A program made the translations under genes and the position numbers. 64,000 nucleotides of DNA. Source: Novosphingobium percolationis (lineage in GTDB: Bacteria > Pseudomonadota > Alphaproteobacteria > Sphingomonadales > Sphingomonadaceae). Under the pieces are notes generated by a model. That model ran no database searches and had not been told where the DNA came from. It saw only the letters and a program-made list of their open reading frames with translations. The stretch lies in assembly GCF_020179425.1 (NCBI RefSeq), contig NZ_JAILYM010000006.1:1-64000 (forward strand), written 5' to 3'. Below are positions 1-64,000 of the stretch, in pieces. The stretch's first letter is position 1, and the number at the start of each line of letters is the position of its first letter.

Positions 1-2117
1 GCCAGAGAGAGGAGCCCACTCTGAGCTGCGCGCAGCCCAATGATGCGCCCTCTTACCTCAAGCGAGGAATCTCAATGCTTAATCAATCTATTACTTCAAA
101 TAATACACACCCCAGCAGGACAGAACAGCGGTTTTTCGGTCAATTGTTGGTCGCTATGAAGCTACCAACCGTCATTGGTGCAATCACGAAGGACGTCGCC
201 GAAGGGCGGCATGTTATCGTTCAGTTGGTCACGACCGCCGAGGCAATGCTGGACCGGCGCCTGGCCAGCCTTTCGGCAGACGAGCGCGCCCATCTCGATC
301 TCGAGCTCAGCCCCCGGGAATATATGATCGACTATCTGAAATCCGCCTTCCCGACCCGGATGATGCGTGTGTTCAAAGGGTCCGACGGCGAACCGCGCTC
401 TGAACTGATGGTCGATGAGGACGGCAATCCAGTCCACTCCCAGGCCGCGCTTCAAGCTCGCGACGACCTCATCGAGCGCCTGTGTTCGATGCCCGCGATC
501 CCAACGGCGCTCGACGAGCTGATCCGCGAATTCGGTACCGATGCGGTTGCCGAGGTGACCGGACGGACCCGCCGGTTGGTCACCGACGGCAGCGGCCGGC
601 AGCAGATCGAACGCCGGACGGCGCGCAGCAACATCGGAGAGTCCGACGCCTTCATGACCGGTCGCAAGGCGATCCTGGCTTTCTCCGATGCTGGTGGGAC
701 CGGCCGCAGCTATCATGCCGACCGCAACTGCCCGAGCGCCGACCGCCGCCGCGTCCACTATCTGCTCGAACCCGGTTGGCGTGCCTCAAGCGCGATCCAG
801 GGCCTGGGCCGCTCGAACCGGACCAACCAGCTCACCGCGCCGATCTTCCGCCCGGTGACGACCGATTGCCGGGGCGAACGGCGCTTCATCAGCACGATCG
901 CGCGCCGCCTCGACAGCCTGGGCGCCCTTACGCGGGGACAAAGACAGACGGGTGGTCAGAATTTGTTCGATCCGGCGGACAATCTGGAAAGTGACTATGC
1001 GCGTGACGCGCTCAGCCAGTGGTATCATCTGCTTTATCGAGGCAAGCTCACCAGCGTCACGCTAGACGATTTCACCCGTATGACCGGGCTCAAGCTCGTC
1101 GATCAAAATGGCGGCGGCCTTCTCGAAACCCTGCCCCCGATCCAACGCTGGCTCAACCGGCTGTTGGCACTGCGGATCGGCACACAGAACGCCATCTTCG
1201 AGGAATATATGGCGCTGATCCAGGCACGGATCGATGCCGCGCGCGATGCGGGGACGCTCGATGTCGGCGTCGAGACGATCAAGGCCGAGCGTATCGTGCC
1301 GCTCGATGAGCAGGTTCTGCGCCGCGACCCCGTGACCGGCGCGGAAACCAGGCTCTGCCGCCTCGAGCTTCATCATCAGCGTCGAGCGACTCCCTTTGCG
1401 CGCGTCATGGAAACATGGTCCGGGACGAAGGACATCGCCTTCTTGAAGAACGGTCGTTCGGGCCGGATCGCCCTCAGGGTGCCGTCCTGGTCTATCCTGG
1501 ACAATGATGGGCACTCCATCCAGGTCTGGGAGCTGATCCGGCCGGTCGGATCGGAGCGGATCCGCCAGTCTGCACTCGCCGAGAGCCATTGGCGCCCCAT
1601 CGACGAGGCCGGCTTTCGCGAGGCCTGGGGCGTGGAATGTGCGGACATCGCGACCCGGATCGATATCGAGACGATCAACATCGCGACGGGTCTGTTGCTG
1701 CCTGTCTGGAATCGGTTGCCCGACGACGACGTCCGCGTCTGGCGGATTTCCGATGCCCAGGGCAATTCGCTGCTGGGCCGCATCGTCTCGCCCGCCGGGT
1801 TCGAGAAGCTCGCCCAGTCCTTCGGCGTGACCATGGCGATCGCCTTGTCTCCCGCAGAGATCGTCGCCGCAGCGCGAGCCCGCGACGGTGTCGCAATCCC
1901 TGCGCTGCCGGGAGCCCGGCTTCAGCGTTCCTATGTGAACGATGCGGCGCGACTGGAGATCAAGGATTTCCCACCCGCGCAGCGTGAGCGGCTGAAGGCG
2001 CTCGGCTGCTTCACCGAGATTATCAGCTACAAGACCCGGCTGTTCGTTCCCACCAACCGCGCCGAGGATATCCTTTCGGCAATAGCCGCAAATTCCACGG
2101 CCGGCATCGCCGCCTGA
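1..2117 (+). CDS. Strawberry-notch-type helicase, C-terminal part (5' end outside window)
   Basis: This is the C-terminal part of a large strawberry-notch-family DNA helicase of the kind carried by sphingomonad and rhizobial plasmids and ICEs. The core contains the family-typical stretches AFMTGRKAILAFSDAGGTG, GWRASSAIQGLGRSNRTNQ and RRLDSLGALTRGQRQTGG, which form the helicase C-terminal domain. An ATG lies at position 75, but its frame is open all the way to the window edge with no stop, and full-length relatives are roughly 1,400 residues with N-terminal methyltransferase-like and DEAD-box parts. The ATG at 75 is therefore probably an internal methionine. It may serve DNA maintenance or transfer of the element; no function has been shown from this sequence. 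Confidence 0.8.
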   Translation, partial: QREEPTLSCAQPNDAPSYLKRGISMLNQSITSNNTHPSRTEQRFFGQLLVAMKLPTVIGAITKDVAEGRHVIVQLVTTAEAMLDRRLASLSADERAHLDLELSPREYMIDYLKSAFPTRMMRVFKGSDGEPRSELMVDEDGNPVHSQAALQARDDLIERLCSMPAIPTALDELIREFGTDAVAEVTGRTRRLVTDGSGRQQIERRTARSNIGESDAFMTGRKAILAFSDAGGTGRSYHADRNCPSADRRRVHYLLEPGWRASSAIQGLGRSNRTNQLTAPIFRPVTTDCRGERRFISTIARRLDSLGALTRGQRQTGGQNLFDPADNLESDYARDALSQWYHLLYRGKLTSVTLDDFTRMTGLKLVDQNGGGLLETLPPIQRWLNRLLALRIGTQNAIFEEYMALIQARIDAARDAGTLDVGVETIKAERIVPLDEQVLRRDPVTGAETRLCRLELHHQRRATPFARVMETWSGTKDIAFLKNGRSGRIALRVPSWSILDNDGHSIQVWELIRPVGSERIRQSALAESHWRPIDEAGFREAWGVECADIATRIDIETINIATGLLLPVWNRLPDDDVRVWRISDAQGNSLLGRIVSPAGFEKLAQSFGVTMAIALSPAEIVAAARARDGVAIPALPGARLQRSYVNDAARLEIKDFPPAQRERLKALGCFTEIISYKTRLFVPTNRAEDILSAIAANSTAGIAA

Positions 2118-2268
2118 ATGCGGTCGGCGGTGTGAGGAAGTCCAAACCGTTCGCCATTAGCGGCAATCTCGACCCACGAGCCTGTGGCGGACCAGCGCTC
2201 TTGGGGAGGGAAGAGGGGGAGCGGATGTGGTCCGCGAGTGGTTCGCCGGACCGCACCGGAGATTTCCT

Positions 2269-2573
2269 ATGACCGACCCCGATCCGATCGGCGCGCTTTT
2301 CGTCGAGAGCTTCAACCTCGACCTCGCGGCGCTTCATTCCGCCGCCCGTGTCGCGCTGCCATCGAGCGGCAACCATCCTGATATGCTCGAGCTCCAGGAC
2401 GACGAGGGCATTTTCTCAGCTTCGTGCCTGCCGATGCATCGCCTGAAATAGTGGCGATCGCCTACCGGCTCTACGGCCAGGGCCTCAATCACGGTGTTCG
2501 CGCCGGCGAGGCAGCGGCATGGGCGAAGCTGCGATATCTGATCGGCGCTGCTGCTGCCGGTGACCCGGCCTGA
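2269..2573 (+). pseudogene. Small ICE hypothetical gene broken by a frameshift
   Basis: An ATG at 2269, preceded by GGAG, opens a small protein starting MTDPDPIGALFVESFN. The frame runs into a stop at 2449-2451. In the next frame, from 2421, the sequence continues as a natural-looking C-terminus (FVPADASPEIVAIAYRLYG to a TGA at 2571-2573). One missing base near 2421, where GCTTCG may derive from GCTTTCG, joins the two halves into a protein of about 100 residues resembling small hypothetical proteins that sit beside DUF932 genes in sphingomonad elements. Either the gene is inactivated or there is a sequencing error. The function is unknown. Confidence 0.6.
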
Positions 2574-2645
2574 ACAAACCCGCCGCCGTGCAGGACTGAA
2601 TCCCCGAGGCGGCTTCCCTTCATCGATCATCGCAGGAGGCCCATC

Positions 2646-3107
2646 ATGGCCGACCGTGTTTCCGTCACTATCCGCATCGGCGGCTCGCTACCGCGTGCCC
2701 AACTTGCCGCGTTCATTGCCGTCGTCGAGGATGAAGCGCTCACCGATCCGCTCGGGGAGTATTTCTCAATGGACCAGATCACCGGTTTCGGCCCCCTCGA
2801 ACTCGCGGCCGACGAAGTTGCCTGGGGCCGCCTTGAAACTCTCGAGGCCTTCTGTGTCGACAATCGGCTGCCTTTCCAGCGCTGGTGTGGCAGCTATCCA
2901 GGAAGCTGGGAGGCTGAACGCGTCGTGTTCGACGGCGCGACCGACCCACGCTCCTACACCGTCACCGATAACGACATCGTCGTTGTCACCGAACCGGAGG
3001 TCCGCTCGCTCGGCACCTTCGAGGCCGTCAGCGCCTATCTCCAGTCGGCAACATTGGAACTGCCCCCGCTGACCATCGTCGATGGAAAGGAGCAGGATCA
3101 TGGCTGA
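2646..3107 (+). CDS. Hypothetical protein of the ICE accessory block
   Basis: A 153-residue acidic protein beginning MADRVSVTIRIGGSLPRAQL. An excellent ribosome binding site (AGGAGG) lies just before the ATG at 2646. It has no signal peptide or membrane segment. Its end overlaps the start of the next gene by eight bases, so the two are probably translationally coupled. I recognise it only as one of the small conserved proteins that accompany DUF932 genes in sphingomonad plasmids and ICEs, and I know no function. Confidence 0.75.
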   Translation: MADRVSVTIRIGGSLPRAQLAAFIAVVEDEALTDPLGEYFSMDQITGFGPLELAADEVAWGRLETLEAFCVDNRLPFQRWCGSYPGSWEAERVVFDGATDPRSYTVTDNDIVVVTEPEVRSLGTFEAVSAYLQSATLELPPLTIVDGKEQDHG

Positions 3108-3621
3108 CACCTATGTTCAGGGCTGCTTTGCCTTCTCCTGCTTGCCAGCGGAGATGGCGCTGCTGGAGGAAGCCTTTCAGGCGAGCTATGGCCTTGGCGA
3201 GGGCTACAACCCCGACACGGTGAATCCGAGCCCCGAGTTCCTGGCGTTATTCCCGGCCTCCGCGGAAGATCGCTGGGCTGGCTTTCGCGACATCTTCTCC
3301 GACCGCGATTTTCCATCCTTCGGCGCGGTTTTGACGGGCAGCAACCTAGCTGATCCCCTGATGGTCACTGCCGTCATCACATCGGAAATCGCCCTCGATC
3401 CCGAGGCAATAGCCAAGCTGATCCAGCGCTGCTGCGCGGCAACGCTGCACACGGGGCCGATCGGTTTCGAATGGAGCGTCACCTGCTCGCGAATGCGCGT
3501 CGGAGAATTCGGCGGGGGATGGTGCGCGATCTTCCACGATCGGATCGAGATCGAAACCACCGGCGAAGCCCTTGCGGCAGCGATCGCCAAGGAGACCTCC
3601 GATGGACGAACCCACGATTGA
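3100..3621 (+). CDS. Hypothetical protein of the ICE accessory block
   Basis: A 173-residue cytosolic protein starting MADTYVQGCFAFSCLPAEMA. The ATG at 3100 is chosen over the upstream one at 3082 because AAAGGAG lies at 3086-3092, at normal spacing. The start overlaps the end of the 2646 gene and the 3' end overlaps the next gene by 20 bases, so these three form a tight operon. No domain is recognised. The position in a conserved accessory block suggests an element-related role, which is inference only. Confidence 0.75.
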   Translation: MADTYVQGCFAFSCLPAEMALLEEAFQASYGLGEGYNPDTVNPSPEFLALFPASAEDRWAGFRDIFSDRDFPSFGAVLTGSNLADPLMVTAVITSEIALDPEAIAKLIQRCCAATLHTGPIGFEWSVTCSRMRVGEFGGGWCAIFHDRIEIETTGEALAAAIAKETSDGRTHD

Positions 3622-3895
3622 AATGTGGCGGGCGCTGCTCGATTTCCGGGCGCGCCATGGACGCTATTGGAAGCGTGTCCTTTCGCTCAAATGGATGAAC
3701 GGAAGCGACGAGTTCGAGCATTTCTCGGCATCGCTGCGGATGGTGCGCAACCAGCTTGGGCCGACCTGGCTCTACGCTCTTCGGCCCGCGGCCCTCGACA
3801 TCGCCGCGCGTCGTCTCGCCACCCTCGATTCACAAGCTGACAACTGCGGGGCCGAGCCTGTGGTTAGCCGCGAACCTTGCCCGAACGATCATTGA
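3602..3895 (+). CDS. Hypothetical protein of the ICE accessory block
   Basis: A 97-residue protein starting MDEPTIEMWRALLDFRARHG, with GGAGA five bases before the ATG at 3602. It overlaps the 3' end of the preceding gene. The N-terminal 70 residues look like a compact helical protein. The last 20 or so residues are low in hydrophobics and may be poorly conserved. No family is recognised. Confidence 0.6.
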   Translation: MDEPTIEMWRALLDFRARHGRYWKRVLSLKWMNGSDEFEHFSASLRMVRNQLGPTWLYALRPAALDIAARRLATLDSQADNCGAEPVVSREPCPNDH

Positions 3896-3989
3896 CGCCG
3901 GACCGGCGAAGGGGAGGGGGTCTTGGGGGGATGTGCGGCGGACGGAGGAGACGACGTTCCGCGCGCGCAGCCAGCATCAGGAGATCCCC

Positions 3990-5180
3990 ATGAACATGCT
4001 CGCCACCGTCGATCGCCCAATATCGGGTGCCTACAAGGTTGATATCAGCCGCGGCCGCAACGTCAGTCGCGTTTCCTCGGAATGGTTCTCGCGCCCCGAG
4101 GACGAGCGTTACCTTTCGCTCACCAGTCTCTATGATCGCGTGCGTGCCCGTGCCGATGCGGCGACAACCCGGGTCGTCGAGAGCCGGGCCGTCCGCGTCG
4201 AGGCGCGCAGCGACAATCCCGAGCGCCTCTCACTCCTGGTGCCCGGCAGCGATGAACCGGTTGCTCCCACCAACTGGTCGTTCGGCCAGATGTGCAGCCT
4301 GGTCGGCGCGCCGGCCTCTTATCTGCGCGATCTGCCGGCAGCGCTTGCCGGCATCAATCTCCAGCATGGCCTGATCGCGCATCGCGGCGAACAGGTGAAG
4401 CTGCTCCAGACGCATGATGGCCGCACCGAACTGCGGGCGGTCACCGGCCCCGACTATGGCCGGATCTGGGATCATGAACTGGTCGCGGCGGTGATGAAAT
4501 TCGCGGGCGACGGCGTCGGAGATACACGGTGGAAGGTTCCGGGCGTGCTCGACTGGGGCACGATGCGCTACAATCCTTATGTCGATGTCAGCCGTGACAC
4601 GACCACCCTCTATGCCTCCGATCGCGACGTCTTCCTCTTCCTGGTGGATGATACCCATCCGATCGAAGCGGGCCGGCTGCCCAATGGTGACCCGGACCTC
4701 TATTTCCGCGGCTTCTATTGCTGGAACTCGGAAGTCGGCTCGAAGACGCTCGGCATCGCGACCTTCTATCTCCGGGCGGTGTGCATGAACCGGAACCTCT
4801 GGGGCGTCGAGAATTTCGAGGAGATCAATATCCGCCACTCGAAATTCGCGGCCAATCGGTTCGCGCAGCAGGCGGAACCTGCTCTGACCCACTTCGCGGA
4901 TTCCTCGCCAGCCCATTTCATCAACGGCATCCGCACCGCCCGGGACCGCATCGTCGCGCGCACCGACGAGGATCGCACGAGCTTCCTGCGCAACCGCGGC
5001 TTCTCCAAATCCGACACCGCAAAGGTCATCGCCACCGTCCTCGACGAGGAGGGGCACCCCGCCGCGTCACTCCACGACTTCGTGCAGGGCATCACGGCCG
5101 TCGCGCGACACAAGACCCATCAGGACGATCGCCTCGATCTCGAGGGCAAGGCCCGAAAGCTGATGGAACGCGCCAACTGA
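3990..5180 (+). CDS. DUF932 domain protein
   Basis: A 396-residue protein of the DUF932 family (phage/plasmid-like protein), common in plasmids, phages and ICEs. The ATG at 3990 follows CAGGAGATCCCC. The body carries typical DUF932 sequence, including FRGFYCWNSEVGSKTLGIA and a central NLQHGLIAHRGEQ region. No enzymatic role is established for the family. The preceding 95 bases hold no gene. The gene lies in line with the small accessory genes upstream and the sigma-4 fusion gene downstream, and could share their transcript. Confidence 0.85.
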   Translation: MNMLATVDRPISGAYKVDISRGRNVSRVSSEWFSRPEDERYLSLTSLYDRVRARADAATTRVVESRAVRVEARSDNPERLSLLVPGSDEPVAPTNWSFGQMCSLVGAPASYLRDLPAALAGINLQHGLIAHRGEQVKLLQTHDGRTELRAVTGPDYGRIWDHELVAAVMKFAGDGVGDTRWKVPGVLDWGTMRYNPYVDVSRDTTTLYASDRDVFLFLVDDTHPIEAGRLPNGDPDLYFRGFYCWNSEVGSKTLGIATFYLRAVCMNRNLWGVENFEEINIRHSKFAANRFAQQAEPALTHFADSSPAHFINGIRTARDRIVARTDEDRTSFLRNRGFSKSDTAKVIATVLDEEGHPAASLHDFVQGITAVARHKTHQDDRLDLEGKARKLMERAN

Positions 5181-5236
5181 CCGCGTTGGCGCCGGACACG
5201 GTCCGGCGCCACGCTTCCAGATTCTGGAGACTTGCC

Positions 5237-5989
5237 ATGACCGAGAATTCGGTGGCGCCGACGCGCGCCTATCGCGTTGCCGTCGATTTCCTGAGCGGGG
5301 ATCAGTGCTTCGCCAGCGAGCAATATGATATCGAGGCTGAAGATACCGCCCAGGCTGTCCGTCTTGCTCTCATCCGGGCAGAGGACAGTATCTACCACGA
5401 TCCGCGTGTCCCCGATCTGGGCCTTCGCGCCCATGTCGGGCCGGTCACCGATGGGGATGATCCGGATCCTCAATCACCCTGTCCCGCGGCTGCCCAGAAG
5501 CCCGTCTGTCCGGATTGCGGAAGCGATGGAATCGTCCGCGACGCCACCGCCAGATGGGATCCGGACGAACAGTGCTGGTCGATTTCGGGACTCTTCGACA
5601 ATGAGACCTGCGACGATTGCGGGGCCGAAGGGGATGACTTCGCCAATTGGGTCACCATTAATCCGAAGCCACCCGCCGACTGCGTCTTGTCTGTTAGCAA
5701 TAGAGCCCTTCCAGTTACTGGGCCGGTCGAGCTGGAAACCACATCCGATCAGATGCCTGCCGAGATCTTGTCCGTTCCGGCGATTGACGCGATCGCCTAT
5801 CGTTTGGCGATTGCTTCACTGCCACCGGAACGCCGGGCAATCTTCGAGATGCACCAGATTGGCGGTCTACCCTATACCGAAATCGCCGAATGCACCGGCA
5901 TCTCCGTCGCGGACATCGAGCGAGAGATCGCTGCGGCGCTCACCCACCTGACGATGTGCCTTCGGGGCGATCTCGATCACCCGGTATGA
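5237..5989 (+). CDS. Zinc-ribbon protein fused to a sigma-70 region 4 domain
   Basis: A 250-residue protein with two distinct parts. The N-terminal part is acidic and has two CxxC pairs (C91/C94 and C125/C128) that could form a zinc ribbon. From about residue 183 to 242 it reads like the region 4 helix-turn-helix of ECF sigma factors (SLPPERRAIFEMHQIGGL, then YTEIAECTGISVADIE). Sigma region 2, which binds the -10 element and core polymerase, is absent, so it cannot act as an ordinary sigma factor. A DNA-binding regulator is more likely. The linker (residues 145-180) is less GC-rich, as expected for a joint between two once separate genes. The ATG at 5237 follows TGGAGA. Confidence 0.65.
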   Translation: MTENSVAPTRAYRVAVDFLSGDQCFASEQYDIEAEDTAQAVRLALIRAEDSIYHDPRVPDLGLRAHVGPVTDGDDPDPQSPCPAAAQKPVCPDCGSDGIVRDATARWDPDEQCWSISGLFDNETCDDCGAEGDDFANWVTINPKPPADCVLSVSNRALPVTGPVELETTSDQMPAEILSVPAIDAIAYRLAIASLPPERRAIFEMHQIGGLPYTEIAECTGISVADIEREIAAALTHLTMCLRGDLDHPV

Positions 5990-6108
5990 TGCCAACCAGA
6001 TCCTTGTTCCTTCGTCCGCACGGCACGATCGGCGCGCCATCACCGCCGCCGAAGTTCTTGGTGTCAGGGTCGATGAGACACCTGTCTCCACGGTCGTGGC
6101 AAGTTACG

Positions 6109-6381
6109 TCATAGATATTTGGAGATCGTCCGAAACTCCTCGACGGCCGAGCCTACATTCTTGTCCGCCTCTGCGTGGGACAGGCAGTGATCGATATGAT
6201 CGTTGATCAGCGCCTTTTTCGCGTTCGCCACTGCCTTTTCGACTGCATGAAGCTGCTGCGCGATATCTACGCAAGGCCGACCCGCTTCGATCATCTCGAC
6301 GATGCTGCGTAAATGTCCCCCGGCCCGGCTGAGCCGTTTCACAATCGCTGTATGGCTGGCGTGCCTGTGATCGGTCATCAA
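6109..6381 (-). CDS. CsoR/RcnR-family metal-sensing repressor, InrS-like
   Basis: A 90-residue all-helical repressor of the DUF156 family. Its candidate ligands are H5, C37, H62 and C66. The spacing of C37, H62 and C66 equals the Cys-His-Cys set of CsoR. With H5 the set matches, at a constant offset of 16, the ligands I recall for the cyanobacterial nickel sensor InrS (H21, C53, H78, C82). It diverges from an MFS exporter with a histidine-rich tail, the same partnership as InrS with NrsD. It most likely represses the exporter and itself until nickel, or possibly cobalt, binds. C-tract/G-tract operators lie in the shared intergenic region. Copper sensing remains possible from the C-H-C triad alone. 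Confidence 0.85.
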   Translation of the reverse strand: MMTDHRHASHTAIVKRLSRAGGHLRSIVEMIEAGRPCVDIAQQLHAVEKAVANAKKALINDHIDHCLSHAEADKNVGSAVEEFRTISKYL

Positions 6382-6423
6382 ATGGTCATCCTATGGATCA
6401 GCGAGCGGGACACTCAGGCTCTT

Positions 6424-6452
6424 TACATATCCCCCCGGGGAGGTTAGCTCAA
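6424..6452 (-). promoter_or_regulatory. Repressor promoter with operator box in the spacer
   Basis: On the minus strand, TTGAGC (6452-6447) and TATGTA (6429-6424) are separated by 17 bases, a reasonable sigma-70 promoter for the repressor gene. The spacer holds a C6G4 tract (6431-6440) flanked by ATAT, the G/C-tract type of site bound by CsoR/RcnR-family proteins. A repressor bound there would block its own promoter. Confidence 0.6.
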
Positions 6453-6461
6453 GCGCGTCCT

Positions 6462-6481
6462 ATATCCCCCATGGGGGATAT
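6462..6481. promoter_or_regulatory. Perfect palindromic CsoR/RcnR-type operator
   Basis: ATATCCCCCATGGGGGATAT is a perfect 20-bp inverted repeat with five-base C and G tracts, the pattern recognised by CsoR/RcnR/FrmR repressors. It overlaps both candidate start codons (6471 and 6480) of the exporter gene, so the exporter promoter lies upstream or its transcript has a very short leader. Confidence 0.7.
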
Positions 6482-7847
6482 GGTCGCAATCAATCGGAAC
6501 AAACGCCACGTGCTCTCCGTCCTGGCAAACCGCACCTATCGCCATCTGTTCATGGCCCAGGTCATCGCGCTCATCGGCACGGGGCTCGCAACGGTTGCGC
6601 TCGGCCTGCTTGCCTATGATATCGCCGGCGGCAGCGCTGGCGCGGTGCTCGGCACGGCGCTCGCGATCAAGATGGTTGCCTATATCGGTGTTGCGCCGAT
6701 CGTTGGCGCTTTTGCCGACCGCCTGCCACGTCGCGCGTTTCTCGTCAGCATGGATCTCGTGCGGATGGCTGTGGCAATTTGCCTGCCGTTCGTGAGCCAG
6801 GTCTGGCAGATCTATGTCCTGATCTTCGTGCTGCAATCGGCTTCCGCGGCGTTCACGCCGACCTTCCAGGCAACCATCCCCGATATCCTGCCAGAGGAGC
6901 GCGACTATACCCGCGCGCTGTCGCTGTCGCGGCTCGCCTATGACATGGAGAGCCTGACCAGCCCGATCCTCGCTGCCGCGCTGCTGACCGTCATCAACTT
7001 CCACTGGCTATTCTCGGGCACGGCGATCGGGTTCCTGTGCTCGGCGCTGCTCGTCGTGACGACGGTCCTGCCGCGCGCGGCGAAGTCGGAACCAAGAAGT
7101 GGCGGGATTTACGCCAAGACCACGCGGGGTACGCGCATCTATCTGGAGACGCCGCGCCTGCGCGGGCTGCTGGCGCTGACCTTCGCTTCAGCCGCGGCGA
7201 GCTCGATGGTCATCGTCAACACGGTGGTAATCGTGCGCGGCAATCTCGGTCTCACGCAGCGCGATGTTGCCTTCACGCTTGCCGCTTTCGGTGGAGGCTC
7301 GATCCTTGCCGCGCTAACCCTGCCACGCATCCTCGATCGGGTCGCCGATCGTACAATCATGATTGGTGCTGCGGCAGCAATGACGATCGGTCTCGCCCTT
7401 CTGGCGGTGCTCACGGCAAGCTTTGGAACAGCCCCCGATTATTGGCGAATGGTCCTGATCGGCTGGTTCATACTCGGGATCGCCTATTCGATGAGCGTGA
7501 CGCCATCGGGCCGATTGCTTCGACGGTCGGCCAATGCGAACGACCGCCCGGCCTTGTTCGCTGCCCAATTCGCGCTCAGCCACTGCGCCTGGCTGATCTG
7601 CTATCCCCTGGTGGGCCAGTTGGGCGCCAGCATCGGGCAGACGGCGGCATTTGCGGCGATGGCGGCAATCGCGGCCGCCGGAACCCTGGCCGCCTTGTGG
7701 CTCTGGCCCAGCGCCGACCCCGATAGGGTAAACCATGACCATGCGGATCTCGCGCCCGATCACCCCCATCTGCTTGGCGATCACGGCAAGGCGACGGAGC
7801 ATGCGTTCGTCATCGACGATTTCCATCAGCGCTGGCCCCGCCAATGA
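6480..7847 (+). CDS. MFS nickel exporter, NreB/NrsD-like
   Basis: A 455-residue major facilitator with about twelve membrane segments, including the typical loop GAFADRLPRRAFLVSMD after TM2. The C-terminal tail from about residue 420 is histidine-rich (seven His, including NHDHAD and DHPHLLGDH), a hallmark of NreB/NrsD nickel exporters. It should pump Ni2+ (possibly Co2+) out of the cytoplasm. The longest frame begins at 6393, but that start lies in the promoter region. ATGs at 6471 and 6480 both lie within the palindromic operator, and neither has a clear ribosome binding site, so the start is uncertain. It diverges from the InrS-like repressor. Confidence 0.8.
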   Translation: MVAINRNKRHVLSVLANRTYRHLFMAQVIALIGTGLATVALGLLAYDIAGGSAGAVLGTALAIKMVAYIGVAPIVGAFADRLPRRAFLVSMDLVRMAVAICLPFVSQVWQIYVLIFVLQSASAAFTPTFQATIPDILPEERDYTRALSLSRLAYDMESLTSPILAAALLTVINFHWLFSGTAIGFLCSALLVVTTVLPRAAKSEPRSGGIYAKTTRGTRIYLETPRLRGLLALTFASAAASSMVIVNTVVIVRGNLGLTQRDVAFTLAAFGGGSILAALTLPRILDRVADRTIMIGAAAAMTIGLALLAVLTASFGTAPDYWRMVLIGWFILGIAYSMSVTPSGRLLRRSANANDRPALFAAQFALSHCAWLICYPLVGQLGASIGQTAAFAAMAAIAAAGTLAALWLWPSADPDRVNHDHADLAPDHPHLLGDHGKATEHAFVIDDFHQRWPRQ

Positions 7848-7923
7848 TCTTCGACTGGCCCGCCATGATCGACACCATGCAACGCGCTTGTGGACCGGCC
7901 GTGTTCGCGATACCCGTATCGAC

Positions 7924-8301
7924 ATGACGGCATCGTCGGTCAGATTGCGCGCTTCGGTGCGGGCCTGTGCCCGCATGCGCCTTTTTGCGCTCTCGGCGAT
8001 TTTGGCAATGTTCGGAATGCTTGCGCTTGCAACCTGGCATGACGCGATGCCGCACGTCCATGATGTCGGGCATGTCGTGAGCGTCGATCGGGATCATCAT
8101 GATCACGTCCCGGCCGAGCAGCCGGACACGCCCGACCTGATGCATCTGGCGGCTCATGCGGTACTCCAGACAATCGACGTGCCCGCGCAGGCTATGGTTG
8201 AATCGCTGCTGAAGCCTGTCGCCGCGATCTGGGCGCGCGCACCCGCCGAAGCGGCGCGGTCCATCGCACCTTCGTCTATTCTGCGTCCCCCGCGAGGCTG
8301 A
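7924..8301 (+). CDS. Small exported or membrane-anchored His-rich protein
   Basis: A 125-residue protein. The ATG at 7924 is preferred over an upstream frame start at 7735, which overlaps the exporter gene. A single hydrophobic segment (LFALSAILAMFGMLALA, about residues 19-36) is followed by a histidine/aspartate-rich stretch including HDAMPHVHDVGH and RDHHDHV. This suggests a periplasmic-facing metal-binding protein. Small genes of this type are often found just before czcCBA in sphingomonads. The role could be metal buffering or sensing and is inferred from composition and position. Confidence 0.6.
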   Translation: MTASSVRLRASVRACARMRLFALSAILAMFGMLALATWHDAMPHVHDVGHVVSVDRDHHDHVPAEQPDTPDLMHLAAHAVLQTIDVPAQAMVESLLKPVAAIWARAPAEAARSIAPSSILRPPRG

Positions 8302-8351
8302 TCCACGCGTGTAGTGCGTGGTGTCTTTGCAGCTTTTTTGGGGATGAGAAT

Positions 8352-9620
8352 ATGAGAGCCTTTATGGGCCGGCTGCCGCGTCGCGTGGTGCCCGGCATGA
8401 TCGTCGCGACCTGCGTCATTGCGCTGTGCGCGCCCGCACAAGCGCAAGTGGCGCCGCCGTTTGTTACACTGCTACGGCAGACCGCCGATGCGCCCCGGCG
8501 CATCGAAAGCGAAGCCGAGGTCCGCCGGTCCGAAGGTCTAGCACGCCAGGCGCGCGCCAGACCCAATCCGACGATTGGCGTTCTCACCGAGAATGTCGCG
8601 GGATCGTCTCCCTATCGTGGGTTCGACCGCGCCGAGACGACACTCCAATATAGCCAGCCGTTGGAAATCGGCGGCAAGCGTTCGGCGAGGATCGCGGCCG
8701 GAGAGGCGGGCGTCGCCGCATCCCGCGCGCGCGATCGTGACGCGCAGATTCGCTACGCTTATGATCTCGCGCGCGCATATGCGGCGGCTGAGGTCGCCGA
8801 TCAGAGGATAATGCTGGCCGAAGGCGAGGTCGAGCAAGCGCACAATATCCTGCGCGCCGCTCGGGCCCTGTTCGATGCGGGCAAGGAAGCGCGGCTGCGC
8901 GCCCTCCAGGCAGAAACCGCGTTGAATGCGGCCAGCGCCGTTCTTGAGGCGGCAAAAGCGGATCGCATTGCGGCCTACGCCCGTCTCTCCGCACTCGCCG
9001 GTGTCGAGGAGACTTTCACCGGCTTGTCGGAATCGCTCCTGGCCATGCCCGTCGCTGCACCGACTTATGGCCCCGTCGATCCGATGACCAGTTCATCGTA
9101 TCTCGCCGCCCGGGCAGAGCGGGAGGCCGCCGAGCGCCGCCTGACCGCCGAAAAGAAGCGGGCGATCCCCGATGTGACGGCGATCGTCGGCGTGCGGCGC
9201 CTCGACTATGAGAATGCGACCGCACTGACGGCGGGCGTCTCGATCCCGCTCAACATCTTCGACCGCAACCGTGGTAACATCGCCGCCTCGCAAGCCGAGG
9301 CACAGGCCGCCGCTGCAAGGTTGGCCATGGCCCGCAACGACGCGATTGCCGAAGCCCGCGCGGCACAAGCGCAGATTGTAGCCGCACAGTCGCGCGTCGC
9401 TGCCGCCGAGGCGTCGCAAGGAACCGCGCAAGAAGCCTATCGCCTGGCACGCATTGCCTATGAAGCCGGCAAGTCCCCGCTCGTCGAACTGTTGAATGCC
9501 CGTCAGGGCCTCGGTGCGGCGCGAGGCATCGTTCTCGACGCCAAGGTCGCCAGCTTTGAGGCACGCGCGCAACTCGCCCGCCTTCAGGGTCGAACCATTT
9601 CCGGAGATGAGATCCAATGA
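8352..9620 (+). CDS. czcC: Outer-membrane factor of heavy-metal efflux (CzcC-like)
   Basis: A 422-residue TolC-family outer-membrane factor. The N-terminus has a basic segment and a signal peptide ending near AQAQVAPP (about residue 31). The rest shows the duplicated long alanine- and arginine-rich helices of the family. It should form the outer-membrane channel for the CzcBA pump. The stop overlaps the next start by four bases (ATGA), indicating translational coupling. A hairpin at 8303-8321 lies in the 50-bp gap before the gene. Confidence 0.85.
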   Translation: MRAFMGRLPRRVVPGMIVATCVIALCAPAQAQVAPPFVTLLRQTADAPRRIESEAEVRRSEGLARQARARPNPTIGVLTENVAGSSPYRGFDRAETTLQYSQPLEIGGKRSARIAAGEAGVAASRARDRDAQIRYAYDLARAYAAAEVADQRIMLAEGEVEQAHNILRAARALFDAGKEARLRALQAETALNAASAVLEAAKADRIAAYARLSALAGVEETFTGLSESLLAMPVAAPTYGPVDPMTSSSYLAARAEREAAERRLTAEKKRAIPDVTAIVGVRRLDYENATALTAGVSIPLNIFDRNRGNIAASQAEAQAAAARLAMARNDAIAEARAAQAQIVAAQSRVAAAEASQGTAQEAYRLARIAYEAGKSPLVELLNARQGLGAARGIVLDAKVASFEARAQLARLQGRTISGDEIQ

Positions 9621-10768
9621 ACCCCGAACACAACAAGCTTTATGCCGGGGCCGCAATCGGTCTCGTCCTTGCCGCCCTTGCCGGTTTCGGCGTCGCCAGG
9701 ATGACTGGCCCGTCCGCACCGACAGTCGACACGGAGGCGGCCGCCTCCACCGCTCCGACCGACACGGTCGCGATCACCCAGGACGGTATCAAGACCTCTG
9801 GGATTGGCCTTGCACAAGCGGCAGCCGGTGGCGTCGCCGGCATTATTCTCGCCAGCGCCACAGTCGAGGCAACGCCTGACGCCGAAGCAGTGCTCACTGC
9901 CCGGGCAGCGGGCACCGTTACCCGCATCTTCAAGCGGATCGGCGATCCCGTCAGCGCGGGTGAGACAATCGCCCTGGTCGAAAGTCGCGAGGCGTCGGCG
10001 ATCGCAGCCGGCCGCAGTGCCGCCGCAGCGCGGGTTACGCTTGCAGGCCGGCAACTGGCGCGCGAGCGAACGCTGCTCAACCAGGGGGTGTCGCCTCGGG
10101 CTGACTATGAGACCGCCGAAGCCAATCTCGCCGTCGCCCAGGCCGAAGCCCGGCAGGCAAGTGCTGCGGCCAGCGCGGCAAGGGTCGCGGGCGATGGCAG
10201 GTCAGTTGCGGTGATCAGTCCGATCTCCGGCCGCATAACATCGGCACCCGGCAATCTCGGCGCATTCGTTCAGGCCGAGACCGAGCTGTTCCGTGTCGCG
10301 GACCCCCGTCGCCTCCAGGTCGAGGCGAGCGTGCCGGCAGCGGACGCATCACGTGTGAAGGCGGGCGACGGGGTCGAGTTGACGACAAAAGATGGCGCGA
10401 AGGTCGAAGGCCGGGTCCGCTCGGCAACCGGCGTGGTCGATCCGCAGACGCGGCAAGCAACGATAATCGTGACACCAGATGTCGGCGGGAGCCTGATCGC
10501 GCCGGGTCAGCTCGTCCAGGCGCGTATCTTCGCCAGCGGCGGCGCAGCCTCGGGCGTTAGCGTGCCGCAGGATGCGGTCCAGACGATCGGCGACCGCTCG
10601 GTGGTGTTCGTGCGAACCCGCCAGGGGTTCAAGGCCCAGACCGTGCGGGTTGGAACGCGCAGCGGCGGCATGGTCGAGATTGCCGCGGGCCTCCCTGCAA
10701 ACACGGTGATCGCCACCACCAATGCCTTCCTGCTCAAGGCCGAGCTCGGCAAGGAGTCGGCGGAATGA
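9617..10768 (+). CDS. czcB: Periplasmic adaptor of heavy-metal efflux (CzcB-like)
   Basis: A 383-residue membrane-fusion protein. An N-terminal signal/anchor (AAIGLVLAALAGFGVARM) is followed by a barrel-sandwich half (GTVTRIFKRIGDPVSAGE), a helical hairpin rich in alanine, and the returning lipoyl-like half (VAVISPISGRITSAPGNLG). It bridges the RND pump and the outer-membrane factor across the periplasm. It overlaps czcC by four bases upstream and czcA by four bases downstream. Confidence 0.88.
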   Translation: MNPEHNKLYAGAAIGLVLAALAGFGVARMTGPSAPTVDTEAAASTAPTDTVAITQDGIKTSGIGLAQAAAGGVAGIILASATVEATPDAEAVLTARAAGTVTRIFKRIGDPVSAGETIALVESREASAIAAGRSAAAARVTLAGRQLARERTLLNQGVSPRADYETAEANLAVAQAEARQASAAASAARVAGDGRSVAVISPISGRITSAPGNLGAFVQAETELFRVADPRRLQVEASVPAADASRVKAGDGVELTTKDGAKVEGRVRSATGVVDPQTRQATIIVTPDVGGSLIAPGQLVQARIFASGGAASGVSVPQDAVQTIGDRSVVFVRTRQGFKAQTVRVGTRSGGMVEIAAGLPANTVIATTNAFLLKAELGKESAE

Positions 10769-13700
10769 TCGCGCGGATATTAGGGCTCTCGGTCAGAGCG
10801 CGATGGGCCGTTGCGTTCATCACCTTCCTCGTCGTCCTGTTCGGTGCCTGGCAGATCACCCTGTTGCCGATCGACGCGGTCCCGGACGTCACCAACCGCC
10901 AGGTCCAGATCAACAGTTTCGTGCCCACTATCGGACCGGTCGACATGGAGAAGCAGGTCACCTTTCCCGTCGAGACCGCGCTTGCCGGTATTCCCGGCCT
11001 GCAGATGACCCGCTCGCTCACGCGCAACGGGTTCAGCCAGGTCACCGCGGTCTTCAAGGACAGCACCGACATCTATTTTGCTCGGCAGCAGGTGACCGAA
11101 CGGCTCGCGCAGGCCAAGGACAGCCTGCCGGCCGGGGTGCAGCCCCAACTTGCGCCGTTGACGACGGGTCTTGGTGAGATCTTCATGTTCAGCGTCGCAT
11201 TCGAACATCCCGACGGCAAGGGCGTGAGAGCCGTCGACGGCCGACCAGGCTGGCAGACAGACGGTTCCTATCTGACGCCCGAGGGCGAGAAACTGACCAC
11301 GGTGGTTGCCAAGGCCGCTTATCTGCGGACGGTCCAGGACTGGATCATCAGGCCGCAGATGCGCACCGTGCAGGGTGTCGCGGGTGTGGATTCCAACGGC
11401 GGCTATGTGAAACAATATGTCGTCGAGCCCAATCTGACCGCGCTCGCGTCCTATGGCATCTCGATCACCGAACTCGCCGACGCGCTCGAACGGTCGAACC
11501 TGTCGGCAGGCTCCAACTATGTCCGCCGCGCCGGTGAATCTTTCCTCGTCCGCGCCGACGCACGGCTGCGGTCGGTCTCTGACATAGAAGAGGCGGTGAT
11601 CGCGACACGCGCCGGCGTGCCGATACGCGTGAAGGACGTCGGCGACGTCGTCATCGGCGGCGCGGTGCGGACCGGATCCGGCAGTGTCGGTGGATCGGAG
11701 GCGGTCATCTCGACCATCCTGATGCTCACCGGCGAGAACAGCCGCATCGTCGCCAATCGCGTCGCCGACAAGCTGGTCGAGATCAACAAGATGTTGCCGC
11801 CCGACGTGGTTGCAAGCCAGGCCTATAACCGCTCGAAACTGGTCAATGCGACCATCGCCACGGTCGAGAAGAATCTGGTGGAAGGCGCACTGCTGGTCAT
11901 CATCGTGCTGTTCCTGCTGCTCGGCAACATCCGCGCGGCGCTCATCACGGCGGCCGTAATCCCGATCACCATGCTGATGACCGCGGCGGGCATGAATGAG
12001 CTTGGTGTCTCGGGCAATTTGATGAGTCTCGGCGCGCTCGACTTCGGCCTGATTGTCGATGGTGCGGTCATCATCGTCGAAAACGCGCTCAGGCGGCTGG
12101 CCGAACGGCAGCACAAGGAAGGAAGACTCCTAACCCGGCTCGAACGCCTCACCGAAACCACTCACGCCGCACAGGAGATGGTCCGGCCAACGGTCTATGG
12201 CCAGGCCATCATCTTCCTCGTGTTCATACCTTTGCTCACCTTCCAGGGCGTGGAGGGCAAGACGTTCGCACCGATGGCAATCACGTTGATGCTGGCGCTG
12301 GCCAGCGCGTTCATCCTGTCGATCACGTTCGTGCCCGCGATGATCGCATTGCTGGTGACCGGCAAGGTCAGCGAGACCGAGGTCAGATCGATCCGCTGGT
12401 TCAAGGAGAAATATCAGCCGGCGCTCACCCGCGCTGTCGCGCGGCCAATGCCGTTCATCTTCGGCGGCGTTGGCGTGTTCGCGGCAGCGGCACTGTTGTT
12501 CGGTACGCTCGGACAGGAGTTCATGCCGCAGCTCGACGAGAAGGACATCACGGTCACCAACTTCCGTATTCCGTCCGCGTCGATCGACCAGTCGACCGTG
12601 ATGCAGCTCCAGATCGAAAATGCACTTAAGACATTGCCCGAGGTTGCATTGGTCTTTTCAAAGAACGGCAATGCCGATCTGGGCACCGATCCGATGCCGC
12701 CCAATGCGTCCGATACCTATGTCATCCCAAAGCCTGAAAAGGAGTGGCCCGCCGAGGTCAAATCCAAGGAGGATATCCTTCGGCGGATCGAGGAACGGAT
12801 GAAGCCGCTGATCGGCAACCGTACCGAGATCCAGCAGCCGATCCAGATGCGGTTCAACGAGCTGATCGCGGGCGTTCGCTCCGACGTGGCCGTCAAGCTT
12901 TATGGCGACGATCTCGATGCCCTGAGCGAAGCGGCGGGCCGGATCGCAACCGCACTTCGGACAATACCGGGCGCGGCGGACGTGCAGGCGGAACAGACAT
13001 CTGGCGCGCCGACTTTCGACATCAAGGTCGATCGCCAGGCGGCGGGGCGCTACGGCCTGTCGGTCGAGGAGGTCGCCAGTACGGTCGCTGCCGCCCTGGG
13101 TGGACGCGAAGCGGGCTTGTTGTTCGAAGGCGATCGACGCTTCGATGTCGTGGTGCGACTGCCCGACGCACAGCGCGACGATATCGAGACCTTGGGCTCT
13201 ATCCCGGTCATGCTGCCATCCAGCGGTGTCGGGAACGCGCGTTCCATTCCGCTCAGCGAAGTGGCGCGATTCAACTACACAGAGGGGCTTAACCAGATCA
13301 GCCGCGAGAATGGCAAGCGGATGGTGGTGGTCCAGGCAAATGTGCGCGGCCGCGATCTTGGCGGATTCGTCGCCGAAGCCCAGGCGAAGATTAACGATGT
13401 GAAGCTGCCTGCCGGCGCCTTCATTGAGTGGGGCGGCCAGTTCGAGAGCCTCCAGTCAGCCTCCCAGCGGTTGGCGATCGTCGTGCCGCTTTGCTTCGTC
13501 CTGATCTTCGCGTTGCTCTACATGGCACTGGGCGGCGCCTGGCCGGCGCTGGTCGTGTTTACGGCCGTTCCCATGGCCCTGGCCGGAGGTGTGTTTGCTC
13601 TGGCCTTGCGCGGGATACCGTTCTCGATCACGGCGTCGGTCGGGTTCATCGCGCTGTCGGGTGTCGCGGTCCTCAATGGCCTCGTCATGATGAGTGCGAT

Positions 13701-14001
13701 CCGCAAGCGGCTTGACGACGGCGAAGGGATTGACGGCGCCATCATTGGTGGCGCGATGGAACGTGTACGGCCCGTGCTGATGACTGCCCTGGTCGCGAGC
13801 TTGGGCTTCATCCCGATGGCGCTTGCCACCGGAACCGGAGCGGAGGTGCAACGACCGCTTGCGACCGTGGTGATCGGGGGGCTCATCACATCGACGGCGC
13901 TGACGCTGCTCGTTCTTCCGGCGATTTCGGCGCTGATGTTCCGAATACTCGCGAAACGGAAGACTGCCGAAGAACCGACGGCCGATTTGGTGCAGGCATG
14001 A
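10765..14001 (+). CDS. czcA: Heavy-metal RND efflux pump (CzcA-like)
   Basis: A 1078-residue proton-driven pump of the HME-RND group. Transmembrane helix 4 holds DFGLIVDGAVIIVEN, with D426, D432 and E439, the acidic signature of the HME1 class that exports Zn2+, Co2+ and Cd2+. There are twelve expected membrane segments and two large periplasmic loops, and the length is normal for the family. It is the last gene of the czcCBA operon, overlaps czcB by four bases and is followed directly by a terminator hairpin. Metal specificity within Zn/Co/Cd cannot be read from sequence. Confidence 0.92.
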   Translation: MIARILGLSVRARWAVAFITFLVVLFGAWQITLLPIDAVPDVTNRQVQINSFVPTIGPVDMEKQVTFPVETALAGIPGLQMTRSLTRNGFSQVTAVFKDSTDIYFARQQVTERLAQAKDSLPAGVQPQLAPLTTGLGEIFMFSVAFEHPDGKGVRAVDGRPGWQTDGSYLTPEGEKLTTVVAKAAYLRTVQDWIIRPQMRTVQGVAGVDSNGGYVKQYVVEPNLTALASYGISITELADALERSNLSAGSNYVRRAGESFLVRADARLRSVSDIEEAVIATRAGVPIRVKDVGDVVIGGAVRTGSGSVGGSEAVISTILMLTGENSRIVANRVADKLVEINKMLPPDVVASQAYNRSKLVNATIATVEKNLVEGALLVIIVLFLLLGNIRAALITAAVIPITMLMTAAGMNELGVSGNLMSLGALDFGLIVDGAVIIVENALRRLAERQHKEGRLLTRLERLTETTHAAQEMVRPTVYGQAIIFLVFIPLLTFQGVEGKTFAPMAITLMLALASAFILSITFVPAMIALLVTGKVSETEVRSIRWFKEKYQPALTRAVARPMPFIFGGVGVFAAAALLFGTLGQEFMPQLDEKDITVTNFRIPSASIDQSTVMQLQIENALKTLPEVALVFSKNGNADLGTDPMPPNASDTYVIPKPEKEWPAEVKSKEDILRRIEERMKPLIGNRTEIQQPIQMRFNELIAGVRSDVAVKLYGDDLDALSEAAGRIATALRTIPGAADVQAEQTSGAPTFDIKVDRQAAGRYGLSVEEVASTVAAALGGREAGLLFEGDRRFDVVVRLPDAQRDDIETLGSIPVMLPSSGVGNARSIPLSEVARFNYTEGLNQISRENGKRMVVVQANVRGRDLGGFVAEAQAKINDVKLPAGAFIEWGGQFESLQSASQRLAIVVPLCFVLIFALLYMALGGAWPALVVFTAVPMALAGGVFALALRGIPFSITASVGFIALSGVAVLNGLVMMSAIRKRLDDGEGIDGAIIGGAMERVRPVLMTALVASLGFIPMALATGTGAEVQRPLATVVIGGLITSTALTLLVLPAISALMFRILAKRKTAEEPTADLVQA

Positions 14002-14002
14002 A

Positions 14003-14038
14003 ACAGGCCGCCCTGGCGAAAGCCGCAGGGCGGCCTGT
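14003..14038. terminator. Perfect 13-bp hairpin between convergent metal operons
   Basis: ACAGGCCGCCCTG (14003-14015) and CAGGGCGGCCTGT (14026-14038) pair perfectly over 13 bp around a ten-base loop. The hairpin starts one base after the czcA stop codon and sits 28 bases from the end of the convergent sensor-kinase gene. No good T tract follows on either strand, so it may terminate weakly or mainly protect 3' ends. Confidence 0.6.
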
Positions 14039-14066
14039 CTCGATGTTTCCGGCCCTGTCGGATTTC

Positions 14067-15419
14067 CTATTGCGCAGGAAATGTAAGCCGCACCGCTAGG
14101 CCCGGTGCGAGATGGCTTATCTCCATCCGAGCGCCGTGGAGGCGGGCCACTGCCTCCACGATCGCAAGGCCAAGCCCGTTGCCGGGCGTCGTCCGGGCAG
14201 CGTCAAGCCGGCCGAACGGACGAAGGACAGTCGGGACATGGTCCGGGGCGATGCCGGGGCCGTCGTCCTCGACGGAAAAAAAGGCAGGTGCGACGCGAAC
14301 GACGATCCGGGCGCCCATCGCCGAATGCTTCAAGGCATTGTCGACGAGATTCGCGACTGCGCGCGTGAGAAGATCGATATCGCCTTCGACAAGGACCTTG
14401 CTGCCGACCAGCAAGTCGATCGACCGGCCCGATCCCTCGATCTCGGGGCGATAGGCATCCACAACCTGTTCAGCGACCGCTGCCAGATCGACGGGCGCGA
14501 ATTCCTTGCGCGCATCGCCGGAATCGATCTCGGCAAGATCGAGCATCGACTCGAACAGTCGCAGCGCGCCATCGATGCCGCCTCCGGCATCGTCGATCGA
14601 CTGCTGCAGTTCCTGGACGTCATGTGATCGCTTGGCCGCTTCGAGCGTATGGCGCACGCGCGTCAACGGCGTGCGCAAGTCGTGCGCGATTTCGGCTGAC
14701 ACACGCCGCACCGTGCCGACCAACGTATCGATCCGATCGAGCATGCCGTTCATCGCCAGGGCGAGCTCATCGAGATCATCACGCGCACGTCCGGTGTGTG
14801 GGATCCTCGCGGTAAGATCGCCCTGTTCGACGGCCCGCACCGTGCCAAGGATGTCCTGCATACCGCGCAGCACGCGGCGCGTGGCCACGAAACCGACGGC
14901 GAGGCCGACGATGAGAGCGATAACGCCCGAAACCAGGATCGCGTTGAACACCGCCTCGCGCACCGCCTCGCCGCGCTCGACGTCGTCGCCGATGACCAGC
15001 AGCGAACCATCCGGCAAGTGGCTTGTCAGGACGAGCAGATGTTCCTTGCCTTCCAGGCCGGGCGTTCCCTCGCGCGCTGCCATTGCGTGCCAGCCCGCGG
15101 CCCGCGGGGCGGTGGTCAGATCACCCGCCACGATCCGGCCATGCGGATCGACCAGCAGATATTCGAGCGCGCCCGGCCGTTCCGATCGCGCGCCGATCGC
15201 GTCGGCCGCGCGCACGAGGCTTTCCTGCGCGACTTCGACGGCGACGGCATGCACCTCCAGCGCGATCCGTTCGCGTGCATCGCTCTCCACGATGTTCTGC
15301 GACACCAGCCAGCCAGCGATACCAGCTCCGGCCATGGCAAGTACAAGCAGCGCCGCATTCAGCAAGGAAAGGCGGAAGACGGTCGAGCGGAGGAGTGCCT
15401 TAGCCGGCGCGAACGGCAT
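14067..15419 (-). CDS. Sensor histidine kinase of metal-efflux operon (CzcS/CusS-like)
   Basis: A 450-residue membrane kinase. TM1 (LSLLNAALLVLAMAGAGIAG) and TM2 (ILVSGVIALIVGLAVGF) flank a periplasmic domain of about 120 residues. A HAMP linker, the phosphoacceptor region AEIAHDLRTPLTRVR with H246, and an ATPase domain (NLVDNALKHS, DDGPGIA, GNGLGLAIVE) follow. Its start overlaps the 3' end of the response-regulator gene by 20 bases. It is the last gene of a minus-strand operon with an RND pump, so it probably senses periplasmic metal. The ligand is not known. Confidence 0.85.
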   Translation of the reverse strand: MPFAPAKALLRSTVFRLSLLNAALLVLAMAGAGIAGWLVSQNIVESDARERIALEVHAVAVEVAQESLVRAADAIGARSERPGALEYLLVDPHGRIVAGDLTTAPRAAGWHAMAAREGTPGLEGKEHLLVLTSHLPDGSLLVIGDDVERGEAVREAVFNAILVSGVIALIVGLAVGFVATRRVLRGMQDILGTVRAVEQGDLTARIPHTGRARDDLDELALAMNGMLDRIDTLVGTVRRVSAEIAHDLRTPLTRVRHTLEAAKRSHDVQELQQSIDDAGGGIDGALRLFESMLDLAEIDSGDARKEFAPVDLAAVAEQVVDAYRPEIEGSGRSIDLLVGSKVLVEGDIDLLTRAVANLVDNALKHSAMGARIVVRVAPAFFSVEDDGPGIAPDHVPTVLRPFGRLDAARTTPGNGLGLAIVEAVARLHGARMEISHLAPGLAVRLTFPAQ

Positions 15420-16083
15420 AGCCCTCGCCCTTTATGGTATGGATCAAGGGAGGATCGCCGCCTCGGTCGATCTTTGTGCGCAGCCGGCTGACATGGCTTT
15501 CGACTAGGTTGGTTCCAGGATCGAACCGGAACCGCCAGATTTGCTCGAGCAGCATCATGCGCGTGACCACGGCCGGCGCATTTTGCATCAGCATCTCGAG
15601 CAGCTGATATTCACGCGGCTGCAGATGAACCAGCTTGTCGCCTCGCCAGACCCGACGCTGCATCCGATCGAGCGCCAGGGTGCCGACCGTGAGCAGGGCA
15701 TCGGACAGACCGCTTGATCGGCGACCCAGCGCCTCGACCCGGGCTTCCAGTTCGACCATCGAGAAGGGTTTGACGAGATAGTCGTCGGCACCGCCGCGGA
15801 GGCCGGCGACCCGGTCGGAGACCGAGCCGAGCGCGGTCAGCAACAGGACCGGCACCTTGATGTCGCGGTCGCGAAGACCCGCAACCACCGCGAGTCCATC
15901 CATGCCCGGCAACATTCGGTCGATGACGACAACGTCATATCTGCCGTTCAACGCCCGATCGAAGCCTTCAGCGCCGTCACCGACGATGTCGACCTGGTGG
16001 CCGGATTCGGCGAGCGCGGCCGCGACCGCCTCCGCCATCTTCCGGTCATCCTCAATCAGCAACAACCGCATCGCTCGTTCCAT
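15400..16083 (-). CDS. OmpR-family response regulator of metal-efflux operon (CzcR/CusR-like)
   Basis: A 227-residue regulator with a receiver domain (acidic pair D12/D13, phosphoacceptor D55, K in DDYLVKPFS) and a C-terminal winged helix (LQPREYQLLEMLMQN, then LVESHVSRLRTKID). AGGGA stands six bases before the ATG at 16083, supporting that start over the one at 16071. The gene starts 32 bases inside the end of the RND pump gene, an unusually deep overlap that ties its translation to the pump. It likely activates this operon and perhaps czcCBA in response to metal. Confidence 0.88.
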   Translation of the reverse strand: MERAMRLLLIEDDRKMAEAVAAALAESGHQVDIVGDGAEGFDRALNGRYDVVVIDRMLPGMDGLAVVAGLRDRDIKVPVLLLTALGSVSDRVAGLRGGADDYLVKPFSMVELEARVEALGRRSSGLSDALLTVGTLALDRMQRRVWRGDKLVHLQPREYQLLEMLMQNAPAVVTRMMLLEQIWRFRFDPGTNLVESHVSRLRTKIDRGGDPPLIHTIKGEGYAVRAG

Positions 16084-19000
16084 TTTGATCCCTGGGCCAA
16101 CGATAGGCCAGCACGAGCGCGGGCAACAGCACCAGGCTCATCAGGGTCGATGTTACCAGCCCGCCGAGGATGACCGCGGCCATCGGCCCCTGCACCTCGC
16201 GGCCCGACTGGCCCGCCTCGAACGCGAGTGGGGCGAGCCCGAGCCCGGTCACCAGCGCGGTCATCAGGATCGGCGTGACACGTTCGCGCGCGCCGCGGAT
16301 GACGGTGGCGAGATTCCTCGGCGCCCCTTCCTCCTCGACCAGATGATCGACATGGCTGATCAGCAGGATCGAGTTGCGCGCCGCGATCCCAAACAGCGTG
16401 ACGAAGCCCACCAGCGCCCCAAGCGACAGCACGCCTCCCGTGATCGCAACGGCGATCACACCGCCGGCGAGCGCGAAGGGCGTCCCAGCAAGAATGAGTC
16501 CCGCCGGCCGGCCGCCGCCAAAGGCAAGGATGAGCAGCGCGATGATGCCGATCGACGCTGCCGCGACATTGAGCAGGATCTGGCGCGTTGCCGCCGCCTG
16601 GGCCTCCGCGACGCCGGCATAGTCGAGATAGACACCCGGCGGCAGCTTCACCTCGCGGGCGAGTTTCGCGCGTGCGGCGCGGACGAACCCGGCCACGTCG
16701 GATGCCGATGGATTGGCGGTCACGACCTGCCGCCGCCGGCCGTCCTGATGGCTGATCGTCGTCCGCCCCTCGACGGCGCGGATCGTGGCAATCTCGGAGA
16801 GCGGCGTGGTCGTGCCGTCGGCGGCACGCACGAGGATGGTGCCGACCGCCTCGGGATCGCGCGCCTCATTGTCGGGCAGGGTAACGGCGACCTCGGTGAT
16901 ACGATCCGCTTCGGCGATCTCGCTGACCGTCCGGCCCTGGAAGGCGGTCTCGATCGCATCATAGGCGTCGGTTGGCGTTACGGCGCGCAGCGCCATGCGA
17001 TCGGCATCGAGCGTGATGCGCAGCGCCGGGGCGCCGGGCTGTGCCTTGACCCGGACATCGGCGGCACCCGGTACTGTCGCGAGCACCCGGGCGACATCGG
17101 CGGCGACACGATCGAGCCCGTCGAGATCGGCACCGTAGACGCCGATCGCGACCTTGGCGGTTTCGCCGGACAGGGTCTCGCTGATCCGGTCGCCAAGGAA
17201 GGTGAGGGTCTCGCTCTGGATTCCGGGATAGCGGGCGAGCACGGCGCGGATTTGCGCGAGTGTCCGGTCTTCGGAAGCGCCGCCGACACGCCTGAGTTCG
17301 ACATGGAACTCGCTGCGGTTGGGCTGGAACGTGTCCTCGCCCGCTTCGGCGCGGCCTATCTGTTCCTCGACGGTGGCGACATCCGGAATGGCGAGCAAAT
17401 CATGCGTGATCCGGCGGCCGATGCCCTTCATCCAGGGGATCGACGCCCCGACCGGCCCGTTGACCTGGACGACATAATGCCGTTCGCGAAACGCTGGCAG
17501 CAGCTCGCCGCCGAAGCTGATGAGGATCAGCGCTGTGACCACGCCGACCGCGGTCGTGGCGATCACTGCGAAGCGGGGATGCCGGCACGCCGGCGCCAGC
17601 AGCCGCGCATGCGCGTCCTTCAGCCTGCTCACATAGCCCGGCTCGTCGTGCAGCCTGACCCGCTTGAGGAGCAGCAGCGACATGGCGGGCGCAACCGTGA
17701 TCGCGACCACGAGCGAGGCGAGCGTCGCAAGCAGGAACGACCAGGCGAGCGGCCCGAAAAAGGCGCCCTGCAATCCCGTCAGGAACAGGATCGGCGCGAC
17801 CGTCAGCGCGAGCACATAGGTCGCATAGACCACCGGCGCACGCACCTCGACCGACGCCGCCTCGATGATCGCGGCCCGGCCGTCGCCCTCGGGCGCATCG
17901 CGCAACCGCCGCACAATATTCTCCACGCCGACGATCGCGTCGTCGATGACCACGCCGAGCGCGACCGCGAGCCCGCCCAGCGTCATCGTGTTGATCGTCT
18001 GCCCCGTCCGATCGAGCACGATCAGCGCAGCCAGGAGCGACAGGGGAATCGACGCGAAGGCGATGAAGGCGACGCGCAGGTCGCGCAGAAACGCCAGCAG
18101 GACAAACGCGATCAGCGCGGCGCCGATCAACAGGTCGGTGCGGATGCCGCCAAGCGCGGACTCGATGAAATTCGCCGGACGATGGAGCGCGGGGTAAATA
18201 TGCACGCCCTGTGCCTCGATCGCCGGCCGCAGCTCGGCGAGCGCGGCTTCGACCTTGAGCGTCGTGTCGAGCGTGTTCGCGCCGTACTGGCTGGCCAAGG
18301 CGAGAAGGACGCCGTCCTGTCCCATGATCAGCGCGTCGCCGGTCTTGGGTGTAGCGGCATCGACGACATCGGCGAGATCGCCGAGCCGAACGGGCAGGCC
18401 AGCGCCGAGCGGCAGGACCGCCTGGGCAAGCGTGCGTGCGGTGACGGCGCCGGTGGTCGGCTCGATCAGGATGCGCTGGTTCGCCGTCTCGGCGAAGCCG
18501 CCGCCGCGAATGACTGTCATCGCCTTCACCGCGGTTTCGACTTCAGCGAGCGACACGTTGCGCGCCACGAGATCCGCCGGGCGGATGCGCACTTCGATCC
18601 GGCGCTGCTCGCCGCCGAAGATGATGGCGCGAGTGACGCCGGGCGACGCGAGCAGCCGCGGCACGATCGTCCAGCGCACGAGATCGCGCAGCGACTTGGG
18701 ATCGCTCCCGCCTGTGAAGCCGATCTTGAGCAGGTCCATCGTCGATGACGTCAGCGGCCCCATGCGCGGCGGCTGGACACCGGCCGGCAACTGGCCGGCG
18801 GCCTCGGAGATGGCTTCCGCCACGATCTGACGCGCCCGATAGGGGTCGCTGCCTTCGACGAACACGACCTGGATGACCGACAGGCCCTGGATTGATTCGG
18901 AGCGGACCGACTGCACGCCGGTCGCGCCGTTGATTGCGGTTTCAAGCGGGCGGGTGACGAGCGCCTCGACCTGATCGGGAGTCATGCCCGGCGCTTCGGT

Positions 19001-19150
19001 CTGCACGCTGGCCTGGGCCGGAACGAACTCGGGGAATACATCGTAGCGCGCGTTGCGGATGGTGGCGACGCCGAACCCCAGCAGGAGCAGCGCGGCGAGC
19101 ATGATCATGCCGGGATGGGCGAGGCTGAGCCTGACGATGCGACCGAGCAT
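16052..19150 (-). CDS. Second heavy-metal RND efflux pump
   Basis: A 1032-residue HME-type RND pump. The TM4 region reads GLAVALGVVIDDAIVGVEN. It lacks the DFG start of CzcA-type (HME1) pumps and only partly resembles the copper/silver CusA pattern, so the substrate is uncertain. The N-terminus (RIVRLSLAHPGMIMLAALLLL), the proximal RARQIVAEAI region and the twelve membrane segments are otherwise normal. It lies three bases after the adaptor gene and overlaps the response-regulator gene, in a five-gene operon that converges with czcCBA. Confidence 0.88.
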   Translation of the reverse strand: MLGRIVRLSLAHPGMIMLAALLLLGFGVATIRNARYDVFPEFVPAQASVQTEAPGMTPDQVEALVTRPLETAINGATGVQSVRSESIQGLSVIQVVFVEGSDPYRARQIVAEAISEAAGQLPAGVQPPRMGPLTSSTMDLLKIGFTGGSDPKSLRDLVRWTIVPRLLASPGVTRAIIFGGEQRRIEVRIRPADLVARNVSLAEVETAVKAMTVIRGGGFAETANQRILIEPTTGAVTARTLAQAVLPLGAGLPVRLGDLADVVDAATPKTGDALIMGQDGVLLALASQYGANTLDTTLKVEAALAELRPAIEAQGVHIYPALHRPANFIESALGGIRTDLLIGAALIAFVLLAFLRDLRVAFIAFASIPLSLLAALIVLDRTGQTINTMTLGGLAVALGVVIDDAIVGVENIVRRLRDAPEGDGRAAIIEAASVEVRAPVVYATYVLALTVAPILFLTGLQGAFFGPLAWSFLLATLASLVVAITVAPAMSLLLLKRVRLHDEPGYVSRLKDAHARLLAPACRHPRFAVIATTAVGVVTALILISFGGELLPAFRERHYVVQVNGPVGASIPWMKGIGRRITHDLLAIPDVATVEEQIGRAEAGEDTFQPNRSEFHVELRRVGGASEDRTLAQIRAVLARYPGIQSETLTFLGDRISETLSGETAKVAIGVYGADLDGLDRVAADVARVLATVPGAADVRVKAQPGAPALRITLDADRMALRAVTPTDAYDAIETAFQGRTVSEIAEADRITEVAVTLPDNEARDPEAVGTILVRAADGTTTPLSEIATIRAVEGRTTISHQDGRRRQVVTANPSASDVAGFVRAARAKLAREVKLPPGVYLDYAGVAEAQAAATRQILLNVAAASIGIIALLILAFGGGRPAGLILAGTPFALAGGVIAVAITGGVLSLGALVGFVTLFGIAARNSILLISHVDHLVEEEGAPRNLATVIRGARERVTPILMTALVTGLGLAPLAFEAGQSGREVQGPMAAVILGGLVTSTLMSLVLLPALVLAYRWPRDQNGTSDAVVAD

Positions 19151-19153
19151 GGG

Positions 19154-20152
19154 TTAGTCTCCGTCGCTTTCCGCGGCGGATCCGCCGTTGCGGTCGATTG
19201 CCAGCAGCGTTTCCGCGCCTCCGGTCACGACACGATTCCCGGCGGTCAGGCCCGAGCGCACGAACCATCCGCCACCGATCGGCCGCGCATCGACGAGCTC
19301 GACGCGCTCGAAACTTTCCGGCCCTTCCTGCCGGTACACCCATAGTCCGCCGCGCCAGCGGAGCACTGCGTCGCGCGGCACGGCGACACCAGACTCGGCG
19401 CTGCCGCGCTCGACCTTGACGTCCAAAATGCGGCCGTTTGTAACCGACGCCGCGATCGGCCCGCGCAGGATGGCAAGCAGGCCCGCGCTTTGCAGGCGCG
19501 CGTCGGCCGCGGCCGCCGGGCCGAGAACGGCAACAGCACTGCCATCGATGCGCATACGGGACAGGGCATCGAGGTTGGCGCCGGGCACGTCGATCCTCAC
19601 GAGCGCGGCCCGGCCGGCTGCGATATCCGCGATCAGCGCGTGGCGGGCGCCGGGCCCGAGTCGTGCGAGACCGGGACCATATTCCAGTCCGATGCGACGC
19701 TCGGCCAGCCCGACGCGGGCGGCGTCCGCCGCGGACTGCGCGCGCGCTGCTTCGACCGACTTCGCCGAGGCGCTTTGATCCTGGGCGAAAAGCTCGGCGA
19801 GCCGGGCGGCCTCGGCTCGGGATGCGCCTGCGGCCGCCCGCGCCGTCACGATTTCGGCGTCGATTGCCGCAAGCGCCCCGCCATCGAGCCCGCGTGCAAA
19901 TCCGTGCGTGATCGCAGGGGCGGTGGTGGTGATCGCCGGCGCGACTGAGAGGCCCACGCGCTGCTGCTCCGCGCGCTCAAGGCGCACCTCGCCGTCGCGT
20001 GAGCTCGAAGCCGTCGTCGTGGGGCCATCGACCGAGGGTCTCTTGCCCTCAACGATCTCGGCCGCGTTCCGCATGGGGGCAAGTCCCAGCAGCACCGCAG
20101 CGCTGATCCCAGCGCCTACCCCCGCCCAGCCGATCGCCGCGCGTCTGCTCAT
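19154..20152 (-). CDS. Periplasmic adaptor-like protein of second RND pump
   Basis: A 332-residue protein with an N-terminal membrane anchor (AAIGWAGVGAGISAAVLLGL) and a membrane-fusion-like layout: a short helical hairpin rich in alanine and glutamate, and a C-terminal barrel with DAVLRWRGGLWVYRQEGPE and GLTAGNRVVTGGAE. It is shorter and less canonical than CzcB, and the barrel-sandwich halves are weak. Its place between an outer-membrane factor and an RND pump makes the adaptor role likely. It overlaps the outer-membrane factor gene by four bases. Confidence 0.75.
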   Translation of the reverse strand: MSRRAAIGWAGVGAGISAAVLLGLAPMRNAAEIVEGKRPSVDGPTTTASSSRDGEVRLERAEQQRVGLSVAPAITTTAPAITHGFARGLDGGALAAIDAEIVTARAAAGASRAEAARLAELFAQDQSASAKSVEAARAQSAADAARVGLAERRIGLEYGPGLARLGPGARHALIADIAAGRAALVRIDVPGANLDALSRMRIDGSAVAVLGPAAAADARLQSAGLLAILRGPIAASVTNGRILDVKVERGSAESGVAVPRDAVLRWRGGLWVYRQEGPESFERVELVDARPIGGGWFVRSGLTAGNRVVTGGAETLLAIDRNGGSAAESDGD

Positions 20153-21618
20153 CGGCGTTGCTCCCCGGTTCGTCCTGTTGTGATCATGGTCTCCGGTCCT
20201 TCAAGCGGACGGCGCAGCGCATCCTCCAGCGCGGCATCCGCCACATGCACGCGCGCCAGCGCGTCAATCTCCGATGTCCGTGCCTGCTCGGCGCCCGCCT
20301 GGGCCGCCGCCCAGTCGGTGCGATCGATCGCGCCCGCGGCGAGTTCGCGGTCCGCTTGAACCGCGAGGCGGCCCGCGGCGACCCGTTCGACGGTCCGGAT
20401 ACGCTCGAGCGCCGCGCGCGCCGCGCGCGTCTCGACCAGCGCGGCATCGATCGCGGCCTCGGCCGACGCGATCACCGCTTCGAGGCGCTTGCCGGCTTCG
20501 GCGCGCCGGGCCTCCGCAGCCGCGATGGCATGGCGGTTGAGATCGAGCGGCGGCAGGATCAGGCCAAGCGAGAACGGCACCTTCACCAGCCCGCGCTCCC
20601 AGGTATAGCCCGGCGCGACGCTGATCGCGGGGAATTGCTTGGCCACCTCGCCGCGCAGATCGGACTCGGCCTGATCATAGGCCACGATCGCTTTCAGCAC
20701 ATCGGCCCGCGAGCGCACAGCTTCGAGGCGCAGCTCGGTCGTGACCTGGCTGCCCGGGTCTGGCGCAGGCTCGTCGAACCCGTCCCACGCCATCGCAAGC
20801 GGCCTGACCGCTGTCTCAGGCACGCCGACCGCCGCTGCGATCGCCCGATCCGCGGCGCGGTGCTGCGCTTGCGCATCAACGAGACGGCGCCCCGCATCGG
20901 CACCGTCGGCGCGGACCCGCTCCAGTTCAGCTCGTGATGCCTCACCCGCCGCGACGCGACGCGCCATCGCGGCGAATTGACGATCGCGAACCTGGGCCAG
21001 CGCACCGAGCGCCGCGATTTGCCGGTCTGCAACCATCCGTTGGGCAAGCGCCCGCCGCAGCGCGATGCGGGCCGACCAGATCGCCTCGGCCACATCGTAG
21101 CGCGCCGACAGCACGGCGAGGTCCGCCGTGCCGATCCGCGTGGTCCGCCGGCCGCCGATATCGAGTGGTATGTCGAGCGCCCCGCCGAACAGCCAGGGCG
21201 AGCTTGCCGACGGGTCGCGCGCATATTCGCTGGTCAGCGTCAGCGTCATGTTCGGCCATTGGCGCGCGACGCCGACATTGGCGGCAGCGGTGTCCACCGC
21301 AGCGCGCGCGGCGGCCACGTCGGCGTTGTACAGCGTTGTGGCGGCGAACAGCGACAGCCGGTCCCAGATCACCGGCGAAGCCGGGCGGACAGGGGCGATC
21401 TCGGCGACGCGATGCTCAACCTCTGCCTGATCGAGCGTGCGCGCATCTCGGGCGGCCGCGATCGCATCCGGACTGACAGGGTGCGGCCGATATGACACGC
21501 AGCCCGACGTCGCCGCCAAAAACAGCAGCGGCACCGCAAGGCGCAGTTTGAACCCGCAGGTCAGGGGAGCCGCAACGATCATCTCGGCGGCGATATCAAC
21601 CGTCAGCCGATCTCGCAT
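20149..21618 (-). CDS. Outer-membrane factor lipoprotein of second RND system
   Basis: A TolC-family outer-membrane factor with a lipoprotein signal ending in LFLAATSGC, so the channel should be lipid-anchored, as in CusC/NodT types. The long alanine-rich helices of two repeats follow (for example RQWPNMTLTLTSEYARD). The ATG at 21618 gives 489 residues; the ATG at 21582 gives 477 and leaves a more typical signal peptide. It is the first gene of the five-gene operon, divergent from the CDF gene with 109 bases between them. Confidence 0.82.
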   Translation of the reverse strand: MRDRLTVDIAAEMIVAAPLTCGFKLRLAVPLLFLAATSGCVSYRPHPVSPDAIAAARDARTLDQAEVEHRVAEIAPVRPASPVIWDRLSLFAATTLYNADVAAARAAVDTAAANVGVARQWPNMTLTLTSEYARDPSASSPWLFGGALDIPLDIGGRRTTRIGTADLAVLSARYDVAEAIWSARIALRRALAQRMVADRQIAALGALAQVRDRQFAAMARRVAAGEASRAELERVRADGADAGRRLVDAQAQHRAADRAIAAAVGVPETAVRPLAMAWDGFDEPAPDPGSQVTTELRLEAVRSRADVLKAIVAYDQAESDLRGEVAKQFPAISVAPGYTWERGLVKVPFSLGLILPPLDLNRHAIAAAEARRAEAGKRLEAVIASAEAAIDAALVETRAARAALERIRTVERVAAGRLAVQADRELAAGAIDRTDWAAAQAGAEQARTSEIDALARVHVADAALEDALRRPLEGPETMITTGRTGEQRR

Positions 21619-21727
21619 GTTGTGGATTTACAAGGTGCAGGCTTTGCCCGACCTGATCTATCCCCCCGTGGCGGGCTTCGCTCGATTTCATCGATGTGCG
21701 TCGGCGCATTGCGGGGAGATTAGGGCG

Positions 21728-22342
21728 ATGAGCGACCAGGACGACGATGTTGACCTTCGAGACAGTAAGCCGCTCGCGCGTGCGATATTGTTCGTCGCGC
21801 TCGCAAATCTGGCTTATTTCGGGGTTGAATTCACCGTCGCACGGTTGATCGGGTCGGTTTCGCTGTTTGCCGACAGCATCGACTTCCTCGAGGATACCTC
21901 GGTCAACCTCCTGATCCTTCTCGGCCTGGGATGGAGCATGCGCGCCCGGGCAGGTCTCGGCATGGCGTTGGCCCTGGTGCTGCTCGTGCCGGGGCTCGCG
22001 ACGCTCTGGACCGCGTGGGCAAAGTTCAACGTGCCGATTGCGCCGTCACCCATTCCGCTGTCGCTGGCGGCGCTGGGCGCGCTCGCCGTCAATGCGACCT
22101 GCGCGATCGTCCTGACGCGGTTTCGGCATCATCAAGGCAGCCTGACCAGGGCGGCCTATCTCTCGGCGCGCAATGATGCCGTGGCTAATATCGCTATCAT
22201 TCTCGCTGCGGTCGTGACTGCTACGCTCTGGCGTTCCGCCTGGCCCGACCTGATCGTGGGCCTGGCCATCGCCGCGATGAACGCCGATGCCGCGCGCGAG
22301 ATCTGGGAGGCGGCGCGGGCTGAACATCGGGCGCAAGGGTAG
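21728..22342 (+). CDS. Short cation diffusion facilitator family transporter
   Basis: A 204-residue CDF-type transporter. The ATG at 21728 follows GGGGAG at 21713-21718. The TM2 motif SLFADSIDFLEDTSVN and the TM5 motif SARNDAVANIAIILAA carry the conserved acidic metal site. The protein stops soon after the sixth membrane segment, so the cytoplasmic C-terminal domain that normally helps dimerise CDF proteins is missing. It may export Zn2+, Co2+ or Cd2+ into the periplasm for the RND pumps. The short length may be genuine, because other short CDF-like proteins exist. Confidence 0.75.
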   Translation: MSDQDDDVDLRDSKPLARAILFVALANLAYFGVEFTVARLIGSVSLFADSIDFLEDTSVNLLILLGLGWSMRARAGLGMALALVLLVPGLATLWTAWAKFNVPIAPSPIPLSLAALGALAVNATCAIVLTRFRHHQGSLTRAAYLSARNDAVANIAIILAAVVTATLWRSAWPDLIVGLAIAAMNADAAREIWEAARAEHRAQG

Positions 22343-22727
22343 CGACCGGAGCACTGTTCATGACGGCCGTCACAAAAAAGAAGCAGCTACCGCCGCACAG
22401 TGCCTTGGCGAAAGATGCGATGCGGTGGGAAATTCTGATCATTGCCCGAATTTGCCGCTTCTGCGTGAGCTTTTCTTCGCGATGCACGGCGATATGGACA
22501 TTGTTGACGGATTGCCAAACTGGTCCCTCTGCCGCTAACACCGGTACAACCGGTCGGGTGACTTGCCGATCGGCCAGGGCCAGCCGGCGTCTTGAGAAGC
22601 GTCGGCGCGCCCGTTCCGATATGTCTTGCCCCAGAGCGCGGCGCCGTCGCGGCTTTATCGGCCAGCCGGTGGAGCGCTGATAGCGAGATCGTTCGATCGA
22701 TCCGGGGCTGGATGCTAGAGCCGCCCG
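22343..22727. other. 385-bp gap, no gene recognised
   Basis: The stretch between the CDF gene and the TIR-like gene is open in several frames for about 100 codons, but the translations are arginine- and serine-rich, lack ribosome binding sites and look non-coding. GCACTGT and ACAGTGC occur as a short inverted repeat near 22352-22406. The region may be relic DNA at the edge of the metal island. Nothing more specific can be seen. Confidence 0.5.
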
Positions 22728-23977
22728 ATGGAGTCGGTTCATCTCTTCTATTCCTGGCAAAGCGATCGGGACAGCAAGCTGTGCCGGGATTTCATTGCCC
22801 GGGCCCTGGCGGCGGCTGCAACCCGGATCGAGGCCGCGCGCGGCATCGCGTTGCGGATCGATTCCGACACAGCCGGGGTCGCCGGCACGCCCCATATCAC
22901 CGAGACAATCCTCGCCAAGATTCGCGCCTGCGACATCTTTGTCGGCGACATGAGCTTTGTCGGCCGCGCCGATAGCGGCAAGCTCGTCACCAATCCCAAC
23001 GTCATGGTCGAATATGGCTATGCCCGTCACGCCAAGGGCGACCATCGCATCCTGCTCGTGATGAACGCCGCATTCGGATCCTTCCGCAAGCTGCCCTTCG
23101 ACCTGCGCCATATGCGCCGCCCCACTGAATATTCCGCCGCAGCGGATATAGGGGAGGCCGCACTGGAAGCGACGGCTGCGGTTTTCACGGACCTGTTGGT
23201 CGAGCATCTCGGCATCATCGTCGATGAAGTCCTCGCCGACCGTGCAGTCGCCCTCGAGGGTGGCGACATCGCGGACAAGGCACGCGCGCATCTGGCCGAA
23301 CTGGACGCCATGGCGGTGCGCAACGACACGCCGGCCATCGTGCCCAATCCGCGTCTGCTCGTGCGGCTTGCGCCGATGAACATGCCAGCTACCGCGCCGT
23401 TCGAGTTTGCGCAGATCAGGATTTGCGCCCACGCTTCGTGCCCACCGGGTTCGCCTCTGAACTCCGGGAAGACCGGCCCGCCGCGCGGCAATGGGCGAGT
23501 TTCGATCCCTTGTCGCCCGTGGCCGGTCGCCCGAACGGCCAGGCGCGCTGGTTTACCCGCATCGTCCTGCCCGGACTGTTCGAACTCGCTGTCACCGTCG
23601 GCTATGCCGAGGACGAGGACGAGATCATCGGTGTCGATGGATTCCGTCTCGAGGCTCGCATCGTCGATGCGGTCAGGCGGCTCGCGGCGCTCGCTTCCGA
23701 CCTGGGCTATTCGGGACCGGCGCTGGTTGTCCCGATCCTGCAAGGCGTCGAGACCGTCGCGCTGCTGGCGCCGCGCGTGGCCGGCCGCCGCTTTCCTTAT
23801 CCCAGCCTGTCCCTTGGGGAACTGATCTTGCCGAGCCTCGACAGGGTCGATGCGCTATCGCTCCGACCGATCCTCAACAATCTCTGGCTCGACGCCGGAT
23901 TTGAGGACGGATCGCCGTCTTTCGGTCCCGGAGGCTGGGCGGGCGACAGCAATATGCCGCTCTATTCCCTCGATTAG
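22728..23977 (+). pseudogene. TIR-like nucleotide-binding protein gene, frameshifted
   Basis: The first frame (from ATG 22728) encodes a TIR-like domain: VHLFYSWQSDRDS at the start, DTAGVAGTPHITETI, CDIFVGDMSFV and NPNVMVEYGYARHAKG, where E95 lies where the family has its conserved Glu. This layout matches bacterial TIR-like proteins of unknown or defence function. The frame loses sense at about 23405-23423, and the protein continues in the frame one base back as LRPRFVPTGFASELRED up to a stop at 23977. A one-base deletion joins the halves into about 415 residues. The gene is either inactive (truncated after the TIR-like domain plus a nonsense tail) or carries a sequencing error. Confidence 0.65.
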
Positions 23978-24034
23978 GCCGGCGGTGTTGACGGCTCGGC
24001 GACAGCGACGGTTGAACGCTGTGTGGAGCAACCA

Positions 24035-24427
24035 TCACGCTCCTAGCGTTTTTCGATCTCGCGCCGCCATGGCGCGGCGGATGCGGGCAAGCACAAGGCT
24101 GTGGTCATAGGGTTTCGCCACGCTTGGCTCCTCTTCGCAGAGATTGCCAGCCTTCCTGGTTGCCGCTTCGGCATTCGCCGCAAGAATGACCTCGATTTTT
24201 CCGGGCTGACCTCGAATCCACAGGGCCAGTTCAAAGCCGTTTTCATCGGGCATGGCGGCGTCAAGCAGCACGATATCGATCCTGGTATCTTTATCGGCTA
24301 CGAAGGTCCGCGTTTCACTGCCATTGGCCGCTTCCAGGACCTGAAAGCCACAGTCGCGAAGATACGCCGCTAGCGGATCGCGGACCAGAATATCGGATTC
24401 AGCCAGCAGCACTACCGTCTCGGTCAT
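24035..24427 (-). CDS. Receiver-only response regulator, degenerate
   Basis: A 130-residue CheY-like receiver with no output domain. The phosphoacceptor D56 (LLDAAMPDENGF) and the lysine (K105, SVAKPYD) are present. The acidic pocket at the end of strand 1 reads E10-S11 instead of two acids, and the usual Thr/Ser after strand 4 appears as Ala (VILAANAEA), so phosphorylation chemistry may be weakened or lost. It overlaps the upstream regulator gene by four bases (ATGA). No kinase gene is adjacent. Confidence 0.75.
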   Translation of the reverse strand: MTETVVLLAESDILVRDPLAAYLRDCGFQVLEAANGSETRTFVADKDTRIDIVLLDAAMPDENGFELALWIRGQPGKIEVILAANAEAATRKAGNLCEEEPSVAKPYDHSLVLARIRRAMAARDRKTLGA

Positions 24428-24861
24428 GATCTCCCTCTTCGCTCGATGCCAAGAGAAGAGAACACAAGTGCCACGGCTGCATCCAGCTGGTACGGCTTCG
24501 ATATGAACTTGAATATGTCATCGACCCGCTCGTCGCCAAGATAGCCCGAGCTGACAACGATGGGCAGAAATTCATTGTCAACATGGAGCGTGCGAGCGAG
24601 CGCGAGACCATTATGCGTGCCAGGCATTCGCACATCGGTGAAAACGAGGTCAATCTGTGCATCGGACCGATAATATGTAAGGGCCTCATCCGCGTTCGCA
24701 GCTTCGGTCACCATGAACCCGTGGTCGCGTAATGCCTCGGCGAGGAGCGCGCGCAGCAATGGTTCGTCGTCCACGACCAAGATATGGGCCGACCGCCGGC
24801 CTTCTTGCTCTTCAGTTAATGGCAACAGCCAACCCCTTCGGTTCCCTATCATCACATTCAT
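24424..24861 (-). CDS. Receiver-only response regulator
   Basis: A CheY-like receiver with intact residues: D31/D32 (HILVVDDEPLLR), phosphoacceptor D76 (VFTDVRMPG), Ser in VVSSGYLG and Lys in FISKPYQL, counted from the ATG at 24861 (145 residues). The open frame extends up to 24987, but the extra N-terminus does not look like protein. No strong ribosome binding site decides the start. The order is an intact receiver followed by a degenerate receiver in one transcript. Relatives commonly act with hybrid or HWE kinases encoded elsewhere. Confidence 0.75.
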   Translation of the reverse strand: MNVMIGNRRGWLLPLTEEQEGRRSAHILVVDDEPLLRALLAEALRDHGFMVTEAANADEALTYYRSDAQIDLVFTDVRMPGTHNGLALARTLHVDNEFLPIVVSSGYLGDERVDDIFKFISKPYQLDAAVALVFSSLGIERRGRS

Positions 24862-25093
24862 GAAGACGCGTGTCCATGGCCGAGACACGAGGCAATGCCA
24901 GAAACGGATTGCTGGATAAATGTTTCCGGGCCCGGACAAAATGGGAGGTTTCATGCTGATCTGGATGAACCCGCCAACCCGAGCCAACGGCGATCATTCC
25001 ACCTGCCGAGGTGCTCGTAAAACCGAGGCCGAGGCGTGAGGCCGCCGATCGAGCCTGCCGGCGCAAAAAGAGAGACTCGAATCGCTGCTGGTC

Positions 25094-26404
25094 TCAGCCC
25101 AGCGTCCAAAGAGAATCCTCGCGCGCCATCTTGCCTGCAGGGCCATTGGCCATATCGATCAGGGCCGCGACGACCTTGCGGGCGACGCGTCGCGCCTTGG
25201 TCCGATCCTGGCTCGGTACCCTGGTATTGATTGACCGGCCGTGCACGAACGTGCTGCGCAGTTCGAACAGCACCTTGTAGTCGGCCGCCATCTGCGGATC
25301 GCCCAGCAGCGTCTCGATCCGCTTCGCCAGCCTCTCCTTTACCGCCATCCTGGACACGCCCGGCGGGTAAGGCCCGCCGAAATCGGCGCGCATGCCAAGC
25401 GCCGCCTCGATCGTCGTCATATGGGCCATGATCTGGTCCATGCCGTCGCTGAAGAAGGCCCGCACCAGGAAGTGCTTCACGGGCGTCGAGAACAGATCGG
25501 TCGCCGACGCCCGCTGGACTTGGTCCCACCTTCCATGATCGAGTAGCTGAAGCATGTCGGCGGCATCGCTCGACAAATGGATGACCACCGGCCGCTCATA
25601 TTCGATCTCCTCGCCGTCCGGCGTGGTGAACCCCGCATATTCCCAGGTCAGCAGGTCGGGCGAGGGCACGGTGCGGGGCCGCACGAACAGGTCCCCGGTC
25701 TCGACATGCATCCAGGGCACCAGAAATCCGCGCCAGTCGATATCAACCATCGAATGCCAATCCTCCCACGGAGCAAGCAGGAGGGCGAACAGCGCGTCGG
25801 TCACCGCCGGGGCATATTGGCCGGCATGGGCATCGATCTCGCCGAGATCGCGACCCAGATCATAGAAGAAGGGAAGGGCCCGCCTGCCGATGTCCTGCTC
25901 CGCCGCCACCGTCTCTTCGATGACGAGCCAGTGAAACTCGGACAGCCTTTTGCTATCCAGGGCATGGGCGGGATAAAGCTTCGAAAGCCGCTCTTCGTCG
26001 AACAACACGGCCAGCTCGGCTGCGCTATAGCGCCGCACGGTCGCATTGCCGAAGGTCAGGTCGGGCAGGTCGTCCGCCAGGTCGAGCGGACAGAGATAGC
26101 GCCGCGTGATCGAGGCCATTCCCAAAGCGTCGACCAGCCGTGCGGCCGCGTCTTCGATCGTCATTGTGCGCTGCGCGGCGCTCGCCCGGGCGCCGCAAGG
26201 CAAGCCCAGTGCGCGCAGCGCGTCCGATAGCGCGAAGGTGAACCCGGTCCCGGCCCGGGCGGCTGGAAAGGCCATTTCGCAGTGCGCCTTGAGTGCCAGA
26301 AAAGCAGGGTTCTGTAATAGATTGTCGGGGCCTGGCGGCGCCAGCGACCAGATGGGGCCAAGCGCCTTCGTCATCGCCTCGACCGGGGTTGGACCCTGGA
26401 TCAT
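25094..26404 (-). CDS. Large hypothetical protein with C-terminal HEPN-like motif
   Basis: A 436-residue soluble protein. The last 120 residues are helical and contain RSTFVHG, giving R383-x4-H388, the Rx4-6H motif of HEPN ribonuclease domains, inside the context FELRSTFVHGRS that resembles ApeA/HEPN-type proteins of antiphage systems. The N-terminal 300 residues match nothing I can name; they include many acidic and aromatic residues and no membrane segment. The nearest partners are the two receivers and the broken TIR-like gene. An abortive-infection role is a hypothesis from the motif and context. Confidence 0.6.
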   Translation of the reverse strand: MIQGPTPVEAMTKALGPIWSLAPPGPDNLLQNPAFLALKAHCEMAFPAARAGTGFTFALSDALRALGLPCGARASAAQRTMTIEDAAARLVDALGMASITRRYLCPLDLADDLPDLTFGNATVRRYSAAELAVLFDEERLSKLYPAHALDSKRLSEFHWLVIEETVAAEQDIGRRALPFFYDLGRDLGEIDAHAGQYAPAVTDALFALLLAPWEDWHSMVDIDWRGFLVPWMHVETGDLFVRPRTVPSPDLLTWEYAGFTTPDGEEIEYERPVVIHLSSDAADMLQLLDHGRWDQVQRASATDLFSTPVKHFLVRAFFSDGMDQIMAHMTTIEAALGMRADFGGPYPPGVSRMAVKERLAKRIETLLGDPQMAADYKVLFELRSTFVHGRSINTRVPSQDRTKARRVARKVVAALIDMANGPAGKMAREDSLWTLG

Positions 26405-26684
26405 TCTGCCCCCTTTGCTCTCGCGCCTATTCCCGCGTGCGTCCTTCTATCCTCGTCGCACACCGATGCGATGGTCTGATCATGCGCTCGTTTTCGACAG
26501 GGGAAGCGAGGAGAGCGCGGCAGCGGGAAAAGGAGTGGTTTGGCGATTGCCCGCTGACGCGGGCACCGGCGCTCTATCTCCGCTTCGCTCCGACCGAGCT
26601 TCGGCTGCGCCGAATCTCGGCCCTGCGGGTAACGATCACCATATCGCGAGAAGGAAAAAGCGCGGGGTGGAAGAGCGGGCGAGA

Positions 26685-26885
26685 TCAGGCGCGCGGCGCG
26701 CGGGCGCGTTTGCGGCTGGTGCGCTCGAATTCCGCGGCCGTTACCTCAAGGTCAGTTGCGAGCTGATGCAGGGCGCGTGAGGCGCCCAGCCGGGACATGC
26801 CATCGCCCTGCGCGGCCGAGCCACCGCCACGCTCCGCCCGTGATCGGGCGATCTTCGCCACCGCGCGTATCGTCTCCGCGTCCAT
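26685..26885 (-). CDS. Small basic hypothetical protein
   Basis: A 66-residue protein starting MDAETIRAVAKIARSRAERG and ending in a basic tail (RKRARAPRA). Its two helices and charge pattern look protein-like, and small genes of this sort occur beside DUF736 genes in sphingomonad elements. The 280 bases to its left (26405-26684) hold no convincing gene. Function unknown; existence moderately supported. Confidence 0.4.
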   Translation of the reverse strand: MDAETIRAVAKIARSRAERGGGSAAQGDGMSRLGASRALHQLATDLEVTAAEFERTSRKRARAPRA

Positions 26886-27044
26886 CTGGACAGTCTATCC
26901 GATTCGGACGCGGGGGAACAGTCGCTCCCGGTTCGCGGCAGCGTTTCATCTCCGGCGGTTCACCCGGTGGAGCATCCGGCGCAGGAGAGAAGAGGAGGCT
27001 CTTTGAGAGTGTCGCATGAGCGACATTTTAGAGGAGTGAAGATC

Positions 27045-27560
27045 ATGTCCAAGACTGTTGGAGAGTTCCGGAACGTCAATGGCCAGCTGCTGGGGTTCAT
27101 CGCCAGCGGCGAAATCGACCTGCAGCGGGCACGGCTCAAGCCGATCGCCAGCAACAACCCGCGGGCGCCGAAGTTCGAGGTCGAAGCGATCAACCGCAAC
27201 GGGCGCTGGGTGCCCTATGGCGCATTGTTCGAAGCGACCGCGATCCATACCACCGGGGAGATTTTCTACTCCGGCGAGCTGGACGACCAGTCCTGGCGCT
27301 TCCCGATGCAGATCGCCTTGTTCGGGACCGCCGAGGAGGGGTTCCGGGCCTCGTGGCGCCGCGACGACATGGCCCGGCCGGCCGGAGGCAGGGCAGCGCG
27401 CTCGCGCAATGGCGATGACGACGAGGGCGAGGATCGCGGCTTCGGCGGCGGCGAGCGCGGCCAGTTCGGGGGCGGATTCGGTGGATCGACCGCCCCGATG
27501 GAGGGGGCCGGCGCGCGCGGCGGTTTCAGCAACGATCTCGATGAAGAGGTCCCGTTCTGA
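27045..27560 (+). CDS. DUF736 protein with SSB-like acidic C-terminal tip
   Basis: A 171-residue protein. Residues 1-110 form a DUF736 domain (TVGEFRNVNGQLLGFIASGE). The tail is a glycine-rich linker ending in NDLDEEVPF. This linker-plus-tip design copies single-stranded DNA-binding protein (SSB), whose acidic tip ends in Pro-Phe and recruits repair and replication proteins. GAGGAG at 27031-27036 supports the ATG at 27045. DUF736 genes are ICE and plasmid markers without an assigned function. The tip suggests that this one binds host SSB-interacting proteins, which is inference. Confidence 0.85.
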   Translation: MSKTVGEFRNVNGQLLGFIASGEIDLQRARLKPIASNNPRAPKFEVEAINRNGRWVPYGALFEATAIHTTGEIFYSGELDDQSWRFPMQIALFGTAEEGFRASWRRDDMARPAGGRAARSRNGDDDEGEDRGFGGGERGQFGGGFGGSTAPMEGAGARGGFSNDLDEEVPF

Positions 27561-27643
27561 GGCTAGCCCGATGGAGCCGGGGGGCGCTGCGCGCCTCCCG
27601 GCTTCTTCCTGTCCGTTCCCGTCTTTCAAGAAGGACCTGTCCG

Positions 27644-28693
27644 ATGACCAGGCACGAACCCGTGCGCAGCGTCGATCGCTTCGCCGACCTCAAACAGCTC
27701 TATGCCGAGATGACCGCCACCCCCGAATTCCAGGCCGCCTTTGGTGACCCCATGCCGCTCTCGATCGTCGAACCCGGCGAGGAGCCGGGTGAACATGGCA
27801 TGCCCGAAGAACTGGCGGCGCAGGCCGACAGCGCGGGCGTGATCGCCACCATCTTCGACCTGTTCACCGGCACGCGGCTGGAGCCGCTGGCCGCCGAAAT
27901 CGCCTGGGGGTTCGTCAACTCCTTTCACTTCGTCGCCGGCAAGCTGGAGCGGCGCGAGGACAGTCTCGCCGTGGAAATCGCTGAGCTGGCCCGGCACCCC
28001 GATATGAGCGAGGTCTATAATCGCGAGCTTGAGGAGAAGCAGCTCCTTTGCCAGTCGACCGCCGAACAGCGCCTCGCGATCGAGACGATGCGGGATTATG
28101 CCGCCGAAATGTACCGGGCGATGTCGGGATGGCCCTGGTCGCCTGCGCGCGGGAGCCGCGCTTCGCGCATCTCGACCGCCAGCCAGATTGCCGCGATCGA
28201 CTTCCTGCGCGCCCGCCAGCTCGATGTCCGCGACCGGCATAATCCGCAGGGACCGATCGTGGTCTTCTCGGGGCCGGCGATCTGGCACGATGTCGACCTG
28301 CTCTGGGAACGGCTCGATCTGGTGAAAGAGCATATTCCGCATATGGTGCTCATGACGACCGCGCAGCGCAGCGGCGCCGACCTGATCGCGGAGAAATGGG
28401 CCGCCAGCCGCAAGGTGCAGACAGTCCGGTTCAATCTGCTCGGGTCGGGCATGAAGGCCGCTTTCGCGCGCAATCGAAAGCTGCGCGATCTGAGGCCCGT
28501 GATGGCGGTCCTGTGCGAGGGATCGGGCGTCCAGGCCAATCTCTATGAGGAGCTGGATGGCGCGGGCGTGCCGATCCATGCCTTCCGCAAATCGGATCAG
28601 GCCGCCGACAAGGGGATGCCGGTGCGCAGGATAGCGGACGGACGCCGGACGGCGCGGGCGGAGCGACGTCGTGCTGCCGCGGCAGCGGCCTGA
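27644..28693 (+). CDS. DUF2493 (SLOG-fold) protein, copy 1
   Basis: A 349-residue protein. The C-terminal third is a DUF2493 domain of the SLOG/YspA-like fold, with VVFSGPAIWHDVDLLWERLD, MTTAQRSGADLIAEKWA and LCEGSGVQANLYEELDG. SLOG domains bind nucleotides or related ligands. The N-terminal 180 residues are helical. A paralogue lies 1.2 kb downstream (29886-30872). The start is preceded by AAGGAC and by the 11-base motif TCTTTCAAGAA, which also precedes the paralogue. Such genes are frequent in sphingomonad ICEs, with unknown function. Confidence 0.82.
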   Translation: MTRHEPVRSVDRFADLKQLYAEMTATPEFQAAFGDPMPLSIVEPGEEPGEHGMPEELAAQADSAGVIATIFDLFTGTRLEPLAAEIAWGFVNSFHFVAGKLERREDSLAVEIAELARHPDMSEVYNRELEEKQLLCQSTAEQRLAIETMRDYAAEMYRAMSGWPWSPARGSRASRISTASQIAAIDFLRARQLDVRDRHNPQGPIVVFSGPAIWHDVDLLWERLDLVKEHIPHMVLMTTAQRSGADLIAEKWAASRKVQTVRFNLLGSGMKAAFARNRKLRDLRPVMAVLCEGSGVQANLYEELDGAGVPIHAFRKSDQAADKGMPVRRIADGRRTARAERRRAAAAAA

Positions 28694-28707
28694 GCGGGGA
28701 GGGGATC

Positions 28708-28938
28708 ATGGCCATTCCAGACGCCTTCCGGCAGAACTTCTCGACGCTGCTCCGCGCAGCCGAATCGGGCGACCTCGCGCTCGTGGAATGCACCGACGCT
28801 GAGACGGGCGAGCCTCGTTATGTCATCTGCGCGGTCGGTCGGGACGGCGATGACTATGTCATCACCCCTTTCGGCCATCTCCATGACGGCAATCCATTCG
28901 ATGCCTACCGGCCGCCGACGGACTCGGTTCTTCACTGA
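28708..28938 (+). CDS. Small conserved ICE protein (DUF6117-like)
   Basis: A 76-residue protein starting MAIPDAFRQNFSTLLRAAES, with the compact pattern ALVECTDAETGEPRYVICAV then TPFGHLHDGNPFDAY. I recognise it as a small protein common next to DUF2493 genes in sphingomonad plasmids, and the DUF6117 name is from memory. AGGGGATC precedes the ATG. It follows the DUF2493 gene by 14 bases and is probably in the same operon. No function is known. Confidence 0.7.
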   Translation: MAIPDAFRQNFSTLLRAAESGDLALVECTDAETGEPRYVICAVGRDGDDYVITPFGHLHDGNPFDAYRPPTDSVLH

Positions 28939-29063
28939 CACGGAGCATCCGTGCTGGCCGTCGGGGTCCGCTCCGAGGTCAGTGCGGCATTTCAATCTCG
29001 GGGGTTGGCTGCTGCGCAAGCCGCCTCCGGGCCCTCTGGAAAACCGGAAAGGAAGCAAACTCC

Positions 29064-29270
29064 ATGACCGTCGTTCGACTTGATCTCAACGTCTTCGATC
29101 CCGCTGCACTTCACCACGCCGCGCTGGCTTCCTGCGGGAATCCGGACGACGCGGGGGATCGCTTCGGCACCCCTGACGCCCCCGATGTCGCCACCTGCAT
29201 CGTTGAGCTGCTCTGCGAGCACGCGCCCGTCGATGCGGGCTATGAGGTGGTGAACTGGTCCGGCATCTGA
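29064..29270 (+). CDS. Small hypothetical protein
   Basis: A 68-residue acidic protein starting MTVVRLDLNVFDPAALHHAA. GGAAAGGAAGC precedes the ATG at 29064 at good distance. It is 17 bases before the next small gene and presumably cotranscribed. No domain is recognised. Confidence 0.6.
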   Translation: MTVVRLDLNVFDPAALHHAALASCGNPDDAGDRFGTPDAPDVATCIVELLCEHAPVDAGYEVVNWSGI

Positions 29271-29287
29271 AGAAAGGAGCAAGAACC

Positions 29288-29545
29288 ATGATCGAGCGCA
29301 TGCTGGTCCTTTCGACCGCCAACCTCACCCCTGAAACGTGCAATGTCTATCTGCGCACCGCCCCCTTCGCGGCCTTCGAGAAGGGCGATTATGGATGGTT
29401 CGTCCATGTGGCCACCGACTTGCCTGATGCGCTGCCCGCTGATCTTGCTGATTGCTTTGAGGTTGCGCGGCGGGACGGCGTGGAATGGATCATGCTTGAC
29501 CGCGATGCGCAGGAGCATCCCGACCTGCCCGCCTATGAATGGTGA
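29288..29545 (+). CDS. DUF5983-like protein
   Basis: An 85-residue protein starting MIERMLVLSTANLTPETC and ending in VEWIMLDRDAQEHPDLPAYEW (two parts of a typical DUF5983 pattern: STANLTPET and WIMLDRD). AAAGGAGC precedes the ATG. DUF5983 proteins are frequent in plasmids and ICEs and have no known activity. The family name is from memory. Confidence 0.7.
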   Translation: MIERMLVLSTANLTPETCNVYLRTAPFAAFEKGDYGWFVHVATDLPDALPADLADCFEVARRDGVEWIMLDRDAQEHPDLPAYEW

Positions 29546-29586
29546 GATGATGGCGTCTTCCGCCCGCTAACTTTGGCTGTGCGTGG

Positions 29587-29621
29587 AGCTATCCCATGGG
29601 CATCGAGCCCATGGGATAGCT
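29587..29621. repeat. Perfect 15-bp inverted repeat
   Basis: AGCTATCCCATGGGC (29587-29601) and GCCCATGGGATAGCT (29607-29621) are perfect reverse complements around a five-base loop. The hairpin follows the small-gene operon by 41 bases, so it may act as a terminator or mRNA 3' end, although only TTT follows it. A protein-binding site is also possible. Confidence 0.6.
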
Positions 29622-29720
29622 TTGGCACCCAGCGGCACCGTTCCGTGTAAAATATCTCTCTCAACAAGTCTTATGATGGCACGGGGACAGCACCGGCCTC
29701 AAGGACGGCGGGGCCCCACC

Positions 29721-29782
29721 ATTTTCTTTGGCGAACAGAGGGCTGTGCTCTCATGCAAGCGTCCCGCGGCGCCAAAGAAAAT
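29721..29782. repeat. Perfect 13-bp inverted repeat in the 340-bp leader region
   Basis: ATTTTCTTTGGCG (29721-29733) and CGCCAAAGAAAAT (29770-29782) are perfect reverse complements with 36 bases between. They lie in the 29546-29885 interval, which has no gene but holds three inverted repeats ahead of the second DUF2493 gene. Such a layout suits an RNA leader or a dimeric protein-binding site. Which one cannot be told from sequence. Confidence 0.55.
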
Positions 29783-29855
29783 CGTGACCCCCACCGCCGC
29801 TAAAGCGGTCGCTTCGCGATCCTTGACCCCGGCGCTCGGAGCCCGTGCAGGGGAA

Positions 29856-29884
29856 ATGACCTCTTTCAAGAAACAGGAGGTCAT
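29856..29884 (+). promoter_or_regulatory. Hairpin that buries the ribosome binding site of the second DUF2493 gene
   Basis: ATGACCTC (29856-29863) and GAGGTCAT (29877-29884) pair perfectly over eight bases, with a 13-base loop. The right arm contains most of the Shine-Dalgarno sequence AGGAGGT two bases before the ATG region at 29886. Folding would hide the ribosome binding site, so translation may be regulated. The left half also holds the TCTTTCAAGAA motif shared with the first DUF2493 leader. Confidence 0.5.
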
Positions 29885-29885
29885 C

Positions 29886-30872
29886 ATGACGAACTTCAAG
29901 CGCACCATCCGGGACTTCACCGAAATCGCCGATCTCATCGCCGAGGAAACAGCCGCGCCCAGCAACGACTTCACCGCCGCCTTCAGCTCCGACCTCGATG
30001 GCATCCGCGTCGCGCGGGGAGAGGACGAACGCCTCGCCGACATGCCCGATCCGATGCAGGTGCAGCTGGCGACCGAACTCCTGATCGGCACCGTCTTCGA
30101 TGTCCTGCGCGACACGAGGCTGGAACGCGTCGCCGAGCGCATCGCCTGGGGCATCGTCAACAGCCTGCACAGCACGGCACGGGGCCTGGCAGGACAGGCC
30201 GACGACGCCGCGCGCGCGGTGAAGGATCTCATCCGGTGCGCGGACGGGAGCGAGGTGATGATGAACGAGCTGGAGGAGGCGCAGCTGAAATGCCGGGAAC
30301 TCGATGAAGCGAACGACGCCATCGCCTGCATGCGGGACCACGCCGCCGCATCGTTCCGGGCCGAGACCGGCAAGCCATGGTCCAGTGCGCGCGGATCGCT
30401 GGTGTCGAGCAAACGCACCGCCTCGGTCATAGACGCAACCGACTTCCTCGCAGCCCGCCGCAATCGCAGGATCGACCAGCACCATCCGCAAGGGCCGATC
30501 GTGGCCTTCTCGGGCGGCGCGGCATGGGACGATTATCGACCGATCCACGCCGCGCTGGACAGGGTGAAGGCCTTCATACCGAACATGGTCCTGCTCACCA
30601 CGGCGCAGGATACCGGAGCGGACGCCATCGCTGAAAGCTGGGCCGCATCGAACGACGTCAAGCTGGTCAGGCTCGGCCTTCCAAAGGGGTTGGGCAAGCG
30701 CGCGGGGTTCGTCCGCAACGACCGCATCGCCGCGCTGCGTCCGGCCGACGCGATCGTCTGCGAAGGGTCGGGCATCCAGGCGCATCTCGCCCGCGTGCTG
30801 GGGGAGGCGGGGGTTCGTCCGCGCCTCATCAGCCGCAACGGCGGAGCGCCAGCCTGGGCACGAACGCGGTGA
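29886..30872 (+). CDS. DUF2493 (SLOG-fold) protein, copy 2
   Basis: A 328-residue paralogue of the 27644-28693 protein, alignable from end to end: a helical N-terminal part, then PQGPIVAFSGGAAWDDYRPI, LTTAQDTGADAIAESWAAS and VCEGSGIQAHLARVLGEAG. The ATG at 29886 is chosen over the far upstream start of the open frame because of AGGAGGT just before it. A strong intrinsic terminator follows 12 bases after the stop. Retention of two diverged copies suggests distinct roles. Confidence 0.82.
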   Translation: MTNFKRTIRDFTEIADLIAEETAAPSNDFTAAFSSDLDGIRVARGEDERLADMPDPMQVQLATELLIGTVFDVLRDTRLERVAERIAWGIVNSLHSTARGLAGQADDAARAVKDLIRCADGSEVMMNELEEAQLKCRELDEANDAIACMRDHAAASFRAETGKPWSSARGSLVSSKRTASVIDATDFLAARRNRRIDQHHPQGPIVAFSGGAAWDDYRPIHAALDRVKAFIPNMVLLTTAQDTGADAIAESWAASNDVKLVRLGLPKGLGKRAGFVRNDRIAALRPADAIVCEGSGIQAHLARVLGEAGVRPRLISRNGGAPAWARTR

Positions 30873-30884
30873 AGTCCGCGCCAT

Positions 30885-30925
30885 GGGGACGGTTCGGGTC
30901 ATGCCCGGACCGTCCCCCTTTTTTT
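30885..30925 (+). terminator. Strong intrinsic terminator
   Basis: A 14-bp stem (GGGGACGGTTCGGG at 30885-30898 against CCCGGACCGTCCCC at 30904-30917, one G-T pair) with a five-base loop is followed by CTTTTTTT. It ends the transcript of the second DUF2493 gene. Two further GC-rich hairpins follow at about 30951-30975 and 30987-31010. Confidence 0.88.
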
Positions 30926-31070
30926 GGGCGAACAGGATCGTCTGGCTCAGGGACCCGGCAGGAAGTGCCGGGTCCGTCGCCCGCCGATGCGGCGCCCGAG
31001 GGGGCGCCGGCCTCCTGCGCGTGGCTCCGCCATGCTCGTCGCTGGGCCGCCCTGCGGGCGACGTCATCGA

Positions 31071-31310
31071 TCAGCGGGGAAGAGCCGGTAGCGCCTTGAG
31101 CGCAGCAAGAGCAGGGGCACCGCCCGCGCGGATCGCCTGGCCCAGAAGGTCGCGGAACTCTCGTTCGGTCAGCGTCTCCACCGCTAGTTCGGGAACCAAA
31201 GCAGCATATTTGCCGCGCAAGGCGCGGCGGGCAATCTCGACTTCGTCATCGAGCTTGCGACGCCGGGATTCGAGATCGGCAAGGCGTTCGCGGTCGGTCT
31301 GTTTCGGCAT
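31071..31310 (-). CDS. Small coiled-coil protein, TraD/MobC-like relaxosome candidate
   Basis: A 79-residue charged helical protein starting MPKQTDRERLADLESRRRKL. The ATG at 31310 has AAGGA at the best spacing; ATGs at 31316 and 31328 are possible. The pattern of a basic-acidic N-terminal helix and a short C-terminal helix resembles small conjugal proteins (called TraD or TraC in some plasmids) that lie divergent from relaxase operons. It diverges from the transfer operon across a 440-base region with palindromes. The role in transfer is inferred. Confidence 0.55.
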   Translation of the reverse strand: MPKQTDRERLADLESRRRKLDDEVEIARRALRGKYAALVPELAVETLTEREFRDLLGQAIRAGGAPALAALKALPALPR

Positions 31311-31559
31311 ATCCATGGTCCTTCTCATGGGTCTGCCCGCCGAGCGTCATCATCCAAAAGCGCGCGCTCGCGCGCAAGGCCAAAATTGCATTGAGGCCCC
31401 TTCGGGGGAGCCGCGCCCCTTCCGGTGCGAGGCTACGCAGCGACGCTGTCGCAGCGAAAGGGAGGACGCACGCCCTGGGGCGTTTGTAATGCACCCCACG
31501 CACGGGTGCTGCGGCGCAATTTCTGCCGGATTTATAATATCTTGCATGTGTCACAGATC

Positions 31560-31666
31560 GGCAGCCATTTTGGCGCAGTTTGGCTGCCCGTGGCAGCCAC
31601 GCGATAGGCGTGATCGAGCCAAGTGTTTGATCTTCCTTGGCACAATGTGGCTGCCAGCGGCAGCGA
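31560..31666. repeat. Palindrome array before the transfer operon (operator or oriT candidate)
   Basis: TGGCTGCC-CGT-GGCAGCCA (31581-31599) is a perfect palindrome with an eight-base arm. TGGCTGCC-AGC-GGCAGCGA (31648-31666) is a near copy 67 bases on, and a half-site GGCAGCCA begins at 31560. The array lies in the 31311-31753 gap between the divergent small relaxosome-like gene and the ribbon-helix-helix/relaxase operon, the usual place for oriT and for autoregulatory operators. The rest of that gap holds GC-rich short hairpins near 31353-31455 and no gene. Confidence 0.55.
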
Positions 31667-31676
31667 CCATAAATCC

Positions 31677-31705
31677 TTGAGATCAAGCGCTAATTCTGGT
31701 ATAAG
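31677..31705 (+). promoter_or_regulatory. Sigma-70 promoter of the transfer operon
   Basis: TTGAGA (31677-31682), a 17-base spacer and TATAAG (31700-31705) match the consensus at five of six positions in each box. Transcription would start near 31712 and run into the ribbon-helix-helix, coupling-protein and relaxase genes. The second palindrome ends ten bases before the -35 box, well placed for regulation. Confidence 0.65.
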
Positions 31706-31753
31706 AGCTGCGCTTCATCACGATCGTCAGGGTGCCAGACCGGAGTCTCGCCC

Positions 31754-32056
31754 TTGGCTCGCATTACAATCCGCGTCGATGACGCCCTTTTCAGGCGCCT
31801 CGATGCCCGTGCCCGCGACGCGGGAACGCCCACAGCAACCTACTGCCGCGACATCCTCGATCGCCATGAAGGCACGGACCCGACCGGGTATCACGCCCGC
31901 TTCGATGAACTGCATGCGACCGGTATACAGACGCTCGCAATCCTCGCTGCGTCGGTGGGCAAGCGCACGCCAGATATCCTTGAACAGGGCCTCGCCGATG
32001 CCCGCCGCCTCCTCCGGGAAAGGGGGCTGCTCGATCCCGAGCAGGATCGGCCATGA
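31754..32056 (+). CDS. Ribbon-helix-helix DNA-binding protein of the transfer operon
   Basis: A 100-residue protein whose N-terminus (ARITIRVDDALFRRLDARAR) is a ribbon-helix-helix strand-helix pattern, followed by a C-terminal helical region. The start codon is TTG at 31754, because no ATG or GTG fits and the motif begins there; CCGGAG lies upstream. It overlaps the coupling-protein start by four bases. It is probably a relaxosome accessory protein and autorepressor that binds the upstream palindromes, as MobC/TraY-type proteins do. This role is inferred from fold and position. Confidence 0.7.
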   Translation: MARITIRVDDALFRRLDARARDAGTPTATYCRDILDRHEGTDPTGYHARFDELHATGIQTLAILAASVGKRTPDILEQGLADARRLLRERGLLDPEQDRP

Positions 32057-34098
32057 GCATCTTCCGGCACGATACGCTGGGGAGCTGGACGCGCGGCGGC
32101 CAGGCGATCGTCCACAATGTCCGGATGACCACGCAGGTCTTCTATCAGACCCTGCTGGCGGGGCTGGTCATCTGGATCGGCGGGATCATCTGGTACGGGT
32201 TCGAGAAGTCCACCGAATATGAACGCTATGTCCTGCTGAAGCTGGGGCAAGCGACCTTCATGGGGGACGCGGTTCCGGGCAATGCGACGCCCATATTGTT
32301 CAAGACGCCGGCCGGCCGGGAATATTGGACGACTCCGAAGGGACTTCTCGACTCCGGGGTCGCACACACCACGCTGGAGGCGTTTGAACGCTATCTCATC
32401 CACGGGGCGGCGCTCTCGGGTGTGTTCGCGCTGGCCATGCTGTTCTGGGCCTGGTTCTATTTCACCCGGACGGGAAGGGGTCTCGGCTCCAACCAGTTCT
32501 TGCGCGGCGCCCGGTTCGGAACTGTGCGGGAAGTACGCCGCGCGCTGTGGCGTCATGCACGGGGCAGCTTCGAGATTGGCGGGGTCAATGTCCCGGATAT
32601 CTTCGAGCCGGAGCATATCCTGATCTGCGGTGCTCCGGGCACCGGCAAGACCAACATCATCATCAAGATGCTCGCCGGCATCCGCAAACGCGGCAAGCGG
32701 GCGATCGTCTATGATACAGCCGGCACCTTCGTCGAGAAATTCTACCGCCCCGGAATTGACGTCCTGCTCAACCCGCTGGACGTCCGATCCGACTGCTGGT
32801 CCCCCTGGGTCGATGTCCCCAAGGACTATCATTATGACCAGATCGCGGAGTCCACGATCCCGGACAAGGCGGGCGATCCCTTCTGGGCCAAGTCTGCTCG
32901 CGGCACCCTGGTGGCGGTGCTCCGCAAACTCGCACGCCAGCAACGCACGCTCGTCTCGATCCTTCTCGATACACTGCTGCGCTCCAAGCTGAAGGATCTC
33001 GCCGCCTTCGCGCAGGGGACCGACGCGGCGGCATTCATCTCCATGGAGGGAGAGCGGACTTCGGCCGGCATCCAGGCTGAACTCGCCTCGGTGATGCGGT
33101 CGTTTGCCTATCTGGACGACACCGAGGATGGGCTGTCGATCCGCGACTGGGTGGCGAATGAGCGGGACGACAGTTGGCTCTTCATCACCGTGAAGGCCGA
33201 CCAGCTTCCCTCGCTCCGTCCCCTGATCACGGTATGGCTCGATATCGCGATCAGCGCGATCATGAGCCTCTCGCCCGACCGGGCACGGCGCCTCTATTGC
33301 GTTATTGACGAGCTTCCGTCGCTCCAGAAATTGCCGAGCCTTTCCGACTTCCTGGCCCGCGCCCGGAAATATGGCGGGTGCGGTATCCTCGGCTTCCAAA
33401 GCTACCCGCAGCTCGAGGCGACCTACGGCATCCAGGATGCCGCGGCGATCACCGGCTACTGCTCAACCTGGGTGGCGCTGCGCGCGAATGACACCCCGAC
33501 CGCGAAGCATGTCAGCGAGAATCTCGGCCAGGTCGAGCAGGTCGAAGCGAATGAAGGCATGTCCTACGGCGTCAATGATATGCGGGACGGCGTGAACCTC
33601 TCGCGGATGCAGGTGACCCGGCCGTTGGTGATGCACACCGAGGTCACCAACCTTCCCAATCTTTGCGGCTATCTGCGGTTCGGCCGCAATCTGCCCGTGG
33701 TGCGTTTCGAGGACAGCTATAACCGCATGCCCTCCATCGGAGCCGCGTTTGAGGAGCGCACGACCGGTCCCGTCCGGATGATCTTGGAGCCGCTCGCACC
33801 ACCCGAGCCGCCCGCCGAGCCACCGCCGCCGCCCTCGCGTCCGACGACGCGGCGGCGGCGCTCGTCTCCTGCGGACAGCGGACCCGAACTGCCGCTGGGC
33901 CAGCCCGCTCCTTCACCACCAACCGAAGCGGTGGAACCGATCGACGCGCCGATTGCGGAGGCGGCCGACCCGGGCCGCGCCGAAGATGTCGCACAGCCAT
34001 CGTCCCCACCGCTCACGCTTTACGGGAAGCCGACCGCTTCCCGGCTGCGCCAGCATGGTCGCCATAGTGGCGACCGGAACTCGGCGAGGCCGGCATGA
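32053..34098 (+). CDS. Type IV coupling protein (VirD4/TraD-type)
   Basis: A 681-residue membrane ATPase that links the relaxosome to the mating channel. Two N-terminal membrane segments (LLAGLVIWIGGIIWYGF and GVFALAMLFWAWFYF) come before the Walker A motif CGAPGTGKTN with K199 and the Walker B region LYCVIDELPSL with D419. The tail from about residue 585 is rich in proline and acidic residues and is probably disordered. It overlaps its neighbours by four bases on each side, so the operon is translationally coupled. Confidence 0.9.
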   Translation: MSIFRHDTLGSWTRGGQAIVHNVRMTTQVFYQTLLAGLVIWIGGIIWYGFEKSTEYERYVLLKLGQATFMGDAVPGNATPILFKTPAGREYWTTPKGLLDSGVAHTTLEAFERYLIHGAALSGVFALAMLFWAWFYFTRTGRGLGSNQFLRGARFGTVREVRRALWRHARGSFEIGGVNVPDIFEPEHILICGAPGTGKTNIIIKMLAGIRKRGKRAIVYDTAGTFVEKFYRPGIDVLLNPLDVRSDCWSPWVDVPKDYHYDQIAESTIPDKAGDPFWAKSARGTLVAVLRKLARQQRTLVSILLDTLLRSKLKDLAAFAQGTDAAAFISMEGERTSAGIQAELASVMRSFAYLDDTEDGLSIRDWVANERDDSWLFITVKADQLPSLRPLITVWLDIAISAIMSLSPDRARRLYCVIDELPSLQKLPSLSDFLARARKYGGCGILGFQSYPQLEATYGIQDAAAITGYCSTWVALRANDTPTAKHVSENLGQVEQVEANEGMSYGVNDMRDGVNLSRMQVTRPLVMHTEVTNLPNLCGYLRFGRNLPVVRFEDSYNRMPSIGAAFEERTTGPVRMILEPLAPPEPPAEPPPPPSRPTTRRRRSSPADSGPELPLGQPAPSPPTEAVEPIDAPIAEAADPGRAEDVAQPSSPPLTLYGKPTASRLRQHGRHSGDRNSARPA

Positions 34099-37049
34099 TC
34101 AATCCCATCCGCCTCAAGGGCACGCCCGCCAATATCAGTCGCTATTATACGGTCGGCGACTATTACACCAAGGGCACCGACGAGCATTCGGAGTGGGGCG
34201 GCCAGATCGCCGCCGAACTCGGGCTGGAGGGTAAGGTCGACCCGGCCGTGTTCCAGGATCTGCTTGCCGGGAAGGTGGGCGATCTTCAGCTTGGCCGTCA
34301 CCGCGCCGAGGGGAAGATCCAGCATCACCCTGGCTGGGATTTCGCGGTCAATGCTCCGAAGTCCGTCTCGATCATGGCGCTCGTCATGGGCGACGAGCGT
34401 ATCCTCGCTGCCCATGAGAAGGCCGTCGGCGTAGCGCTCGACTATCTCGAGGAACATGCGTCCTTGCGGCACCGAGTCGATGGCGAAATCGTCCACGAAA
34501 CGACCGGCCGGCTGATCTTCGCGCGCTTCACCGAACATGCATCGCGGGAACTTGATCCGCACCTCCACACGCATGTCGTCGTCATGAACATGACCAACCG
34601 CCAGGACGGCGATTGGATGGTCAGTCTCGAAACCAGGGCGATGTTCGTCGAGCAGATCGTCGCCGGCCAGGTCTATCGCAACGAACTGGCGCACGACCTT
34701 CGCGAGCTTGGCTATCAGATAGACTTCGACCCCCGGAAAGGCCTCTTCGAAATCCGTGGTGTCCCGCCCGAGCTGGCCAAGGTCATGTCGCAGCGGGCCG
34801 AACAGATTAACGCGCATGCCAAGGAGCATGGCCTGACCGGACAGGCCGGCCGACAGAAATCCTTCTATGCGACGCGTGGTCCGAAGGAGAAAATCTCGCT
34901 GGAGCAGTTGCACGACCAGTGGGCGTCCAGGTCGGCGCCCTATCGGAAGATACTCGACGCCACGCGAGAAAATGCAGACCGCAGCGAGCATGACACCGGA
35001 CCCCCAGATGATCGCACCTCGGCCCGCGCAATGCTGTTCGGTATTCGCCAGGCCGAGACTCGGGAGGCCGTCAACAATCTGGGACGCATGTTCCGGCTCG
35101 CGCTTGCCTCTCACGTCGGAGAAGTCCGGCTCTCGGATATTCGCCCCTTGGTCGAGGAGCATGAAAACCGCTTCAAGCTGCTCGCGACAAGGCATCAAAC
35201 CGGAGACGAAATCCACACGCGAGGGCGCACCACCCGGCGCACCGCTCGCCTGGAACTTGCCCTTTCCGAGCATCTCTCGCTTTCGCTGGGCGACGCGACG
35301 CCCATTGCGACGGCCGAACGCATCCGGGCTGTCATGGCCGAAGCTGGCCTCAATCCCGCCCAGGAGGCAGCGCTCCTTCACATCGGGACGACCGGGGACC
35401 GGCTGGTCGGGGTCCATGGCGTTGCTGGTGCGGGCAAGTCGACGCTGGTGAAGTCACTGAACGACGCCGCGCCACAAGGAATGACGCTGATGGCGCTCGC
35501 GCCAACATCGTCGGCAGCGGCCAAACTTGGCGCTGACGCACGGATCGAGTCCCGGACGGTCGCCAGCCTCGTCGCCGGGGGCGGGCGCAACATTGATGAC
35601 AGCTATGTTCTGGTGCTCGACGAAGCCGGCCAGCTCGGCAATCGGCAGGCGCTGCGGGTCCTCGAAATCAGCCGTATGACCGGTGCACGGCTGATCATCC
35701 TCGGTGACAACAAGCAGACGGGTGCCATCGAACAGGGGAAGGCATTCTGGCTGTTGCAGAAGCTGGGCCTGCCGACAGCCGAGCTCACCGAGTCCGTGCG
35801 CCAGGAAACGCGCATGATGAAAGCCGCGGTCACCCAAGCCCGCCTGGGCAACTATGCCGCATCGCTCGAGAACCTCGACAAGGTGGTCAGCGGTGGGAAT
35901 GCCGAGACGCTGGCGAAGGGACTGGTCGGGGAATGGACCAGGCTTAAACCGGAGAATCGCGCAAACACCAACATCCTCGTGCTGGAGAATGCCACCCGGC
36001 TGATCGTCAACAGCAAGATCCGGGAGGCACTCAAAACGGAAGGCGCCGTCGCCGCAGAGGAAGCCCGTCTGTCTGTGCTCACGCCGGCTGGGATGACCGA
36101 CCAGGAGAAGCACTTTGCCCGCTTCTACTCGGGTGGGCAGGTCCTGATCTTCGCCCGCGACAACGCGGGGCTGGGGATTGCCCGCGACGTCGAATATCGG
36201 GTCGTGGGGATCGGCCGTGATGCGAACGGTCGGCAGGTGGTCCGGATGGTCGACGAACACGGTCGGACCATCCGGTGGGACCCTCGTATCGGACGCGCCT
36301 CGCAGGTCAATGTGTTCCGCAGCGAAGAACGCGATTTGGCCACGGGTGACCGCATCCAGTGGCGATTGGTGAACCATGACCTTGGTTTGAAGAACGCCGA
36401 GCGGGGAACGGTTGAGCGCCTGGATGGAGCGGTTGCCACGATCCGCTGGGATCGCGAAGGGCGGGTGCAGGACATTGATCTCTCCCAGCATAAGAGCTGG
36501 GACCATGGCTATGCGGAGACGGTCTATTCCGCGCAGTCCAAGACCTACGACCGCGCCTATGTGCTGGCACCGGTGAACTCCGGCCTCGTGACCGGCCAGA
36601 ACTATTATACCGCGATTACGCGCGCGCGCTACGGCGTGAAGCTTTGGACCGAGGATCGAGAACGGCTCGTCGAGAAGCTCGAACGCCACTCCGGCGAGAA
36701 GACCTCCGCACTCGAAGGTCTCGGCAGGCTCGATCGCGACAGTCACAGGGCCCGCGAGGAGCGCCACGGAGAGCGCTGGGACCGACTGCGGGATCAGCAG
36801 CGCGGTGATCGCGAGGAGCGCAAGGATCGGATGCGCGTGGAGCGAGAGGCTCGCGAGCGCCCGGAACCAGATGGCCTTGCCCACTTGCTCGCGGGTCGGG
36901 CGCAATCTGCGGCGGAGGCCGTGGATAGGTGGCTCTCGAACATCCTGACGCGCAGTGTCGAGGAGAGCCAACACACACGTGCCGCGGCCCCACGGTCAGA
37001 CCCGGCCCCGGTTCAGCAGCATGACCAGGCGGTCCGCCATGATCATTAA
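34095..37049 (+). CDS. MobF-type conjugative relaxase-helicase
   Basis: A 984-residue relaxase of the MobF (TraI/TrwC) class. The N-terminal domain has the tyrosine-rich start (YYTVGDYY), the family pattern WDFAVNAPKSVSIMAL and the three-histidine metal site HLHTH (H156, H158, H160). The C-terminal part is a superfamily 1 helicase with Walker A GVAGAGKST (K448) and VLVLDEAGQL. It nicks oriT and unwinds the transferred strand. The last 130 residues are highly charged. The overlap with the coupling protein and the transglycosylase gene places it in the transfer operon. Confidence 0.93.
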   Translation: MINPIRLKGTPANISRYYTVGDYYTKGTDEHSEWGGQIAAELGLEGKVDPAVFQDLLAGKVGDLQLGRHRAEGKIQHHPGWDFAVNAPKSVSIMALVMGDERILAAHEKAVGVALDYLEEHASLRHRVDGEIVHETTGRLIFARFTEHASRELDPHLHTHVVVMNMTNRQDGDWMVSLETRAMFVEQIVAGQVYRNELAHDLRELGYQIDFDPRKGLFEIRGVPPELAKVMSQRAEQINAHAKEHGLTGQAGRQKSFYATRGPKEKISLEQLHDQWASRSAPYRKILDATRENADRSEHDTGPPDDRTSARAMLFGIRQAETREAVNNLGRMFRLALASHVGEVRLSDIRPLVEEHENRFKLLATRHQTGDEIHTRGRTTRRTARLELALSEHLSLSLGDATPIATAERIRAVMAEAGLNPAQEAALLHIGTTGDRLVGVHGVAGAGKSTLVKSLNDAAPQGMTLMALAPTSSAAAKLGADARIESRTVASLVAGGGRNIDDSYVLVLDEAGQLGNRQALRVLEISRMTGARLIILGDNKQTGAIEQGKAFWLLQKLGLPTAELTESVRQETRMMKAAVTQARLGNYAASLENLDKVVSGGNAETLAKGLVGEWTRLKPENRANTNILVLENATRLIVNSKIREALKTEGAVAAEEARLSVLTPAGMTDQEKHFARFYSGGQVLIFARDNAGLGIARDVEYRVVGIGRDANGRQVVRMVDEHGRTIRWDPRIGRASQVNVFRSEERDLATGDRIQWRLVNHDLGLKNAERGTVERLDGAVATIRWDREGRVQDIDLSQHKSWDHGYAETVYSAQSKTYDRAYVLAPVNSGLVTGQNYYTAITRARYGVKLWTEDRERLVEKLERHSGEKTSALEGLGRLDRDSHRAREERHGERWDRLRDQQRGDREERKDRMRVEREARERPEPDGLAHLLAGRAQSAAEAVDRWLSNILTRSVEESQHTRAAAPRSDPAPVQQHDQAVRHDH

Positions 37050-37632
37050 GGCCGCGTTCCAAACAATGATCGCGCGGCGCAGGATCGCGCCGATCATCCT
37101 TCGGGTGACCCTATCGGCGGTGATCGTCGCCAGCCCTCTGCAATCATTGGAGGCCCGTGCCGCGGAGCAGCGGACGGCCGATGAGCGGATCGTTGCGGCC
37201 TGCATCGCTCGGTCGGCGGCCGGTCGCGTCTGGCTCGAAAAGACCCTCTGGGGACTGCGAGATCAGGAGGGCGGTTGGGTAGGTGCGGAGGTCGCAAACA
37301 GTGACGGCAGCCACGATCTCGGGCCGCTGCAGGTCAACAGCTGGTGGGTGCCCCGGTTGGCCGCCGTCACCGGGCGGTCGGAGCGCCACATCCGCCATTG
37401 GCTGAAACAGGATGCCTGCTTCAACGTCGAGGCTGCACGCTGGATATTCCTCTCCGGCTTGGCCGCCACGCGGGACTATTGGAAGGCGATCGGTGTCTAT
37501 CACAGTCCCACGGGATGGCGGCAACAACGCTACACCTCGAGCGTCCTCGTCCATCTACGGCGACGGTTCGGGGCCAGCCTCTTTGCTCGACCCTCAAAGG
37601 GGCCATCACCAGTTTCTGTGACTACGCCATGA
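37039..37632 (+). CDS. Conjugal lytic transglycosylase (TraF/VirB1-like)
   Basis: A 197-residue exported protein. The signal peptide (RVTLSAVIVASPLQSLEA) is followed by a lysozyme-like domain with catalytic candidate E77 (RDQEGGW) and the SLT pattern SHDLGPLQVN. It should open peptidoglycan for the transfer channel. The ATG at 37039 overlaps the relaxase end by 11 bases; an ATG at 37021 is also possible. The stop overlaps the next start by four bases. Confidence 0.75.
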   Translation: MIIKAAFQTMIARRRIAPIILRVTLSAVIVASPLQSLEARAAEQRTADERIVAACIARSAAGRVWLEKTLWGLRDQEGGWVGAEVANSDGSHDLGPLQVNSWWVPRLAAVTGRSERHIRHWLKQDACFNVEAARWIFLSGLAATRDYWKAIGVYHSPTGWRQQRYTSSVLVHLRRRFGASLFARPSKGPSPVSVTTP

Positions 37633-37979
37633 GGCGTCGTCGTCGGCCCAAGGTTCTGGAAGCCAGTTCACCACCCCCGCCGCAAGTAGTGGCAGAAGTT
37701 GTCGCCTCACCTCCAGCACTCGATTCCAAGAACGATCCAAAGCCCGTCGAACCGCCACCACCACTACCTTTGGTGACTGTGTCCTCCGGGATGCATGACA
37801 CATCGCCTAGCTTTGGAAGGCGACGGGTTTCCAGGCGCGCGATGTTCTCGACCGCCCTAGTCGCTGACGCCAGAGCGTATTTCGAACAGCACCTCGATCG
37901 TCCTGTCAGCGACGATGAAGCGAGAAACTTTCTGGGGGATTTCGTGGATTTTTTCACCGCTTTCGACAGTCGCCAATAG
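37629..37979 (+). CDS. Small proline-rich hypothetical protein
   Basis: A 116-residue protein. The basic start (MRRRRRPK) and a proline-rich middle are followed by a conserved-looking C-terminus (YFEQHLDRPVSDDEARNFLG, then DFVDFFTAF). The C-terminal helix resembles short proteins found next to relaxase genes in ICEs. The ATG at 37629 overlaps the transglycosylase stop. Function unknown. Confidence 0.6.
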   Translation: MRRRRRPKVLEASSPPPPQVVAEVVASPPALDSKNDPKPVEPPPPLPLVTVSSGMHDTSPSFGRRRVSRRAMFSTALVADARAYFEQHLDRPVSDDEARNFLGDFVDFFTAFDSRQ

Positions 37980-38107
37980 GATCGTGGAGGGAGTCGTCAA
38001 CTGCAAGAAGATCAGACAACCCCAAGTAATGCACATATCGAACTTTTCGGATGACTTTCAAAAACGGGAGGATGGATGGTATATTGGGGTAAGGAGGAGC
38101 AATTGAT

Positions 38108-39673
38108 ATGACGAGACCACGCGCAAAGATCGTACAGCCGAAGGCAAAGCGTATCATTCAAGAACGCAATAAGGCCGTCATGTACGCAAGAGTATCGACC
38201 AGCGAGCAGGAGAAGGAAGGATTTTCTATCCCGGCACAGCAGAAGTTGATGCGAGAGTATGCGGCTCAGAACGGCATAACGATTGCCTCTGAACATGTTG
38301 ACGTGGAGACCGCGAAGCGTGCCGGTCGTACCGGATTCGAGGAAATGCTTCGCTACATCAGATCCCATCCAAGCGTCAGAACGATTCTGGTCGAGAAGAC
38401 CGACAGGCTCTACCGCAACCTCAAGGACTGGGTGACGGTCGACGGATTGGATATCGAGATCCATTTCGTGAAGGAGAATGTCGTTCTCTCCCGGGATTCG
38501 AGATCATCGGAGAAGTTCATGCATGGCATCAAGGTTTTGATGGCCAAGAACTATATCGACAATCTCTCTGAGGAGACCCGCAAGGGAATGCTCGAAAAGG
38601 CAGAGCAGGGGATTTGGCCGACCTTCGCTCCCCTCGGCTATGTGAATGTGATGGGCCCGCTCGGCAAGAAGGTCATTACAATCGATCCGGATATCGGTCC
38701 GTTGGTGACCCGCGTGTTCGAATGGTTCGAGAGCGGCCAATATTCGCTCAAGGAAGTGACCCAATTGGCCGTCAGGGCTGGCCTCCGGTACCGCAAGAGC
38801 GGAAAACCGGTGGGCGTGAGCACGATCAATACAATGCTGCGCAGCCGGATTTACACGGGCTCGTTCGAATGGCTGGGCAAACTCTACAAGGGCTCGCACA
38901 CGCCGCTGACGACCTTTGCCACCTGGTCCAACGTGCAGGAGATCCTGGATGGCCGGAGCATCTCCAACGTCCACGGCAATCGGCTTCAATTCGCTTACAC
39001 CGGACTGATCACCTGTGGTCACTGCGGTTGCGCGGTCACGGCCGAGATCAAGAAGGGCCGATACATCTACTACCACTGCTCACGGTTCAAGGGGCGCTGC
39101 CCTGAGCGGTATGTACGGGAGGAGGCTCTCGACGAGCAGTTCGCAGCTGTCCTCAGGCGGCTTCGGTTGGATGATGCGTCATTCCGGCTCATTGAGCGAG
39201 CCATCCGTGAGAGTCATGCAGACGAGCGGCGCGACCGCGACGAATCGGTTGAGCGCTTGCGGGCTGAGGCCGATCGCCTTCAGCACCGATTGGACACTCT
39301 TTACCTCGACAAGATCGATGGGCGTGTCACGGTCGAATTCCACGACCGGGTTTCAGCGACCTGGCGTGAAGAGCGGGATCGGACGCTCCGAGATATGGAG
39401 AGCTTGCATGCCGCCGAGGACGACCTGATTGATGATGGTCTGGCGCTGCTGGATTTCGCGAGGACCGCCCACAACCAGTTTGCGGATCAGCCCTTGGCGA
39501 CCAAGCGGCGGGCTCTGAATTTGATATTATCGAACTCGTCATTCGCGGGTGGAGCGCTGACCGTCACTTTCCGCGAACCGTTTGGAATTCTTGAAAAAAT
39601 TGGCGAAACTGGTGGCTCCGGCCCAGCGCCAAAAGGGGGCAAAAAACCCCCATTTTTAGAATTGGCTCCCTGA
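38108..39673 (+). CDS. Large serine recombinase (element integrase)
   Basis: A 521-residue large serine integrase. The resolvase domain starts at VMYARVSTSEQ with catalytic S30. The recombinase domain follows, then a zinc ribbon with C303/C306 and C324/C331, and a charged coiled coil. GGAGGAGC precedes the ATG at 38108. Its last codons (GCT CCC TGA) lie inside the 3' end of tRNA-Asn, so the integrase gene reads into the attachment site. It should catalyse integration, and excision with a directionality factor that is not visible here. Serine integrases using a tRNA gene are less common than tyrosine ones. Confidence 0.92.
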   Translation: MTRPRAKIVQPKAKRIIQERNKAVMYARVSTSEQEKEGFSIPAQQKLMREYAAQNGITIASEHVDVETAKRAGRTGFEEMLRYIRSHPSVRTILVEKTDRLYRNLKDWVTVDGLDIEIHFVKENVVLSRDSRSSEKFMHGIKVLMAKNYIDNLSEETRKGMLEKAEQGIWPTFAPLGYVNVMGPLGKKVITIDPDIGPLVTRVFEWFESGQYSLKEVTQLAVRAGLRYRKSGKPVGVSTINTMLRSRIYTGSFEWLGKLYKGSHTPLTTFATWSNVQEILDGRSISNVHGNRLQFAYTGLITCGHCGCAVTAEIKKGRYIYYHCSRFKGRCPERYVREEALDEQFAAVLRRLRLDDASFRLIERAIRESHADERRDRDESVERLRAEADRLQHRLDTLYLDKIDGRVTVEFHDRVSATWREERDRTLRDMESLHAAEDDLIDDGLALLDFARTAHNQFADQPLATKRRALNLILSNSSFAGGALTVTFREPFGILEKIGETGGSGPAPKGGKKPPFLELAP

Positions 39674-39737
39674 GTAGGATTCGAACCTACGACCAAGTGA
39701 TTAACAGTCACCTACTCTACCGCTGAGCTATCAGGGA
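39663..39737 (-). tRNA. tRNA-Asn (GTT), element attachment site
   Basis: A complete cloverleaf with acceptor TCCCTGA/TCAGGGA, discriminator G, encoded CCA, T-loop GGTTCGAATCC and anticodon loop CTGTTAATC with GTT, hence asparagine. The 3' end faces the integrative element, and the integrase stop codon lies in the acceptor stem (39671-39673). The tRNA is intact, as expected when integration restores the 3' end. Confidence 0.95.
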
Positions 39738-39767
39738 GCAGCCTCGGTTGCCCGGGGCAGGACCGCG

Positions 39768-39795
39768 CTAATAGCAGGCGAATCCGGTTTGGCAA
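39768..39795 (-). promoter_or_regulatory. Promoter of tRNA-Asn
   Basis: On the minus strand, TTGCCA (39795-39790) and TATTAG (39773-39768) are 16 bases apart. Transcription would start about 25 bases before the tRNA. Confidence 0.5.
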
Positions 39796-39815
39796 GCACC
39801 TCGTCCCATGTTTTT

Positions 39816-40595
39816 TCACACCATGAACTGTTCGGCGAAAATGCGTTCCTCCAGGCTCTGCCCGCGGTCGAACAGCAGCGTCAGGCGGTGTTCGGGCTCG
39901 GCCACCACGCGCACTTCCTTCACGTCTCGCACTTCGCGCTGGTCGGCCACCACCAGTACGGGACGCTTCACGGATTCGCGCGCGCGGAACACGATCTCGT
40001 AAGTTTCGGGCAGGATCGCGCCGCGCCAGCGGCGAGGGCGGAACGGGCTGATCGGGGTCAGCGCCAGCATGTTCGAGCCCAGCGGCAGGATCGGACCGTT
40101 GGCCGACAGGTTGTACGCGGTCGATCCCGCGGGCGTTGCCACCAGCACGCCGTCGCAGGCCAACTCGGGGATGCGGACCTTGCCGTTGACTGAGACTTCC
40201 AGCTTCGCCGTCTGGCGCGTTTCGCGCAGCAGCGAGACCTCGTTGATCGCCCAAGAGGTCGCGACTTCGCCGGTGTTGGTGGTCGCTTCCATGCGCAGCG
40301 GGGCCACCGCGATGGAGCGCGCCTTGGCCACGCGCTCGGCGATTGTGCGGCTCGACTTGTACTTGTTCATCAGGAAGCCGACGGTGCCCAGGTTCAGCCC
40401 GAACGCGGGCTTCATCGGCCCCTGTTCCAGCATCTGGTGCAGCACTTGCAGCATGAAGCCATCGCCGCCCAGTACGACCACGGCGTCGGCCTCCTCCAGC
40501 GGGACCCAGGGATGCGATTGGCGCAATGTTTCGTCTGCTTCCTGCGCCCGGTCGGTGGGCGAGGCGAGCAGCGCCAGGCGCTGGCTGTCGGACAT
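39816..40595 (-). CDS. nadK: NAD kinase
   Basis: A 259-residue NAD kinase making NADP+ from NAD+ and ATP. The family GGDG motif (VVLGGDGFML, residues 43-46), GTVGFLMNK and the NAD-site region PAGSTAYNLSANGPI are present. The ATG at 40595 is used; the frame extends upstream only as antisense to the next gene. The length is the short alphaproteobacterial form. It diverges from the phosphodiesterase gene. Confidence 0.92.
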   Translation of the reverse strand: MSDSQRLALLASPTDRAQEADETLRQSHPWVPLEEADAVVVLGGDGFMLQVLHQMLEQGPMKPAFGLNLGTVGFLMNKYKSSRTIAERVAKARSIAVAPLRMEATTNTGEVATSWAINEVSLLRETRQTAKLEVSVNGKVRIPELACDGVLVATPAGSTAYNLSANGPILPLGSNMLALTPISPFRPRRWRGAILPETYEIVFRARESVKRPVLVVADQREVRDVKEVRVVAEPEHRLTLLFDRGQSLEERIFAEQFMV

Positions 40596-40635
40596 TGTGG
40601 CGTGATCCTCGTGCTGCGCGGTTTGACGGGGTGAT

Positions 40636-41994
40636 ATGGACCGCGCCAAACTGGTGCAATGGTTAAACAGCGAGGTGGTGATTTCGCAGGGCGCTTGGCC
40701 TATGGCCTCGGTGATGAAACGGGCCCTTGCCGAAGCCGAACGCGATGTTCTGACAGGATTGCCGGGCGCGGCTGGCGCGCGTGCGTGGTTCGATGCCGCA
40801 GGGCGCGCGGGCTTCGTCCAGGCGATGCAGGTCAGCCTGCAACGGCTGCAATCGGTCAACCTCGCCTATGGCAAGCACGGCGGCGACCGCGCGCTGGTCG
40901 AAGTCGCGCGGCGCATTGCCGATTTCGCGCTGGAGGAATTGGGGCCCGACGCGCTCGTCGCGCGCAGCGGCGGCAGCGAATTCCTGCTCGCCTCGCCGGT
41001 TCCGATCAGCCGTGCGCGCTGGCACTGGCTGGCCGAAGCGCTGGGGCAGGCGATCAGCCGCCCCATGACGCTCGATGGCGAGGCGATCCGCCTGCAACCG
41101 CGCACCGCCCTGATCCGGGGCCTTTCGGGCGAGGGCGGGGCGCAATTGCTCGACCGGCTCGACCAGGCGAGCATTGCGCTCCATCGCAGCACCGCGCGCC
41201 GCATCCTGTGGGCCGATGGTAGCCATCCCGCGCGCGGGCAGAGCGCGGCCAGCCTGGAAGCCGATCTGATCGGGGCGCTCCATCGCGACGAGATCGCGGT
41301 GCTGTTCCAGCCGCAGTTCGATGTCGGTACCGGCGCGCTGTGCGGGGCTGAGGCGCTGGCGCGCTGGGAGCATCCCCGATATGGCCGGATCGGCGCCGAA
41401 ACGCTGTTCGCCGTGGCCGAGCGCGGCGATCTCGTCACGCAACTGACCGAACACGTCGCGCGCCGTGCAATGAAGGCGGCGCACGACTGGGCCGCGCCGG
41501 TGCGACTCTCGCTGAACGTCACGGCGGAGGACTTCGCGCTCGGCCGCTTCGCGCAGATCATGCGCGACCTGATTGCGGAAGCCGACTTTCCCGCCGATCG
41601 TCTCACCCTTGAAATCACCGAGCGCACGCTGATTGCCGATTTCGAGGACTGCGCCACCGCCATCGCCGATCTGTCGGACCACGGCGTGCGCATCGCGCTC
41701 GACGATTTCGGCACCGGCTTTTCTAACTTCCGCGCGTTGAAGGCGCTGCCGCTCGATGCGCTCAAGCTGGACCGTTCGCTGGTCAAGGACATCGCCCACG
41801 ACCGCCGCGACCGCGCCATCGTGGCCGCCATGATCGCCATGGCTCGCGCGCTCGACATGAAGGTGATCGCCGAAGGGGTGGAAACGGAGGCCCAGCTCGG
41901 CGTGCTGCGCGACGAGGGCTGCGACACCTTCCAGGGCTTCCTGCGGGCGGGGCCGGTGTCAGCGGAAGAGATGGCCGTACTGGCGAGCGCGTAG
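40636..41994 (+). CDS. c-di-GMP phosphodiesterase, degenerate GGDEF plus EAL
   Basis: A 452-residue soluble protein. The N-terminal GGDEF-like domain has RSGGSEFLLA in place of GGDEF, so cyclase activity is doubtful. The EAL domain is intact: AEALARWEHP, LEITERTL, IALDDFGTGFSNF, LKLDRSLVKDI and VIAEGVETE. The final loop is QGFLRAGPV. It probably breaks down cyclic di-GMP. There is no membrane or sensor domain, so signals must reach it through partners or GTP binding to the GGDEF part. Confidence 0.85.
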   Translation: MDRAKLVQWLNSEVVISQGAWPMASVMKRALAEAERDVLTGLPGAAGARAWFDAAGRAGFVQAMQVSLQRLQSVNLAYGKHGGDRALVEVARRIADFALEELGPDALVARSGGSEFLLASPVPISRARWHWLAEALGQAISRPMTLDGEAIRLQPRTALIRGLSGEGGAQLLDRLDQASIALHRSTARRILWADGSHPARGQSAASLEADLIGALHRDEIAVLFQPQFDVGTGALCGAEALARWEHPRYGRIGAETLFAVAERGDLVTQLTEHVARRAMKAAHDWAAPVRLSLNVTAEDFALGRFAQIMRDLIAEADFPADRLTLEITERTLIADFEDCATAIADLSDHGVRIALDDFGTGFSNFRALKALPLDALKLDRSLVKDIAHDRRDRAIVAAMIAMARALDMKVIAEGVETEAQLGVLRDEGCDTFQGFLRAGPVSAEEMAVLASA

Positions 41995-42065
41995 GGCAGG
42001 ACCGGAGCGTCTGCCCCCAACTTTAGCGGCATTCGCGGTACACTGACCGGCCCTCGCAGCCCAAC

Positions 42066-42173
42066 GTCACCCTGAACTCGTTTAGCTGCGCTGGCCTGCG
42101 GCTCAGGTCCATGTCTTCCCGCGCACCGCTGGTGGCAGCGGCACGATCGATGTTGAAACAAGTTCAGCATGAC
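42066..42173. repeat. REP-like intergenic repeat
   Basis: GTCACCCTGAACTCGTTT (42066-42083) and GAAACAAGTTCAGCATGAC (42155-42173) are imperfect inverted copies, the pattern of the short intergenic repeats common in Novosphingobium and Sphingomonas genomes. It lies between the convergent phosphodiesterase and mfd genes and could form a long hairpin. Confidence 0.6.
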
Positions 42174-42196
42174 CGCAATGGCGCGAGAAGTCCGCC

Positions 42197-45100
42197 TCAG
42201 GCCGCCTTCTTCGCCGCCCTTCGTGCAATGGCAGACAGGCCCTTGGTCAGCTGCACCAGCCCGTTCAACCGGCTTTCCGGGTTGCCCCACGCGCGCTGGA
42301 TCACCAGCTTGTTGTCCGGCCGCAGTTTGGCCACGCCGTTCAGCCGCTCGACATAGGCGATCAGCCCCAGCGGATCGGGGAAGTCGTCGTTGTGGAACGA
42401 GACGAGAGCGCCCTTCGCGCCCACGTCGATCTTGGAAATGCGCGCCTCGATCGCCTGCCGCTTGATCTCGATCAGGCGCAGCAGGTTCTGCGTCGGGCCG
42501 GGCAGGGGGCCGAAGCGGTCGATCATTTCGGCCGCCAGCGCCTCGACCGCGTCCGCGCCTTCGGCATCGTTCATGCGGCGATAGAGCGCCATGCGCACGG
42601 CCAGGTCGGGCACGTAGTCTTCGGGGATGAGGATTGGCGCATCGACGGTGATCTGGGGCGACAGCGTGTCGCGCTCCTTCATCGCGGCAAGATCGCCCGC
42701 CTTGGCCGCCAGGATCGCGTCTTCGAGCATCGACTGGTAGAGTTCGAAGCCCACTTCCTTGATGTGGCCCGACTGTTCGTCGCCCAGCAGGTTGCCCGCG
42801 CCGCGCAAGTCGAGATCGTGCGTCGCCAGTTGGAAGCCCGCGCCCAGCGAATCGAGATCGCCCAGTACCTTCAGCCGCTTTTCCGCGATTTCCGACAGCG
42901 CCTGATCTTCCGGGAACGTCAGGTAGGCATAGGCGCGCAGCTTGCCGCGCCCCACGCGCCCGCGCAGCTGGTAGAGCTGGGCAAGGCCGAAGCGGTCGGC
43001 GCGGTGCAGGATGATGGTGTTCGCGCTGGGGATGTCGATCCCGCTTTCCACGATCGTGGTCGAAAGCAGCACCTCGTACTTCTTTTCGTAGAACGCGCCC
43101 ATGCGGTCCTCGACTTCGGTCGGGGTCATCTGGCCGTGTGCGGTCACGAACCGCACTTCGGGCACGTTCAGCCGCAGCCATTCCTCCAGCTCGGGCATAT
43201 CGGCGATGCGCGGCACCACGATGAAGCTCTGCCCGCCGCGCTGGTGCTCGCGCATCAGCGCCTCGCGCATCACCACGTCGTCCCACGGCATCACGTAGGT
43301 CCGCACGGCGAGGCGGTCGACCGGCGGGGTCTGGATTGTGGACAGTTCGCGCAGGCCCGACATCGCCATCTGCAGCGTGCGCGGTATCGGCGTCGCGGTC
43401 AGCGTCAGGACGTGGACGTCGGCCTTCAGTTCCTTGAGCTTTTCCTTGTGCGTGACGCCGAACCGCTGCTCCTCGTCGACGATGACGAGGCCCAGTCGCT
43501 TGAACTCGATCGACTTCGACAGCAGCGCGTGCGTGCCGACGACGATGTCCATTGTCCCATCGGCCAGCCCCGCCTTGGTCGTGGTCGCTTCCTTCGCGGG
43601 CACGAGGCGCGACAGCCGCCCGATGTTGAGTGGGAAGCCGTTGAAGCGTTCGACGAAGCCCGAATAGTGCTGGCGCGCCAGTAGCGTCGTCGGCGCGATC
43701 ACCGCCACCTGCTTGCCCGCCATCGCCGCCACGAAAGCTGCGCGCAGCGCCACCTCGGTCTTGCCGAAACCAACATCGCCGCACACCAGCCTGTCCATCG
43801 GCTTGCCCTCGGCCATGTCGGACAGCACGTCCTCGATCGCGCGTTCCTGATCCTCGGTTTCGTCCCACGGGAAGCGGTCGACGAAGGGGCCGAAGCTCGC
43901 CGGATCGACCGGCAGCACGTCGGCCTGCCGCAGCGCGCGGTGCGCCGCCGTCATCATCAGCTGGCCCGCCATTTCCAGAATGCGCTCGCGCATCCGGGCC
44001 TTGCGTCGCTGCCATGCCTCGCCGCCCAGCTTGTCGAGCGCGACGTTGTCGTTTTCTGCGCCATAGCGCGACAGCACGTCGAGGTTTTCGACCGGGATGT
44101 AGAGCTTGTCGCCGCCGGCGTATTCCAGCTGCACGCAATCGTGCGGGCTGTCGCCCACGCCCACGGCTTCAAGCCCCAGATAGCGCCCGATGCCGTGCTC
44201 CATATGGACCACGAGATCGCCGGGGGTGAGCGCCGACAGTTCGGCGAGGAAGGCGTCGGCGTCCTTGCGCTTCTTCTTGCGCCGCACCAGCCGGTCGCCA
44301 AGGATGTCCTGCTCTGTCAGCAGCTCCAGCCCGGCGTTGGCGAAGCCCTGTTCAAGCGGAAGCACCACCGCCACGGGCTTGCCCTTGGCGGCAAGGCCCA
44401 GCGCCTCCTGCCAGGTATCGGCCAGCGCCAGCGGGCCCTTGCCGGCATCACCCAGGATCGAGGCGATACGCGCGCGAGAGCCAGTGGTATAGGCAGCAAC
44501 GATCGGCTTGAGCCCCCGCGTGCCCAGCGCCGCCAGATGCTTGGCCGCCGCTTCATAGACGTTCGCGCCCTGCGCGCGTTCGGGCGTGAAATCGCGGCTA
44601 CTGGTGAAGCCGAAATCGATGGTCTGTGCCGATTCCGGCTCGGCGAAGATCGAGGCGCGATGCACCGGCCACCCGGCCAGCGCGCGGTCGAACTCGTCGC
44701 GCGTCAGGTAGAGCGCGTTTTCGGCCAGCGGGCGATAGGTGCCGGTCGCGCGGGTCCCACCCTCGATGCGCGCCTGATGGTAGTCGGCGATGTCGGTCAG
44801 CCGGGTCTCGGCCGCCTTGAGCGCGCCCGCATCGATCACCACCAGGTCGTCGTCGGCCAGGTGATCGAACAGCGTGACCAGCCGGTCCTCGAAGAGCGGC
44901 AGCCAGTGCTCCATGCCTGCAAGCCGTCGCCCGTCGCTCACCGCCTGATAAAGCGGATCGCTCGTGGCGTTGGCGCCGAACATCTCGCGATAGCGGCTGC
45001 GGAAGCGCTTGATGCTGTCTTCGTCGAGCAGCGCCTCGCTCGCCGGGATGAGCAGGTGCGTCTCGACCGGCTGGACCGACCGCTGCGTCGCGGGATCGAA

Positions 45101-45682
45101 CAGGCGTAGCGTTTCCAGCTCGTCGCCGAAGAAATCGAGCCGCAGCCCGTGGTCGAGCCCGGTTGGGAAGATGTCGAAGATCGACCCGCGCACCGCATAT
45201 TCGCCCGCGTCGACCACGGTATCGGTGCGGGTATAACCCTGCCGCTGCAACAGCGCGATCAGGCTCTCGCGCCCGATCTCCACGCCCGGCGTCAGCAGCC
45301 GCGTCGATTCGCGGATACGGAACGGCGTCAGCGCGCGTTGCAGCACCGCGTTGATCGTGGTGACCAGCAATTGCGGGCGGTCGCGCTTGTGCTGCAATTT
45401 CTGCAAGGCCGCCAGCCGTCGGGCGCTGATCGACAAGGCCGGGCTGGCGCGATCGAAGGGCAGGCAGTCCCACGCGGGGAAGTCGAGCACGTCCAGCTCG
45501 GGCGCGAAGAACGCCGCACTCTCGACGATCGCGCGCGCGGCGGTGTCGTCGGGCGCGATGAACACCGCGCGGCCCTTTGCTGCGCGCGCCAGGTCGGCCA
45601 GCACCAGCGGCTGTGCGCCCCGCGCGATCGAGGCTAGTGTGAGCGGGGACTTGGCCGAAAGGACGCGGGCGATGTCGGACAT
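42197..45682 (-). CDS. mfd: Transcription-repair coupling factor
   Basis: A 1161-residue Mfd translocase that removes stalled RNA polymerase and recruits UvrA. The UvrB-like N-terminus (LDFPAWDCLPFDRASP), the polymerase-interacting domain (PGDLVVHMEHGIGRYLG), Walker A (VCGDVGFGKTEVALR, Lys near residue 640), the DEEQRFG motif and the C-terminal RGRVGRG region are present. The length is normal. It is 38 bases downstream of sdhE on the same strand. Confidence 0.96.
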   Translation of the reverse strand: MSDIARVLSAKSPLTLASIARGAQPLVLADLARAAKGRAVFIAPDDTAARAIVESAAFFAPELDVLDFPAWDCLPFDRASPALSISARRLAALQKLQHKRDRPQLLVTTINAVLQRALTPFRIRESTRLLTPGVEIGRESLIALLQRQGYTRTDTVVDAGEYAVRGSIFDIFPTGLDHGLRLDFFGDELETLRLFDPATQRSVQPVETHLLIPASEALLDEDSIKRFRSRYREMFGANATSDPLYQAVSDGRRLAGMEHWLPLFEDRLVTLFDHLADDDLVVIDAGALKAAETRLTDIADYHQARIEGGTRATGTYRPLAENALYLTRDEFDRALAGWPVHRASIFAEPESAQTIDFGFTSSRDFTPERAQGANVYEAAAKHLAALGTRGLKPIVAAYTTGSRARIASILGDAGKGPLALADTWQEALGLAAKGKPVAVVLPLEQGFANAGLELLTEQDILGDRLVRRKKKRKDADAFLAELSALTPGDLVVHMEHGIGRYLGLEAVGVGDSPHDCVQLEYAGGDKLYIPVENLDVLSRYGAENDNVALDKLGGEAWQRRKARMRERILEMAGQLMMTAAHRALRQADVLPVDPASFGPFVDRFPWDETEDQERAIEDVLSDMAEGKPMDRLVCGDVGFGKTEVALRAAFVAAMAGKQVAVIAPTTLLARQHYSGFVERFNGFPLNIGRLSRLVPAKEATTTKAGLADGTMDIVVGTHALLSKSIEFKRLGLVIVDEEQRFGVTHKEKLKELKADVHVLTLTATPIPRTLQMAMSGLRELSTIQTPPVDRLAVRTYVMPWDDVVMREALMREHQRGGQSFIVVPRIADMPELEEWLRLNVPEVRFVTAHGQMTPTEVEDRMGAFYEKKYEVLLSTTIVESGIDIPSANTIILHRADRFGLAQLYQLRGRVGRGKLRAYAYLTFPEDQALSEIAEKRLKVLGDLDSLGAGFQLATHDLDLRGAGNLLGDEQSGHIKEVGFELYQSMLEDAILAAKAGDLAAMKERDTLSPQITVDAPILIPEDYVPDLAVRMALYRRMNDAEGADAVEALAAEMIDRFGPLPGPTQNLLRLIEIKRQAIEARISKIDVGAKGALVSFHNDDFPDPLGLIAYVERLNGVAKLRPDNKLVIQRAWGNPESRLNGLVQLTKGLSAIARRAAKKAA

Positions 45683-45720
45683 GGGCTAGAAAATGCTCGC
45701 CTTCGGGGATGGCTCCCGCT

Positions 45721-45987
45721 TCAGCGCGGGATCTCGACGTAATCGAGCTTGCACATGGCGTCCATCATCGGTCCGGCATACTCTTGCGGAACGGACAGGG
45801 TGCCCAGCGCCCAGCCGAGGATATCGACATCCTCTTCCTCGATCAGCGTCTCGAACCAGACGACCTGTTCTTCGTCCCATCCGGCATGGAAGCGGTCGAA
45901 GAAGCACCCGATCATGTAGTCGGCTTCACGCGTGCCCCGATGCCAGGCGCGGAACTTGAGGCGGCGAAGACGGTCGGGCTCGATCAT
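45721..45987 (-). CDS. sdhE: FAD assembly factor SdhE
   Basis: An 88-residue protein needed to attach FAD to succinate dehydrogenase. The family RGxxE motif is seen in WHRGTREADY, followed by the helical core MIGCFFDRFHAGWDEEQ and DVDILGWALG. It is probably cotranscribed with mfd, an arrangement common in alphaproteobacteria next to recG. Confidence 0.92.
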   Translation of the reverse strand: MIEPDRLRRLKFRAWHRGTREADYMIGCFFDRFHAGWDEEQVVWFETLIEEEDVDILGWALGTLSVPQEYAGPMMDAMCKLDYVEIPR

Positions 45988-46113
45988 GCAGCGCGGTTAG
46001 GCCAACGCGCGCGACGACTCAAGGGGATGGAGGGGCAGCTTCACCCCGTACCCGCGAAGAAATTCCCGTGAAGGCGCGCTCCGGCACGGTTCAGACCATG
46101 CTCACGGCAGGGC

Positions 46114-46151
46114 GCATCCCGGCGGCCGTCCTTCCCCCGCCGCCGGGATGC
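46114..46151 (-). terminator. GC-rich hairpin after the host-attachment-like gene
   Basis: GCATCCCGGCGG (46114-46125) and CCGCCGGGATGC (46140-46151) pair perfectly over 12 bp. It lies 36 bases past the end of the minus-strand gene at 46187. There is no T tract, so this is a tentative terminator. Confidence 0.45.
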
Positions 46152-46186
46152 TCGCGTTCCCCCCGTTCCGAGGTCCGCGTAACGCG

Positions 46187-46594
46187 TTACTTCGCTTGCA
46201 GCGCGGCCAGCACCTCGTCAGGCTGACGGCCGATCAGTTCCTTGGCCACCTCCCCGATCAGCGCCTGGCTGACCGGCTTGGTATAGTGGTGGCGCAATTC
46301 GCCCAGCGTGCGCGGCGGCGCGATCACGACAAGGTGCTCGATCTTGTGTCCTGCCACCTGCCGGTTGAGCCATTCGGCCACTGCGGATGCGTGCGCATCT
46401 TCGTGCATCTGGCGCGGTGACGGATCGCTGGCCGTGGTGCGATGACGCCCGCCGCCACCCGAATGGTTGCTTTCGTCAAGGTGCGGCTTTGGCAGGTCGA
46501 CGAGATCCGGTGCGGCTTCGTTGCCGGCGTTGCGCAGCAGGGTCCATTCTTCGCCATCGACAAGGGCGATTACGGCGCCATGGGGAAGCAGCAT
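46187..46594 (-). CDS. Host-attachment-family protein
   Basis: A 135-residue protein of the family named from a gene required for attachment to host cells. Typical parts are ALVDGEEWTLLRNAG at the start and HLVVIAPPRTLGELRHHY at the end, with a histidine/glycine-rich middle. The fold resembles the eRF1 domain 1 type of RNA-binding proteins. Its role in this bacterium is unknown. It diverges from recG. Confidence 0.8.
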   Translation of the reverse strand: MLLPHGAVIALVDGEEWTLLRNAGNEAAPDLVDLPKPHLDESNHSGGGGRHRTTASDPSPRQMHEDAHASAVAEWLNRQVAGHKIEHLVVIAPPRTLGELRHHYTKPVSQALIGEVAKELIGRQPDEVLAALQAK

Positions 46595-46717
46595 TGGGGA
46601 TCTCCTCTTCCTGTTTTCGGCGACGAGCCAAGCGCATCGACCGCCGTCTTTCCATGCGCTGCGTCAAATCGGGCACAGGCTGTGGCGATTTCGCCCGCAG
46701 CCGCTTATGTCCGCGCC

Positions 46718-48775
46718 ATGCGCCCGGATATGCTCAACCCGTTGTTCGCCGATGTCGGCAGCCTCAAGGGCGTCGGGCCGGGGGTTGCCCGTCCGCTCGA
46801 AAAGCTCGGGCTGAGCCGAGTCCGTGATCTTGCATACCACCTGCCGGACCGCTTCGTCACGCGGCGTGCGGTCGCGAATCTCGACGAGGCGAGCGTGGGC
46901 GAACAGATTGTCGTCGCGCTTACCGTGCGTGAACACCGCAGCGCCGCCGGACGAGGGCCCTATCGCATTCTGGCCGAAGACGTGGACGGCACCGTCGTCG
47001 CGCTGATCTATTTCGGCCGGGCCTCCTACAGCGCGAAGAAGCTCCTGCCGGTGGGCGAGAAACGCTGGGTGGCGGGCAGGCTCGACCAGTTCGGTCAGTT
47101 CCTCCAGATCGTCCATCCCGACCACGTGGCAGAGGATGGGGCCGCGCTGATGGGCCAGCTCAACGAGCCGGTTTATCCGCTGTCAGAAGGGCTCACGCAG
47201 GGACGCATCCAGGCGCTGGTGCATCAGGCGCTCGCCCACCTGCCCGACCTGCCGGAATGGGTCGAGCCGGGCCTGCTTGCCAAGACGGGCTGGCCCGCGT
47301 GGAAGGATGCGCTGCTCGAAGCGCACAAGGGCCAGCATCCGCTCGCGCGCGACCGGCTGGCCTATGACGAACTGCTGGCCAACGCGCTCGCGCTCATGCT
47401 GGTGCGCGCCTCCAACCGCCAGCGCAGCGGCACGCCGCTGGTGGGCGACGGCCACTTGCGGGCAAAGCTCAAGCTGCCCTTCGCGCTGACCGGCGCACAG
47501 GCCCGCTCCATTGCCGAGATCGAGGGTGACATCGCGCAAGGCGCGCCGATGCTCCGCCTGCTTCAAGGCGACGTCGGCTCAGGGAAAACGGCGGTCGCGC
47601 TCCACGCCATGCTGATCGCGGTGGAAGCGGGCGCGCAGGCGGCCTTGCTCGCGCCCACCGAAATCCTCGCGCGCCAGCACGCCGAAACGCTGACGCGGAT
47701 GGTGGCGGGCACGGGCGTGACCGTCCAGCTTTTCACCGGGCGGGACAAGGGCCGGGCGCGCGAATCGATCCTGATGGGGCTGCTCGATGGTTCCATCAAC
47801 ATCTGCGTCGGCACCCACGCGATCTTCCAGGATGCCGTCGCCTACCGCAATCTCGGCCTCGTGGTGATCGACGAACAGCACCGCTTCGGCGTTGGCCAGC
47901 GGTTGATGCTCACGCAGAAGGCGCGCCGCACGCCGCATTGCCTCGCCATGACCGCCACGCCCATCCCGCGCACGCTGACGCTGGCGCAGTACGGCGAAAT
48001 GGACGTCTCGCGGCTCGACGAGATGCCCCCCGGGCGACAGGCGATCGACACCCGCGTCGTCGCGCAGGAACGGTTGGCCGACGTGATCGAAGGCATCGGA
48101 CGCCACATCGCCTCTGGCGCGCAGGCCTATTGGGTGTGCCCGATGGTGCGCGAACAGGAAACCGAGGACCTCGCCGCCGCCGAAGCCCGCCACGCCATGC
48201 TGAAGGAGCGCTTTGGCGACACCGTCGTCCTCGTCCACGGCCAGTTGCGGCCTGAGGCCAAGGACGCCGCGATGGAACGCTTCGCCAGCGGCGAGGCAAA
48301 GCTGCTGGTGGCGACGACGGTGATCGAAGTCGGAGTCGATGTGCCCAACGCCACGCTGATGGTGATCGAACAGGCCGAACGCTTCGGCCTCGCCCAGCTC
48401 CACCAGTTGCGCGGCCGCGTCGGGCGCGGCAGCCAGAAATCGACCTGCCTCCTCCTGCGCGGTGATGCGCTCTCCGAAGTCGGGCGCGAACGGTTGGCCT
48501 TGATGCGCGAAACGCAGGACGGTTTCCAACTCGCCGAGGAAGACCTGCGCCTGCGCGGAGGGGGCGAACTGCTGGGCACGCGCCAGTCGGGCGACACGCC
48601 CTTCCGCGTCGCCGACTTCGAACAGATCGCCCGCCTGCTGCCCCTCGCGCACGACGATGCCCGCCTGCTGATGGAGCGCGACGGCGGCCTTTCGTCCCCA
48701 CGGGGAGAGGCGGCGCGGGTGCTGCTCTACCTGTTCGAACGCGATTGGGGCGTGCAGCTGCTGCGTGGCGGCTGA
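46718..48775 (+). CDS. recG: ATP-dependent DNA helicase RecG
   Basis: A 685-residue helicase that reverses stalled replication forks. The N-terminal wedge domain includes LKGVGPGVARPLEKLG. Walker A is LLQGDVGSGKTAVALHA, followed by VVIDEQHRFGVGQR, MTATPIPRTL and QLRGRVGRG. The ATG at 46718 is chosen as the first in front of the conserved N-terminus; 46730 is also possible. The open frame continues upstream to 46442 but does not look like protein there. Confidence 0.95.
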   Translation: MRPDMLNPLFADVGSLKGVGPGVARPLEKLGLSRVRDLAYHLPDRFVTRRAVANLDEASVGEQIVVALTVREHRSAAGRGPYRILAEDVDGTVVALIYFGRASYSAKKLLPVGEKRWVAGRLDQFGQFLQIVHPDHVAEDGAALMGQLNEPVYPLSEGLTQGRIQALVHQALAHLPDLPEWVEPGLLAKTGWPAWKDALLEAHKGQHPLARDRLAYDELLANALALMLVRASNRQRSGTPLVGDGHLRAKLKLPFALTGAQARSIAEIEGDIAQGAPMLRLLQGDVGSGKTAVALHAMLIAVEAGAQAALLAPTEILARQHAETLTRMVAGTGVTVQLFTGRDKGRARESILMGLLDGSINICVGTHAIFQDAVAYRNLGLVVIDEQHRFGVGQRLMLTQKARRTPHCLAMTATPIPRTLTLAQYGEMDVSRLDEMPPGRQAIDTRVVAQERLADVIEGIGRHIASGAQAYWVCPMVREQETEDLAAAEARHAMLKERFGDTVVLVHGQLRPEAKDAAMERFASGEAKLLVATTVIEVGVDVPNATLMVIEQAERFGLAQLHQLRGRVGRGSQKSTCLLLRGDALSEVGRERLALMRETQDGFQLAEEDLRLRGGGELLGTRQSGDTPFRVADFEQIARLLPLAHDDARLLMERDGGLSSPRGEAARVLLYLFERDWGVQLLRGG

Positions 48776-48823
48776 CACGCCCTTGGTTGTGCTTGGACGA
48801 CGTCAAGTGTCGTTCACGTCACC

Positions 48824-49333
48824 TCACGCGGGCAGGCTCACCACACTGACCTGCGCCGGGGGAAGCTCGCCCGCCTTGGCCTGCGCCATAAGTTCAGTCT
48901 TGCGTGCAAGCATCTGATCGCGCAGCGAAACGAGGTCCACCCCAGCGGCACGGGCCTGCGCGAACATGCCTTCGGAACGTGCCTCTTCCTCGTGGACGTG
49001 GTGCTTGATCTCCTCGGACAGCACCTTGACCTTGGCGTCGAAGAAATCGTCCTCGGGGTCGGTCGCCACGATGTCGTTGATCAGCACCTTGGCGCCATCA
49101 TGCTCGACATAGGCTTCGGTCCACGTCTCTTGCTCGATCTTGCCCTTGAGCGCGGGGTAGAAGATCTCTTCCTCGATGATCGTGTGGATTTTCAGTTCGT
49201 TGCAGATCTGGTGCGCGATGTCCGGCCGCTTTGCTTCGCTGGCGTTTTCGAACTTCTCGAACAGATCCTCGACCTTGCGATGGTCGGCCTTCAGCAACGC
49301 GATCGCATCCGAATAGGTAGGGGTTGTGGGCAC
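48824..49333 (-). CDS. Hemerythrin HHE-domain protein
   Basis: A 169-residue protein with a hemerythrin-like four-helix bundle: ALLKADHRKVEDLFEKFE, LKIHTIIEEEIFYPAL, YVEHDGAKVLI and EIKHHVHEEEARSEG supply His and Glu for a di-iron site. The GTG at 49333 is preferred to the ATG at 49444, because AGGAG stands in front of it and the extra N-terminus is basic and non-conserved. It may sense or scavenge oxygen, nitric oxide or iron. Confidence 0.85.
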   Translation of the reverse strand: MPTTPTYSDAIALLKADHRKVEDLFEKFENASEAKRPDIAHQICNELKIHTIIEEEIFYPALKGKIEQETWTEAYVEHDGAKVLINDIVATDPEDDFFDAKVKVLSEEIKHHVHEEEARSEGMFAQARAAGVDLVSLRDQMLARKTELMAQAKAGELPPAQVSVVSLPA

Positions 49334-49482
49334 GGCGGGTCTCCTGTTCCGTCGGCGCAGATGAAGCGCCTTTCGCGACAGACAGTGCGCAAGGCCCGCC
49401 AAAGGTTCCGAACTAGCTGATCCACAACCGAAAAAGCCACCCATGCGGGGCGGTTTTCCAATGCCGGTGGCAGAAGTCGTAC

Positions 49483-51057
49483 TCAGGTCGACTGCGGCCC
49501 TTCCCCTGCCAGCAAGGCCCGCCGCCGCTGCACCGCTGGTGGCAGCCGCGATGGCAGCGCGCGGGGGGGCGTTGAGGCTGCGGGCTGTCGAGCTGGTCCA
49601 ACCTGCGATGCATCTCCTGTTGCCTCCAACAGGCTGCGGCGGTGCGCGACAGCGGGGGGGAGCGCGCCTCGATCGGCCGTCTTGCGCGTCCTCTCAGCCA
49701 GCTCGGCAGGCACTGCCGTCAACCCCGCGTCTCGCAGATACCGCGCCCGTGCGCCAAGAAAGAGCCCGGTCCCGACGCCGTACCACAACGACCAGCCACG
49801 GTTGTTGAGCGTTGAAGAGAAGAACGTCGTCGTAAGGACGCCGATGATGATCACCGCCCCCCAAGCAGCCAGAAACAGCGTGTCAGAGTGCTGTTCACGC
49901 AGCCGAGCCAGCCGCGCCAGCAGCCGGAAGGACTGTAACGCCTGGAGGAATTGCATGAATAGCAGCAGCCCGCCGCCAACAAGGCCGCCAATGAACAGGA
50001 TGCTGAGGTGCTCGTTGTGGCCAAAGCCGATGGAGCGGCTTGAACCGCCACCGATTTCGCGCGGCATATAGAAGACCGTCTCTGCAGCCAGTCCGTTGCC
50101 GAACAGGATTGTGCGGCCACCTTGTGCGAAGGCGCTCGCCATGTAGTTCCATTCGCTCTCGCGCGTGTAGAGCGTCACGTCCTCGCCGCTGCTGGTCTTG
50201 ATATTGAACAGGCGGTCGGTCCATCGGTCCAGGCCGAACGCACCATACTGCGAAAGGCCGATCACGAAAATCACCGCCGCTAACATCAGCAGCAGCAAGC
50301 GCGGGCTCACCAGCCGCGTTGCACCGGGCAGCAGGCTGGACGCTTGCACGGCACCGGCGATCAGGAACGTTCTGGTCACGGAGAGAAAGACCACGGTGAC
50401 CCCGCCGATCAGGGCACCCCACTCGGTTAGCATAAGGCCGAACAGAAGCAGGCATTCGAGGTAGCCGAGCGCCGGAAGGGTAGCGCCACTGAGGATCTGG
50501 TACCGGACTGTCTCAAAGTCGAGAGTGCCGCCGATCAGGCGCTGTATGGCGACCCCACCGATGACGTATCCGATGCACAGCAGTGCAAGCATCTTGCGCA
50601 AGGCCAGAGAATTCAAGGTAAGAACAGCTCGTGCTGTGGCATAGGCGATAGACATGTAGATCAGCGACGGCGTGGCAATCGACAGCATCGCACCGATCTG
50701 CTGGCCCTTGAACAGCCCCGTCGAAAGTCCGACGAGCAGGAACAGCGCCACCGCCGCCAGAAACTGCGTCAACCCGGGAACGGGCGTCCGTTCATCGCGA
50801 TCCAGCACGAAGAACAACCCGAAGGCGACCACATAGAGCCCAAGGTAGATTTGCGGCAACACCGCCACGGCGCTGCCGGGCGCGGCGCGGAAATCGAACA
50901 TCCAAGCGCTGATCAACAGCCCGAAGAAGAACAGCAGCCGACTCTCGCTCTGCGTGGCCTTGCGCAACGGAATGGGAGCCTGACTCTGGCGGCGGGCCGG
51001 GTTTCCCGCTCCGGCAGGGGGTGTCGCGATGATGCTGGAACCGTTCATCGGCAGCAA
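49483..51057 (-). CDS. O-antigen ligase/polymerase-like membrane protein
   Basis: A 524-residue protein with about ten to twelve membrane segments and a periplasmic loop containing NYMASAFAQGGRTILFGNG, the layout of Wzy/WaaL-type polysaccharide polymerases and ligases. The cytosolic C-terminal tail repeats a motif twice (LPPAVAHRRSLL and LPPAVQRRRALL). It lies upstream of nothing on its strand, 25 bases after the acyltransferase gene. Its substrate is unknown. Confidence 0.7.
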   Translation of the reverse strand: MLPMNGSSIIATPPAGAGNPARRQSQAPIPLRKATQSESRLLFFFGLLISAWMFDFRAAPGSAVAVLPQIYLGLYVVAFGLFFVLDRDERTPVPGLTQFLAAVALFLLVGLSTGLFKGQQIGAMLSIATPSLIYMSIAYATARAVLTLNSLALRKMLALLCIGYVIGGVAIQRLIGGTLDFETVRYQILSGATLPALGYLECLLLFGLMLTEWGALIGGVTVVFLSVTRTFLIAGAVQASSLLPGATRLVSPRLLLLMLAAVIFVIGLSQYGAFGLDRWTDRLFNIKTSSGEDVTLYTRESEWNYMASAFAQGGRTILFGNGLAAETVFYMPREIGGGSSRSIGFGHNEHLSILFIGGLVGGGLLLFMQFLQALQSFRLLARLARLREQHSDTLFLAAWGAVIIIGVLTTTFFSSTLNNRGWSLWYGVGTGLFLGARARYLRDAGLTAVPAELAERTRKTADRGALPPAVAHRRSLLEATGDASQVGPARQPAASTPPRALPSRLPPAVQRRRALLAGEGPQST

Positions 51058-51082
51058 ACTCGTGTTGGCGGAAAGGGTAGCA

Positions 51083-52216
51083 TCACTGACTTGCCGCCGG
51101 AGCAGCCGAAGTTTGCAGCAACTCGCGTCGCTGCAGCCCGAGTCGACGAACCATTGCCGCTGCTGGCTTCTCTAGAATGGTCCAGCTTACCGAAGCGATC
51201 CCCGTCACAAGCGCCGTGAACAGCGCCACGAACACTATCCATGCTACCAGCCCTATCGGCAGCGGCAACTGGTCTGCGACGATCAGCAGCGGCCAGTGGA
51301 TGAGATAGATGCAGTAGCTGTATTTTCCTATCACGCGCAAAGGCCTGATGGAGAGGGCTTGCGCGAGATTGCGGTTGGCAATCCCCAGAACGAGGAAGGT
51401 CCCATAGAACAGTGCGATGGGAAGATACCCGAAGCGCTGCACGACCGGGTTCTCGTAGTGAACCGTGCCCGCAGTCACGAAGACGGCAAGCAGCATGACA
51501 GTCAGAACCGCCAGGATCGGACCGGCCCATCTAACGTTCCGCGCAATATCGTCTCGGTACAGCGCGATGATCGAGCCGGTAAGAATGCCGTCAGCATGGG
51601 TAAGGGTAAAGTGATAGACTGCTGAAGGCGTGATCTGTCCCACAAGGATAAAGCGCAGCACCGCAAAAGCGATGAGCAGGACAGGCGCGGTGATCTTCAA
51701 TGCCCGTTGGCTCAGGGCGAAAACGAGCGCCGGCCAGACGAGATAGTATTGCTCTTCGACCGCGAGCGACCAGGCCGGCCCCATGGGGTTGTTCAGGTTC
51801 CACCCGAAAAGATCGCCAAGGTTGCTGATGAAGAGGAAATAAGCCCACCAGTGGTCGAGGTAGTTTTCAACCATCACGTTCACCTTGGGCACGTTGATCA
51901 TGCCAAGTAGGGCGAATGCGATCAGGATGGTATAATAGAGCGGGAAGATGCGTCCAAACCGCTTGACGTAAAAGTCGCGGAAATATCCTGGCTTTCCTTT
52001 GGCTTCCAACAGGATGCTGGTGATCAGAAAGCCTGATAGCACGAAGAACAGGTCGACACCCGACCACCCGGCCATGATCACTTGCGCACCGATACCCGTC
52101 AGGCCCGATGCCGGACCTCGATAGAACGCGTGGACAACGATAACGAACAGGATCGCCAGCGCACGGATTCCGTCCAAGCTGGGGATGTGGGAGCGGGCGG
52201 GATTGAAGTCGCTCAC
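51083..52216 (-). CDS. Acyltransferase family 3 (OafA/YrhL-like)
   Basis: A 377-residue membrane acyltransferase with around ten membrane segments. The family start IPSLDGIRALAILFVIVVHA carries the conserved His in TM1, and GWSGVDLFFVLSGFLI and FGRIFPLYY follow. It probably acetylates a surface polysaccharide, matching the polymerase/ligase-like gene 25 bases downstream, with which it should share a transcript. Confidence 0.85.
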   Translation of the reverse strand: MSDFNPARSHIPSLDGIRALAILFVIVVHAFYRGPASGLTGIGAQVIMAGWSGVDLFFVLSGFLITSILLEAKGKPGYFRDFYVKRFGRIFPLYYTILIAFALLGMINVPKVNVMVENYLDHWWAYFLFISNLGDLFGWNLNNPMGPAWSLAVEEQYYLVWPALVFALSQRALKITAPVLLIAFAVLRFILVGQITPSAVYHFTLTHADGILTGSIIALYRDDIARNVRWAGPILAVLTVMLLAVFVTAGTVHYENPVVQRFGYLPIALFYGTFLVLGIANRNLAQALSIRPLRVIGKYSYCIYLIHWPLLIVADQLPLPIGLVAWIVFVALFTALVTGIASVSWTILEKPAAAMVRRLGLQRRELLQTSAAPAASQ

Positions 52217-52454
52217 GATAGGCTAACCCTTGCAAACCACCACGCGCCGGGGGCGGTGCCTTGTCGTCAGTAAAACCACTGAGATCAAGTCTTTTGCTGC
52301 GGTGCGGCGAGCGATTGAGCGACAAGTTGTGGGCCTTGTCCGGTAATTGCGCCGGATGCAGCTGCGCAGGTTTTGAATTCGCCGATGGGAGGAAGTGCCC
52401 ATTGGGGAGCCGGTCCCCCTAAGGGGTGAAATTCGCTGATTTCAAAGGTGGATG

Positions 52455-52531
52455 TGGTCGGGGAAAGAGGATTCGAACCTCCGGCCCCTGCCTCCCGAAG
52501 ACAGTGCTCTACCAGGCTGAGCTATTCCCCG
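52455..52531 (-). tRNA. tRNA-Pro (CGG)
   Basis: Acceptor CGGGGAA/TTCCCCG, discriminator A, encoded CCA, T-loop GGTTCGAATCC, anticodon stem CTGTC/GGCAG and loop TTCGGGA with anticodon CGG, so it reads the proline codon CCG. Confidence 0.93.
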
Positions 52532-52572
52532 ACCGATCCGCTGCCGGTCACCCGGCTGCTAGGCAGGGGGGC

Positions 52573-52601
52573 CCTATACGGGGGCGTTTCGCGGGGCGCA
52601 A
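52573..52601 (-). promoter_or_regulatory. Promoter of tRNA-Pro
   Basis: On the minus strand, TTGCGC (52601-52596) and TATAGG (52578-52573) are separated by 17 bases. The start would fall about 35 bases before the tRNA. Confidence 0.5.
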
Positions 52602-52672
52602 GCGGGGGAGCGCATAAATTTTGTCACGCTTCCCCCATGCCCTGAAAAGTGGCGCGATTCCGCCATTCTTGT

Positions 52673-54208
52673 TCATGCGGCGCGCAGCATGTCGGCCACT
52701 CCGCGCGCTGCGGCGGGCGAATCGACGGTCATGAAGCGCGAGACGAGCCGCGTCAGCACATCGGCTTCGCGCGAAAGATTGTGCGCCGCCGCGTTGCTTT
52801 CCTCGACCATGGCCGCATTCTGTTGCGTCACCCGGTCGATCTTGCCGAAGGACAGGCTCACATCGTTGAGATCGCGTGCCTGCACTTGCGCGTCGTTAGC
52901 GATCTCGCCGATGGCGCTGTTGATCCGGGTGACCTGCTCGACGATCGTGCGCAGCACAGTGCCCGTCTCGCCCACCAGCGACACGCCCTGGCCGACCTGT
53001 TCGGACGAGGCGGTGATCAGCGACTTGATCGTCTGCGCCGCCTCTGCCGAACGCTGGGCAAGCGCGCGCACTTCGGTGGCTACCACGGCGAAGCCCTTGC
53101 CGGCATCGCCGGCGCGGGCCGCCTCGACCCCGGCATTCAGCGCCAGAAGGTTGGTCTGGAAGGCGATGCCGTCGATCAGCGAGGTGATCTGCGAAATTTC
53201 GGTCGCGGACTGTTCGATGGCGTTCATTGCGGTGATCGCTCGGTCGACCACTTCGCCGCCCGCAACCGCATCGCCTTGCGCGCGCCCGATCGACTGGCTG
53301 ACCGCGCCTGCGCGCTGGGCCGTGCTTTCGATCTCGCTCGTCAGGCGCTGCGTGGCCGAGCTGTTGGCTTCCAGTTCGCTTGCCTGCTGTTCGGTACGGC
53401 GCGCGAGATCGTCGGAGGCGACGCGCACTTCCGATGCGCCTGTGGTGATCTGGCGGGCCGAATTGTCCACCGCGCGCACCAGCTGGTTGAGATCGGCGGT
53501 GGCGGCGTTGAGCGTGGCGCGCAGCGATTCGTAGCTGGGCGGGAAGGGTGTATCGATCCGTGCGGCAAGATTGCCTTCGGCCAGCGCCTTGAGCCGGATG
53601 CCGAGCGCATCGATCACGCTGGCTTGCTCTGCGGCATGGCGCGCGCGTTCGGCGGCGGCGGCGGCTTCGCTTGTGGCCTGTGCGGCGCGCGCTTCGGCCT
53701 GATTGACGACAAGCTGTTCGAGCTGGTGCGCCAGGAACGAGAGTACGGCGGTTTCGACGACCACGACCACGGCGTGAAACGCCACGCGCCCGAAGTTGGA
53801 TCCGCCCACGAACACCAGATTCGGCGCGATGAAGTTTGTAACGAGGTGGTGCACCGCGGTAACGGCGGCGGCCAGCACGATCGGGCGCCAGTCGGCCAGC
53901 ACCGCCAGCGTTGCGATCGCCGCGAAGAACACCATGTGCTGGTCAAGGATCCAGTCGGTGCCCTGCCACTGGGCGAGGAACAGCGCGGGGTAGAGCGGGA
54001 TGGTGAAGCCCAGCACGAGGCGCGCCGAGGCATCGGCGCGGCCCGCGCGGGCGAGGATCGTCGGGCCGATCGAGAGGGCGAGCGCGAGAACGGCGGGCAG
54101 CATTCCGCCGCCGGTCAGCCCGCGCAGTGTGGCGAGCGCGGTGCACAGCCAGCAGATCGCGCACAGCGCCCAGACGCCGCGCAGTCGGAGGTTGGCGAGG
54201 TCTTCCAT
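52673..54208 (-). CDS. Methyl-accepting chemotaxis protein with multi-pass membrane sensor
   Basis: A 511-residue chemoreceptor. The N-terminal 180 residues hold about six hydrophobic segments (for example MLPAVLALALSIGPTIL and PIVLAAAVTAVHHLVTNFI) in place of the usual periplasmic sensor. Then come a HAMP-like linker and a signalling domain with the hairpin tip SLIDGIAFQTNLLALNAGVE. The ATG at 54208 gives the natural start. No CheA or CheW gene is near. Membrane or lipid-borne ligands, or redox state, are possible inputs. Confidence 0.88.
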   Translation of the reverse strand: MEDLANLRLRGVWALCAICWLCTALATLRGLTGGGMLPAVLALALSIGPTILARAGRADASARLVLGFTIPLYPALFLAQWQGTDWILDQHMVFFAAIATLAVLADWRPIVLAAAVTAVHHLVTNFIAPNLVFVGGSNFGRVAFHAVVVVVETAVLSFLAHQLEQLVVNQAEARAAQATSEAAAAAERARHAAEQASVIDALGIRLKALAEGNLAARIDTPFPPSYESLRATLNAATADLNQLVRAVDNSARQITTGASEVRVASDDLARRTEQQASELEANSSATQRLTSEIESTAQRAGAVSQSIGRAQGDAVAGGEVVDRAITAMNAIEQSATEISQITSLIDGIAFQTNLLALNAGVEAARAGDAGKGFAVVATEVRALAQRSAEAAQTIKSLITASSEQVGQGVSLVGETGTVLRTIVEQVTRINSAIGEIANDAQVQARDLNDVSLSFGKIDRVTQQNAAMVEESNAAAHNLSREADVLTRLVSRFMTVDSPAAARGVADMLRAA

Positions 54209-54213
54209 CGTAT

Positions 54214-54540
54214 TCAGGTCCTTCGAGGGCGGCTCTTGCCGCAAAGAGACATGGGGACGTGCAGCAGCAGCCAGCCGCTCGCCAGCGCCGCCAAGGCGGT
54301 GCTGTTGGACCCTGCGCGCACCAGCAGGTGGGAGCGGGGTCCTGCGGTGCCGACGATCTGGGCATCGTCGAGCCAGCCAAGGCCACCTGTCGATGCGGGT
54401 GTGTCGATCGGAATTGCGAGAGCGGTTGCGCCGGCCTGGGGATAGGCGAGCGCCCCGACCAGGACGATGGCCGCCAGCGCCGCCTGAAAGGCGACTAGAA
54501 AGCGAAGCCCCTTCGCGGATTGCGGTCGATCTACTGCCAT
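54214..54540 (-). CDS. Small membrane protein upstream of the chemoreceptor
   Basis: A 108-residue protein with two hydrophobic segments (LVAFQAALAAIVLVGALAY near the N-terminus and ALAALASGWLLLHVPMSL near the end). It stops five bases before the chemoreceptor start, so the two are probably cotranscribed and may work together. The ATG at 54540 is preferred to 54558. No family is recognised. Confidence 0.55.
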   Translation of the reverse strand: MAVDRPQSAKGLRFLVAFQAALAAIVLVGALAYPQAGATALAIPIDTPASTGGLGWLDDAQIVGTAGPRSHLLVRAGSNSTALAALASGWLLLHVPMSLCGKSRPRRT

Positions 54541-54650
54541 GTTCTGCAAGGTAGGCACGGCCCGATTGCCGCCTTGCGAGTCCCGAATTAGGGATCTTTC
54601 CCTATCGCCCTTTGCGCCGGAAGCGCTGGGCGGGTAGCGTCGGCCGCATC

Positions 54651-55610
54651 ATGCCCGGCCCTTCTTCTTCCGATTCCCGCGACCATCCCGCTCACCCCGA
54701 GTGGCAGTACCTCGACCTGATGCGTCGCATCTGGGAGCATGGCGACGAGCGCGTCGACCGCACCGGCGTTGGCACACGCGCGGTGTTCGGGGCGCAATTG
54801 CGTTACGACCTGTCCGATGGCCGCATGCCGCTGCTGACCACCAAGCGCGTCTACTGGAAGACCGCGACGCGCGAGTTCCTGTGGTTCCTGACCGGCGACA
54901 CCAACATCCGCGCGTTGTGCGCCCAAGGCGTGGAGATCTGGACCGACTGGCCGCTCGACCACTATCGCCGCGAGACCGGCGATCCGATCGAGCGGGCCGA
55001 CTTCTCGCGCAGGATCGTGGAGGACGCGGACTTCGCCGCGCGCTGGGGCGATCTGGGGCCGGTCTACGGCAAGCAGTGGGTCGACTGGCCCGTCTACGAA
55101 CCCGCAGGGGATGGTCTGTTCCGCCAGCGTCCGCAGGGTGTGAACCAGGTGGCGCAGGTGGTCGAAAGCCTGCGCCGTAACCCCGGCAGCCGTCGCCATA
55201 TCGTCGAAGGCTGGAACGTGGCCGAACTCGACGCGATGGCGCTGCCGCCCTGCCACAAGACCTACCAGTTCCACGTCGCGGGCAATCGCCTCAACGGGCT
55301 GCTCTACCAGCGCAGCTGCGACGTAGCGCTGGGGCTGCCGTTCAACCTGTGGGGTGCGGCGCTGTTCATCAGGATGCTCGCGCAGCAATGCGATCTCGAA
55401 CCCGGCGAACTGGTGTGGATGGGCGGCGACACGCACCTCTACCTCAACCACGCCGATCTGGTGGAGCAGCAACTGGTGCGCGCGCCTTCGGGCGAGCCGC
55501 GGCTGGAACTGATTCGGCGCCCTCAATCGATCTTTGACTACGCGATCGGTGACTTCGTCGTACATGGCTATGAACCGCAGAAAGCCTTGGTTGCCCCTGT
55601 GGCCGTGTAG
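54651..55610 (+). CDS. thyA: Thymidylate synthase
   Basis: A 319-residue ThyA making dTMP from dUMP and methylene-THF. Seen are RTGVGTRAVFGAQL, the dUMP-contact region with RRHIVEGWN, the catalytic cysteine in LPPCHKTYQFHV, and SCDVALGLPFN with YLNHADLVEQQL. The ATG at 54651 is the first in frame after a poor upstream region. It diverges from the small membrane protein gene. Confidence 0.95.
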   Translation: MPGPSSSDSRDHPAHPEWQYLDLMRRIWEHGDERVDRTGVGTRAVFGAQLRYDLSDGRMPLLTTKRVYWKTATREFLWFLTGDTNIRALCAQGVEIWTDWPLDHYRRETGDPIERADFSRRIVEDADFAARWGDLGPVYGKQWVDWPVYEPAGDGLFRQRPQGVNQVAQVVESLRRNPGSRRHIVEGWNVAELDAMALPPCHKTYQFHVAGNRLNGLLYQRSCDVALGLPFNLWGAALFIRMLAQQCDLEPGELVWMGGDTHLYLNHADLVEQQLVRAPSGEPRLELIRRPQSIFDYAIGDFVVHGYEPQKALVAPVAV

Positions 55611-55623
55611 TGCGGAACGCTGA

Positions 55624-55652
55624 TTGACTCGGAAAGCGTCGAGAAATAAAAT
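55624..55652 (+). promoter_or_regulatory. Sigma-70 promoter of the bkd operon
   Basis: TTGACT (55624-55629), exactly 17 bases and TAAAAT (55647-55652) match the consensus at five of six positions each. Transcription would begin near 55659, 86 bases before the E1-alpha ATG. A seven-bp inverted repeat (AGCGTCG/CGACGCT, 55635-55663) spans spacer and start site. Confidence 0.65.
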
Positions 55653-55744
55653 AACACGACGCTAAAATTTTGCGAATGTCGGCGCGAGACTCCTTCTCGT
55701 GCGTTCGGTTCGCGGGAGAGTCCAGATATGCGGATTTGCGCAGC

Positions 55745-57040
55745 ATGACCGCGAAGGCAAACGGCAACCTGCCGCCCCTTTCGCTCCACGTGCCCGAGCC
55801 GAAGTTCCGGCCCGGCGATGCCGTGGATTATTCGCACATCGCCGTGCCCCTGGCGGGCGCGCAGCCGCGCCCTGACGAGAGTTGCGCGGCGGTAGAGATG
55901 CACCCGCTGTGCCTCGATCTTGTCCGCGTGCTGGGCGAGGACGACCGGGCGCATGGGCCATGGGATCCCCGGCTCGATGCCGAGACTCTGCGCCGGATGC
56001 TGCGCACGATGGCGCTGACCCGCGCTTTCGACGATCGCATGTATCGCGGCCAGCGGCAGGGCAAGACCAGCTTCTACATGAAGTGCACGGGCGAAGAGGC
56101 GACCTCGGTCGCGCCAGCGATGGCGCTTGCCGGGGACGACATGGTGTTCCCCAGCTATCGCCAGCAGGGAATCCTGATCGCGCGCGGCTACCCGATGGTC
56201 GAGATGATCAACCAGATCTATTCGAACCGCGCCGACAAGCTGAAGGGCCGCCAGTTGCCGATCATGTATTCGGCGCGGGAAGCGAGCTTCTTCACGATCA
56301 GCGGAAACTTGGCCACGCAGTACCCGCAGGCGGTGGGCTGGGCGATGGCGAGCGCTATCAAGGGCGACACCCGCATCGCTGCGACCTGGGTCGGCGAAGG
56401 CTCGACCGCCGAGGGCGACTTCCATTCGGCGATGACCTTCGCCACCGTCTACAACGCGCCGGTCATCTTCAACGTCGTCAACAACCAGTGGGCGATCTCG
56501 AGCTTTTCGGGCTTCGCCGGGGCCGAGCGCACGACCTTTGCCGCGCGCGCCATCGGCTATGGCATGGCCGGGCTGCGCGTGGACGGCAACGATCCGCTGG
56601 CAGTCTTTGCCGCGACACAGTGGGCCGCCAACCGCGCGCGCGCCAATGGCGGGCCGACGCTGATCGAGCACTTCACCTATCGCGCCGAGGGGCATTCGAC
56701 CTCGGACGATCCGGGCCAGTACCGCTCCGCGCACGAGCGCGAGGAGTGGCCGCTGGGCGATCCGATTAACCGCCTGAAGAAGCACCTGATCGCGATCGGC
56801 GAATGGTCCGAAGACCAGCACGAGGCGATGGACCGCGAGCTGATGGAGCAGGTCAAGGCCGCGACCAAGGAAGCAGAAAAGAACGGCGTGCTGGGCCATG
56901 GCCTGCACCACCCGTTCCACACCATGTTCGAGGACGTGTTCGAGGAACTGCCCTGGCACCTCAAGGAACAGAGCGAACAGGCGATCCGTGAGCGGCGGAT
57001 CAAGTGGCCAGAATGGTCTGACTCATGGAAGGAGTCGTGA
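55745..57040 (+). CDS. bkdA1: Branched-chain 2-oxoacid dehydrogenase E1 alpha subunit
   Basis: A 431-residue thiamine-diphosphate subunit. The substrate and cofactor regions are clear: FYMKCTGEEATSVAPAMAL, FPSYRQQGILIARGYP, and the ThDP motif GEGSTAEGDFHSAMTFA with VVNNQWAISS. With E1 beta it decarboxylates 2-oxo acids from Val, Leu and Ile. The ATG at 55745 removes an upstream leader frame. Two bases separate it from E1 beta. Confidence 0.93.
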   Translation: MTAKANGNLPPLSLHVPEPKFRPGDAVDYSHIAVPLAGAQPRPDESCAAVEMHPLCLDLVRVLGEDDRAHGPWDPRLDAETLRRMLRTMALTRAFDDRMYRGQRQGKTSFYMKCTGEEATSVAPAMALAGDDMVFPSYRQQGILIARGYPMVEMINQIYSNRADKLKGRQLPIMYSAREASFFTISGNLATQYPQAVGWAMASAIKGDTRIAATWVGEGSTAEGDFHSAMTFATVYNAPVIFNVVNNQWAISSFSGFAGAERTTFAARAIGYGMAGLRVDGNDPLAVFAATQWAANRARANGGPTLIEHFTYRAEGHSTSDDPGQYRSAHEREEWPLGDPINRLKKHLIAIGEWSEDQHEAMDRELMEQVKAATKEAEKNGVLGHGLHHPFHTMFEDVFEELPWHLKEQSEQAIRERRIKWPEWSDSWKES

Positions 57041-57042
57041 GC

Positions 57043-58095
57043 ATGATCGAGGAATCCCCGGTCAGTCTCGCTGACGCGCCCACCCGTCGCCTCAACATGA
57101 TCGAGGCGATCAACGACGCGCTCGACATCATGATGGAGCGCGATTCCAATGTCGTCGTGATGGGCGAGGACGTCGGCTATTTCGGCGGCGTGTTCCGCGC
57201 GACGGCGGGCCTGCAGAAGAAGTATGGCAAGACGCGCGTGTTCGATACGCCGATCTCGGAATGCGGCATCATCGGCGTGGCGGTGGGCATGGGCGCCTAT
57301 GGCCTGCGCCCGGTGCCCGAGATCCAGTTCGCCGACTATATCTATCCGGGGCTCGACCAGCTGGTTTCTGAAGCGGCGCGGCTGCGCTATCGCTCGGCGG
57401 GCGAGTTCATCGCGCCGATGACGGTGCGTTCGCCCTTCGGTGGCGGCATCTTCGGCGGGCAGACGCACAGCCAGAGCCCCGAGGCGCTGTTCACGCACGT
57501 CGCCGGGCTGAAGACGGTGGTGCCCAGCACCCCGCACGACGCCAAGGGCCTGCTAATCGCCGCGATCGAGGATAACGATCCGGTGATCTTCTTCGAGCCG
57601 AAGCGCATCTACAATGGCCCGTTCAACGGCTATTACGACAAGCCGGTCGAGCCGTGGGCAAAGCACCCCGACAGCGTCGTGCCCGAGGGCTATTATTCCA
57701 TCCCCTTGGGCAAGGCGCGCACCGTGCGCGAGGGGCAGGCGCTCACCGTGCTGGCCTATGGCACGATGGTGCACGTGGCCGCGGCGGTCTGCGCCGAAAA
57801 GGGCGTCGATGCCGAAATCATCGACCTGCGCACGCTGGTGCCGCTCGACATCGAGGCGATCGAGGCTTCGGTCGAAAAGACCGGCAAGTGCCTGATCGTC
57901 CACGAGGCGACGCGCACGGGTGGCTTCGGCGCCGAACTTTCCGCATTGGTGCAGGAGCGCTGCTTCTACCACCTCGAAGCGCCGATCGAGCGCGTGACGG
58001 GCTTCGATACGCCCTATCCGCACAGTCTCGAATGGGCATATTTTCCGGGGCCTGTCCGCATTGGCGAGGCCATCGACCGCTTGATGAAGGCTTGA
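57043..58095 (+). CDS. bkdA2: Branched-chain 2-oxoacid dehydrogenase E1 beta subunit
   Basis: A 350-residue partner of E1 alpha. GEDVGYFGGVFRATAGL, the pattern TPISECGIIGVAVGMG and PEIQFADYIYPGLDQL are typical of bkd E1 beta. The ATG at 57043 has GGAAGGAG in front. The product forms the alpha2-beta2 E1 enzyme. Confidence 0.93.
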   Translation: MIEESPVSLADAPTRRLNMIEAINDALDIMMERDSNVVVMGEDVGYFGGVFRATAGLQKKYGKTRVFDTPISECGIIGVAVGMGAYGLRPVPEIQFADYIYPGLDQLVSEAARLRYRSAGEFIAPMTVRSPFGGGIFGGQTHSQSPEALFTHVAGLKTVVPSTPHDAKGLLIAAIEDNDPVIFFEPKRIYNGPFNGYYDKPVEPWAKHPDSVVPEGYYSIPLGKARTVREGQALTVLAYGTMVHVAAAVCAEKGVDAEIIDLRTLVPLDIEAIEASVEKTGKCLIVHEATRTGGFGAELSALVQERCFYHLEAPIERVTGFDTPYPHSLEWAYFPGPVRIGEAIDRLMKA

Positions 58096-58100
58096 GCGCC

Positions 58101-59405
58101 ATGGGCAAGTTCACATTCCGCCTGCCGGACATCGGCGAAGGCATCGCCGAGGCCGAGATCGTCGCCTGGCACGTCAAGGTCGGCGATATGGTCGAGGAAG
58201 ACGGCCGCATCGCCGACATGATGACCGACAAGGCCACGGTCGAGATGGAAAGCCCGGTCACGGGCCGGATCATCTCGGTCGCGGGCGAGGTTGGCGACGT
58301 GGTCGCGATCGGATCGCCGCTGGTGGTGATCGAGACCGAAGGGGAAGGGGAGGCGGAGCAAGCCGCGCCCGCGCCAGCACCTAAGGCCGAGGTGATCGAG
58401 GAGCGGATCGAGGCGGAGACGCCTGCGGTTGCGGTAGAACCAGCGCCTGCGCCCGCCCCGGTTCCCGTAGCGGCTCCGGCACCCGCTCCCGCCGCCAAGG
58501 CTGCGCCCGCGCCGGTGCGGACGGCGGGCGGGACCAAGGTGCTCGCCAGCCCCGCCGTGCGCCAGCGCGCGCAGGATCTGGGCATCGACCTTTCCGAAGT
58601 GCGCCCGTCCGAGGAAGGGCGCATCCGTCACGCCGATCTCGACCAGTTCCTCGCCTACAACGCCAGCGGCGGTTATCGCACGGCGGGGGCGAAGCGCGGT
58701 GACGAGACGATCAAGGTAATCGGCCTGCGCCGCCGCATCGCCGAGAACATGGCCGCGTCCAAGCGCAACATCCCGCACTTCTCCTATGTCGAGGAATGCG
58801 ACGTGACCGCGCTCGAAGCCATGCGCGAACAGCTCAATGCCAGCCGGGGCGACAAGCCTCGGCTGACGATGCTGCCGCTGCTGATAGCCGCGTTCTGTCG
58901 CCTGTTGCCGCAGTTCCCCATGCTCAACGCGCGTTATGACGACGAGGCGGGCGTGGTGACGCGGTTCGGCGCGGTGCATATGGGGATTGCGGCGCAGACG
59001 CCCGCCGGGCTGATGGTGCCGGTGATCCGCAATGCGCAAGCGCTGAACCTGTGGCAGCTCGCGCGCGAGATCGGGCGGCTGGCCGATGCCGCACGCAACG
59101 GCACCGCCAAGTCGGAGGAACTGTCGGGTTCGACCCTGACGGTTACATCGCTGGGGCCACTGGGGGGCGTCGCCACCACGCCGGTCATCAACCGCCCCGA
59201 AGTCGCGATCATCGGCCCCAATCGGATCATCGAACGCCCGATGTTCGTGCCCGATGGCATGGGCGGCGAACGCATCGAGAAGCGCAAGCTGATGAACATC
59301 TCGATAAGCTGCGACCACCGCGTGGTCGATGGCTGGGATGCGGCGAGCTTCGTGCAGGCCGTGAAGAAACTGATCGAAACGCCGGTGCTTTTGCTGGCCG
59401 ATTGA
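58101..59405 (+). CDS. bkdB: Branched-chain 2-oxoacid dehydrogenase E2 (dihydrolipoyl acyltransferase)
   Basis: A 434-residue E2. One lipoyl domain holds the lipoylated lysine in MTDKATVEMES. A long Ala/Pro linker, a peripheral-subunit-binding domain (SPAVRQRAQDLGIDLSEV) and the catalytic domain with SCDHRVVDGWDAASF follow. It starts five bases after E1 beta. No lipoamide dehydrogenase (E3) gene follows, so E3 must come from elsewhere. Confidence 0.93.
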   Translation: MGKFTFRLPDIGEGIAEAEIVAWHVKVGDMVEEDGRIADMMTDKATVEMESPVTGRIISVAGEVGDVVAIGSPLVVIETEGEGEAEQAAPAPAPKAEVIEERIEAETPAVAVEPAPAPAPVPVAAPAPAPAAKAAPAPVRTAGGTKVLASPAVRQRAQDLGIDLSEVRPSEEGRIRHADLDQFLAYNASGGYRTAGAKRGDETIKVIGLRRRIAENMAASKRNIPHFSYVEECDVTALEAMREQLNASRGDKPRLTMLPLLIAAFCRLLPQFPMLNARYDDEAGVVTRFGAVHMGIAAQTPAGLMVPVIRNAQALNLWQLAREIGRLADAARNGTAKSEELSGSTLTVTSLGPLGGVATTPVINRPEVAIIGPNRIIERPMFVPDGMGGERIEKRKLMNISISCDHRVVDGWDAASFVQAVKKLIETPVLLLAD

Positions 59406-59444
59406 GGGCTGTGGAAGAGGTGGAAAAATTGTCGCGACACTTTG

Positions 59445-59473
59445 TTGACAGGCGCGCTGCGCTGGCATAGTGG
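59445..59473 (+). promoter_or_regulatory. Promoter of the tRNA-Asp pair
   Basis: A perfect -35 box TTGACA (59445-59450), 17 bases and TAGTGG (59468-59473). The predicted start is about 14 bases before the first tRNA. Confidence 0.55.
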
Positions 59474-59493
59474 CGCGGCTCCCAAGCGGAAAC

Positions 59494-59570
59494 GCGGGTG
59501 TAGCTCAGTTGGTTAGAGTGCCGGCCTGTCACGCCGGAGGTCGCGGGTTCGAGCCCCGTCACTCGCGCCA
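59494..59570 (+). tRNA. tRNA-Asp (GTC), copy 1
   Basis: Acceptor GCGGGTG/CACTCGC, discriminator G and encoded CCA, T-loop GGTTCGAGCCC, anticodon loop CTGTCAC with GTC, hence aspartate. Confidence 0.96.
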
Positions 59571-59595
59571 TTCGCTTTGGGAATTTTAACGGTGA

Positions 59596-59672
59596 GCGGG
59601 TGTAGCTCAGTTGGTTAGAGTGCCGGCCTGTCACGCCGGAGGTCGCGGGTTCGAGCCCCGTCACTCGCGCCA
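59596..59672 (+). tRNA. tRNA-Asp (GTC), copy 2
   Basis: Identical in sequence to the copy ending 25 bases upstream and cotranscribed with it. A strong terminator follows 12 bases later. Confidence 0.96.
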
Positions 59673-59684
59673 TCGTTGAAAAAG

Positions 59685-59711
59685 AAAAGGCGCCCTTCGG
59701 GGCGCCTTTTT
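59685..59711 (+). terminator. Strong intrinsic terminator of the tRNA-Asp operon
   Basis: AAAAGGCGCCC (59685-59695), a TTCG tetraloop and GGGCGCCTTTT (59700-59710) form a perfect 11-bp stem ending in five T. It also can serve the opposite strand because the stem begins with A residues. Confidence 0.93.
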
Positions 59712-59778
59712 CGTTTGGGGCGTTCTGTCCGGCCAGCCTATCCGCCTGCGGGCTGGGCCGCGGCCCAGCGCTACGCCC

Positions 59779-60006
59779 TCAGGCCGACCATCGGCCCGTT
59801 TCCATCCAGATCAGGAAGCGGCGCAGGGGCAGCAGCCACACCACGCCCAGCACGATGTAGACCAGCGTCTGCAACAGCACGTGCAACTGCCCGATCCAGC
59901 CCGAAAGCGCGGCCACGCCCAGCGCATAGACCATCAGCCCGGCGAACAGCGCCAGGATGCCCACGGGCTTGCGCCAGGTCGGCTTGGCGGACTTGATGTC
60001 GGTCAT
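59779..60006 (-). CDS. DUF2842 membrane protein
   Basis: A 75-residue protein with two membrane segments (PVGILALFAGLMVYALGVAAL and LVYIVLGVVWLLPL), matching DUF2842 of alphaproteobacteria (SAKPTWRKPVG start, PLRRFLIWMETGRW end). The ATG at 60006 lies two bases after the cyclo-ligase stop, so the two are an operon. Function unknown. Confidence 0.85.
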   Translation of the reverse strand: MTDIKSAKPTWRKPVGILALFAGLMVYALGVAALSGWIGQLHVLLQTLVYIVLGVVWLLPLRRFLIWMETGRWSA

Positions 60007-60008
60007 GT

Positions 60009-60587
60009 TCAAACGTCCCAGGGTCCATAGAGCCGCGTCGGCGTGACCACGGCGCGTAAAGGATGGTCGTGCGGCTCTGCGGGCAGGCTGTCGACCAGTT
60101 GCGCGTCCCACGCAAGGCCGATCGCGGGGACGTGGCTGTGCGCCGCCAGCCAGCGGTCATAGTGGCCGCCACCTTGCCCCAGTCGCTGCCCGCTAGCGGT
60201 GAAGCCGACAAGGGGCACGAAAAGCAGGTCGGGCACCACTTCCTCGGCCTCGGCCATGGGTTGCGCCATGCCATAGGCGCCGGGTTCGAGCAGCTCTTCG
60301 ACGTGCGGCGAGGCCCAGCGGCGGAAGGTCATCGGCGTGTCGCGGGTTTCGAACCACGGCAGCGCCACCGGATGGCCTGCCTCGTGGAAGAAGCGCGCGT
60401 AGGACAGCGCAGGCGCTTCCTCGGGCATGGCGACATAGAGGCCGATGGTCGCGCCATCGGGCACCAGATGCAGCAGCGGCGCGGGCGGGCGCAGGAACAG
60501 CAGCGCCTTCACGCGCGGATCGAGCGCGGCGACGTGGGCGCGGCGCGCGGCGCGCAACTCCTTGCGAAGGGCGGCCTTGCTCTCCAC
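60009..60587 (-). CDS. 5-formyltetrahydrofolate cyclo-ligase
   Basis: A 192-residue enzyme turning 5-formyl-THF into methenyl-THF with ATP. The start (KAALRKELRAARRAHVAAL), LYVAMPEEAPAL and the signature FVPLVGFTASGQRLGQGGGHYDR are present. Its gene follows the probable 6S RNA and zapA, the arrangement found in many proteobacteria. Confidence 0.92.
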   Translation of the reverse strand: MESKAALRKELRAARRAHVAALDPRVKALLFLRPPAPLLHLVPDGATIGLYVAMPEEAPALSYARFFHEAGHPVALPWFETRDTPMTFRRWASPHVEELLEPGAYGMAQPMAEAEEVVPDLLFVPLVGFTASGQRLGQGGGHYDRWLAAHSHVPAIGLAWDAQLVDSLPAEPHDHPLRAVVTPTRLYGPWDV

Positions 60588-60611
60588 GCGTTCAGTCTCC
60601 GCTCGGGCTGG

Positions 60612-60766
60612 GGAAGGGTGGGTGACGGGACCACCATGGGTCGTTTGCTCGGAAAATCCACCGACGCCTCGACGTCAGGTGGGAGCCATATGTTCCGTAC
60701 CTCACTGAGACCAGTGCGATCCGGGCAGGGACAGCCCCCATGGATTTGCTTATAGCCTCAGGGATG
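60612..60766 (-). ncRNA. ssrS: 6S RNA (probable)
   Basis: The 220-base gap between zapA and the formyl-THF cyclo-ligase gene, the classic 6S location, holds no gene. Read on the minus strand it has TATAAGCAAATCCATGG and GGGCTGTCCCTGCCCGG near the 5' end, resembling the 5' half of known 6S RNAs. CCATGGG and CCCATGG near the two ends can pair, as in the long closing stem. The ends are approximate. 6S binds the housekeeping RNA polymerase in stationary phase. Confidence 0.6.
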
Positions 60767-60807
60767 TTTCAACGGCTCGTGCCGGGCAGTACCCGTCACC
60801 TCCTGAT

Positions 60808-61152
60808 CTAGGACGCTTCGCCCGCATCCTCAAGGTGTGCGGCAAGTTTTTCGACGCGCGCGGCAATGGCGGCGACGCGGACCATGATTTCGGGCGAAGG
60901 GCCAGCAGGTTCGGAAATCGCCGGCTCGGGGACAGGAGCGGGCGGCGGTGCGGCCTTGTGCGCCTCGTGCAGCTCGTCGGCCATGACCAGCGCCGCGAAC
61001 AGCATCATGCGCGGTTCGGACTGGTTCTGTGCGCCGATCTTGCGCGCGCGCTCGTCGATCATGCGGCCGAGCATCTCGATATGGCTTTCCTCGCCATCGG
61101 TGGCCGAAACCGCGAAATTGCGGCCGCCGATCGAGAGAGTGACATTGCTCAT
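60808..61152 (-). CDS. zapA: Cell division protein ZapA
   Basis: A 114-residue FtsZ-ring stabiliser. The N-terminal ZapA domain (NVTLSIGGRNFAVSATDGEE, then LGRMIDERARKIG) is followed by a proline-rich linker and a C-terminal coiled coil (MVRVAAIAARVEKLAAHLED). It starts three bases after the stop of the small coiled-coil gene upstream. Confidence 0.9.
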   Translation of the reverse strand: MSNVTLSIGGRNFAVSATDGEESHIEMLGRMIDERARKIGAQNQSEPRMMLFAALVMADELHEAHKAAPPPAPVPEPAISEPAGPSPEIMVRVAAIAARVEKLAAHLEDAGEAS

Positions 61153-61155
61153 CGA

Positions 61156-61380
61156 TCAGCCCCGCGGATTGGGAAGGTTGGCGAGCAGCAGGTCGAGCTG
61201 GCGCAATTCCTGTGCGACCGTGTCCTTGAGCTTGCGATGGCGGCTGCGCAAATCGCCCAGCTCGGCCTCCGCGGCGCTGCTTTCGGCAGCTTCCTCGGCC
61301 TTGCGCGCGGCAGCAGCTTCGAGCCGCGCCAGCGCTTGCTCGATCCGGTCGAGCGCGGTTTCCAGGTCGTCCGTCGCCAT
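61156..61380 (-). CDS. Small coiled-coil protein upstream of zapA
   Basis: A 74-residue protein, almost entirely coiled coil (LETALDRIEQALARLEAAAA) and ending LDLLLANLPNPRG. It is translated just ahead of zapA in one operon. Similar short coiled-coil genes often precede zapA in alphaproteobacteria, so a cell-division role is plausible but unproven. Confidence 0.75.
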   Translation of the reverse strand: MATDDLETALDRIEQALARLEAAAARKAEEAAESSAAEAELGDLRSRHRKLKDTVAQELRQLDLLLANLPNPRG

Positions 61381-61451
61381 GATCGCAGAGCGCTAGCATA
61401 GAGACCGCGCGCTGCAAACGCCTGTGTGCGGCCTTTCAACGGATACGTTTG

Positions 61452-61480
61452 TTGATGAAGTGCATGCACGCACGTACTGT
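61452..61480 (+). promoter_or_regulatory. Possible tkt promoter
   Basis: TTGATG (61452-61457), 17 bases and TACTGT (61475-61480), each matching four of six consensus positions, lie 174 bases before the transketolase ATG. The 272-base gap between the small coiled-coil gene and tkt holds no other recognisable feature. Confidence 0.35.
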
Positions 61481-61653
61481 TGAACGAGGCTTGCATTTCC
61501 GCGCCCGCATTCGTATGCGCGCCACCGACGCGAGGACCGCCCGACTCGCCCCGCCAGCCTTGACGCTGCGAAGCGGGGTGACCAAAGAGGCCCGGCTCCG
61601 AATCATCGGCAAAACGCGCGTCTTTTGCGCGCTGGAAGGGCTGTTTTCAGGTT

Positions 61654-63624
61654 ATGACTCGTGATCCCGCCGCGCTTGGGCCGATGGCCAATGCGATCCG
61701 CGCCCTTTCGATGGACGCCGTTCAGGCCGCCAATTCCGGCCACCCAGGCATGCCGATGGGCATGGCCGACGTGGCGACGGTGCTGTGGTCGCAGTTCCTG
61801 AAGTTCGATCCCGCCGCGCCCAAGTGGTCCGACCGCGACCGCTTTGTGCTGTCGGCGGGCCACGGCTCGATGCTGATCTATTCGCTGCTGCACCTGTCGG
61901 GCTACGCCAGCCCGACGATGCAGGACATCCGCAACTTCCGCCAGATGAACAGCGTCTGCGCGGGGCACCCGGAAAACTTCCTGATCGACGGCGTGGAATG
62001 CACCACCGGCCCGCTGGGGCAGGGTATCGCGATGGCGGTGGGCATGGCCATGGCCGAACGCCACCTCAACGCGCAGTTCGGTGACGATCTGGTCGATCAC
62101 AAGACCTGGGTGATCGCCGGCGACGGCTGCCTGATGGAAGGCGTCAACCACGAAGCCATCGGACTTGCCGGTACGCTGAAGCTTGGCCGTCTCAACGTGT
62201 TGTGGGACGACAACAAGATCACCATCGACGGCGACACTTCGCTGTCGACCAGCGAGGACATCCTTGCCCGCTATGCCGCCACCGGCTGGCACACCACGTC
62301 GTGCGACGGCCATGACTTTGCCGACATCGCGCGCGCGCTGGCCGAAGCTGCCGCCGATCCGCGCCCGTCGCTGGTCGCCTGCCGCACCGTGATCGGCAAG
62401 GGCGCGCCCAACAAGCAGGGCGGCCACAACGTCCACGGCGCGCCGCTGGGTGCCGATGAAATCGCCGCCGCGCGCGAATATCTCGGCTGGAGCGCCGCGC
62501 CATTCGAAGTCCCGGCGGACATCCTCGCCAACTGGCGCGAAACTGGCAAGGCGGGCGCTGCAGCCCACGCCGAATGGCAGGCCCGCGCCGCCAAGAGCGA
62601 CAAGGCTGCCGAACTCGCGCGCCGCATGGCGGGCGAACTTCCGGCCGACACCGGCTTCGATGCCTATATCCAGTCGCTGATCGCCAACCCGCCCAAGGTC
62701 GCCACCCGCAAGGCGAGCGAAATGGCGCTGGAAGCCTTCACCGCCGCGATCCCCGAAATGGTCGGCGGTTCGGCCGACCTCACCGGCTCGAACCTGACCA
62801 AGACCAAGTCGACCACGCCGTTCTCGGCCGACAGCTATGACGGTCGCTATGTCTACTACGGCATCCGCGAATTCGGCATGGCCGCGGCGATGAACGGCAT
62901 GGCGCTGCACGGTGGGATCGTGCCCTACGGCGGCACCTTCCTCGTGTTCGCCGACTACTGCCGCAACGCCATTCGCATGTCGGCGCTGCAGCACACCCGC
63001 GCGATCTACGTGCTGAGCCACGATTCGATCGGCCTTGGCGAAGACGGCCCGACCCACCAGCCGGTCGAACACGTCATGTCGCTGCGCCTGATCCCCGGCC
63101 TCAAGGTGTTCCGCCCCGCCGACGCGATCGAGACTGCCGAAGCCTGGGCGCTGGCGCTGGCCGACAAGCACGCCTCGTCGGTCCTTGCGCTGTCGCGCCA
63201 GAACCTGCCGCCGGTGCGTTTCGATGCCGAGATGAAGAGCGCCAAGGGTGCCTATCGCCTCGTCGATGCCACCGCCGCGCGCAAGGTCGTGCTGGTCGCC
63301 ACGGGTTCGGAAGTCGCGCTGGCCAAGGACGTTGCCGCTGCTCTCGAAGCGCAAGGGCTGGGCGCGGACGTGGTCTCGGCCCCGTGCCTCGAACTGTTCG
63401 ATGCGCAGGACGACGCCTACCGTGCCGACGTGCTGCCCGCGGGCGTGCTCAAGGTCTCGATCGAGGCGGGCGTCACCATGGGCTGGCACAAGTATGTCGG
63501 CGATGGCCTGACCATCGGCATGGACACCTTCGGCGCATCGGCCCCGGCCGACGTGCTGTTCGACCACTTCGGGTTCAGCGTGGACAAGATCGTCCCGCAG
63601 ATCCTCGCCCGTCTGGGCAACTGA
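61654..63624 (+). CDS. tkt: Transketolase
   Basis: A 656-residue thiamine-diphosphate enzyme of the pentose phosphate pathway. Seen are the substrate-contact N-terminus (SMDAVQAANSGHPGMPMGMAD), the ThDP motif GDGCLMEGVNHEAI with WDDNKITIDG, and the C-terminal LSHDSIGLGEDGPTHQPVEH. The ATG at 61654 gives ten residues before the conserved start; 61684 is also possible. It is followed by gap, with 31 bases between, as in many Calvin/pentose clusters. Confidence 0.94.
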   Translation: MTRDPAALGPMANAIRALSMDAVQAANSGHPGMPMGMADVATVLWSQFLKFDPAAPKWSDRDRFVLSAGHGSMLIYSLLHLSGYASPTMQDIRNFRQMNSVCAGHPENFLIDGVECTTGPLGQGIAMAVGMAMAERHLNAQFGDDLVDHKTWVIAGDGCLMEGVNHEAIGLAGTLKLGRLNVLWDDNKITIDGDTSLSTSEDILARYAATGWHTTSCDGHDFADIARALAEAAADPRPSLVACRTVIGKGAPNKQGGHNVHGAPLGADEIAAAREYLGWSAAPFEVPADILANWRETGKAGAAAHAEWQARAAKSDKAAELARRMAGELPADTGFDAYIQSLIANPPKVATRKASEMALEAFTAAIPEMVGGSADLTGSNLTKTKSTTPFSADSYDGRYVYYGIREFGMAAAMNGMALHGGIVPYGGTFLVFADYCRNAIRMSALQHTRAIYVLSHDSIGLGEDGPTHQPVEHVMSLRLIPGLKVFRPADAIETAEAWALALADKHASSVLALSRQNLPPVRFDAEMKSAKGAYRLVDATAARKVVLVATGSEVALAKDVAAALEAQGLGADVVSAPCLELFDAQDDAYRADVLPAGVLKVSIEAGVTMGWHKYVGDGLTIGMDTFGASAPADVLFDHFGFSVDKIVPQILARLGN

Positions 63625-63655
63625 TCCACGATTTAACGCAGGGAGTTTTTGCGAC

Positions 63656-64000
63656 ATGGCGATCAAGGTTGCGATCAACGGTTTCGGACGTATCGGGCGC
63701 AACGTCGCGCGCGCCATTCTCGAACGCCCGGAATGCGGGCTCGAACTGGTTTCGATCAACGACCTGGCCGATGCCAAGGCCAATGCCCTGCTGTTCAAGC
63801 GTGACAGCGTCCACGGCGCGTTTTCGGGCGACGTTTCGGTCGATGGCAACGACCTGATCGTCAACGGCAAGCGCATCCAGGTGACCGCTGAGCGCGATCC
63901 GGCCAACCTGCCGCACGCCGCCAACGGCGTGGACATCGCGTTCGAATGCACCGGCTTCTTTACCAACCGCGATGGCGGACAGAAGCACCTCGACGCGGGC
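63656..64000 (+). CDS. gap: Glyceraldehyde-3-phosphate dehydrogenase, N-terminal part (3' end outside window)
   Basis: The first 115 codons of a type I GAPDH: MAIKVAINGFGRIGRNVARA is the Rossmann NAD-binding start, and AFECTGFFTNR follows at the right distance. GGGAG precedes the ATG at 63656. The catalytic cysteine lies beyond the window. Confidence 0.95.
   Translation, partial: MAIKVAINGFGRIGRNVARAILERPECGLELVSINDLADAKANALLFKRDSVHGAFSGDVSVDGNDLIVNGKRIQVTAERDPANLPHAANGVDIAFECTGFFTNRDGGQKHLDAG

Follow-up and report, generated by a model that had tools for sequence, protein, structure and literature searches.

DUF736 has had no assigned role so far, and the member encoded in the window (the whole 64 kb stretch of Novosphingobium percolationis DNA analysed here) raises the question of what such a protein might contact in the cell when it ends like the host single-stranded DNA-binding protein (SSB).

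The DUF736 protein and its C-terminal tip

The preliminary description of the locus had recognised a DUF736 domain, a Gly-rich linker and the terminal sequence NDLDEEVPF, and all three are present within the bounds first given, the ORF running from an ATG at 27045 to a TGA at 27558–27560 (Table 1). A Pfam scan of the 171-residue protein finds DUF736 only, with no SSB domain; the match scores 37.8 bits, above the PF05284 gathering cut-off of 22.1. The Gly/Asp-rich tail that follows was judged, from composition only, to be disordered. It contains a GFGGSTA motif common to long-tailed DUF736 proteins with and without the tip [G(F/L/M)G..STA-type motif in 65 of 84 long tails, tip-bearing or tipless]. 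DLDEEVPF immediately precedes the stop codon, leaving the C-terminal Phe free with Pro before it and acidic residues upstream, and follows the sequence rules for SSB-Ct docking peptides in the available part of PMC10164576. According to the same source, a hydrophobic pocket of the SSB partners takes the C-terminal Phe, a basic lip its carboxyl and a basic ridge the Asp residues, and a Pro to Ser change at the tip Pro weakens RecG binding. The two further DUF736 genes of this genome end in YVGAEA and FPPVGNA, both tipless.

Table 1. Features of the DUF736 gene and of the genes downstream, in window coordinates.
Feature	Position	Strand	Evidence
DUF736 protein with SSB-like tip, 171 aa	27045..27560	+	ORF translation, Pfam scan
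DUF736 domain (PF05284), residues 5–106	27057..27362	+	Pfam profile
Gly/Asp-rich tail (linker), residues 113–162	27381..27530	+	sequence composition
GFGGSTA motif in linker, residues 144–150	27474..27494	+	tail comparison
SSB-like acidic tip NDLDEEVPF, C-terminal Phe	27531..27557	+	translation, SSB comparison, codon pattern, pN/pS, tree
DUF2493-type gene (Pfam YAcAr, YspA/cpYpsA-related SLOG family)	27644..28693	+	Pfam scan; match in 22/22 tip-clade loci
Second YAcAr gene	29583..30872	+	Pfam scan, locus comparison
Weak ribbon-helix-helix protein, below Pfam cut-offs	31754..32056	+	match in 17/22 tip-clade loci
TrwB-type coupling protein	32053..34098	+	Pfam scan, locus comparison
TrwC-type relaxase-helicase	34095..37049	+	Pfam scan, locus comparison
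TrbN/IagB-like protein	36955..37632	+	weak profile matches, below cut-offs
Large serine recombinase; 3' end overlaps tRNA-Asn gene 39663–39737	38108..39673	+	profile search, tRNA call

At their C-termini the SSB encoded on the chromosome of this genome reads GGFSDDLDDDIPF and the DUF736 protein GGFSNDLDEEVPF; the alignment of the two ends is RGGFSNDLDEEVPF / SGGFSDDLDDDIPF (DUF736 tip / host SSB). Over its last 14 residues the protein is nearly the same as SSB, with a score of 59 (shuffled mean 15.8; none of 1000 shuffles as high), and even stripped of its last eight residues the tail, compared with that of SSB, outscores 998 of 1000 shuffles. Three other SSB-domain proteins were found in this genome, all without such a tip. 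The protein thus shares with bacterial SSB (PF00436) an order of N-terminal domain, Gly-rich tail, an SSB-type feature in itself, and acidic Pro-Phe tip. It differs from SSB in that its gene belongs to a mobile module and its domain has neither an SSB-domain match nor profile similarity; hhalign comparison with an alignment of nine SSB sequences gives a probability of 0.1%. Two AlphaFold2 models, built from alignments of only 3 and 5 sequences, are mostly beta and are too weak (mean pLDDT 56.2 and 59.6) to speak for or against an OB fold. Foldseek searches of the PDB with both low-confidence models gave no match at E 0.001; the best hit in a sequence search of PDB chains had E 0.17 (unrelated proteins), and profile searches gave none up to E 10.

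To set the tip against chance, codons for D[DE][DE][ILMV]PF followed by a stop were located in whole genomes. The 4.3 Mb genome has three matches (SSB, the DUF736 gene and a HerA-type ATPase) and none to the pattern read backwards. In a set of 31 genomes, made up of this one and relatives, the pattern occurs 37 times, at least once in 29 of the 31, compared with none for the backwards pattern, none for a reordered-codon control in which Pro is moved before Ile/Val/Leu/Met, and one (in genome G783) for that control read backwards. The DUF736 tip is therefore far beyond chance. Twelve matches were read in six genomes picked for having two each: judged by eye, six of them belong to SSBs with the ordinary tail and one to a further SSB-like protein, and the remaining five lie in other proteins. 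All 15 matches read, the three of this genome included, are ORF ends, and three of the non-SSB proteins among them have defence-type domains.

Distribution and conservation of the tip

As a feature of DUF736 in general the tip was not borne out. Among 248 distinct DUF736 ORFs (fragments included), which are a part of the relatives listed, 17 carry a strict tip, 12 a variant tip and 219 none, the two classes being regular expressions devised for this analysis. Many members of the Pfam family are short and tailless; the 66 ORFs with a tail of at least 30 residues divide into 17 strict, 11 variant and 38 without. Adding the 18 new loci read from a further search brings the long tails to 84, of which 37 end acidic-...-F/Y (F in 35, Y in 2). 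These tip-like ends have an acidic residue at −5 in every case and at −4 in 34, and Pro at −2 in 23; the other 14 end in VAF, IAF, VQF, PLF, PIY or PAF.

Loss of the tip from nearly all close homologues, which the preliminary description had named as fatal to its proposal, is not what was found. The protein of Sphingobium terrigena EO9 (locus L034) is identical over 171 residues, and homologues at 95% and 83% identity terminate in GDLDEEVPF and GDLDEDVPF, so that the three nearest all keep the tip; the fourth nearest (L453, 59% identity), the first outside this group, ends TDEMIPS and its Phe is gone. At about 40–50% identity, the relatives among those read mostly end in acidic residues and VPF, IPF, VAF, DPF or similar. 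One locus (L053) carries an in-frame stop and lacks the tail.

A 106-row tree places the tip carriers in one clade of 43 rows (ultrafast bootstrap 100, SH-aLRT 98; few columns, bootstrap unsettled). For this tree and an earlier quick one, domains shorter than 80 residues were excluded and tailless DUF736 thinned to every sixth; four odd rows (L149, L155, L158 and L397) were removed from the 106-row tree, and L053 is in neither. In the quick tree the tip carriers formed two groups, unresolved with respect to the tipless long-tailed group. An acidic-...-F/Y end is present in 36 of the 43 clade rows and in 2 of the 63 other rows (L151 and L159, both long branches), and the tip is a mark of one DUF736 clade and not of DUF736 in general; conservation, which the preliminary description had proposed to survey, is thus upheld inside the clade and fails across the family. 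The remaining clade rows are L045 and L046 (VPFG), L047 (PAFT), L122 (VPL), L453 (MIPS) and L123 and L124 (none), and because the tip is eroded or absent in these seven it is not indispensable. One gain in the clade followed by several losses or erosions is the simplest reading, by a counting method that is blind to gain versus loss.

Acidic tails of ssDNA-binding proteins are known to fold back on a basic surface of their own domain. The tip could likewise fold onto a basic DUF736 surface as an auto-regulatory element, its likeness to the SSB tip being secondary, and members of the clade that keep the acidic run and lose the exact IPF/VPF end (VAF, VQF, PLF, VPFG) would fit this. We nevertheless regard it as improbable: an electrostatic tail has no need of the terminal Phe/Tyr kept in most of the clade, and the lack of any match to the reordered codons in the 31 genomes also speaks against it.

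The tip codons are constrained like the domain and more than the linker. Over 14 hand-chosen pairs, some of which share sequences, pN/pS is 0.21 for the domain, 0.45 for the linker and 0.21 for the tip (last eight codons), the tip value coming from small totals (39.5 synonymous and 32.5 non-synonymous differences). Some pairs, L043/L054 and L117/L118 for example, encode the same tip peptide with different codons. This constraint bears on a second alternative, in which the DUF736 protein would be a decoy that titrates host SSB partners and so spares incoming ssDNA from degradation or an SOS response, with no action on element DNA. The tip alone would suffice for such a decoy, an ssDNA-binding fold was not recognised (weak models; hhalign against SSB), and such tips also occur on unlike non-SSB proteins (Shedu-like, TIR, HerA); but the DUF736 domain is itself strongly conserved, and a decoy peptide needs no such domain. 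We consider the decoy unlikely.

Gene neighbourhood and SSB genes

An association of DUF736 with conjugative or integrative elements is seen at this locus as well, with TrwB/TrwC-type genes downstream (Table 1), where DUF6117 and DUF5983 genes also lie. Twenty-two tip-clade loci were compared, some with eroded tips and three of them (L034–L036, flanks of at most 5 kb) near-copies from the window lineage. A DUF2493 match adjoins DUF736 in all 22, TrwB is matched in 15 and TrwC in 10. The second YAcAr copy is not general, because in 10 of these loci the two YAcAr queries match a single gene. The same order of DUF736, DUF2493, T4CP and MobF relaxase genes is found on plasmids pDE1 (Sphingobium baderi) and pP6W1 (Novosphingobium sp. 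P6W), where the DUF736 tips are of variant form (EEDHVPAF and NDEIPAF, respectively). Both plasmids carry a gene annotated as mobF, yet in PLSDB pDE1 is listed as conjugative with MOBP and pP6W1 as non-mobilizable. More widely, at least 52 of 149 genomes in the family and 39 of 385 in the class have DUF736; among 90 plasmid records with a relative, 47 are typed conjugative. All ICEMlSymR7A-like elements compared in the part of PMC8627217 at hand bear DUF736 genes. A search for an attachment site met no second copy, in direct orientation elsewhere in the window, of any stretch of 15 or more bases from 39600–39760.

No SSB match was found in any of the 22 tip-clade loci (flanks of about 9.5–10 kb, several shorter), in the window, or within 9 kb of the pDE1 and pP6W1 DUF736 genes. 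In comparison, 21 tipless loci, hand-picked from long-tailed tipless DUF736, have an SSB in 16, DUF2493 in 14, TrwB in 4 and TrwC in 2. The element-borne SSBs near tipless DUF736 (L108, L424, L426–L439) all stop at the end of the OB domain without a docking tip (16 of 16), and on pNL1 a tipless DUF736 and an SSB that also has no tip lie about 8 kb apart. The contrast in SSB presence (0/22 against 16/21; Fisher P = 8e-8) counts as few events, because the loci are related to one another. At two of the tipless loci, L421 and L440, TrwB and TrwC are matched although a tip and an SSB match are both missing, so the TrwB/TrwC module can do without the two of them. A plain replacement of an SSB gene by the tip is accordingly kept as a lead: the contrast looks strong, but the events are few and L421 and L440 lack both.

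The coupling-protein gene near the DUF736 gene brings in a third alternative, in which the tip would be a C-terminal secretion signal by which the conjugation machinery delivers the DUF736 protein to the recipient. There is a precedent in the pED208 T4SS, which brings several plasmid-coded proteins, SSB among them, into recipients (PMC8406263, in the portion available). The tip matches SSB-Ct in order and in its terminal residue, as in the host chromosomal SSB, which argues against a transport signal, and we think this role very improbable.

Candidate role of the tip-bearing protein

Because of its SSB likeness, its rarity against the null, its conservation in the clade, the codon constraint and the synteny with no SSB gene found, the tip is most likely a working docking peptide. 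As judged from sequence, there is a high probability that it is an SSB-type docking motif specific to this clade. The role that we favour, with some confidence, is an accessory one in a DNA-transfer module of TrwC/MOBF type, where DLDEEVPF would imitate the docking peptide of the host SSB and be presented to host proteins. During DNA transfer, or conversion of the single strand back into duplex, the peptide would be offered to SSB-docking proteins of the host (RecG, RecO, PriA, primase and the like), and these partners might be brought to the ssDNA of the element, or SSB might be outcompeted for them. The first of these outcomes would have the DUF736 protein on ssDNA; that its domain binds ssDNA is a tentative proposal. 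Against the favoured role stand the eroded or missing tips within the clade, the 14 tip-like ends with no Pro at −2, the lack of profile similarity to SSB, the TrwB/TrwC loci that have neither tip nor SSB, and the PLSDB types of pDE1 and pP6W1. The preliminary description had likewise suggested recruitment of host SSB partners by the tip; the likeness to SSB, the conservation, the codon constraint and the setting in a transfer module, where the searches met no SSB gene, are in its favour, and as a trait of the whole of DUF736 it does not stand.

The plasmid-borne SSB of F is an element-coded protein for ssDNA in conjugation, the role proposed here for DUF736, but F codes a true SSB homologue (PMC9849209, as far as that source was available), unlike the tip-clade stretches with their lack of SSB matches. 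Another case of a divergent mobile-element protein comes from phage HK620, in which a distant SSB is encoded beside sak4 and its last six residues, NDYPPF, matter for stimulation of its partner Sak4; the available part of that source (PMC5928155) calls it a bona fide SSB, whereas ssDNA binding by DUF736 is only putative.

Homology scans of a viral collection found no relatives of the DUF736 protein. A DNA pattern scan of the same collection gave, among the matches listed, a canonical DUF736 (L219) and a protein with the DUF736 core motifs PDYR... and GAAW...YLS in swapped order (L252); later scans gave L285 and L296. The two swapped-order proteins, L252 and L296, are short and lie on viral contigs. 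L296 (971–1270, + strand) encodes 99 residues with the tip EDNEDVPF, its second motif being a weak match; L252 is without such a tip, and neither matches phage records. In the genes that follow L296, PHROG matches point to a Sak4-like ATPase, an exonuclease and a replication initiator; the Sak4-like match is weak, and the same gene matches a family of unknown function far more strongly. By analogy with HK620, the swapped-order proteins suggest that the DUF736 core may be an ssDNA-binding fold. More speculatively, DUF736 and the swapped-motif phage proteins could share an ssDNA-binding fold unrelated by sequence to bacterial SSB, one clade having replaced the element SSB and bearing the host docking peptide, by which MOBF modules with no SSB gene would recruit host replication and repair enzymes; taken as a whole this is doubtful.

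In the open-access papers searched, two of which mention DUF736, nothing was noticed on DUF736 with an SSB-like tip, and there was no mention of PF05284, of DUF2493 with 'conjugative' or of Shedu/TIR with SSB. The tip offers a handle on what one DUF736 clade contacts in the cell and, if the favoured role is true, mobile elements draw on the SSB interaction code of the host by way of a protein with no recognisable kinship to SSB.

The pattern search hints at wider use of SSB-like tips on other non-SSB proteins, some of them defence-type. The second non-SSB tip bearer of this genome is the HerA-type ATPase (PF01935, PF05872; 501 residues; L161:1501–3006, − strand; genome G000, contig C1:48855), which ends QFDGDIDDEIPF. 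A defence-type protein whose C-terminal domain is Shedu SduA (PF14082; L443:1501–2745, − strand) ends GFGSDDFDDDDIPF. Two TIR-domain proteins carry the tips DLDEDVPF (L444:1501–2238, − strand) and IEDEEIPF (L447:1501–2226, − strand), one of the pair being in the genus of the window and one in another family of the order. A protein that is topoisomerase-I-like by eye ends SDDEIPF (L452:1501–3021, − strand), and a 75-residue ORF ends EDDDEIPF (L448:1501–1728, − strand).
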